Of a stretch of DNA of 31,910 bases, positions 1 through 31,910 are shown piece by piece (positions within the stretch are counted from its first letter, which is position 1; each line of letters starts with the position of its first letter). Position numbers and translations under genes: made by a program. The stretch is from a virus. Location of the stretch: the IMG/VR virus record IMGVR_UViG_3300013004_000117, positions 1 through 31,910 of that record. One strand, given 5' to 3'. The notes beneath the pieces were generated by a model. That model had not been told where the DNA came from. It saw only the letters and a list, made by a program, of their open reading frames with translations, and did not search any database.

Positions 1-1
1 A

Positions 2-781
2 GCTGCTGTAGAAAAAGCATTACCAAAACTTACAGCAAGATTAAAAAGTTTAGTAAAAGACGGGGATAAGAAAAAAAGTTTAATGCAAGAAGCTAATGAT
101 CTTGCAGCAACAGCATCCGCTGGCGTAAAACTTGTTACAGGAGGGTTTACTAAACTAATTGCAGATGCTGCTGGAAAAGCGGCTCAAACCGATGAAGCTG
201 TTTACATTAACATGCTTGAATCTGCAATGGTGTACGCAGTTGCTGAAATGATAGATGAAGGGTATGGCACCGCTAATTTGGTAAAAGAAGCTAAAGAGTT
301 TAATTATACGCTTCTTGAAAGCGATGACCAAAGTGGTGGTTTAAAAATACCATTTGTTAGTGCTATCATGGATAAGATTGCTCACATGCCGCCTTTTAAA
401 TGGTTTCATGCTATTGAAGGTAAAGTTGCTGAGATTGCCAATAACAGTCTTGCTCGCTTAAGCGCAATCGTTGCAAAACTTGATGGTCCAGGTCCATTTA
501 ATTTTGAAATCATTGGAGGTTTAATTGGTATTGCTGCTGGGTATGCTGCAGAACAACTTGCAAAAGGTGCTGTATTTGGCGCAAACGGCGCAACTATTTT
601 AGGATTTGCAATTCCAGGTGCTGGTATTCTTTACAAAGTTATTAAATATACAGGGTATGCACTTGCTATCTATGGAGTAATTAAAGAGGTAGTTGGGCAA
701 GGCGATAAAGAGGAAGAAAATTCAGATGATTTTGAAGATACAAAATCTAACAAAGACAAGAAAGAAATAGAAAAGAAGTAA
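2..781 (+). CDS. 5'-truncated gene; protein with hydrophobic Gly/Ala-rich C-terminal part, possible internal virion protein
   Basis: The reading frame is open from the left edge, so the start codon lies outside the window; a Met codon at position 83 is internal to continuous coding sequence. The visible part is 259 residues. It begins with a Lys-rich amphipathic helix, continues as mostly helical sequence, and has a long Gly/Ala/Ile-rich stretch (about nt 500-690, containing GGLIGIAAGYAA and GFAIPGAGILYKVI) that could form one or two membrane-inserting helices. The last 35 residues are a highly charged Asp/Glu/Lys tail. I do not recognise the family. Because the next genes include several with capsid-targeting-like leaders, an ejected or membrane-interacting internal protein is possible, but its own N-terminus cannot be seen. 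The gene is clearly coding; its function is unknown. Confidence 0.7.
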   Translation, partial: AAVEKALPKLTARLKSLVKDGDKKKSLMQEANDLAATASAGVKLVTGGFTKLIADAAGKAAQTDEAVYINMLESAMVYAVAEMIDEGYGTANLVKEAKEFNYTLLESDDQSGGLKIPFVSAIMDKIAHMPPFKWFHAIEGKVAEIANNSLARLSAIVAKLDGPGPFNFEIIGGLIGIAAGYAAEQLAKGAVFGANGATILGFAIPGAGILYKVIKYTGYALAIYGVIKEVVGQGDKEEENSDDFEDTKSNKDKKEIEKK

Positions 782-801
782 CAACTTTTCAAACACATTA
801 T

Positions 802-1383
802 ATGTTTACAAATACTCATAAAACATCAAACGATCCGTTAAATTGGTATTGGTTTGATAAAGGGTTTTCTATAGAAGAAATACAAAGAATAGAAGAATAT
901 GCACAACAACTTCCAAGACTAAAAGGAACTATTGGTGATAGCGAATCTGCTGCCGAAGAAAGAAAAAGTGTTATTCGGTGGATTTATAGAAACCCCGAAG
1001 CTGATTGGTTATATGCAAAGATGATTTCTATGGTAGACATTGCTAATGAAAACCTATGGCAATTTGATATGTTTAGCGCAAATGAAGCGATTCAATACAC
1101 TGAATATTATGATAATGGTGGGCATTACGATTGGCATATTGATATGAGTGCTGGTTACCCACTTAACCAACGAAAAATTAGCATGACTGTTCAACTTTCA
1201 GATGAGTCTGAATATGATGGCGGGAATTTTGAAATCATGCGTGGTAGAGAAGTTGAGCAATTACCAAAAGGTAAAGGAAATGTTGTAATCTTTCCTTCTT
1301 ACCTTTTACACCGAATTACTCCAGTTACTCGTGGAGTTAGAAAAAGTCTGGTGCTTTGGTTAGGTGGTGCATCTTTTAAATAA
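802..1383 (+). CDS. 2-oxoglutarate/Fe(II)-dependent oxygenase (PKHD/prolyl-4-hydroxylase type)
   Basis: This 193-residue protein has the full active-site signature of the 2OG-Fe(II) dioxygenase superfamily: HxD in GGHYDWHIDMS (His112, Asp114), a distal iron-ligand His170 in LLHRITPVTRG, and Arg180 ten residues later as the likely 2-oxoglutarate carboxylate ligand. The HRITPVTRGVR block closely resembles the YbiX/PiuC group of PKHD-type hydroxylases, and the length fits a single catalytic domain. The family couples oxidative decarboxylation of 2-oxoglutarate to hydroxylation of a protein or small-molecule substrate; the substrate here is unknown. Such enzymes are common in T4-like phages of aquatic bacteria. 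The start at 802 follows the previous stop by 20 nt and has no Shine-Dalgarno sequence. Class is confident; role in infection is not. Confidence 0.9.
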   Translation: MFTNTHKTSNDPLNWYWFDKGFSIEEIQRIEEYAQQLPRLKGTIGDSESAAEERKSVIRWIYRNPEADWLYAKMISMVDIANENLWQFDMFSANEAIQYTEYYDNGGHYDWHIDMSAGYPLNQRKISMTVQLSDESEYDGGNFEIMRGREVEQLPKGKGNVVIFPSYLLHRITPVTRGVRKSLVLWLGGASFK

Positions 1384-1392
1384 TAAATTGAT

Positions 1393-1587
1393 ATGAAAAA
1401 GTCATTTAAAACATTTGAAGAATTCATTGGAGACGAAACCACTGATTCGTTAAGAAAGAAAGCTCTTGAAGTTCAACAAAAAGACGGTGATGAAATATTT
1501 GGTGAGCCCGATACTCAAGGAAATTCAGGAGAAGATGGAAATGATGATAATGACTTTTCAGGAGATGAAATGGGATCTGTAGATTAA
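1393..1587 (+). CDS. Small acidic protein with capsid-targeting-like leader
   Basis: This 64-residue protein starts MKKSFKTFEEFIGDE, closely resembling the leaders at 1629 and 2108 and the T4 internal-protein leader MKTYQEFIAEA. After the leader there is a short helix (about residues 18-32) and then a very acidic, Gly/Asp/Asn-rich, probably disordered tail ending SGDEMGSVD. The putative cleavage position reads FIGDE rather than the canonical (I/L)xE, so processing is uncertain. It follows the oxygenase by 9 nt. By analogy with T4 it could be a small prohead-core protein or an internal protein; no enzymatic domain is visible. An AT-rich inverted repeat overlaps its stop codon. Confidence 0.75.
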   Translation: MKKSFKTFEEFIGDETTDSLRKKALEVQQKDGDEIFGEPDTQGNSGEDGNDDNDFSGDEMGSVD

Positions 1588-1602
1588 TCATTTAATCTAA
1601 AA

Positions 1603-1610
1603 GATAAATA
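1603..1610 (+). promoter_or_regulatory. Possible late-promoter-like box GATAAATA
   Basis: GATAAATA lies in the 41-nt gap before the gene at 1629 and differs from the T4 late-promoter octamer TATAAATA by one base. It sits 18 nt before the ATG. The surrounding DNA is A-rich, so a chance match is quite possible. Confidence 0.3.
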
Positions 1611-1628
1611 AAAGAAAATAGAAACGAA

Positions 1629-1976
1629 ATGAAATCACAAATCAAAAATTACACTGACTTCATACAAGAAACCGATGTTGTTGGTCATGATGAAGTAACT
1701 GCAACAAAACCAACTGCATTATCAGAAGCCATGTGTGAAAGGCTTAATAAAATGTGTGAGGCTATGTGTGAAGAAATGGAAGCTCGCCACGCTGACGAAA
1801 CAGAAATGACAGCTGAAAGCTACAGAAAAGAATGTGAAAGCAAGATTAATGAAATGTATGAAAGCATTGCAAAGGCTTGTAATGAAATTATGAAAGGCAG
1901 CTATAATGACTCTGACGGAGATATGCGCCAAGGATCAGTACAAGACGTACCAGTTATGGCTGGCGCTGTTCGCTAA
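1629..1976 (+). CDS. Small helical protein with capsid-targeting-like leader (FIQE)
   Basis: This 115-residue protein opens MKSQIKNYTDFIQETD, the same pattern as the neighbouring leaders, with an (I/L)xE-type cleavage candidate after FIQE (residue 14). The rest is predominantly helical and charged: residues 30-90 are rich in Glu, Lys, Met and Cys (Cys in CERLNKMCEAMCEEME, KECESK and KACNE) and look like a coiled coil. The C-terminus ends in a short Gly/Val/Pro tail. No known domain was recognised. Together with 1393, 2108 and 2995 it forms a run of leader-bearing genes. A prohead-core or packaged internal protein is the best guess, by analogy with T4 IPI-IPIII. Confidence 0.75.
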   Translation: MKSQIKNYTDFIQETDVVGHDEVTATKPTALSEAMCERLNKMCEAMCEEMEARHADETEMTAESYRKECESKINEMYESIAKACNEIMKGSYNDSDGDMRQGSVQDVPVMAGAVR

Positions 1977-1991
1977 GATACTTTACATAAA

Positions 1992-2108
1992 ATGTCAAAA
2001 GCTAAAAAAGAAGGTAAACCAAAAAGAAACCGTGGTAACCTAGTAAAGAGATTAAGAATGATTGAAAGCAATCGTGCAATATTACAAAAAATAAAAGAAG
2101 AAGCATAA
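1992..2108 (+). CDS. Small highly basic protein (38 aa)
   Basis: A short frame starts with ATG at 1992 and ends with TAA at 2106-2108; that stop shares its last base with the ATG of the next gene (TAATG), the same tight coupling seen elsewhere in this genome. The predicted 38-residue peptide is very basic in its first two-thirds (MSKAKKEGKPKRNRGN, then KRLRMIESNR) and ends in a short helix (LQKIKEEA). The lack of other coding sequence between 1977 and 2107 and the TAATG junction support it as a real gene. The basic composition would suit nucleic-acid binding or a packaged DNA-condensing peptide, but the function is unknown. Confidence 0.55.
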   Translation: MSKAKKEGKPKRNRGNLVKRLRMIESNRAILQKIKEEA

Positions 2109-2677
2109 TGAAACATATACACACATTTGAAAGTTTTGTCAATGAAGGACAATACATTAATGAAGCAACTGATTATGCAGTAATGCTTACCGGTGGAAGT
2201 ATTGGTGACAAATCTAGACCACGCGATGCTAAAGGCTACGCAGGAACAGAAGTCGCACCTGATGAAGAGTTATTGTCTCAAGACAAAGCCAAAGAAAAAG
2301 CTAAACGCATGAACGCTAATTTATCACCAGGAGAAAAATCTCACTACAACTTAAAATATGTAGTAGTACCAGCTAAAGACGGTAAATTCATAAAAGAATC
2401 TGAAGAAACTAATGAAGCTATTGATACCAAGTATTGGTTGGACTACAATGTCGATTCTTCAAGACCTGAAGATCCTTCTGGTTGGTCAGATAAATCAAAA
2501 GATTTCGAGGATACTTTCGAGGATGCGGTTGATGAATGGAATGCCGAGGCTGAAAGAGAATCGATGATTAAAGGAAAACAAATCGCTGATATTAAGAAAT
2601 TAGCAATGGAGTTTTTCAAAATAGAAAAATGGATATCCATTAATGTTATTCATGCAATGATTGCTCAAGAATCATAA
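2108..2677 (+). CDS. Unknown protein with capsid-targeting-like leader (FVNE...YINE)
   Basis: This 189-residue protein begins MKHIHTFESFVNEGQYINEA, the best-formed example of the leader shared in this region, with two successive candidate cleavage sites (VNE at residue 13 and INE at residue 19). After the leader there is a mixed alpha/beta segment (residues 20-100, including NLKYVVVPAKDGKFI) and an acidic, Trp-containing, helical segment (residues 107-189). A second ESEETNEA stretch occurs near residue 97. I recognise no enzymatic motif. The start codon overlaps the stop of the 38-aa gene. By analogy with T4 internal proteins it may be packaged in the head and trimmed during maturation; this is inference from the leader alone. 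Confidence 0.75.
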   Translation: MKHIHTFESFVNEGQYINEATDYAVMLTGGSIGDKSRPRDAKGYAGTEVAPDEELLSQDKAKEKAKRMNANLSPGEKSHYNLKYVVVPAKDGKFIKESEETNEAIDTKYWLDYNVDSSRPEDPSGWSDKSKDFEDTFEDAVDEWNAEAERESMIKGKQIADIKKLAMEFFKIEKWISINVIHAMIAQES

Positions 2678-2705
2678 TTAAGTAACCAATTTAAAACAAA
2701 CATAT

Positions 2706-2927
2706 ATGAATCACTGGACAATTAAAGTTCGAATTACAGAAGAAGACATGGAGACTGGTAAACTTCGTGGCAAAACAGAAACTTACCTAGTACAAGCTGA
2801 CACTATTGAGGCAGCACAAGCAATGATCCGTGAATTTTTTAAAGGCTTAACATTAGACCATGAAGTACGCAGCGTAAGTAAGAGTGGTATTACAGAATAC
2901 ATTACAACTGAATCTCTAAGCAAATAG
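2706..2927 (+). CDS. DUF4494-like small protein
   Basis: This 73-residue protein (MNHWTIKVRITEED..., with ETYLVQADTIEAAQAMI and ITEYI) matches my recollection of the DUF4494 pattern: an aromatic-flanked strand KVR, a Gly-containing turn, the core E-x-YLV-x-A, a helix with EA spacing, and a final S-x-ITE strand. DUF4494 proteins occur in Bacteroidota and their phages and have no established function; many are about twice this length, so this would be a short form. It lacks the leader of its neighbours. It follows the 2108 gene by 28 nt. The CDS call is secure and the family call moderate. Confidence 0.6.
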   Translation: MNHWTIKVRITEEDMETGKLRGKTETYLVQADTIEAAQAMIREFFKGLTLDHEVRSVSKSGITEYITTESLSK

Positions 2928-2954
2928 AAGACATTCTATGAACTTTATCTGGAG

Positions 2955-2962
2955 TATAAATG
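2955..2962 (+). promoter_or_regulatory. Possible late-promoter-like box TATAAATG
   Basis: TATAAATG lies in the 67-nt gap before the leader-bearing nuclease-like gene and differs from the T4 late octamer TATAAATA only in its last base. It sits 32 nt before the ATG at 2995, a sensible leader length. Functional status is inferred from the match and position only. Confidence 0.35.
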
Positions 2963-2994
2963 GTAATATAATTAAGAAAAAAACAAGAACATAG

Positions 2995-4101
2995 ATGAGT
3001 CTTATAGATTACAAAACATTTCTATCTGAAAGTGATAAATTTGTTGTTATGCAAGATCAACCACCTGGCAAAGGTATCGATACTTTAGGGATAATTAATG
3101 CTAATGATCCTGAAGCAGAAGCAATCATTAAAACATTAAAGAACACTTTAATGGGTAAAGCTATTGTTGAATATGTTAACACAAGATTAAATAAAGCTGG
3201 TTTCGGTAATCTACCTGCATTATCAGCTGTTATTGCAAACTCTTTTAATAAAAACTTTTCTGGTACAGCAAATGACTTAATTGCATTGGAAGGTATTTCA
3301 AATAACTTTCCACTTTCAAACAAGTTTAATCTTAGAGACGTAATGACACCATTTACTAAATATTTAAGTAACGGCTTTTTCGACAGTTTATATAATGACA
3401 CCACATTAAAAATGCCGGGTGGGTCTGGAGTAGGAAAAGGTGAAGTATTTTTATCTTTTCTTGCTGACAATTTATACAAAGGTAGTAAAGGAGACTTACA
3501 AGACAAGTCTTCAAATTCAGAGTATGAGATAAAAGGTGGGTATGGCGCCGGACAGGGTGCAAGCGGTGGTAAAGGATCAAGTGGTGCAAGAATGGGTTCA
3601 GCAGAATCTAATCGAGATGGAGTTACTCAGTTTGCAAACTTATTAAAAATCTTAAGTGATGCAACAGGTTCTCCGGTTGACATTAAAATAGGTTCTTCTT
3701 GGTCAAAAACTCAAAACAAAGATTTGGCTAATTTCTTTAATTCATCAAATGGTGGAAAAGTTTTAGGAGACACAAAATTATTCGATAGCATAATTAATTG
3801 CTTTACGCAGTATAATGTTTCTGTGGATAGCAGCATGAAAACTGACTTTACTTCATCGGCAAAATCAGCAGAAGAATTAAACAGATTCATGATGAAAATG
3901 CACATATACGCATATTGGTCTAAGTCAGGATTTAATGGTATTCTTTTTATTGACGAAGGTAGTAAAAATTGCTATCCTATTAACATCAAATCATATAGTG
4001 ATATTAAATCAGCGATTGACACTGGATCATTTGATAAAAGCAAACTTGAGTGGGGAGCAGGACAGCAAAACAGCGCAATCTCTGTTACTTACTTGGGATA
4101 A
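2995..4101 (+). CDS. PD-(D/E)XK nuclease-like protein with capsid-targeting-like leader
   Basis: This 368-residue protein starts MSLIDYKTFLSESDK, a variant of the regional leader with an (I/L)xE-type site after FLSE (residue 12). Residues 141-181 contain a nuclease-like signature: GxGxGKGE (Glu150), then GSKGDL (Asp167), then YEIKG (Glu178-Ile-Lys180). Spacing and order fit the E...D...ExK active site of the PD-(D/E)XK fold. The motif is followed by a Gly/Ser-rich segment (about residues 181-203) and a mixed alpha/beta C-terminal region. Related GKGE...KGD...E(V/I)KG sequences occur in other large phages as I recall. No signal peptide or TM helix is seen. A role in cutting DNA, perhaps after delivery with the genome, is inference; a structural protein that kept the fold is the main alternative. 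Confidence 0.6.
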   Translation: MSLIDYKTFLSESDKFVVMQDQPPGKGIDTLGIINANDPEAEAIIKTLKNTLMGKAIVEYVNTRLNKAGFGNLPALSAVIANSFNKNFSGTANDLIALEGISNNFPLSNKFNLRDVMTPFTKYLSNGFFDSLYNDTTLKMPGGSGVGKGEVFLSFLADNLYKGSKGDLQDKSSNSEYEIKGGYGAGQGASGGKGSSGARMGSAESNRDGVTQFANLLKILSDATGSPVDIKIGSSWSKTQNKDLANFFNSSNGGKVLGDTKLFDSIINCFTQYNVSVDSSMKTDFTSSAKSAEELNRFMMKMHIYAYWSKSGFNGILFIDEGSKNCYPINIKSYSDIKSAIDTGSFDKSKLEWGAGQQNSAISVTYLG

Positions 4102-4118
4102 AATAACCTACACATGCC

Positions 4119-4433
4119 ATGAAAATTGGAAACATTGAGAAATTTTCTTTTGGGGAGATGACTTCAAACAACAACGGAAAAACATCAGCTACTTCAACAG
4201 CTGGGCTTTATATTATCTTTATAGGTGGTTTAAGTTTCTTTCTTGGAGTAATTGATAAAATGTTCTTAGATAAAACTATCGACGTTATTAACCAAGCAGT
4301 AATGTTTACAACTATCGGCGCAGCATTACTTGGAGTTAAAAATATAGTTGGAGCAAAAAATGACAAAGCAGCAACCGAAGCGGCTAAAGCTACTGAAGAA
4401 TCTGCTGACGAGAACTCTCCGTTAAACTCGTAA
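4119..4433 (+). CDS. Small two-TM membrane protein, holin-like by topology
   Basis: This 104-residue protein has two hydrophobic segments (about residues 29-48, GLYIIFIGGLSFFLGVI, and residues 57-78, INQAVMFTTIGAALLGV) separated by a short charged loop, and ends in an Ala/Glu/Lys-rich hydrophilic tail. That topology suits class II phage holins, but no holin-specific motif was identified and other small membrane proteins look alike. The start at 4119 gives MKIGNIEKFSFGE; an internal Met at 4158 (MTSNNNGK) is a plausible alternative start. It is the last gene of its transcription unit: a strong intrinsic terminator lies 38 nt downstream. Confidence 0.55.
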   Translation: MKIGNIEKFSFGEMTSNNNGKTSATSTAGLYIIFIGGLSFFLGVIDKMFLDKTIDVINQAVMFTTIGAALLGVKNIVGAKNDKAATEAAKATEESADENSPLNS

Positions 4434-4437
4434 GATA

Positions 4438-4453
4438 AACGGTTAGGACCGTT
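4438..4453 (+). repeat. Perfect 6-bp inverted repeat (AACGGT-TAGG-ACCGTT)
   Basis: A compact hairpin with a 4-nt loop sits just after the stop of the two-TM gene and 18 nt before the main terminator stem. It has no clean T tract of its own. It may act with the downstream terminator or protect the mRNA 3' end. Confidence 0.5.
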
Positions 4454-4471
4454 ATTTGGTTCGGCAAACTT

Positions 4472-4506
4472 AAACCTCAGGGATTTGCTATCCTCTGAGG
4501 TTTTTT
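4472..4506 (+). terminator. Strong Rho-independent terminator
   Basis: AAACCTCAG (4472-4480) pairs perfectly with CTGAGGTTT (4495-4503). An inner GGAT/ATCC pairing extends the stem, and the 3' arm runs into a run of six T (4501-4506). It separates the upstream leader-protein unit from the unit starting at 4569, whose promoter-like box follows 33 nt later. Confidence 0.9.
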
Positions 4507-4538
4507 CTTGCACAGAAAACTATGTTCAAATTAGTGAA

Positions 4539-4546
4539 TATAAATA
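4539..4546 (+). promoter_or_regulatory. T4-type late promoter box TATAAATA
   Basis: This is a perfect match to the T4 late-promoter octamer. It lies between the terminator and the ATG at 4569, with no other coding sequence in the gap. In T4 this box is read by sigma factor gp55 with gp33 and the sliding clamp; use of an equivalent system here is inferred. Confidence 0.65.
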
Positions 4547-4568
4547 AAATAAACAAAATAAGATTATT

Positions 4569-4793
4569 ATGTCACAAGAACAAACTGTAGCTGAAACACA
4601 AGTAATAAATGAGTGGGACAGCGTAATTATTCAAATCAATAACGGTGAAATCGGAGGAGGATCAATTCGTATGATGAAACAAGATATTGACGCTATAATG
4701 GAATTACACGGGGTAGATCGTGGATATGCTTTGGAAATGATGCTTCAAGCTGTTGAAACCACACCTAAAGAAAATTTTGAACAAAAACAATAA
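4569..4793 (+). CDS. Small protein of unknown function (74 aa)
   Basis: First gene after the terminator and TATAAATA box. The 74-residue product is acidic, with a short central Gly-rich turn (NNGEIGGGSIR) and two likely helices (MKQDIDAIMELHG and ALEMMLQAVE). No TM segment, leader or recognised domain is present. It lies two bases upstream of the next start, so the two are likely co-translated. I do not recognise the family. Confidence 0.75.
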   Translation: MSQEQTVAETQVINEWDSVIIQINNGEIGGGSIRMMKQDIDAIMELHGVDRGYALEMMLQAVETTPKENFEQKQ

Positions 4794-4795
4794 AT

Positions 4796-5122
4796 ATGCC
4801 ATTTCACCAAGATTTTAATGAATTATTTGGACACGGTGAAATGACTGTACAGCCAGAAGGCTGGGAAGATTTGGTAATTGAGTATGGGTATGGAGACATT
4901 TCACAAGTCAGAAACTTTTACTGGAGAGTAAAAGGAACTAAACATACATTTAGGATTTCTTTACAATTAATAAATGAACATTCAAAAGGAAACTATGAAG
5001 AACACATTGAGTACGTTCTTGAAAACTTTAGGCAAGAATATCTTTCATGGGGGGCACAAGGATTCCCCGAAGACTGGATGGTCGAATACCACAGAGAATA
5101 CAGAAACTTCGTTCAAATCTAA
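4796..5122 (+). CDS. Unknown protein (108 aa)
   Basis: This 108-residue protein is rich in aromatic residues (FYWRVKGTKHTFRISLQL, then YLSWGAQGFPEDWMVEYHREYRNF) and appears to be a compact alpha/beta domain. It begins two bases after the preceding stop. No catalytic motif or known family was recognised. Its 3' end runs up to the promoter-like box at 5127, so expression of the following gene may be partly uncoupled from it. Confidence 0.75.
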   Translation: MPFHQDFNELFGHGEMTVQPEGWEDLVIEYGYGDISQVRNFYWRVKGTKHTFRISLQLINEHSKGNYEEHIEYVLENFRQEYLSWGAQGFPEDWMVEYHREYRNFVQI

Positions 5123-5126
5123 CACA

Positions 5127-5136
5127 ATATATACTA
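5127..5136 (+). promoter_or_regulatory. Late-promoter-like box ATATATACTA
   Basis: The same ten bases occur before 12552 and 17929, and a near match before 8136. Here the box lies in a 25-nt intergenic gap with only 11 nt between it and the ATG at 5148. If it is placed like the T4 late box, transcription would start within about 10 nt of the start codon. Confidence 0.55.
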
Positions 5137-5147
5137 AAAATAATCAT

Positions 5148-5717
5148 ATGAGTATTAAAACTTATCAATGGATAAAAGGTGAAAAGGCAGGGGATGTTGT
5201 AAAAAGTACTGGTGATACTATACTAGAAAGCAACATTGAATTTTTAATCTTTACAGACGGAAGTCGATGTAATACTTCATTACTTGGAGATATGCTAATA
5301 GAAGTGGCTAGTGATAGCCCTGATGATTTAATGATGATGGCGAATGAAATGGTGCCACAACCTAAAATTGTTAAAGCACCTAACCCAAAACCCGTAAACA
5401 ACATAACCCATAACAAAACTTTACCACTACCAGAAGTTCAGCAAACAGATAGTCCACTTATTGCACTTCTTTCTTCTTCAAAGAAAACAAAAGAAAAAGT
5501 AGGAATTACTGTTGAAATAGAACTTCCACCAGCTGACTTACTTAAAGTAGTAGCAGCCTCTTTTGAAGACGGTGAAAAACAAATTTTTGATTACTTAGTG
5601 AATGGCTTATCGCCTAAACAAAACGAAGCAATTAGAAAACAAATTGCTCAAACTATTATGTCAACTATATTTGAAAAAGAAATTAAAACAACAAAAAGAA
5701 AAAATGAAAAACTATAA
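5148..5717 (+). CDS. Unknown protein with N-terminal beta-rich domain and helical C-terminus (189 aa)
   Basis: The frame is open further upstream, but the start is placed at 5148 because the upstream part overlaps the previous gene and a promoter-like box ends 11 nt before this ATG. The 189-residue product has a beta-rich N-terminal region (residues 1-60, MSIKTYQWIKGEKAGDVV and FLIFTDGSRCNTSLLGDMLIEV), a Pro/Asn-rich linker (about 72-105), and a helical C-terminal region ending in a Lys-rich tail. The first residues (KTYQWIKGE) faintly recall the T4 internal-protein leader, but they seem to be part of a folded domain. Family not recognised. It overlaps the Nudix gene by 14 nt. Confidence 0.7.
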   Translation: MSIKTYQWIKGEKAGDVVKSTGDTILESNIEFLIFTDGSRCNTSLLGDMLIEVASDSPDDLMMMANEMVPQPKIVKAPNPKPVNNITHNKTLPLPEVQQTDSPLIALLSSSKKTKEKVGITVEIELPPADLLKVVAASFEDGEKQIFDYLVNGLSPKQNEAIRKQIAQTIMSTIFEKEIKTTKRKNEKL

Positions 5718-6246
5718 GACGCTTAAAGAGTTTGAAAAATTTGATGTAGTTGATGTTGACGGACACGTTGGCATGAAATTAAAAACTATGTCAGTTGCTG
5801 TTATGCCTTTTACCGTAGACGATAACGGTATGGTTGATAAAATTGGACTTCTTAAAGAATATAATCCTTTCCGTGAAGGTGATTTCTCACATACGCTAAT
5901 CACTGGAACAATTGATTATGAAGATGATACGCTTCTTTACACAGCAAAACGCGAGTTAAAAGAAGAAGGTGGTTATGAAACACCTGATAATGAAAACAAA
6001 CGTTGGATATATCTAGGAAACTTTTTTCCTTATAAAGACAGTGACCGACAAGTTCCAACATTTGGTGTTGATGTATCAGGAATTGAACCGGGTAAACCAC
6101 AAACCGACGGATCAAAGAAAGAAGAACTCTCTAAATTGGAAATGATTTCATCTAGTGATATTATGATAACCGAAGAAATGCTTCCATTATCTGCGTTTTT
6201 AAGACTATTTAATTACTTCTACCAAAAATCTATAGGACATGTATAA
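5704..6246 (+). CDS. Nudix hydrolase with possible degenerate leader
   Basis: The start at 5704 gives a 180-residue protein beginning MKNYKTLKEFEKFDVVD, a degenerate relative of the leaders upstream. An in-frame extension to 5602 would lie wholly inside the preceding gene. The Nudix core RELKEEGGY occupies residues 83-91, with the family's Gly near residue 68 and the catalytic Glu residues 84, 87 and 88 present. The spacing before RE is one residue longer than the textbook GX5EX7 pattern. Nudix enzymes cleave nucleoside diphosphates linked to another moiety, such as ADP-ribose, NADH, dNTPs or RNA caps; the substrate cannot be told. The next gene starts inside its last codons. Confidence 0.85.
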   Translation: MKNYKTLKEFEKFDVVDVDGHVGMKLKTMSVAVMPFTVDDNGMVDKIGLLKEYNPFREGDFSHTLITGTIDYEDDTLLYTAKRELKEEGGYETPDNENKRWIYLGNFFPYKDSDRQVPTFGVDVSGIEPGKPQTDGSKKEELSKLEMISSSDIMITEEMLPLSAFLRLFNYFYQKSIGHV

Positions 6247-6562
6247 CAGAAAACAAAGAAGAGAAATCGAAAAGAAAACTGGCTTAATAAAAGAATATCA
6301 GAAAATGTCTGATAAACAAAAAGCTGAAGTTCGTCAAAGAAGAATGGCAGTTGGAAAGCAGATACATTTACAAAATGTACAAGCTCGTGAGCAATATGAA
6401 CAAGAGCAAGAAGCGTTAAGATATGCAAAAAGAATTCAATTTACGCAAGAGCATCTTAACATTACGCCTGAAGAGGCAACAGCAAGAGTCGATGAAGAGT
6501 ACCGCAAAGAAAACGAAAGGCGGGAAAAGAAAATGGCTCGTAAAATGGCACAACAAGAATAA
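6239..6562 (+). CDS. Basic coiled-coil protein of unknown function (107 aa)
   Basis: This 107-residue protein is almost entirely charged helix: MYNRKQRREIEKKTGLIKEY, then long Glu/Arg/Gln/Lys stretches and the C-terminal KENERREKKMARKMAQQE. It is probably a continuous coiled coil. Its start overlaps the Nudix stop by 8 nt and its stop abuts the next ATG (TAAATG). No enzymatic motif. Scaffold/core component or nucleic-acid-binding protein are possible roles, without direct evidence. Confidence 0.75.
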   Translation: MYNRKQRREIEKKTGLIKEYQKMSDKQKAEVRQRRMAVGKQIHLQNVQAREQYEQEQEALRYAKRIQFTQEHLNITPEEATARVDEEYRKENERREKKMARKMAQQE

Positions 6563-7012
6563 ATGAATTTATACATTACAATAGAAGACAGATCAAAACT
6601 AAAGAAAGCGTTCTTAAATTTAAGAAAGCAACAAATTATCGTTGTTGATGAGGTAGTAGTTGACCTGGGTTATTCTATGGAAAATGTAGATGAATACTCT
6701 TCGTTTATCGTAAACCAACGCATAAAGAAAATTATAGCATCAACCGCATCAGGTAAAAAAATGCAGTCGATCATTTATATAAATGAATCTTTAAACGATG
6801 AAATCGTTCGTGAACTGGTTCACTTTTGCACGGAGCACACCCAGGTAAATAAAGTTATATTTCTAACTGAGAAAAATAAGAATGAAGATTTATATGAACT
6901 GTTTGAAGAAATCTTATTCTTCCCTACCGTTAAGAAGGTTCATATAATTGAATGTGTTTCATTTCCTGTTACCTGGTTGGATGATAATTCTAAAGATATT
7001 GTACTGGAATAA
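6563..7012 (+). CDS. Unknown protein (149 aa)
   Basis: This 149-residue alpha/beta protein has alternating hydrophobic strands and charged helices (QQIIVVDEVVVDLGY, QSIIYINESL, NKVIFLTEKN, KKVHIIECVSFPVTW), suggesting a Rossmann-like or other layered fold. No catalytic motif was recognised. It starts immediately after the previous stop and ends by overlapping the 3' end of the reverse-strand gene by 23 nt, so the two transcripts converge. It is the last gene of the left block. Confidence 0.7.
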   Translation: MNLYITIEDRSKLKKAFLNLRKQQIIVVDEVVVDLGYSMENVDEYSSFIVNQRIKKIIASTASGKKMQSIIYINESLNDEIVRELVHFCTEHTQVNKVIFLTEKNKNEDLYELFEEILFFPTVKKVHIIECVSFPVTWLDDNSKDIVLE

Positions 7013-8045
7013 CTTCTTCCTCCAGTCCACATTTAATTAAAATGTTTCTGATGCTTTCAAGTTTTTCTGCATAAAACTTTAATAAGTTTTCCGGTATGAA
7101 ATTATAAGCGCCTTCAGTTAAAGGAGCTAGTGGAAGAATACATTTACCAAACTTTTCCGTTGTTACAGTTGCAATTGGCAAGAAGGAATATGATATGTTT
7201 GTAAAGGCATCACATTTCATAACCATTACGCATCCTGATTCTGTATTGTTTTTCTGCATGTCGCTGTATGCGTTTCCTAAAGAATATGTAACAGCTTTAC
7301 CAGCCTCAAAGATTTTGCCTCCTTGAAACTCGTGTGGGTGTCCACCTATAACAACATCAGCGCCAAAAGAAATGATTTTGTCAATGTCTAATACTCGTTG
7401 GTCTGTTGGTCTGTTTGATTGTTCGTCTGCATCACCCTCAACTCTTCGGTGGATTTCAACAATGATGACATCGGATTTCTTTTTCGCAAAGTCAATCGCT
7501 TCTTTAAGCGCGGTTTCATCGTAAAAATTGATGAGCTTTGTTTCCGTTTCGGTGGGGTTATGCTGCGCGAGAACTCCCGATTTAATTTCTTTGCCATTAA
7601 CTGAGGTTGTATAATTTAAAAATGTGATATCAAAACCGTTAAGTGTGATATCTAAAAATCTGCTAATTTTTGAAGGTTTACTTGTGCCTAAATGCTGAAT
7701 GCCGTGCTTATCTAATAAAACTACTGTTTGAATAAGTCCGTCCATTTCATAATCGTAGCAATGATTATTAGCTGTAAATAAAAGATCAAATTTCCCTTTA
7801 AGGTATTTAGCAAAAATTTCGTTTGCAGAAAATCTAGGAAATCCTGTAGTTTCTTTTCCTAATGTGGTTTCAAGATTAGCTGTTGTAAAATCTAAGGTAT
7901 TCATCCAACCACTAATAAAATAAAAAGGATCACTATTAACAACGCTTTCAAGTGCACTTGTTGTGTTACAAAAGAGATCACCAAAGAAACCTATTTTAAA
8001 TGGTTTCTTTTGTTCTATAAATGAGGAAAAGTCAAGGGTTGCCAA
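6990..8045 (-). CDS. CapA/PgsA-like metallophosphatase (poly-gamma-glutamate capsule synthesis family)
   Basis: This 351-residue protein carries the ordered motifs of the PGA_cap (CapA) branch of the calcineurin-like metallophosphoesterases: GD (residues 22-23), ANLE (56-59), ANNHCYDYE (92-100), VEIHRRVEG (196-204, where the family usually has HWG.E) and GADVVIGGHPHEFQ (228-241). Length suits a complete catalytic domain. No signal peptide or N-terminal TM helix is visible, unlike many cellular CapA proteins, so it probably acts in the cytoplasm or in the virion. CapA/PgsA proteins assist capsular polyglutamate production or export, but the reaction of phage members is not established. It is the only reverse-strand gene here and converges on the gene ending at 7012. 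Its first residues (TLDFSSFIEQ) vaguely resemble the leaders to the left. Confidence 0.85.
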   Translation of the reverse strand: MATLDFSSFIEQKKPFKIGFFGDLFCNTTSALESVVNSDPFYFISGWMNTLDFTTANLETTLGKETTGFPRFSANEIFAKYLKGKFDLLFTANNHCYDYEMDGLIQTVVLLDKHGIQHLGTSKPSKISRFLDITLNGFDITFLNYTTSVNGKEIKSGVLAQHNPTETETKLINFYDETALKEAIDFAKKKSDVIIVEIHRRVEGDADEQSNRPTDQRVLDIDKIISFGADVVIGGHPHEFQGGKIFEAGKAVTYSLGNAYSDMQKNNTESGCVMVMKCDAFTNISYSFLPIATVTTEKFGKCILPLAPLTEGAYNFIPENLLKFYAEKLESIRNILIKCGLEEEVIPVQYL

Positions 8046-8061
8046 ATTCTTTATTTGTTTT

Positions 8062-8071
8062 TCTTATATAT
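8062..8071 (-). promoter_or_regulatory. Late-promoter-like box on the minus strand (ATATATAAGA)
   Basis: Read on the minus strand, ATATATAAGA shares its first seven bases with the ATATATACTA boxes elsewhere. It lies 16 nt before the CapA-like start codon at 8045. Together with the plus-strand box at 8102 it would make this 90-bp gap a divergent promoter region. Confidence 0.4.
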
Positions 8072-8101
8072 CTTTACCAAGATCATTTGATTATGTGTAT
8101 G

Positions 8102-8111
8102 ATATATACAA
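8102..8111 (+). promoter_or_regulatory. Late-promoter-like box ATATATACAA
   Basis: A 9-of-10 match to the ATATATACTA box, preceded by G as at 12538 and 17906. It lies 24 nt before the first tail gene at 8136 in a non-coding gap. It is the best candidate for driving the start of the tail operon. Confidence 0.55.
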
Positions 8112-8135
8112 AAAATAGAGCAAGTCTAACATCAA

Positions 8136-10361
8136 ATGGCAACAACGGGAACAACACCAGACATTTCTTATAAGTACAAAATTTCAGTGGCAAATAACGA
8201 AAAAGCCATTAATGTGTACCGTTATATAAACTCTTCATCAACAACTTTGTATGAAGGCAGGCCTGTTCCTACATCTTATTCTGATGATGTTTTAATAGAT
8301 GGTGCTATTAATGCACTGCAAGGTGCATATCCACGCAAAGAATCTGTGCCAGCTGTTGCTGCCCAGACAGGTACAACAGGTACACCACCTACAACTTTTA
8401 TTATACAAGCCTCGATTCCTGCTAAAGTTGGTGATCCTGGTGTTGGGAGTATGACACCGTTAGCTGCTACAGGTAATACTGGCTTTGGGCCTACGCCAAA
8501 CACAACGCCTGCAACCCAAGACGAAACAAGATTAACTGATTTAAACCCTTTTGATCCTAGATTAGTTTTTGCAATTAATCCAAAAGATGGTAGCGTTGTT
8601 TATTCAACAAGTTCAGCAAATGAACATCCTATGGTGGATGGTATGGTTGTTGCTGAAGATCCTACTAATCCGCAATCACCAAAAATAGCAGGACAAGATC
8701 TATCAGATGATAAAGCAGCTGCGCTAAAAGATTTTTTTGGGGTTCCTGCTATTATGAATACCAATTCATACATTAACTTGCAAGCAGCCGGTGGTAAAGG
8801 AAATAATAAGTACCTTATAGATCGAAAAAATGAAATACGTTGGTATAATGCAACTGAACCAGTTGTTGGTGTAGGTGCTGGAGTTCAGCCTACAACAGCT
8901 CCAACAACAACAGCAATCGTTCAGTGGTCAAACGCAGAAGAAAATGTATATAAGTTTCCTTATAGATTTACAGACTTTGCATTTTTAAAATGGTGGAAGA
9001 AAATTCCTAATAACTATCTTATTACACTTAGAAGATATCCTTTTCCTGTTAATGACGGGGTTATTAGTGGAGAAGAAGCTCGTGGTGAGTTAGATAAACA
9101 AAAACTTAAACCGACCGTTACCATGTTAACCTACTTAGGTGAAGAACCCGGTAATAAAATGTCAACTATATTGGGGCCAATAGAAACGGGATTAAAATGG
9201 AAAGATCTTAATGCTGATGTTTGGGAAGTAACTACTTCATCTGATGGCGGGTCAGTTAATAACCCAGCGCCTGGTCTGGCAAAAGCATTAGGTTTCTTAG
9301 ACAAAGGTGGAGCTGGTACAAAGACTCGGACACCTCCTCCAACTCCGCCTGATCCATATAACAACGGTCCATACGCAAACAAAATTATTGGCCCTGTAAA
9401 TGTTATCGACTCAACAAAGATGCGTGTAAGAGGACTTGAATTTAAACATTCATTGAGTATTTCATTTGAATATGTGCCAAGAAATATTGGAGGAATTAAC
9501 ACTAAAGCGGCTGGTTTAGATATCCTAGCAAATATCATGTTAATGACTTCAGCAACTGCCCCGTTCTGGGGTGGACAAAACAGGCATGTTCCCAATGCAG
9601 GTGCTGGTACTCATGATCCTTTTTTGGGTGGTGATGCTGGTAAAGCAGCTTGGATGAGAGGTGATCCTGAAGGATTCTTTAATACTCTTAAGGATCAATT
9701 CACAAGAATCTTTGACAACGTTTCGGGATTATTTGATAAAGTAATGTCTGACCCACAACAAGGTCTTCAAGAAATTGCAAAAGGAGGGATGAAAGAATTT
9801 ATGAAAATGTCAACCACACAGGCAAGAGGGACCGTATCGGGTATGCACTCATTACTTACAGGAGCGCCTGTTGGTGAATGGCACATTATGATAGGACCGC
9901 CAATGAATCCAATGATGATGATGGGTAATATGATATGCACAGGATCAAAGACAGAATTTAGTGATGAACTTGGACCCGATGATTTTCCTACAGAAATTAA
10001 AACAGTAATTACTCTTGAGCATGGAATGCCAAGAGATAAAACAGGTATAGAATCAATGTTTAACAAAGGTAGAGGAAGAATTTATTCAGTGCCTAAAGGT
10101 TATGAGTTAAGTTTTGCTTCGGATTCACAATCACCTGTTGATAGTTCTATTGCTTCAAACTATAAATATAGAAGAAACGAATCAGATACACAGCCTAAAC
10201 CTAACCCACAAACCGCTGAACGAAATGCAACTGATCCAAACAAGACAAACGTTTATCCAACTGTTGCTTCTCCTTATGGCGCTTTATATGTTCAAGGACA
10301 CGGATATATTCCTGGGTTAGTTAAAAATCAAACCGAAAATCAAAATAACGCTAAGAAATAA
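8136..10361 (+). CDS. Virion structural protein, probable tail-tube or baseplate component (741 aa)
   Basis: First gene of the tail module. The 741-residue product has a Thr/Pro/Gly-rich variable region (about residues 65-130), a central region with many aromatics (FPYRFTDFAFLKWWKKIPN, RRYPFPVNDGVISGEE) and a C-terminal region with GEWHIMIGPPMNPMMMMGN followed by LGPDDFPTEIKTVITLEHG. The last parts resemble strand-rich segments of tube- and baseplate-type structural proteins in other large myoviruses, but I cannot assign a T4 gene number. No signal peptide, TM helix or catalytic motif is visible. Its stop shares one base with the ATG of the LysM-like gene (TAATG). A role in the central baseplate or tube is inferred mainly from position. 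Confidence 0.65.
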   Translation: MATTGTTPDISYKYKISVANNEKAINVYRYINSSSTTLYEGRPVPTSYSDDVLIDGAINALQGAYPRKESVPAVAAQTGTTGTPPTTFIIQASIPAKVGDPGVGSMTPLAATGNTGFGPTPNTTPATQDETRLTDLNPFDPRLVFAINPKDGSVVYSTSSANEHPMVDGMVVAEDPTNPQSPKIAGQDLSDDKAAALKDFFGVPAIMNTNSYINLQAAGGKGNNKYLIDRKNEIRWYNATEPVVGVGAGVQPTTAPTTTAIVQWSNAEENVYKFPYRFTDFAFLKWWKKIPNNYLITLRRYPFPVNDGVISGEEARGELDKQKLKPTVTMLTYLGEEPGNKMSTILGPIETGLKWKDLNADVWEVTTSSDGGSVNNPAPGLAKALGFLDKGGAGTKTRTPPPTPPDPYNNGPYANKIIGPVNVIDSTKMRVRGLEFKHSLSISFEYVPRNIGGINTKAAGLDILANIMLMTSATAPFWGGQNRHVPNAGAGTHDPFLGGDAGKAAWMRGDPEGFFNTLKDQFTRIFDNVSGLFDKVMSDPQQGLQEIAKGGMKEFMKMSTTQARGTVSGMHSLLTGAPVGEWHIMIGPPMNPMMMMGNMICTGSKTEFSDELGPDDFPTEIKTVITLEHGMPRDKTGIESMFNKGRGRIYSVPKGYELSFASDSQSPVDSSIASNYKYRRNESDTQPKPNPQTAERNATDPNKTNVYPTVASPYGALYVQGHGYIPGLVKNQTENQNNAKK

Positions 10362-10984
10362 TGTTAACGTTTAAACTAACTCAAGATACAAAACCTTTTG
10401 TAAAAGATGGCAACGGTCAAGAAATCGTTGATTTTATACAAAAAGACGTGATAGCAAGTACTGAAGGATATAATCCTATTGTTATTGACTATTTTATAGT
10501 TGGCACAGAAGAAGAAATGCGAATTGATGTTATTGCGCAAAAAATGTATGGCTACATGGATAACATTGAAGGTGTTTTAAAGTTTAATGAAATTACAAAT
10601 CCTTTTGCTATTCAAGAAGGGGATTTCTTATATACATTTGATATTCCAAGTATGGTTAGAAATCTTAGGCCTGGTAATAGTGTTAAGAATAATCGCGAAG
10701 ACATTCGTGATCAGTACATTACACCGGAAAAAAAATCTAATGTAGATCCTGCTTTAAGAGACTTTGATAAAAGAAACACCCCAAGAAAGGCCAGTCCTAG
10801 CAAAGGAAATAATCCTGCTCTTCCACCTAATTATGCTTCATTTGGTGATACTGAATTACAGGTTAGAAACGGTAAGATTGTATTTGGACCAAATGTAACA
10901 AAAATTGACGAAGATTGTGATAAGCCACTTTCTAAGAGTGAATTTATTTCAAGATTAATTAAGAACAGATTAAGCAATAGATAA
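10361..10984 (+). CDS. gp53-like baseplate protein with LysM-type domain
   Basis: In this 207-residue protein residues 54-97 read as a LysM-like module: a helix DVIAQKMYGYMDNIEGVLKFN, the NPF turn, and a hydrophobic strand after QEGDFLYTFDIP. T4 gp53 (196 aa), a baseplate wedge protein, also carries a LysM-like fold and has nearly the same length; tail gpX/LysM proteins of other contractile systems use it to hold the hub together. The C-terminal third is Pro/Asn/Lys-rich and likely extended. The gene is coupled on both sides by TAATG junctions, between a large structural protein and the hub, which supports a hub- or wedge-assembly role. gpX/LysM hub clamp versus gp53 wedge cannot be separated here. 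Confidence 0.7.
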   Translation: MLTFKLTQDTKPFVKDGNGQEIVDFIQKDVIASTEGYNPIVIDYFIVGTEEEMRIDVIAQKMYGYMDNIEGVLKFNEITNPFAIQEGDFLYTFDIPSMVRNLRPGNSVKNNREDIRDQYITPEKKSNVDPALRDFDKRNTPRKASPSKGNNPALPPNYASFGDTELQVRNGKIVFGPNVTKIDEDCDKPLSKSEFISRLIKNRLSNR

Positions 10985-12531
10985 TGGCACAAGATGAAAA
11001 AACAATCATTCGTTCATTACTTGAACCAAAAATAAAGATTGATCTTTTAGAGATTGAAGATTTATATACTGGTACAAGTGATAAACTTGACGCAAATAAA
11101 AAAGGGATTGATGGTGGTAGACAGTATCAAAACCAATTGGGAGTTGATTACCCTTTTATAACGATTAATAACTATGTTTTTGACACATCTGAAATAATAG
11201 ACTTTTCATTAGATTCTAACGATTTTATTCCAACTCTTTTATTTACGTTTAAATTAACAAAATCTGATACATTTAGATCGCAGTCTTATCCTAAAGATGG
11301 AGATGTTGTAAGTATTTTTATTCGTGCTAAGAATAATGCATTTAAGCCTATAAGAAATGATTATATTATTACAAGTGTTAAGTCAGGTGCTGGTGGTGTA
11401 GAAAATAGCGGTGGTATAACAACAATAGGTGCTGAGCTTTTCATCCCAAGAATAAAAGAACAAATAATTAAATCTTACAAAGGTACATCCTTTGCAGTAC
11501 TGCAAGATATATGTAAAGAATTAGAATTAGGTTTTGCTACAAATGAAACTTCAACATCGGATTCGATGTCATGGCTATGCGCTGGCAGTACATGGGAAGA
11601 GTACATTAAAGAAATAGCAAGTGCTGCATGGAAAGATACTAACAGTTTTTACAAAGTTTTTATTGATGTTTATTACCACCTTAACTTTGTAAATATGAAT
11701 AATCAAATCGAAGGAGATGGTCAGCTAGCAGCTGGTATTTTAGACAGTGCCATTATGAAAGATTTTTATTCGAACGATAAAGGCACTGCGGAAAAATCAC
11801 AATCTACTACAGGCAAATTTTTATCAACTATCGATAGTCTTAAAGGCACCAATATGTTTATACAAGGATACAAAACATTTAATAACAGTTCGGCTATTCA
11901 TGAAGAATTTGGTTACAAATATAACATACAATTCTTTGATATGAAAAGTTTAAAGTATTGGAATTTATTTGTTGATCCTAAAACTTCTGATGGCGCTGAA
12001 AAGAAAAAGATAATCCTAAAAGGTAGAACTTTTCCTAAAAAAGAAGATGAAAGTAAAGATGGAAAATCTCCATCAGAACAAGAATACTGGAAAACCCAAA
12101 ATAATTATGTTTGGAAAGGTATTCAAAGTAGAAATGTTCATGATAAGTATACATTTGCTATAGCGCATAATCAAAGAAATTTACTTGAGCTTAAAAAGTT
12201 ATTTGTAGAAGTTAAAGTTACTCGGTGGAACCCAAACATATATTTAGGTGAAAAAGTTCCGCTTATTTTAATTTCGCAGTCTGATGTAACTAAAGCTACG
12301 CAAGATGCACAAGGTCAAGATGCAACGATTTCAGACAAATCACCGGGAGAACCTGCGGTTCTTGACCAATTTTACAGTGGCTATTATGTAGTTGATGGAA
12401 TGAGTATAACATATTCTCAAGATAATTCTCCTTATGAAGAAGGCACTGGTGTTAACCCACAAAGTTTAGCCCCCGCATTTTTTCAGTCTTTTACAATGAC
12501 TCGTCGTGAATGGCCTACGCCTCTTGGATAA
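10984..12531 (+). CDS. Baseplate hub protein, gp27/GpD (late control D) type
   Basis: The 515-residue product shows features of the gp27/GpD/VgrG N-terminal hub fold: an early beta-rich domain (VSIFIRAKNN, NDYIITSVKSG), the segment KSYKGTSFAVLQDICKELEL matching the SfyevLqdiaeelgl-type helix of hub proteins, and then WEEYIKEIASAAW. Later strands end in a region rich in charged loops. Hub proteins form the trimeric ring that joins tail tube and central spike; here the spike gene (14276) is two genes downstream. T4 gp27 is 391 aa, so this version carries extra loops or a C-terminal extension. It begins at a TAATG junction with the LysM-like gene. Assignment rests on recognised sequence pattern and gene context. 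Confidence 0.75.
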   Translation: MAQDEKTIIRSLLEPKIKIDLLEIEDLYTGTSDKLDANKKGIDGGRQYQNQLGVDYPFITINNYVFDTSEIIDFSLDSNDFIPTLLFTFKLTKSDTFRSQSYPKDGDVVSIFIRAKNNAFKPIRNDYIITSVKSGAGGVENSGGITTIGAELFIPRIKEQIIKSYKGTSFAVLQDICKELELGFATNETSTSDSMSWLCAGSTWEEYIKEIASAAWKDTNSFYKVFIDVYYHLNFVNMNNQIEGDGQLAAGILDSAIMKDFYSNDKGTAEKSQSTTGKFLSTIDSLKGTNMFIQGYKTFNNSSAIHEEFGYKYNIQFFDMKSLKYWNLFVDPKTSDGAEKKKIILKGRTFPKKEDESKDGKSPSEQEYWKTQNNYVWKGIQSRNVHDKYTFAIAHNQRNLLELKKLFVEVKVTRWNPNIYLGEKVPLILISQSDVTKATQDAQGQDATISDKSPGEPAVLDQFYSGYYVVDGMSITYSQDNSPYEEGTGVNPQSLAPAFFQSFTMTRREWPTPLG

Positions 12532-12537
12532 AATAAG

Positions 12538-12547
12538 ATATATACTA
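12538..12547 (+). promoter_or_regulatory. Late-promoter-like box ATATATACTA, four bases before a start codon
   Basis: The box is in the 20-nt gap between the hub gene and the gene at 12552. Only four bases separate it from the ATG, so a transcript started as at a T4 late promoter would be leaderless or begin inside the start codon region. It is flanked by AAG on the left and AGATATG on the right. Confidence 0.5.
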
Positions 12548-12551
12548 AGAT

Positions 12552-14276
12552 ATGAAATATGCAGATTCAGTAACAAAATCTTTCTTAAATGGTGGAGCAG
12601 CTCTGGTCAATTCTGTGCTTGATGATTGGCAAGACCCTACTTACCTGGGGTTTCAGATAAAAATAGTAGATTCTGCAAATGCAACAGCCGATTATGATTC
12701 TTTACCGCATGGTCTATTTACAAGTAAACCTATAGAGAATCCTTATTCTTGCTACAATTATTTAATGAATAGAGGTGAAACAAAAAGAGCTGGCTATATA
12801 CTAGAGTTTGAAACCATGTTTAGGGATCTTGTCAATAAATATCCTTGGTATTTTGTTAAAGTTTCAGGTCTTGCTGAATCTTGGAAAATTGACACAAAAA
12901 ATAACTTTCGTGGTAAAGAAAAGAAAATTGTAATTGATACTCTAGAATCAATAGACATGCGAATGACTATGATTCTAGACCTTTATCGTAAAGCTGTATA
13001 TGATACTGCATACATGCGATGGGCGGTTCCTGATAACATGCGTTATTTTAAAATGGAGATTATAATAAGTGAAGTTCGTCCTATGAAAATTGGAACTGCG
13101 GGTTATTTGAATAGCATATATCCCGGAGGAATTTTTGTTGATGGTACAAACTTTGAAGAAACTTTACCAAGATCTGTTAATGATGATCCAGGAGTTGGTT
13201 TGTATGACTCAACTGCTCCGTGGTCACCCAGTACTTTTATTAGATTTCAATACGAAGAATGTGAATTAGATGTATTTAATGAAGCACCTACATTTTTAGA
13301 AAATGTTGGAAGTTCTCCGGAAACTCCTGCTGCTAACAAGATTACAATTATCACAAATGTAATAGGGGAAAAAAATGTTTATGGTTTGTTAGGAGCCATC
13401 ATTGATGATACTAAATCTTGGTATGATTATGAAGCAGGGAGCGACAATAGAGGAGGATTATATTTTCCTGCCGTATCTGGTGTGAATCCTGTTAGAACAA
13501 CCGATTCATCTGTAGCATCATCTTTAACTAATAACTATGTTGGTGGTTATCTTCGAAGAGACTATGACCAAGAAAATATAACTCGATTTGAGGTTCAAAG
13601 AAGTCAAAGTGCAAACCCTGGAAACAAAAGTACAGCCGCAGCTGCACGAGATTTTGACAATGATCATAAAGGAAATTTAAGAAACACCAGCGGAAGCGGC
13701 ATATTAGGTAATTTTGCTAATAGATTAGCAGCCGGAGCAACAGCTGCTGTCGCTGACATTGCCAGAAGCGCAGCAAACAGAGCACTTCTTGGAAATGTTT
13801 ATGGGATATCTCCACTTTCTTTAATTGGATCTGCTCAATCAATCCTAAATAATCCTGCTGCTGCTGTTGAAGCAATTCTTAGAAAATTTAGTAGTCCTGC
13901 AATTGGTAAAGAACTTGCAACAAAAGTTCAATTAACAGGGCAAGAAATAGAATTAGTAAAGTCAATAATTGGTGCTTCTACAACAGGTGCTGAAGATGAT
14001 ATAAAAGTTAATCCTGATCTTGTTAAAAATCAAGGAAAAACTAACTTAGCATCTAATGCGGCAAAACCAAGCAATCCAGGTAAAACTAATTTGCTATCAC
14101 CGAATATAAATTCTAGTGATCCTGGCAAAGCTGACTTAATTGCTCCTAGGAAGCCTGTTGCTCAAAAACAAAATAGTAGTTTAACTGCATTTGCAAATGC
14201 GGGTTCTGATCCTGGTAATGTTGAATTTGAAGGCCCAGAAATCACCCCTGCAAGATTAGGAAAAGCTGATTTATAA
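12552..14276 (+). CDS. Tail tube initiator/baseplate tube protein (gp54/gp48-like) with repeat-bearing tail
   Basis: Residues 1-230 of this 574-aa protein look like a tail-tube-type fold: paired strands, the helix MRMTMILDLYRKAVYDTAYM, then VPDNMRYFKMEIIISEVRPM, a segment similar in kind to the VKMPENRLSYETDW region of T4 gp54. Residues 240-300 add more strands (TFIRFQYEECELDVF). The second half is Ala/Gly/Asn-rich and probably helical or disordered, ending in five short repeats of (N/D)PGK(T/A)(N/D)L type (about residues 492-574). In T4, gp48 and gp54 cap the hub and start tube polymerisation; position between hub and spike fits. gp48 versus gp54 cannot be decided. Its stop shares a base with the spike start codon. 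Confidence 0.65.
   Translation: MKYADSVTKSFLNGGAALVNSVLDDWQDPTYLGFQIKIVDSANATADYDSLPHGLFTSKPIENPYSCYNYLMNRGETKRAGYILEFETMFRDLVNKYPWYFVKVSGLAESWKIDTKNNFRGKEKKIVIDTLESIDMRMTMILDLYRKAVYDTAYMRWAVPDNMRYFKMEIIISEVRPMKIGTAGYLNSIYPGGIFVDGTNFEETLPRSVNDDPGVGLYDSTAPWSPSTFIRFQYEECELDVFNEAPTFLENVGSSPETPAANKITIITNVIGEKNVYGLLGAIIDDTKSWYDYEAGSDNRGGLYFPAVSGVNPVRTTDSSVASSLTNNYVGGYLRRDYDQENITRFEVQRSQSANPGNKSTAAAARDFDNDHKGNLRNTSGSGILGNFANRLAAGATAAVADIARSAANRALLGNVYGISPLSLIGSAQSILNNPAAAVEAILRKFSSPAIGKELATKVQLTGQEIELVKSIIGASTTGAEDDIKVNPDLVKNQGKTNLASNAAKPSNPGKTNLLSPNINSSDPGKADLIAPRKPVAQKQNSSLTAFANAGSDPGNVEFEGPEITPARLGKADL
14022..14276 (+). repeat. Degenerate coding repeat, (N/D)PGK(T/A)(N/D)L units
   Basis: Five units occur near the end of the 574-aa tube protein: NQGKTNL, NPGKTNL, DPGKADL, DPGNVEF and RLGKADL. 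Spacings are irregular (roughly 15-30 residues) and the last unit is the C-terminus. The underlying DNA is also similar between units (for example GATCCTGG in two), which points to duplication rather than convergence. Confidence 0.6.
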
Positions 14277-15121
14277 TGATAAAAGGACTTACAAAAGAAC
14301 AGCTTATAGGAAAAGTCTTCTACGGAGAAGTCATGGATAATGACGACCCAGAACAAGAAGGCAGGTGTAAGGTGAAAGTCTTTGGGGTTTATGAATCCGA
14401 TGAACCAGTTTATACCAAACAACCAGATGGCACAACAAAAGTATCAGGCTCAAAAAAAGTTGAAATACCTGTAGAAGATTTACCATGGGCATCGCCAGGC
14501 TCATCTAAAGTCTTTGGAGGCGGTGAGGATGGCGGTTTTGGGGATATCTCAATACCTAAAATTGGGGCAATTGTAAGGGTTCAATTTGCTGAAGGGGAAC
14601 TATATAATCCGGAGTGGTATGGTATTGCTTACATGAATCAAGCTGTAAAAGATGAAATAGCTGATTCATACTTAAATTCGCATGTTATCTTATATGATGT
14701 TGATGAAGAGCTAAAAGCATTCTATACTCCATCTAAAGGTTTTGAAATCTATTTAAAGAAATCACATATTACAATTAATCCTGATGCAAGTATTACCATA
14801 GAGCACGCTGATTCGCAAAGTATTATAGAACTTGTGGGTGCTGATTGTAACATCACAACTCAAGCAAATGTAAATGTTACCGCTGCTACAAAAATTGAAT
14901 GTACAGCTGAAACTGCTATCATTAATGGAACCACTAAAACTCAATTAGGACCTTTAGGAAATTTTGGAGCGGTTGGTGCAGAACCTTTGTGGGCATTTTT
15001 AAAATCTTTAGCCGCTGCAGTTGATCTTAAGTGGCCGCCATCGCCAGGCGTAAATTCAGGAGCTGCCGCTGCAGGTGAAGTTGCATCTACTTCAAGAAAC
15101 AATAAAGTTTCCGTACCTTAA
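14276..15121 (+). CDS. Central spike protein, gp5/VgrG-like OB-fold plus beta-helix, without lysozyme domain
   Basis: This 281-residue protein opens with a gp5-type OB-fold (residues 9-125): GKVFYGEVMDNDDPEQEGRC, KVKVFG, LPWASP, and IGAIVRVQFAEGELYNPEWYG, which is the hallmark gp5/gpV spike pattern. Residues 155-225 form a repetitive beta region (VELVGADCNITTQANVNV and following TAATKIECTAETAIING) consistent with the triple-stranded beta-helix needle. The C-terminus is Ala/Gly/Ser-rich. T4 gp5 (575 aa) has a lysozyme domain between these two parts; it is absent here, so peptidoglycan cutting would have to be done by another protein. The spike sits under the hub and pierces the outer membrane. 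The start shares a base with the previous stop. Confidence 0.85.
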   Translation: MIKGLTKEQLIGKVFYGEVMDNDDPEQEGRCKVKVFGVYESDEPVYTKQPDGTTKVSGSKKVEIPVEDLPWASPGSSKVFGGGEDGGFGDISIPKIGAIVRVQFAEGELYNPEWYGIAYMNQAVKDEIADSYLNSHVILYDVDEELKAFYTPSKGFEIYLKKSHITINPDASITIEHADSQSIIELVGADCNITTQANVNVTAATKIECTAETAIINGTTKTQLGPLGNFGAVGAEPLWAFLKSLAAAVDLKWPPSPGVNSGAAAAGEVASTSRNNKVSVP

Positions 15122-15131
15122 TCAATGAAAC

Positions 15132-17882
15132 ATGGCAGTCAATCCAGCAGCAGCAGCAACATATATCGTTGAACTTCTTGGTTTACTAAGTAAGACAAAA
15201 AAGACAAACGAGATTTTACTTAACGAAATTAAGAAAAAAGCAAAAGTAATAGGTGGTGTTCCTTTTATACTAACAGGGTTTGAAGACAAAAAACCTGAAG
15301 ATCTCTTAAAAGAATTAAATTCTGCATACGGTGGCTTAGCGCCAATTTCATTTTTAAATGCCAATGATATTACCGGGTTAAATTTAACTGCAGGTTCAGA
15401 AGATGAAGATTCTTTACAAATATCACAATCACAATCAGCAGTAGAGGCTATTTCCATTACAGCATGTCCCGTGGACTCAACTGTGATACTTCCCAACTAT
15501 TCAGAAGATGAAATTAAAAAAGTTGTTGAACAGGCAGCTAAAGAATGTGATACACGAGGAATAGTTTCTTCACTTATTAAAGGACTTGGCGTAAAAGAGG
15601 TAATTGATGCAAAATGTGATATAGTTGCGCCGGTGCCTGTTGGTGGTGGTGTGTTTTTAAACATAGAACCTACTGAACCAACGCCTGAAGCTGAGCCAGC
15701 CAATGCTTTAAAGAAACCTACTAAAACCTTGGTTGTTTTAAATACAACAAAAGGTCTTGGTAATAAGATACAAAAACAAAAAACAATTAAAAGTTTAGGT
15801 AAAGAAATCCCGGTAATTAAAAAAGGATTACCAGTTATTCCTTTAAAGAAAGAAGGTGTTGCTGTAAATTGTGGCGATCCTATACTTACAGTTGGAACCA
15901 GAACAATAACTTCTCCATCAAACGGTGTTCTTAGAAATCTATATGTAAAAGACATTGCTTCAAAAAATGATAAGTTATTTCTTATTGAAGAAACTTCAGC
16001 CCAAGATACTATAAATAATATAAAGAAATCGTCAGAAGATCTTAGTGAAACAATTAATGAGTTAAGTTCTCTTAAAGAACAATTAGGAAAACTTGAACCA
16101 CAAGTTTGGACCTTTAAACAAATTTGGGGGATTTATGAAGGTCAATATCAAGGCTACATCTCTTACTATAATAAGTTTACTCTTATTGTAAAAAAGATTG
16201 AGGATTTGCAAGCAGAATTTAATTCCAATCTTGATAAACTTAAAACAGCAGCACTATATAAAGATAATACAATTATTTTTGTTTCTTTAAGCGCAGAGTA
16301 TCAAAAAGTGTATAAGCGCCAATTAGAAGTAGCCACGGAAATTTCTACTCTTAATACCCAGCTAAGTGTAATCCAGAAAGAACAGCCTTTATACTTTTCA
16401 ACAAAAAGTGACACCGGTTCTCTGGCAAGCGTTAAAAAAGGAACAGAATCAATAACGATTAATGGTGTCGCATATGCAGCTAACCAACAATATGTATTTG
16501 TGCCAAACAAGATTGCTGATAAAGTAGATGCTACTCCAATAGAAGATATTAATCAAGGACTTGCTAACATTATTCGCCCTTTTACCAATGACATTCTTTT
16601 TGATAATAAGATTTTAAGTGATTGGAAAAATAAAAATCTCGACATTAACAAGGAAAATTCATTTACTTTTAGTGAATTAAGTTTAGAAAATCCTGAAAAC
16701 TACACATTAAAATTTAATAATCAATACAATTGGGAAGGTAGCATGTGTAATGTACGTAGAGATTTTTTAAAAAAAGCAAGAGGGTTTGGAGATGAAATTA
16801 AGAACATATCTGATACTAATGTAATTGAACAAAAATCAATAGCCTTAAGAGAACAAGAAAAGAACATACCTGCTGACATTGAGATTCTTGCAAATAAAAG
16901 TTTTGACGAGGTAGTTGAATATTGTAAGAACTATGGATATTACCAAATTAATGTAGGTTCTATTTTTTTACAAACTGGTGGAAGTTTAGAAACATTAATA
17001 AAGAAAAAACGCGATGATGCAAAAAATAACTTTGATGCTATCTATAAAAAATACGAGGATATTCGTAAAAAGATAAATGAGACTGAAAAAGAAATTGAAA
17101 ACTTCCCACAAAAACTAGACAGTCTTATTAGCGGAGGTTGTAAAATAGAAGGTGCATCACAACCAACAGCTACTACCGTAAACGGTGAAGATGTTAATCT
17201 AATTACATGGCCTGTTGCTGGTGCTGATGGTGCAGTTGGCGCTGATGGCGCAGCAAACCTACCTAAAGATGATGATAACTATAAAGGAAACCCTCAACCT
17301 AATTCACCACCAGTAACTGAACTAACATATTGGAAAAAGTATTGTCAAAAAGCAACTACGGTTAATCTTTTACCGCTGTTTTGGCCTATTGGTTTACTTA
17401 TACCAACCCCAGGCCCTCTAATTAAAGTGCCTCTTCCAATTATTTGGAAACCAATAGCTGTTATACCAACACCTATTTGTTTAATAGTTATTGGAATAGC
17501 AATATGTGGAATATGCCCAGCACCTTGGATTTATATAGTTAATCCTGGTTGGCCTTTTCCAATAGGAATGGCTGCGCCGAAAGCATCTTGGTTCTTGACG
17601 GGAATTAGAGGGCCGTCTAAAATTGATGATGATACCACATCAGTACCTCTTGCAGCAATACCTACCTTAACTGTGCCTTTAAAATATAAACAAAACGGAC
17701 AAGATAAGCAGCAACCTGTTACTATAGATGCAGCACCTTACATTACAAAACTTTTGCCGCTAGCCCAAGATGATCTTCCAGCTTTTGAAAGATTAACTTT
17801 AACTAACTTGCCTTACATTTCATACCTTGTAAAATGGTGTGCCGCTGGTAAGAAAACTATGGGTTTCTTTGAAAATCCTTAA
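15132..17882 (+). CDS. Large tail protein with lipoyl-like (barrel-sandwich) segment, coiled coils and Pro-rich hydrophobic region
   Basis: The 916-residue product contains: an Ala-rich N-terminal helix (1-40); a segment at 241-287 (EGVAVNCGDPILTVGTRTI, then SPSNGVLRNLYVKD, then KLFLIEE) that reads like a barrel-sandwich/lipoyl-like fold but lacks the usual attachment Lys; coiled coils at about 290-345, 355-430 and 630-690; a short collagen-like GADGAVGADGAA stretch near 697; and a striking Pro/Ile/Trp/Gly-rich hydrophobic region at about 744-823 (for example IGLLIPTPGPLIKVPLPIIW). The order of lipoyl-like segment then coiled coil resembles half of a HlyD-type adaptor, which is inference only. 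Family not recognised. Position after the spike suggests a baseplate or hub-associated protein, possibly membrane-interacting; a tape measure is an alternative. Confidence 0.65.
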   Translation: MAVNPAAAATYIVELLGLLSKTKKTNEILLNEIKKKAKVIGGVPFILTGFEDKKPEDLLKELNSAYGGLAPISFLNANDITGLNLTAGSEDEDSLQISQSQSAVEAISITACPVDSTVILPNYSEDEIKKVVEQAAKECDTRGIVSSLIKGLGVKEVIDAKCDIVAPVPVGGGVFLNIEPTEPTPEAEPANALKKPTKTLVVLNTTKGLGNKIQKQKTIKSLGKEIPVIKKGLPVIPLKKEGVAVNCGDPILTVGTRTITSPSNGVLRNLYVKDIASKNDKLFLIEETSAQDTINNIKKSSEDLSETINELSSLKEQLGKLEPQVWTFKQIWGIYEGQYQGYISYYNKFTLIVKKIEDLQAEFNSNLDKLKTAALYKDNTIIFVSLSAEYQKVYKRQLEVATEISTLNTQLSVIQKEQPLYFSTKSDTGSLASVKKGTESITINGVAYAANQQYVFVPNKIADKVDATPIEDINQGLANIIRPFTNDILFDNKILSDWKNKNLDINKENSFTFSELSLENPENYTLKFNNQYNWEGSMCNVRRDFLKKARGFGDEIKNISDTNVIEQKSIALREQEKNIPADIEILANKSFDEVVEYCKNYGYYQINVGSIFLQTGGSLETLIKKKRDDAKNNFDAIYKKYEDIRKKINETEKEIENFPQKLDSLISGGCKIEGASQPTATTVNGEDVNLITWPVAGADGAVGADGAANLPKDDDNYKGNPQPNSPPVTELTYWKKYCQKATTVNLLPLFWPIGLLIPTPGPLIKVPLPIIWKPIAVIPTPICLIVIGIAICGICPAPWIYIVNPGWPFPIGMAAPKASWFLTGIRGPSKIDDDTTSVPLAAIPTLTVPLKYKQNGQDKQQPVTIDAAPYITKLLPLAQDDLPAFERLTLTNLPYISYLVKWCAAGKKTMGFFENP

Positions 17883-17905
17883 AGAACAACGTATAACATT
17901 CATGG

Positions 17906-17915
17906 ATATATACTA
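17906..17915 (+). promoter_or_regulatory. Late-promoter-like box ATATATACTA
   Basis: An exact repeat of the boxes at 5127 and 12538, in the 46-nt gap before the S1-domain gene. It is preceded by GG and followed by 13 mostly A/T bases up to the ATG at 17929. It would place a transcription start roughly ten bases before the start codon. Confidence 0.55.
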
Positions 17916-17928
17916 AAATTATAAAAAA

Positions 17929-19128
17929 ATGGAACTAAAAAAACAACACACAACATTCACTGACGAATATTGGGAATTACTTAGCACTTATGGAAAATTA
18001 ATTCCTAATCCTAAATTAAGTAAGTATGGCAAAATTTTCTGTCATGAAGCTTACGCAGAAGATCTTGCAAAAATTTACGCAGGGTCAACTGATGTTTATG
18101 ATAAGGAACCGCAAGTTGGAAAAATCTATAAAGTTATAGATGTAAGAGTAGGAAATAATCGTGAATTACATGTTATTCTAAATGGGTTTATCGATGCAAC
18201 GATAAATCTTGAACAAGAAAAGAAATTCTTGGCGATGTTAGAAATAACCGAGGAAGAGCTAGTATCTTCTTTAAAAACCGAAGAAGGGAAACGTGCTTTC
18301 TGTAGTCAAGAATACCACGTTAGAATAGAAATTATTAAACCTTATGTTAAGGTATCTTTACATGAGGGCCAGTTATCTCACATTAAAAATGAGTTCTTTG
18401 ATCAAATTAAAGATCCTAAGAATGCTTATTATGGAACTATTACTGGAAAGAACCAGGGTGGTTTCATAATTGCAGTACAAGGAATAAACGGCTTCTTGCC
18501 TGGATCGCTTGCTGCCGCTAATATTGTTAGAGACTTTGATAGCATGATTGGTAAACAAGTCCCAGTAATGGTTGAAGATTATCTACAAGAAAGCAGTACA
18601 TTTGTATTTTCATATAAGAAATACCTTACACATGTATTACCTTCTAAAATTGAAGATCTTGACCTTGAAGCTAAGTACATTGGTACAATTACTGGTCTTG
18701 CTAAATATGGTATCTTCGTTGAGTTTGACGAAATCTTTACCGGACTATTGCATAGTAGTAAAATGTCACCAGAACTTAAAGAGAAGTTTAAAAACTTTGA
18801 GTTTAATCCAGGAGATGAAATTGAGTTTTGGATTAGAGAGATTACGCCAGATAAGAAAATTATTCTTTCTGACGAAGATCCTTCTTTTCGTCGTAGAGAA
18901 CTTGAAGATTTTAAAGAACAAAACCTTGGAATTATTCGTGGTGGAGAAGTTGTATCGATACAACCTTTCGGTGCTTTAATTAAGTTACAGAAAGATATAG
19001 TCGGACTAATTGCCCAAAAAGAAATTAAAATGAAGAAAAAACGATTTAATGTAGGTGACACAGTTATGGTCACTGTTGATAAAGTTTACAACGATAAAAT
19101 TTTCCTGTCACTTCCAAATGAGAGCTAA
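17929..19128 (+). CDS. S1-domain RNA-binding protein (ribosomal protein S1-like)
   Basis: The 399-residue product consists of about four S1 (OB-fold) repeats. The first, at about 62-146, is degenerate (GKIYKVIDVRVG, INLEQEKKF). The second, about 167-232, reads YYGTITGKNQGGFIIAVQG, INGFLPGSLA, and ends FVFSYKKYL. The third, about 249-315, reads YIGTITGLAKYGIFVEFDEI, TGLLHSSKMS, and ends KIILSDEDP. The fourth, about 332-397, reads LGIIRGGEVVSIQPFGALIK, and ends KIFLSLPNES. The G-x-V/I...yGaFV...GllH.S pattern is the classic S1 signature. In cells S1 binds AU-rich mRNA leaders and brings them to the 30S subunit. It has its own promoter-like box and overlaps the next gene by 11 nt. Interaction with host ribosomes is inference. 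Confidence 0.85.
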   Translation: MELKKQHTTFTDEYWELLSTYGKLIPNPKLSKYGKIFCHEAYAEDLAKIYAGSTDVYDKEPQVGKIYKVIDVRVGNNRELHVILNGFIDATINLEQEKKFLAMLEITEEELVSSLKTEEGKRAFCSQEYHVRIEIIKPYVKVSLHEGQLSHIKNEFFDQIKDPKNAYYGTITGKNQGGFIIAVQGINGFLPGSLAAANIVRDFDSMIGKQVPVMVEDYLQESSTFVFSYKKYLTHVLPSKIEDLDLEAKYIGTITGLAKYGIFVEFDEIFTGLLHSSKMSPELKEKFKNFEFNPGDEIEFWIREITPDKKIILSDEDPSFRRRELEDFKEQNLGIIRGGEVVSIQPFGALIKLQKDIVGLIAQKEIKMKKKRFNVGDTVMVTVDKVYNDKIFLSLPNES

Positions 19129-20530
19129 AAAATCATACACTAAGACAGAAATCTTAGAAAGTGCAAAACTAGGTTTAGAATTTGAGTTTTATTCTAACTT
19201 ACCACTAGAAGAAACTGCACGCTCAATTGCAAAATTTCTTAAAAAGAGAGTAGTAATTCCTTTGGCTCTGAGTAATCTCGCAGAGCCAAAGCCTCTTTAT
19301 CACTCACCAATAACGCCATCAGCAGACATATTCAAATTAGAGCCTGACTATTCAGGAGGTAAGAATATGTGTGAATTAATTACAGGCCCTATGTCTTATC
19401 GTGATGGCCGTAATGCGGTGATTAAAATGTTTGAGTGGATTAAAGATAACGGTTATACTAATGAAAGATGTTCTATACATGCTAACATTAGTATTGATGG
19501 AAATAAAATTCATACGTTGGTTAACATACCTCAATTAAATATTGCAAAATTTATTCTTGACTTTGATGAAAAACTTATTTATGATGTTTTTCCTAAAAGA
19601 GAAGAATCTGTATATGCAAGAAGTATTAAAAAAGTTCGTCCTAATAGTGTAATGTTCTATACACCTTCTTTAGAAGAGTTCACTAGATCAACAATGACAC
19701 TTCCGGCTGATGAAAAGTACTATGGTGTAAATTTCTTGAAAGCAGAAAAAGGTTATCTTGAATATCGTTACATGGGTGGGACAGATTACCAAAATAAAAC
19801 TCGTAAGATTCTTGATTTGGTAGATTACTTTATCTTACATCTTTATGAAACTCTTAACTTTGACGGATACTATTCAGAAGCTGATCGTGCTAGGTATAAA
19901 GAAATGATGGGTAAACAAGAAAAGATTTACAAATCGTTTATCAAGTACGGTGAATTTAAACAGCACTTTCCTGATGTTGAAGTTTCAATTGATATGATTA
20001 AAGATGATCAGACTTTATCAGCTGTTTGGGGTAACTTAAGAACTAAACTATTTGATCTTATCATTACTGGTGGCTTAACTAAGGGTAAATTTAATTATGA
20101 CACTGACCTTGGAAGATTTCAATTAAGAGATACTAAACTTACTAATGTTAAAGTTTATGATATTGAATTTATTGATTGTGAATTACAAGGTGTTATTAGT
20201 AGATCTTGGTTTTATAGCTGTACTATTAAAAACTCTCGTATTGATTCTTGTTATGCAATGAAAGAAAATACTTTTGATTTTTCTAAAATTGCTGACACTC
20301 CTCTGCATATTACAAACATCTGTAATGATTGTTTTATTGAAAACAAAAGACATGTCATTAACTGTGAAGTAAATAGCGGTGTTATTCGTAATGGAGAAAT
20401 TGGAAAACTTGCTAAGATTTCTAAAGAGACTATGATTGTTGAGTTAATTGAGCCTTCTGAATCACCTGGATCTTTTAAAGAAGAAGATAAAGACAAGAAG
20501 AAAGAAGACAAAGAAAAAAAAGAAAAATAA
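19118..20530 (+). CDS. Amidoligase-like (COOH-NH2 ligase) protein with C-terminal beta-helix-like repeats
   Basis: The start at 19118 gives 470 residues and an 11-nt overlap with the S1 gene stop; an in-frame extension to 19055 would lie inside that gene. Residues 15-130 match the putative amidoligase family, a branch of the glutamine-synthetase/ATP-grasp-like COOH-NH2 ligases: GLEFEFYSN (19-27), FKLEPDYSGG (72-81), CELITGPMSYRDG (85-97) and CSIHANIS (118-125). Residues about 345-430 carry pentapeptide-like, beta-helix-type repeats (LRDTKLTNVKVYDIEFIDC, SWFYSCTIKNSRI). The final 20 residues are a Lys/Asp/Glu tail. Members are thought to form isopeptide or peptide bonds; the substrate is unknown. 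A perfect 11-bp hairpin lies within its 5' coding part. Confidence 0.7.
   Translation: MRAKKSYTKTEILESAKLGLEFEFYSNLPLEETARSIAKFLKKRVVIPLALSNLAEPKPLYHSPITPSADIFKLEPDYSGGKNMCELITGPMSYRDGRNAVIKMFEWIKDNGYTNERCSIHANISIDGNKIHTLVNIPQLNIAKFILDFDEKLIYDVFPKREESVYARSIKKVRPNSVMFYTPSLEEFTRSTMTLPADEKYYGVNFLKAEKGYLEYRYMGGTDYQNKTRKILDLVDYFILHLYETLNFDGYYSEADRARYKEMMGKQEKIYKSFIKYGEFKQHFPDVEVSIDMIKDDQTLSAVWGNLRTKLFDLIITGGLTKGKFNYDTDLGRFQLRDTKLTNVKVYDIEFIDCELQGVISRSWFYSCTIKNSRIDSCYAMKENTFDFSKIADTPLHITNICNDCFIENKRHVINCEVNSGVIRNGEIGKLAKISKETMIVELIEPSESPGSFKEEDKDKKKEDKEKKEK
19260..19291 (+). repeat. Perfect 11-bp inverted repeat inside the amidoligase gene
   Basis: CTTTGGCTCTG (19260-19270) and CAGAGCCAAAG (19281-19291) are exact reverse complements separated by the 10-nt loop AGTAATCTCG. 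It is among the most GC-rich short stretches of its neighbourhood and lies in frame (residues about 48-58). There is no T tract right after it, so it is not a standard terminator. Confidence 0.75.
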
Positions 20531-20531
20531 A

Positions 20532-20609
20532 ATGATTATGAAAAAGATATGTAAGTTTATTCAAAAAATAACATTCAATAAAGTTTGTCTTAATTGGTGT
20601 AAATTATAA
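20532..20609 (+). CDS. Possible 25-aa basic peptide in the gap
   Basis: A short frame (MIMKKICKFIQKITFNKVCL, ending WCKL) begins one base after the amidoligase stop and fills part of the 123-nt gap before 20654. It is basic and amphipathic. There is nothing beyond the open frame to show that it is translated, so it may be chance. Confidence 0.2.
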   Translation: MIMKKICKFIQKITFNKVCLNWCKL

Positions 20610-20653
20610 AGAAAAGACGTTAATTGGCACATTAATAAAAATTACAGGTAAGA

Positions 20654-21385
20654 ATGACAAGAGGTGAACTTATAGAAATGGTAACAGCCGAAATTACTGG
20701 TAGTGGCTCGCTTCCTTATTCTATCCCAGAAAGAGAAGCGGAACGTATCATTGATCAAGCGCTAAACTGGTTTCATGTAAATTATGGTCCTGCTGTTGAA
20801 ACACAATACTATGTAGTTGAGAGAAAATGGTTTTATGATTCCGAATTTAAGAAAACCCGTAGTATTCTCTTACCTGATTGTACTGTAAGTGTTTTTGAAG
20901 TTAAAGAAGTATTAGGCGGAGGTCGTCTTGGTACAATTGATCGTGACTTTTCTGATAACCGTCTTATTGCCTCTGAATTATTCTTATCACCATTTCAATC
21001 AGACGATCTTGTTTTAAGAACTGCACAGTATTCATATTGGGATTTAACACAAGCCTTTATTTTAGAAAGAATCTCTTATGATTTTAATAGAAATACAAAA
21101 CGTCTTAAAATTTTAGGAAGAGACCCAAAAAGAAATGTTTTTATTCAGACATACGCAAAGATTGAAGAAAATCGTTTGTATGATGATTGGTTCTTTCAAA
21201 GATATGTTATTGCTCAAGCAAAGATATCTCTTGCTAGAATCTTAGGAGCATTTCAATTTAACTTGCCAGGCGGTATTGCTGTAAACGGCGATCAATTTAG
21301 AGATGAAGGCAAAGAAGAACTTGAAGAAATAAAACAAAGAATAGATGATGAAAACAGCCCAGACTGGTTTTTCATTTACCATTAA
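20654..21385 (+). CDS. Conserved virion structural protein (neck or baseplate), 243 aa
   Basis: This 243-residue protein has an N-terminal helix (MTRGELIEMVTAEI), the segment IPEREAERIIDQALNWFHVN, a beta-rich middle (VFEVKEVLGGGRLG), a segment with YDFNRNTKRLKILGRDPKRN, and a C-terminal helical region (FFQRYVIAQAKISLARILG, FNLPGGIAVNG) ending DWFFIYH. I associate this overall pattern with conserved structural genes of large T4-like phages but cannot name a T4 counterpart with confidence. It lies directly upstream of gp25 and gp6, with five bases before the next start, so a baseplate or tail-completion role is the best inference. The 123-nt gap upstream may contain a promoter, though no ATATATACTA box was seen there. 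Confidence 0.65.
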   Translation: MTRGELIEMVTAEITGSGSLPYSIPEREAERIIDQALNWFHVNYGPAVETQYYVVERKWFYDSEFKKTRSILLPDCTVSVFEVKEVLGGGRLGTIDRDFSDNRLIASELFLSPFQSDDLVLRTAQYSYWDLTQAFILERISYDFNRNTKRLKILGRDPKRNVFIQTYAKIEENRLYDDWFFQRYVIAQAKISLARILGAFQFNLPGGIAVNGDQFRDEGKEELEEIKQRIDDENSPDWFFIYH

Positions 21386-21390
21386 TAGAA

Positions 21391-21753
21391 ATGATTCGTG
21401 AAATTTACTGTAGAAATAGCAGTGATCCTGGGTATCAACCAAATCAACTAGAGACTTCTAATGAAATAGAAGCCTTGTTGACTAAAATTCGTATGATTCT
21501 TTTCACAACAAAAGGTGAAGTTCTAGGCTTTCCTGACTTGGGTTTAAGTTTGGACGAACAGCTATTTGAATTACAAGCCAATACTTCTGCTATAACATTT
21601 GCATTTAATGGTCAACTTGCTCGTTATGCGCCAGAAGCGTCAAAATACAAAACTGATATAAACATAAAATTTGTTGCCGGAGAGGTGCGTGATTTTTGCT
21701 TCATAGATATATACATAGATGGAACCAAGTATATTGGTGTCATGGCAAAATAA
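21391..21753 (+). CDS. Baseplate wedge protein gp25-like
   Basis: This 120-residue protein carries the gp25/GPW signature: a helix EIEALLTKIRMILFTTKGEVLGFPDLGLSLDEQLFEL split by the turn GEVLGFPDLG, then a Gln/Ala-rich helix and paired C-terminal strands (DINIKFVAGEVRD, FIDIYIDGTKYIG). Length is close to T4 gp25 (132 aa). gp25 is one of the most conserved components of contractile baseplates: it joins the wedge core to the first sheath ring. It is followed ten bases later by the gp6-like gene, the same pair order as in T4 and in many contractile systems. Confidence 0.85.
   Translation: MIREIYCRNSSDPGYQPNQLETSNEIEALLTKIRMILFTTKGEVLGFPDLGLSLDEQLFELQANTSAITFAFNGQLARYAPEASKYKTDINIKFVAGEVRDFCFIDIYIDGTKYIGVMAK
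21707..21716 (+). promoter_or_regulatory. Possible late-promoter-like box ATATATACAT inside the gp25 gene
   Basis: ATATATACAT, preceded by G like the intergenic boxes, lies near the 3' end of the gp25-like gene, 47 nt before the gp6-like start. Being inside a coding region in AT-rich DNA it may be fortuitous; the fit to the motif is weaker at its last two positions. Confidence 0.25.
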
Positions 21754-21763
21754 GTAAGAATAC

Positions 21764-23467
21764 ATGAATACAAACTTGGATATATTTAAAGTCAATAGGA
21801 TATCTTTTGAACAGCTATACACAGATGTAAGAGGGTATTTGACAAATAAATTTCAGCAGGTTGGGGAAGTATTTACTCCAGCAAGTGCATATGGGCAGAT
21901 TCTTTCTGTCGTCCTTGACATGGGAAAACTTATTTTTTATTACATTGAGGATAGTATTGTTGAAATGAACATCTATACAGCATCCCGTGAAACTTCTATT
22001 AAAAGTTTAGCCAGAATAGCTGGACACAATCCTACTCGCTCAATTTCTGCTAGCGGAACACTTATTCTTTCATATAGTGGTGAAGAAATTGATATGTATG
22101 GCAATACTGCTATCATACCAAACTACACAAAAATGGTTAATGAAGGAACAGGCCTACCCTATCTTATTTCTTTAACATCAGAAGAAACTCGTCTTGAACT
22201 TACAGGTAAAAATCAAATTGAAGTTAAAATTATACAAGGTGATATTGAATCACAGCAGGTAACTGCTACAGGTTTACCTATGCAATCTTTTAGCATTAAT
22301 CCTAAAAAAGGTTATCAGATTGACAATAACTTTATTAATGTATATGTAAATAATGAAAAATGGAAAGTATATGATTCTATTTATGATATACCGTACGAAT
22401 ACAACGGATTTATTGTTAAGACGGGTATTAACGGTGGATTAGACATATACTTTGGAAATGGTTACTTCGGTAACATACCAACTTTAGGTTTTACGATTCG
22501 TATTGAGTATTTAACCAATGCTGGCAATGCTGGCAACATATTTGATAATGCACAACCTAAATTTGTTTTTCTTGATGATGGCTATGATTTAGCAGGTAAT
22601 ACTATTGATCTTAATCAAGCTTTAAAATCAAGAATTGGATTACCTATTAATTTTGGTGCTGACAGTGAGCCTGTATTTTTAACAAGAGTTCTTGCTCCGA
22701 AAACTAGTCGTGCTTATGTTTTAGCAAATGCTGATAGCTATGTTTATTTCTTGGAAAAATTCAACATGTTTAGCGTTATTGATGCTTTTAGTACATTTAA
22801 TGATAATGACATAACTGACGATAATGTAGTTTACATTTTCTTAATTCCTGATGTAAATAAAAGAAAGCCGTCAAACGCAGATTATTTTAACATTCCAATT
22901 AATCTATTTTTACTTACTGAGGAAGAAAAAAATAAAATCTATAATCTAATAGAAGAAAGCGGGCAAAAAATCTTAACGACTATTAATAAAATAGTTGACC
23001 CTATTGTTAAACGCTATGTTATAAACATAAATGTTAGAGCATATGAAGGTTATAGTAAAGATGTAATACGTCAATCAATAATTTCGAAATGCTCTGATTA
23101 TTTTCTTAAAAATCGTAGACGCGATAAAGTACCAAAGTCTGACCTGGTTGCAATTATAGAAAGCGTGGAAGGTGTTGACTCAGTTAATGTGTGGTTTGTT
23201 TCTGAAGAAAATGAAACCTTTAAAACGGATCCTATTAATGCAAATGAACCACCCAAAGGTCTTGATGAATATGGTGATGTTACAATAGGTCGCGGGGAAT
23301 ATGCTCTATTCCGTGGCGGCTGGAAAGATCGAACAGGTCTTGAATACTTTGATACAACAGATGCTTCTAAACCTAGCAGCATAAATGTTATATTTGGTAA
23401 AAGTTCTGAGAATAACCTTAACATGGAACTTCACAGAATTAACGTTGATTCAATAAAAAATACATAA
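21764..23467 (+). CDS. Baseplate wedge protein gp6/GpJ-like
   Basis: This 567-residue protein starts with the pattern typical of gp6/GpJ wedge proteins: a helical dimerisation region (FEQLYTDVRGYLTNKF, FTPASAYGQILSVVLDMGKL, YYIEDSIVEMNIYTASRETS) and then IKSLARIAGHNPTRSISASG leading into beta domains. The middle has a beta-sandwich (GYQIDNNFINVYVNNEKWKV, GLDIYFGNGYFGNIPTLG). The C-terminal region contains the GpJ-type segment about VRAYEGYSKDVIRQSI and SDLVAIIESVEGVDSVNVWF. T4 gp6 is 660 aa. In the baseplate, gp6 dimers form the inner ring that changes shape on contraction. Placement just after gp25 supports the call. Confidence 0.85.
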   Translation: MNTNLDIFKVNRISFEQLYTDVRGYLTNKFQQVGEVFTPASAYGQILSVVLDMGKLIFYYIEDSIVEMNIYTASRETSIKSLARIAGHNPTRSISASGTLILSYSGEEIDMYGNTAIIPNYTKMVNEGTGLPYLISLTSEETRLELTGKNQIEVKIIQGDIESQQVTATGLPMQSFSINPKKGYQIDNNFINVYVNNEKWKVYDSIYDIPYEYNGFIVKTGINGGLDIYFGNGYFGNIPTLGFTIRIEYLTNAGNAGNIFDNAQPKFVFLDDGYDLAGNTIDLNQALKSRIGLPINFGADSEPVFLTRVLAPKTSRAYVLANADSYVYFLEKFNMFSVIDAFSTFNDNDITDDNVVYIFLIPDVNKRKPSNADYFNIPINLFLLTEEEKNKIYNLIEESGQKILTTINKIVDPIVKRYVININVRAYEGYSKDVIRQSIISKCSDYFLKNRRRDKVPKSDLVAIIESVEGVDSVNVWFVSEENETFKTDPINANEPPKGLDEYGDVTIGRGEYALFRGGWKDRTGLEYFDTTDASKPSSINVIFGKSSENNLNMELHRINVDSIKNT

Positions 23468-23468
23468 A

Positions 23469-23741
23469 ATGGCAAAAGAACCAAGAAAAGGTAATTACTT
23501 AACACGTGAAAGCTATTACCAATTTATGATTCATGTGCAAGATGATATAAAGAACACCGGTTTTGACTGGCGTAAAAATCTTTTTGATAAGTCAATTTCA
23601 AGATACATTCTTAGCGATACAAAAAGATCTCTTATTTTAGGAGAAATTCAAAAATTATTGGTTTATACTATTGATAAAGTAAGTATGATTAAAAAGTCCA
23701 TTAATTACACCGTTGATAAAAAGTATAAGTATCTTAATTAA
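23469..23741 (+). CDS. Small protein between gp6 and gp7-like wedge genes (90 aa)
   Basis: This 90-residue basic protein (MAKEPRKGNYLTRESYYQFM, DIKNTGFDWRKNLFDKSISR, RSLILGEIQKLLVYTIDK) is mostly helical with several aromatics. No recognised domain. It starts one base after the gp6-like stop and its own stop shares a base with the next ATG, so it is fully embedded in the wedge operon and is probably a wedge component or assembly factor. Nothing in the sequence distinguishes those. Confidence 0.7.
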   Translation: MAKEPRKGNYLTRESYYQFMIHVQDDIKNTGFDWRKNLFDKSISRYILSDTKRSLILGEIQKLLVYTIDKVSMIKKSINYTVDKKYKYLN

Positions 23742-26700
23742 TGTTAGTAAATAACCAATTTAAGTTTTTTAACAAGTCAGGTGATAATATTAACCCTGAT
23801 TATCTTCCATATGTGGAAGCAACGGTTGTTGATCCCGAGGGCACTGGTAAGAATGCTACACTTAAGGCATACACAAACTTTTCAGGTATAATTATTCATG
23901 TTCAAATTGCAGATGGCGGTTTTAACTACAGTACAAATTCATATGTAGTATTTCAAACAAGACCGGCTATTACAAAAACCTGGCAAACTGATCCGTCAGC
24001 TTTAACTATTAATGTTAACGGAGAAATCACTGGTTTTACAATACCATATAGTTTTGAAAACATTTCATGGCCTTATCCAGGTGTTTATTCTTTTTCCAAC
24101 TATTTTTTACAAAATGTTTCTGCTGGTTTAATTGAATCTGAGAATTTCTTTTTAATTGAAAAAGTTCTTGATGCAAATGGTAATGTTGCTTATACATTTC
24201 CGCGGGTTAACGAATATGGTCCTTTTTACTTTGAGGGTTACACTGCAGACGGCAAAGTAACAACCTTAAACATAAGAACATACTCTTCTTTAAGCACCGG
24301 TGATATTTCAGCAACTAAAACAAATGTAATTAGTGGTATAAACTTATTGGTAACCGGTAACTTAAACATTGGCATGTATGTAGCTGGGAATAATATCCCA
24401 AGTTTTACTTACATTGTTGATATTGATTACAATACAGGTTCTATTTTACTAAATAATGATGGAATACCAGGCACCAATTTGGATCTTACATTTTATGTTC
24501 CACATAATCTTAAAGTAGGTTCTAAAATTTCTATACACAGTGGTGCTTTACAAGGTATTCACAAAATAACGGGGTTAAGCGAATACAAAATAACTTTTGA
24601 CTCAACTGTCACAGGTACGTCTGCTCTTTTAAATACATACGGGGTAGTTCCTCAATTTCGAGCACAATTAGGAAGCGGAGGCGATGAAGAGTGGTTTTTG
24701 TATAGTATTACATACGGAACCAATTATCCTACAATTACAAAAACAAAATCAATTGATTTTGAATTGACCAATGCAAGTCTTGCAACTATACCTGATACAT
24801 TTGCTAGTGGTAATGGTGAATTTATTCGTCAAGTTTATGATGACATAGAAAAACGCCCGTTTCAACTTAATGTTGGGCTTCAAGCAGATGTTGAAGGTGT
24901 ATATGTTGGAGAAGTTGATGTTCTCGATATTACATTTACAACTAGTAGTAAACTTTTATTCAATGCTTTGGTTGAATGCGAAGTAGAAGGCGAAGATGAA
25001 AGATTAGGTCTATTACTTGAAAACTTTGGTCGTGATATAAACTACGAAGAAGAAAGACTTTTAAGAGATTCTGATATTAATGAAGATAACACTAACTTTA
25101 TACTTCTAAATCAGAAGAGAAAAGAAATGCTACTTCAGGGGGATCAAATCTGGCCTTATATGGGTTCATATAAAGGATTGGTTAACATGGTTAACTGGTT
25201 TGGTTATTATGATATTCGTATTAAAGAATACTTCCTAAATGTTAATGTTGAAGATGTTAACTATGGAAAATTCAGACAGGTTCAAATTCCTTTTCAATTA
25301 GCTGAAAAAGGAAAACAACCTGAATCTGAAAATCTTGTACCTAGTAAATATTACAAAAAGACAAGTAAGTTCGGTCTTTACTATGATATAGTTAGAAACT
25401 CTGGTACTTTTGATTCTTTTGGTATTCCTGAAACCGAAGATGCTTTTGCATATACAAATGAAGAAGCTCTTATTAAACTTTTTGGGTTAAAGAATTATCT
25501 TAAACAAAAATTCTTGCCTCTTAACACACGTATCGTTGACATCACAGGTGAAGGCGTTTATTATGAAAGATATACAATTAATTCTTGGAATGATAGAAAT
25601 GACAGATTTCTTGTTGATATAGGAAAAAAGATAGATTTTACATGTGATAAAACATCACAGATAGTTGATCTTAGACCTTATGATAGCACAGGTGGTCTTT
25701 TAACACCTGAACTTGACTATTTATTAGCACCTTACATAAATAGCTATAGTTTTAATGATGTAATAGTTACTTCTAGTGGTGGCCCGTTCTTTGGGGAAAT
25801 ACCTCAAGTAGTGTTCCCCGGATCTGCTATTCAACAAGCAAGAGGGCAGTGTCGAGTTAGAGCAGCTGTTTATCCAAGCACGCCTATTGTTGGCACGCCA
25901 ACAGGTATTGGTTATGCAGTAGGTGACATTATTACATTAAGTGGTGGTACGTATGAAGTTCCTATTAGAATTGAAGTAACTGGTGTAAGTAGTGGAGCTG
26001 TAACTAATTTTAAGATTAATGCAGGCCCTCAGCAAGGAAGTAATTATACATCTTTACCTCAGACATTTGCTGTTAGAACAGTATTAAGATCAGCGGGTAC
26101 TCAATATGTTGTACCTGATGCAATTGGATTTACAATAGATGCAATAGAAATTCCTTTTGAAGTTCAAGAGGTTACTCTTTATGATTTAGGATTAAAATAT
26201 AATTCATATCCTTATACGCAATTCTTGTGGACTACCGCTGGCGCTTCTACACCAACGGCAACATTAAATGTTACAATCAATTCATCAGCACCTGTTTCTT
26301 ACTATAACGATCAGGAAGACGTTAAAAAATACAGCGATTCTCCAAACATTCCTATTGGTGCTATTATTAATATGGGAACAACTTTTGATGTTACTTGGGA
26401 TGAATTGCCTTACGCTTGGAAAAATTTCACGGGTAGTAGCGATGCTACATTAAAGGCATGGACTAATGTTGCACCTAACGGTAGTGGACAATTAATTGCT
26501 GTTGAAATTGTAAGTACCGGTAATGACTATAACTTCTCTCCTACATTTACAGTAACAGGAGGTGGTGGTTTTGGCGGTGCTGTTCAAGGTCAAATTAAAA
26601 ACGGAAAGCTAAACATAGTTGAATATGAAGTTGGCACTGTTACAGCAACTGACGTATTAACTTTAACCCCAGCAATATCTGCGGGTGGTTTAAATTCTTT

Positions 26701-29700
26701 ATCAGCCGGTCATATTGTTAAAGGTGTTGGTATTCCGGATGGCACAATTATACAAGCTATTATAGGTAATGATATTTTTCTAATAAGTTATGATGGGACC
26801 CCAACAATTACAACTATATCAGTTGGTGATAAAATATATGTGCATCAAGGTGTAACCGTAACAGCATCTGGTGCTGATTATACAAGTGATCCATTAGTCT
26901 CGCCAAACGGAGGGCATACAACAACACTTTATACGTGGGCTGAAATTGGCAGAGGTAATAATTACCAAATGGAATGGAAGATTTCTTTAACAAAGCCTGA
27001 AGATCCTACTAGGGTGTTTAACACAACATCGGGTGTTTCAACTATCGATGCTTTAATCAACTATCAAGCAATCGTGCCTTACACGGGTAAATATACGATT
27101 GAACTTAATATATACGACACAAGTAATAACATATCCAAAAGAATACAACATGACATTGTTAATGTATTCATTCCCGAATCTGACTTTGCATTTATTACAA
27201 AAAATGTAGATAATTGCAAAGATACTTGGAATGAGTTTGCTGAAATAACTCAACCACAAAATTTACAAAGTCAATTTACTCCAAGTACTCCGATTGATCA
27301 GCCCAATCCTATAAAATATGATTGGGATCATGCTACTGGAAGATGGATTAATGTAACCTTTAATAATACAGATTGGAATGACTGCGATGTTAACTGGGAT
27401 ACCCTCTCAATCACAGATTTATCTGATATTAATAATCCATCGTTTCCTCCATGCAGTGACATAGAGGTCTTGCAAATATCTTCTGAGGACTATTTTGAAG
27501 GAAGTGTAATTAGCTACACAGACAGTACAACTTCGCCTTCTTCAGTAAACCCAACAATCACAGTATCAGGTCAAAGAGATTTACCTAGGATAGATCCTTC
27601 ATATGATCCAACTGATTGGATCTTTATACGCAGAGGCGATAACATATACCATCTAGAAGTTTTAGCTGCCGACTATTCAACAGTAGGACAAACTTCTATT
27701 GAGTTAACGACAACTCCGCCTCTTGCATTTACAAACAGCCCTGGCACATGGGAGGTTCTTAGAGAAATAGGAGGAACTGTAGTTGTTGCCGGAAATCAAA
27801 TTTACAATGCTAATGTAATTAATTCAACAGGTTTTAAGATTGGCGAATATGTTAAATTAGCTAAACAAGGAAATACTCCGGTTTCTAAAAGAAATCAAGT
27901 TTGGCAAAAGTACACGGATAGTTTTGAAATTAGAAATGCAGCTGGACAAACTAATTTACAAAAAATTGGTTCTTACGGACGAGTATATAAAATAAGGGAT
28001 TACATAAGAGAAAATGGAAATCTTAATTGGAGAAATACAACAACTGCAGCAAGTACATTTAATACTGTAACTGGTACAGTAGCAACTTCAGCAATTGGAA
28101 ATACATATCAAGTTATAGTCGGTACTGAAGAAATAGAAGTTAAAGTTGAAATCACAGCAGCTGGTTCTTATTCAGCAAACTCAACGATAGAAATAGTTAA
28201 CGGTGGGGTTGGTTTTATTGTAGGTGATGTTGTTACAGTCCTCGGAACTGATTTAGGAGGTGCTACGCCAGCAAATGATTTAACATTTACGATTGCTACT
28301 CTTGAAAATGGATCAGCTTGGGAGTTTATTAACACATATCCAAATGACCCAGAGAAAAGTGATCACCTAGGTCGACTCGTTTTTAATACAAAACAAATTA
28401 GCAGTGATATGGATCTTCTTAATGAAATCCGCCCAGGATTTACAAGAATGACCTTATATGTGTATAACGGCGCTAATCTTGTTTACCAACAAATCTTTAG
28501 AACTAAACACGCATACTTTGACACTAGCACAACGGGTGACATATTTAATATCTGGGGCAGAAGCTCATTTGTAGTAGATGTAATTGGTTTATCAGGAGGT
28601 AATCTTGGTGATCTAAATACCGTGCTTAACGATTATGTAACTCTTTTTGGAAATCCTTCCATTTATTTGGAATATGAATACAGTGAATTTACAACAAGAC
28701 AACGATTCTTTGAAACTAATGCCCCACATGAAAAACTTTATCTTGACTATAACGTATTCCCTGAATCAAGTGAATTTAGCACAAGCACAACGTTTGCCAA
28801 CGCTTTATACTTTACAAAACATCAAAACTGGTATTTTGATCAAGGTATAGTTGGAAATGACTATTCATTGCAGATTATTAACACAGGAATTTGGAAAAAC
28901 GGTATTGGCACTATTTTAACGCTTGACGATAACAATGTTGAATTATACCGGTCTGATACTTTTTTTACAGCGTGCCAACAAACTTTTGATGAAGATTACG
29001 CCGAAACACACTTAGGAACACGCGTTCAAAATTGGTCAAACTTTGAAGAAATGACATGGTCAATTTTTTGTGGTAATACATGGGATACTTTAGACTATTC
29101 TGATTCTTTGTGGTGCGGTTATATTATTGATGAGGTTGATTCAAATGGCGGTATTAAGTTTAATGAATTTACCACATTTAACTTTGATGGCATTGTTGGC
29201 GGTATGAGTGATTCAGAAAAATTCTCACAAGCACTTTGGGAATTAAACAATTCTGACAATCCTGGCATAAGTAAATTTGATTATTCAATTTTCTCTGGTG
29301 CTGCTGGTGCAAATAATTATGTTTTCCCAGGATGGGTTACACCTGGATATTATATTAGTTCAATACAAAAAATTGGTAGCGCTAAATTAAATACATATGT
29401 AGTGCCTGACGCTGTTTTATATTCTAGCAACGTAACTATCGCCAATAGTGACGTTCTTTATGGAAACTTTGTTGAACCAGCAACAGTTATTACGTCTACA
29501 GTTTTGGGAACTTCAATAGATCCAAGTTTTACTAATTTAATTGGTGCTTATACATCAAAAAATATTCCAAAAAAAGCTAAATTTACCGCTGATGCCACTG
29601 CAAACAGCTATAGATTAAGAAATGTATTTGGTTTACAAGAAGGTGATTTAAGAGTAGGTGAAGTAATCACAGGAAATAACTTGCCAACATATCCTGTAAC

Positions 29701-30556
29701 ACCTGCAAAAGTTGTTCAAATTGTTACAAGAAATGGTGTGATTCGTGATATTGTTCTTGATACTTATCTAACAGGCTCAGAACAATACGGATATTTTGAA
29801 GTTGAGTGGGTAACCCCTGATAATACTTTTGTTACGATTCCTTGGTTAGAGTCTACATTAACCCAAGCTGATATGCAAATTTTTGGTTCTGCTAAAAACC
29901 CAAGTGTTGATAATCTTGGTTATTTGTTAGGAACTAATGGTGTAACATTCTTTCCTCCTCAGTATTATACAACTGCTATTAATACAACCACTGCTCATAC
30001 ATTTCCAATGGGCAACTTTTACTCGTGGTTTGGGTTTGATAAAAATAAAGTTGGGGCGTTTCAATATGGATTACAACAGTTCTTGTCTAAATACAGATAT
30101 GCTCAAGTTTATTTAAATGAAGGCACATCGCCATTTGGTGAACCGGGTTGGTATCCTGCTAATGATTTACCACCTGCATACACTTATACAAATAATCCTA
30201 ATTTTAGTAATTACTTACAAGCAAAAGCGCAGTCTGAGAGATTACCTTATGAAAGATCAATTGGAGGTGCTTATACATGGGAAGAAACTCGCATAGGAAA
30301 ATACACAACAAAAATTCCATCAGGTAGCTCAGTGTTATTATCAGCCGAGGCAAGTGACATGGTTGGAAAAACTGGTTATTACTGGAAAATTAAAGAAGGC
30401 GATACTATTCTTGCTGAAACGATTGATAGTAGAATACTTTGGACTTTTGATTATGCTGGTAACTTTGATGTTGAACTAACAATCACAGATACAAACGGAA
30501 ATACAAGTACTAAAACTAAAAAGTCTTTCTTAAATATCTATGAGGCTACAGAATAA
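23741..30556 (+). CDS. Giant gp7-like baseplate wedge protein with adhesin-like and Ig/PKD-like modules (2271 aa)
   Basis: The wedge core is marked by residues about 428-502 (RDINYEEERLLRDSDINEDN, QGDQIWPYMGSYKGLVNMVN, WFGYYDIRIKEYFLNV), similar in kind to gp7-type wedge proteins, which follow gp6 in T4. At 2271 aa it is over twice T4 gp7 (1032 aa). The extra mass is modular: Gly-rich beta repeats of the GxGYxxxPxVxxxGGGG type (about 28-75, 714-770, 900-957, 1015-1065, 1475-1520); an Ig/PKD-like domain near 1065-1145 (GKYTIELNIYDTSNN); three W-D-(T/E)-L segments (Trp 886, 1219, 1781); and a C-terminal PKD-like domain (2191-2267, GYYWKIKEG, GNFDVELTITDTNGN). Such modules usually contact other proteins or cell-surface glycans. 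No frameshift was seen. gp7 identity is moderate; a gp7-gp10 hybrid is possible. Confidence 0.7.
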   Translation: MLVNNQFKFFNKSGDNINPDYLPYVEATVVDPEGTGKNATLKAYTNFSGIIIHVQIADGGFNYSTNSYVVFQTRPAITKTWQTDPSALTINVNGEITGFTIPYSFENISWPYPGVYSFSNYFLQNVSAGLIESENFFLIEKVLDANGNVAYTFPRVNEYGPFYFEGYTADGKVTTLNIRTYSSLSTGDISATKTNVISGINLLVTGNLNIGMYVAGNNIPSFTYIVDIDYNTGSILLNNDGIPGTNLDLTFYVPHNLKVGSKISIHSGALQGIHKITGLSEYKITFDSTVTGTSALLNTYGVVPQFRAQLGSGGDEEWFLYSITYGTNYPTITKTKSIDFELTNASLATIPDTFASGNGEFIRQVYDDIEKRPFQLNVGLQADVEGVYVGEVDVLDITFTTSSKLLFNALVECEVEGEDERLGLLLENFGRDINYEEERLLRDSDINEDNTNFILLNQKRKEMLLQGDQIWPYMGSYKGLVNMVNWFGYYDIRIKEYFLNVNVEDVNYGKFRQVQIPFQLAEKGKQPESENLVPSKYYKKTSKFGLYYDIVRNSGTFDSFGIPETEDAFAYTNEEALIKLFGLKNYLKQKFLPLNTRIVDITGEGVYYERYTINSWNDRNDRFLVDIGKKIDFTCDKTSQIVDLRPYDSTGGLLTPELDYLLAPYINSYSFNDVIVTSSGGPFFGEIPQVVFPGSAIQQARGQCRVRAAVYPSTPIVGTPTGIGYAVGDIITLSGGTYEVPIRIEVTGVSSGAVTNFKINAGPQQGSNYTSLPQTFAVRTVLRSAGTQYVVPDAIGFTIDAIEIPFEVQEVTLYDLGLKYNSYPYTQFLWTTAGASTPTATLNVTINSSAPVSYYNDQEDVKKYSDSPNIPIGAIINMGTTFDVTWDELPYAWKNFTGSSDATLKAWTNVAPNGSGQLIAVEIVSTGNDYNFSPTFTVTGGGGFGGAVQGQIKNGKLNIVEYEVGTVTATDVLTLTPAISAGGLNSLSAGHIVKGVGIPDGTIIQAIIGNDIFLISYDGTPTITTISVGDKIYVHQGVTVTASGADYTSDPLVSPNGGHTTTLYTWAEIGRGNNYQMEWKISLTKPEDPTRVFNTTSGVSTIDALINYQAIVPYTGKYTIELNIYDTSNNISKRIQHDIVNVFIPESDFAFITKNVDNCKDTWNEFAEITQPQNLQSQFTPSTPIDQPNPIKYDWDHATGRWINVTFNNTDWNDCDVNWDTLSITDLSDINNPSFPPCSDIEVLQISSEDYFEGSVISYTDSTTSPSSVNPTITVSGQRDLPRIDPSYDPTDWIFIRRGDNIYHLEVLAADYSTVGQTSIELTTTPPLAFTNSPGTWEVLREIGGTVVVAGNQIYNANVINSTGFKIGEYVKLAKQGNTPVSKRNQVWQKYTDSFEIRNAAGQTNLQKIGSYGRVYKIRDYIRENGNLNWRNTTTAASTFNTVTGTVATSAIGNTYQVIVGTEEIEVKVEITAAGSYSANSTIEIVNGGVGFIVGDVVTVLGTDLGGATPANDLTFTIATLENGSAWEFINTYPNDPEKSDHLGRLVFNTKQISSDMDLLNEIRPGFTRMTLYVYNGANLVYQQIFRTKHAYFDTSTTGDIFNIWGRSSFVVDVIGLSGGNLGDLNTVLNDYVTLFGNPSIYLEYEYSEFTTRQRFFETNAPHEKLYLDYNVFPESSEFSTSTTFANALYFTKHQNWYFDQGIVGNDYSLQIINTGIWKNGIGTILTLDDNNVELYRSDTFFTACQQTFDEDYAETHLGTRVQNWSNFEEMTWSIFCGNTWDTLDYSDSLWCGYIIDEVDSNGGIKFNEFTTFNFDGIVGGMSDSEKFSQALWELNNSDNPGISKFDYSIFSGAAGANNYVFPGWVTPGYYISSIQKIGSAKLNTYVVPDAVLYSSNVTIANSDVLYGNFVEPATVITSTVLGTSIDPSFTNLIGAYTSKNIPKKAKFTADATANSYRLRNVFGLQEGDLRVGEVITGNNLPTYPVTPAKVVQIVTRNGVIRDIVLDTYLTGSEQYGYFEVEWVTPDNTFVTIPWLESTLTQADMQIFGSAKNPSVDNLGYLLGTNGVTFFPPQYYTTAINTTTAHTFPMGNFYSWFGFDKNKVGAFQYGLQQFLSKYRYAQVYLNEGTSPFGEPGWYPANDLPPAYTYTNNPNFSNYLQAKAQSERLPYERSIGGAYTWEETRIGKYTTKIPSGSSVLLSAEASDMVGKTGYYWKIKEGDTILAETIDSRILWTFDYAGNFDVELTITDTNGNTSTKTKKSFLNIYEATE

Positions 30557-31877
30557 CGAAAATTCTATTAGGCAAAAAGAGCTTGATACTAACTTATTAG
30601 TTAATCCAATTGAAGATGGCAATACTCCTGTTGAAAAATTAAATCAAGGTGTAATTTATACATCTGAATTAGAAGACGGATACAACAATGCATATGAAGC
30701 TCATATATTATCAATTGCTTCTGAAAAAACACGGACAGGAAATAATAACTTTTTTAAGATTTTTCTTTCTTATGAAGTTAACTCAGAATTACCAAATGGC
30801 TGGTTCGGTAATAACCTTTTAAAAGAAGGTGATCCTTTTTCTATAGTAAATGGGTCTTCTGCAATTGACTTTAATTACATAAAAGGTTATATTGTTCAAA
30901 TACTTGATAAAAGTGTTGCAACAGTTGGTCAAACAGCAACATACACATATACATTATTATGTTCTATCACAGCAGGTGATGTAGCTAGTCTTTTGCCCAC
31001 AGGCGGCCAGATTTTTAAAACTAATCGTAGAATCTTTTCAAAAGAAACCCAATACATACCACCTATTAATTTGTATTCTACTGTAAATGAATCAAATAAT
31101 CGTACTTTATTTTTCTGGGAAGACACCACAAATTTAGGTGTTAGTTATAGAGTAAGAGTAAGGTCAGAAGATTTAGTTAATTATGATACCGTTTATGCCG
31201 CTAACGGAAATCATGCAGAATTTCAAGGTAATGTAGAGCCTATTATGTTTAAACCTCCTTATGGAATAGCAGGAGAAGTTACTACTTTTAAGTTTATTGA
31301 TAAAGGAATAGGTTGCTCAACAGATGAGGTTAGGCCTCTCTTTATAACAAGTGGAACTGAGCCATCACTAAAATTTTATACAGATAAATGCGGTTCTTTA
31401 TTAACCAAAATAGGTGAGGTAAAAGAAATCTTAAATGTAGGAATCAATTCCGTTGAACTTAATATAAAAATAAAGGAAGGCAATTTATTATATCCTATAG
31501 AGACAAATAACTTCATAGATTTGCCAATAGAAAGTGAAACAAAAAATGCTTACGTATATGCCATAACAATGTTAAACGACTATTATGTGAATGTGGAAAT
31601 TATTTTTGAAGACTTTTCCTTTAATTCATACGATGATGCTGAAAGACAAATACTAAATAAAAACGTTGAGTTTCATATTGCTAACATAACATCTTTAGGT
31701 TTAGGATTAACTAAACCACCTAAAATCTATTATGATAAATATCCAACAAATACAAAATTTATTTGGCCTTTAAACTTAATAGCAGGTACATATTACTGGA
31801 GTGTAGCGGCATGCTATGATTGTAACAAAAAAACATATTCAGAATGGAGTCCAGAAGAACTACTAATAGTAAAATAA
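30540..31877 (+). CDS. Tail protein with Fn3-like segments (445 aa)
   Basis: This 445-residue protein overlaps the gp7-like gene by 17 nt, which supports the start at 30540 and translational coupling. The N-terminal third is mixed (NPIEDGNTPVEKLNQGVIYT, FFKIFLSYEVNSELPNGWFG). There are two segments with fibronectin-III-like strand patterns: LFFWEDTTNLGVSYRVRVRS (residues about 194-213) and the C-terminal AGTYYWSVAACYDCNKKTYS-EWSP (about 418-440), where YYWSV...Y..WSP is typical of Fn3 strands F-G. Such domains occur on tail fibres and baseplate decorations of phages. Family not recognised; likely a wedge-associated or fibre-attachment protein. The remaining 33 nt of the window hold no identifiable gene start. 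Confidence 0.7.
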   Translation: MRLQNNENSIRQKELDTNLLVNPIEDGNTPVEKLNQGVIYTSELEDGYNNAYEAHILSIASEKTRTGNNNFFKIFLSYEVNSELPNGWFGNNLLKEGDPFSIVNGSSAIDFNYIKGYIVQILDKSVATVGQTATYTYTLLCSITAGDVASLLPTGGQIFKTNRRIFSKETQYIPPINLYSTVNESNNRTLFFWEDTTNLGVSYRVRVRSEDLVNYDTVYAANGNHAEFQGNVEPIMFKPPYGIAGEVTTFKFIDKGIGCSTDEVRPLFITSGTEPSLKFYTDKCGSLLTKIGEVKEILNVGINSVELNIKIKEGNLLYPIETNNFIDLPIESETKNAYVYAITMLNDYYVNVEIIFEDFSFNSYDDAERQILNKNVEFHIANITSLGLGLTKPPKIYYDKYPTNTKFIWPLNLIAGTYYWSVAACYDCNKKTYSEWSPEELLIVK

Positions 31878-31910
31878 ATGAAGTGCTAATTAAAGGAAAG
31901 AAATCAGAAA

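Follow-up and report, generated by a model that had tools for sequence, protein, structure and literature searches.

The window, the entire stretch of DNA analyzed here, is a complete record of 31,910 bases and represents a piece of a viral genome. Near its start, on the plus strand, four genes (1393, 1629, 2108 and 2995, named by their first positions) open with a leader of the form M-K-x-I-x-x-[FY]-x-x-[FY]-[ILV]-x-E: MKKSFKTFEEFIGDE at 1393–1437, MKSQIKNYTDFIQE at 1629–1670, MKHIHTFESFVNE at 2108–2146 and MSLIDYKTFLSE at 2995–3030. A preliminary description had placed four leaders at these positions, and we find them there, with one refinement: in gene 1393, the aromatic-xx-aromatic-Ile core is followed by Asp where the usual final Glu stands (FIGD-E), and Glu is present in the other three. 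The leader is absent from every other complete gene of the window, baseplate genes included, which bears out the earlier view that it does not reflect a general start bias. Four such leaders among approximately 31 genes correspond to P ~ 4 × 10−7 at the background rate of internal methionines (10/5387). Upstream, also on the plus strand, lies the 3′ part of a gene truncated at its 5′ end by the start of the record (2–778). By tblastn, this open reading frame is 43% identical to positions 88007–89155 of the close relative G004 (leader MSLLTYNDFLLE) and 47% identical to positions 4547–5698 of the relative L103 (leader MLNYTEFIIE). Because these full-length relatives carry the leader, the truncated gene is probably a fifth leader gene of the window. 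Two plus-strand genes without a leader are interspersed in the block: one for a 2OG-Fe(II) oxygenase (802–1380; PF13640, E = 1.4 × 10−15) and one for a DUF4494 protein (2706–2924; PF14902, E = 6.4 × 10−8). The latter has 68% identity to its counterpart in G004 and is kept in the same block of relatives; the cassette block as a whole is conserved in relatives of the window phage.

None of the four bodies behind the leaders has a confident Pfam or PHROG match. The body of gene 1393 (1438–1584) is short and very acidic, and the Asp at the end of its leader is kept in a relative (L103 5701, leader MKNIIKTYEEFIGDETTD). The acidic body of gene 1629 (1671–1973) has 55% identity to G004 87623–87961, where a diverged leader, MKHIPTYEQFINE, is followed by an identical body start, TDVVGHDE. 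Directly behind the leader of gene 2108 is a second candidate cleavage site, GQYINE (2147–2164), to which both the relatives and the enrichment of spare sites described below point. The window copy reads FVNE-GQYINE; the relative in G036 and L120 reads FINE-ANDYAVML and is shorter by six residues, and its body thus begins after INE. The remainder of the gene 2108 body (2165–2674) is 72% identical over residues 1–101 to G036 92016–92825. A search of IMG/VR and sequenced phages with the single sequence of protein 2995 returned no relative, and its relatives were reached only by way of the baseplate gene. The leader was not seen in the alignment at the called starts of the relatives in G004 and L106, which suggests that the tag has been gained or lost in this family. 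The gene 2995 body (3031–4098) is possibly a PD-(D/E)XK-type nuclease, a candidate at motif level only: E150, KGDL at 165–168 and ExKG at 178–181 are invariant among three aligned sequences. An AlphaFold model of the protein (pLDDT 43) was too poor for use. A TALE-repeat reading of this family, suggested by profile comparison with the PDB, was rejected as a repeat artifact in which no stretch passed alone.

The window phage is placed by its baseplate wedge protein (21764–23464). The best matches to this protein (82 to 83% identity) are in IMG/VR contigs L002–L007. It is 42% identical to its counterpart in LR756500, a 462-kb phage genome, and the Lak phages and phages of 636 to 735 kb are further off. 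By these matches, the window phage is one of a lineage of T4-like phages with very large genomes. For the five phages larger than 634 kb, the predicted hosts are Bacteroidetes (PMC7162821).

In this lineage, many proteins unrelated to one another share an N-terminal tag of 10 to 15 residues (aromatic-xx-aromatic-[ILV]-x-Glu). Further genes with the leader, which the preliminary description had proposed to look for, are abundant. A loose regular expression matched 117 of 1722 called gene starts in six genomes or contigs (the window, LR756500, G004, G023, G034 and G036), compared with 10 of 5387 internal methionines (odds ratio 39, P = 7 × 10−61). This total holds three of the four window leaders; gene 1393 is missing because the expression forbids its Gly. 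G004, at 126 kb, has the leader on 27 of its 140 called genes, LR756500 has about 26 candidates, and LR756501 (735 kb, reported as the largest known) has 59 among 1003 genes, compared with 20 of 3646 internal positions (P = 4 × 10−24). The expression undercounts, as many missed homologs have a near-leader with Trp or an extra residue before NE, and it admits a few false positives (a helicase-like gene and an aminotransferase-like gene). A search of IMG/VR with a leader DNA pattern gave at least 149 matches in at least 120 stretches, and among the matches listed nearly all were at gene starts; at the level of a DNA pattern, Lak-A1, PTm1, MaF61, phiM12 and PA5oct showed no clear leader family. 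Aligning 105 leader proteins from the window and its relatives yielded the consensus MKxIxxFExFxNE. Conservation is limited to the first 13 residues, and mean column identity beyond the leader is 5%, consistent with the earlier statement that the similarity is confined to the leader.

The proteins behind the tag are diverse. Recognizable bodies include leucine-rich repeats, ATP-grasp ligases, nucleotidyltransferases, PAP2, polynucleotide 3′-phosphatase, CHAP and SLT wall hydrolases, an HNH nuclease and an RNA 2′-phosphotransferase-like protein. The majority match no known family, and two cargo families have no match among sequenced phages. Some leucine-rich-repeat paralogs of LR756500 carry the leader and some do not. 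NCBIfam names pointing to a type III effector function were set aside, as they reflect leucine-rich-repeat similarity only.

Leader genes lie next to one another more often than chance predicts, and some are recent paralogs, such as the 11 leader copies at G023 38668–48371. Tandem clusters of this kind are what might be seen if the shared start were a relic of translation initiation or gene duplication, a mobile 5′ end copied for expression and with no role in targeting. We give this reading next to no weight, because conservation acts at the amino acid level: between gene 1629 and its relative the leaders differ, yet the aromatic/Ile/Glu pattern is kept and the body is conserved immediately after the Glu. 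Moreover, no common motif was apparent by eye in the upstream DNA.

The tag resembles the capsid-targeting sequence (CTS) of T4. The internal proteins (IPs) of T4 are diverse defense proteins with only the CTS in common (PMC3012670). The CTS has an affinity for the core, its residues 4 and 7 (Y4 and F7) serve targeting and residues 8 and 10 (I8 and E10) serve processing, and prohead cleavage follows L/I-x-E (PMC9026906). The conserved leader positions are these same targeting and processing residues, with the exception of the last position in gene 1393, where Asp stands. Like the leader proteins, IPI, IPII and IPIII (MKTYQEFIAE) join a short N-terminal aromatic-xx-aromatic-[IL]-x-Glu leader to unrelated bodies; their genes are clustered, and they occur in the same kind of phage, one with a gp21-type protease and a gp23-type capsid protein. 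When T4 was screened blind as a positive control, the expression returned 3 of 256 genes: ipII, ipIII and 61.1. PA5oct, a negative control that has an S77 protease and no leader family, gave 1 of 420. There are also clear differences from T4: the leader here is usually 13 residues long with an MK(H/Y/N)I start, cargoes number in the dozens rather than a handful, and the bodies are not homologous to IPs, are often not basic and in many cases are recognizable enzymes or leucine-rich-repeat proteins. The leader proteins are not members of the T4 IP family, whereas their signal behaves like the T4 CTS in every computational test that we ran. Two features of the window genes count against a T4-type reading. 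One is charge: acidic bodies occur in three of these four genes (net charges of −13, −12 and −11 for genes 1393, 1629 and 2108, compared with +1 for gene 2995), whereas T4 IPs are basic (+5 for ipII and +10 for ipIII). The other is the Asp at the cleavage position of gene 1393; in T4, Asp at this position blocks processing.

A signal of this kind calls for a prohead protease, which the preliminary description had suggested seeking. LR756500 encodes a gp21-type protease (Peptidase_S77, E = 2.3 × 10−12), and among 30 long contigs, picked because they bear the leader, 24 have the protease above the Pfam cut-off, 22 of these in frames of at least 577 amino acids. A gp23-type capsid protein is encoded by 25 of the 30 and by LR756500, and in the long contigs the two genes are usually 2 to 3 kb apart. 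Contigs that lack the protease or capsid gene may be fragments; one starts within its capsid gene. The window record has neither gene, and no protease match was found in 13 shorter contigs of its closest relatives. Such an outcome would be expected with some 80 kb between the protease gene and the baseplate genes, the distance seen in LR756500 (228 kb versus 310 kb). The search was thus positive in the relatives and negative in the window fragment; the earlier proposal had named the lack of a prohead protease as an objection to itself, which is removed as far as the relatives go. The likeness to the T4 CTS that it had proposed is supported by the conserved positions, the blind T4 screen, and the protease and capsid genes of the relatives.

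The leader proteins also bear signs of proteolysis. Of 180 nonredundant leader proteins, 105 (58%) have S, A or G immediately behind the leader, compared with 333 of 1800 (18.5%) over the next ten positions (P = 9 × 10−29). A second [ILVM]NE within 8 residues behind the leader is 8.8-fold more common than deeper in the protein (P = 1 × 10−11), and control triplets are flat. Small residues after the Glu and spare [ILV]NE sites are as expected for propeptides; phiKZ propeptides are known to have redundant cleavage sites (PMC9026906). In the capsid proteins of the relatives, the propeptide starts with a T4 gp23-like W.P[IL][IL]E, and an [LI][YN]E site is conserved. T4 gp23 itself has FGSFLTE-A at its known cleavage site. 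These features bear on whether the leader could instead be an address inside the infected cell, for instance to a replication compartment or a host factor, rather than a virion signal. Many of the cargo enzymes, such as the nucleotidyltransferases and ATP-grasp ligases, could indeed act late in the same cell. However, an intracellular address would need neither a Glu followed by S, A or G nor duplicate sites, and it would leave aside the position-by-position match to the T4 CTS determinants, the recovery of ipII and ipIII by the blind screen and the co-occurrence of the leader with an S77 protease. We therefore regard it as very improbable.

The protease genes hold a further link to the leader. 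Their open reading frames encode approximately 580 to 800 residues and include a C-terminal array of 14-residue repeats, for example SISYSEYLAENLDK. In the protease frame of LR756500, the core motif [FYH]..[FYHMLI][ILV].E occurs 4 times; it occurs 15 times in that of LR756501, 14 in G023 and 9 in G034. In each of these four genomes, the protease ranks first for the motif among the 123 to 390 genes of at least 200 residues, and control motifs with the Glu replaced or the spacing shifted mostly occur 0 to 2 times in the protease frames. In 20 protease frames, the core motif exceeded all 500 shuffles, usually with a 14-residue period. Whereas G023 and LR756501 show the exact motif clearly, it is degenerate in LR756500, where a control with E changed to Q/N/S/T also ranks first. 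A strict position-specific scoring matrix of the leader did not single out the scaffold among internal matches, since the repeat units carry Y and A at positions occupied by F and N in leaders; the relaxed core motif, tested with the controls above, did. In sequence terms, the core of the leader is the unit motif of the 14-residue array fused to the prohead protease, which suggests that the leader may work as a substitute for a single scaffold repeat. We found no description of this link in the literature searched. The source of the motif also bears on a reading in which the leader docks proteins onto a different component of the particle or its assembly line (portal, baseplate or tail tube) rather than directing them to the capsid interior. 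The window cassette and several of those in relatives do adjoin baseplate genes; nevertheless, the motif occurs in none of the baseplate proteins of the window, its internal source is the protease-scaffold gene and no tail gene, and a head protease is indicated by the spare sites and by the small residue that follows Glu. Docking elsewhere is thus improbable.

We consider it highly likely that the leader acts as a T4-type capsid-targeting sequence, employed far more extensively than in T4, and that it mimics the scaffold repeat, loads cargo and is then cut off. Resembling one scaffold repeat, the tag would bind into the core of the scaffold as the prohead assembles; the protease would cut behind the Glu and free the cargo body inside the head; and the cargo would leave the head along with the DNA and act in the host ahead of phage gene expression. 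Packaging, cleavage and injection are what we infer for the leader proteins generally, and the four, probably five, leader genes of the window would form one cargo cassette of a leader-using phage. The literature searched held no virion proteomics of any leader-bearing member of the lineage.

Related arrangements are known in other phages. PTm1 and the bS21 phages have the same S77 protease domain, annotated as a combined prohead core scaffold and protease; in T4, by contrast, the protease is not fused to a repeat scaffold as it is here. What sets the present fusion apart from that of PTm1 and bS21 is its 14-residue repeat array with a unit motif equal to the leader core. The prohead protease of phiKZ and SPN3US belongs to a different branch. 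Their head ejection proteins are likewise many, packaged there and predicted to be so here, and have propeptides with redundant sites cut by the prohead protease; these are not described as one short near-identical leader (PMC9026906). A CTS with diverse cargo is already known for T-even phages (PMC3012670, PMC9026906). As far as the literature searched shows, what is new is the presence and scale of the leader in huge phages and its match to scaffold repeats; we found no earlier report of the leader in huge phages in a search that left most subscription literature outside.

More broadly, it is reasonably likely that this is a general mode of cargo loading in huge T4-like phages, in which a tag imitating a scaffold repeat makes any gene a packaged and injected protein. 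A single particle would then carry some 25 to 60 effectors, gained and lost with the tag. For the head contents of the largest phages, a readable tag gives a list of candidate packaged proteins: 59 in a 735-kb genome, about 26 in a 462-kb genome and 27 of the 140 genes on a 126-kb contig. The tag predicts exact mature N-termini and is hence directly testable by proteomics. Its resemblance to the scaffold repeat would offer an explanation for how so short a tag functions. Furthermore, it points to many unknown proteins that are likely to be active in the first minutes of infection, possibly with counter-defense functions among them.

Tandemly arranged leader genes occur in a relative of this phage, where contig G023 holds 11 paralogous genes in tandem (38668-48371, loci L202-L203), nearly all headed by MKRI(S/I/V)NYKTF(I/V)NES-like leaders. 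Among the relatives' loci L002-L019, a variable cassette site adjoins the baseplate genes, immediately 5' of the gp53-like gene, and the leader genes that it carries differ from relative to relative; no leader gene lies at this site upstream of the gp53-like gene in the window. The window's own leader block, with one gene after it, is ended by a strong hairpin resembling an intrinsic terminator by eye (4473-4510, aaacctcag...ctgaggttttttc).

Leader-like starts are also found elsewhere. The only sizeable minus-strand gene of the window (6990-8045, TTG start) encodes the N-terminus LDFSSFIEQ, with Gln where the leader has Glu. Its product, judged by eye, is apparently a CapA-like phosphoesterase, and it had no relative among the relatives' loci compared. 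T4 gene 61.1 (18966-19130) encodes the hypothetical protein gp61.1, with the capsid-targeting-like start MKTFKEFIKED. Separately, the protein at window 17929-19125 contains repeated S1-like stretches (GTITGKNQGGFIIAVQGINGFLPGS), seen by eye; ribosomal S1 domains have been reported in huge phages.

Among leader proteins, that of window 2995-4098 carries a possible PD-(D/E)XK nuclease signature, with candidate residues (E150, KGDL at 165-168 and ExKG at 178-181) kept in two distant relatives. The leader protein at L103 6256-6708, in a relative, gave no Pfam match; by eye, its body (AYHTSGTKISSF...WVTANPVFAKAY) looks like an ADP-ribosyltransferase fold. The products of window 2-778 and L103 4547-5698 form one family, with amphipathic lysine-rich stretches and a hydrophobic C-terminal part, and might be ejected, membrane-active proteins.
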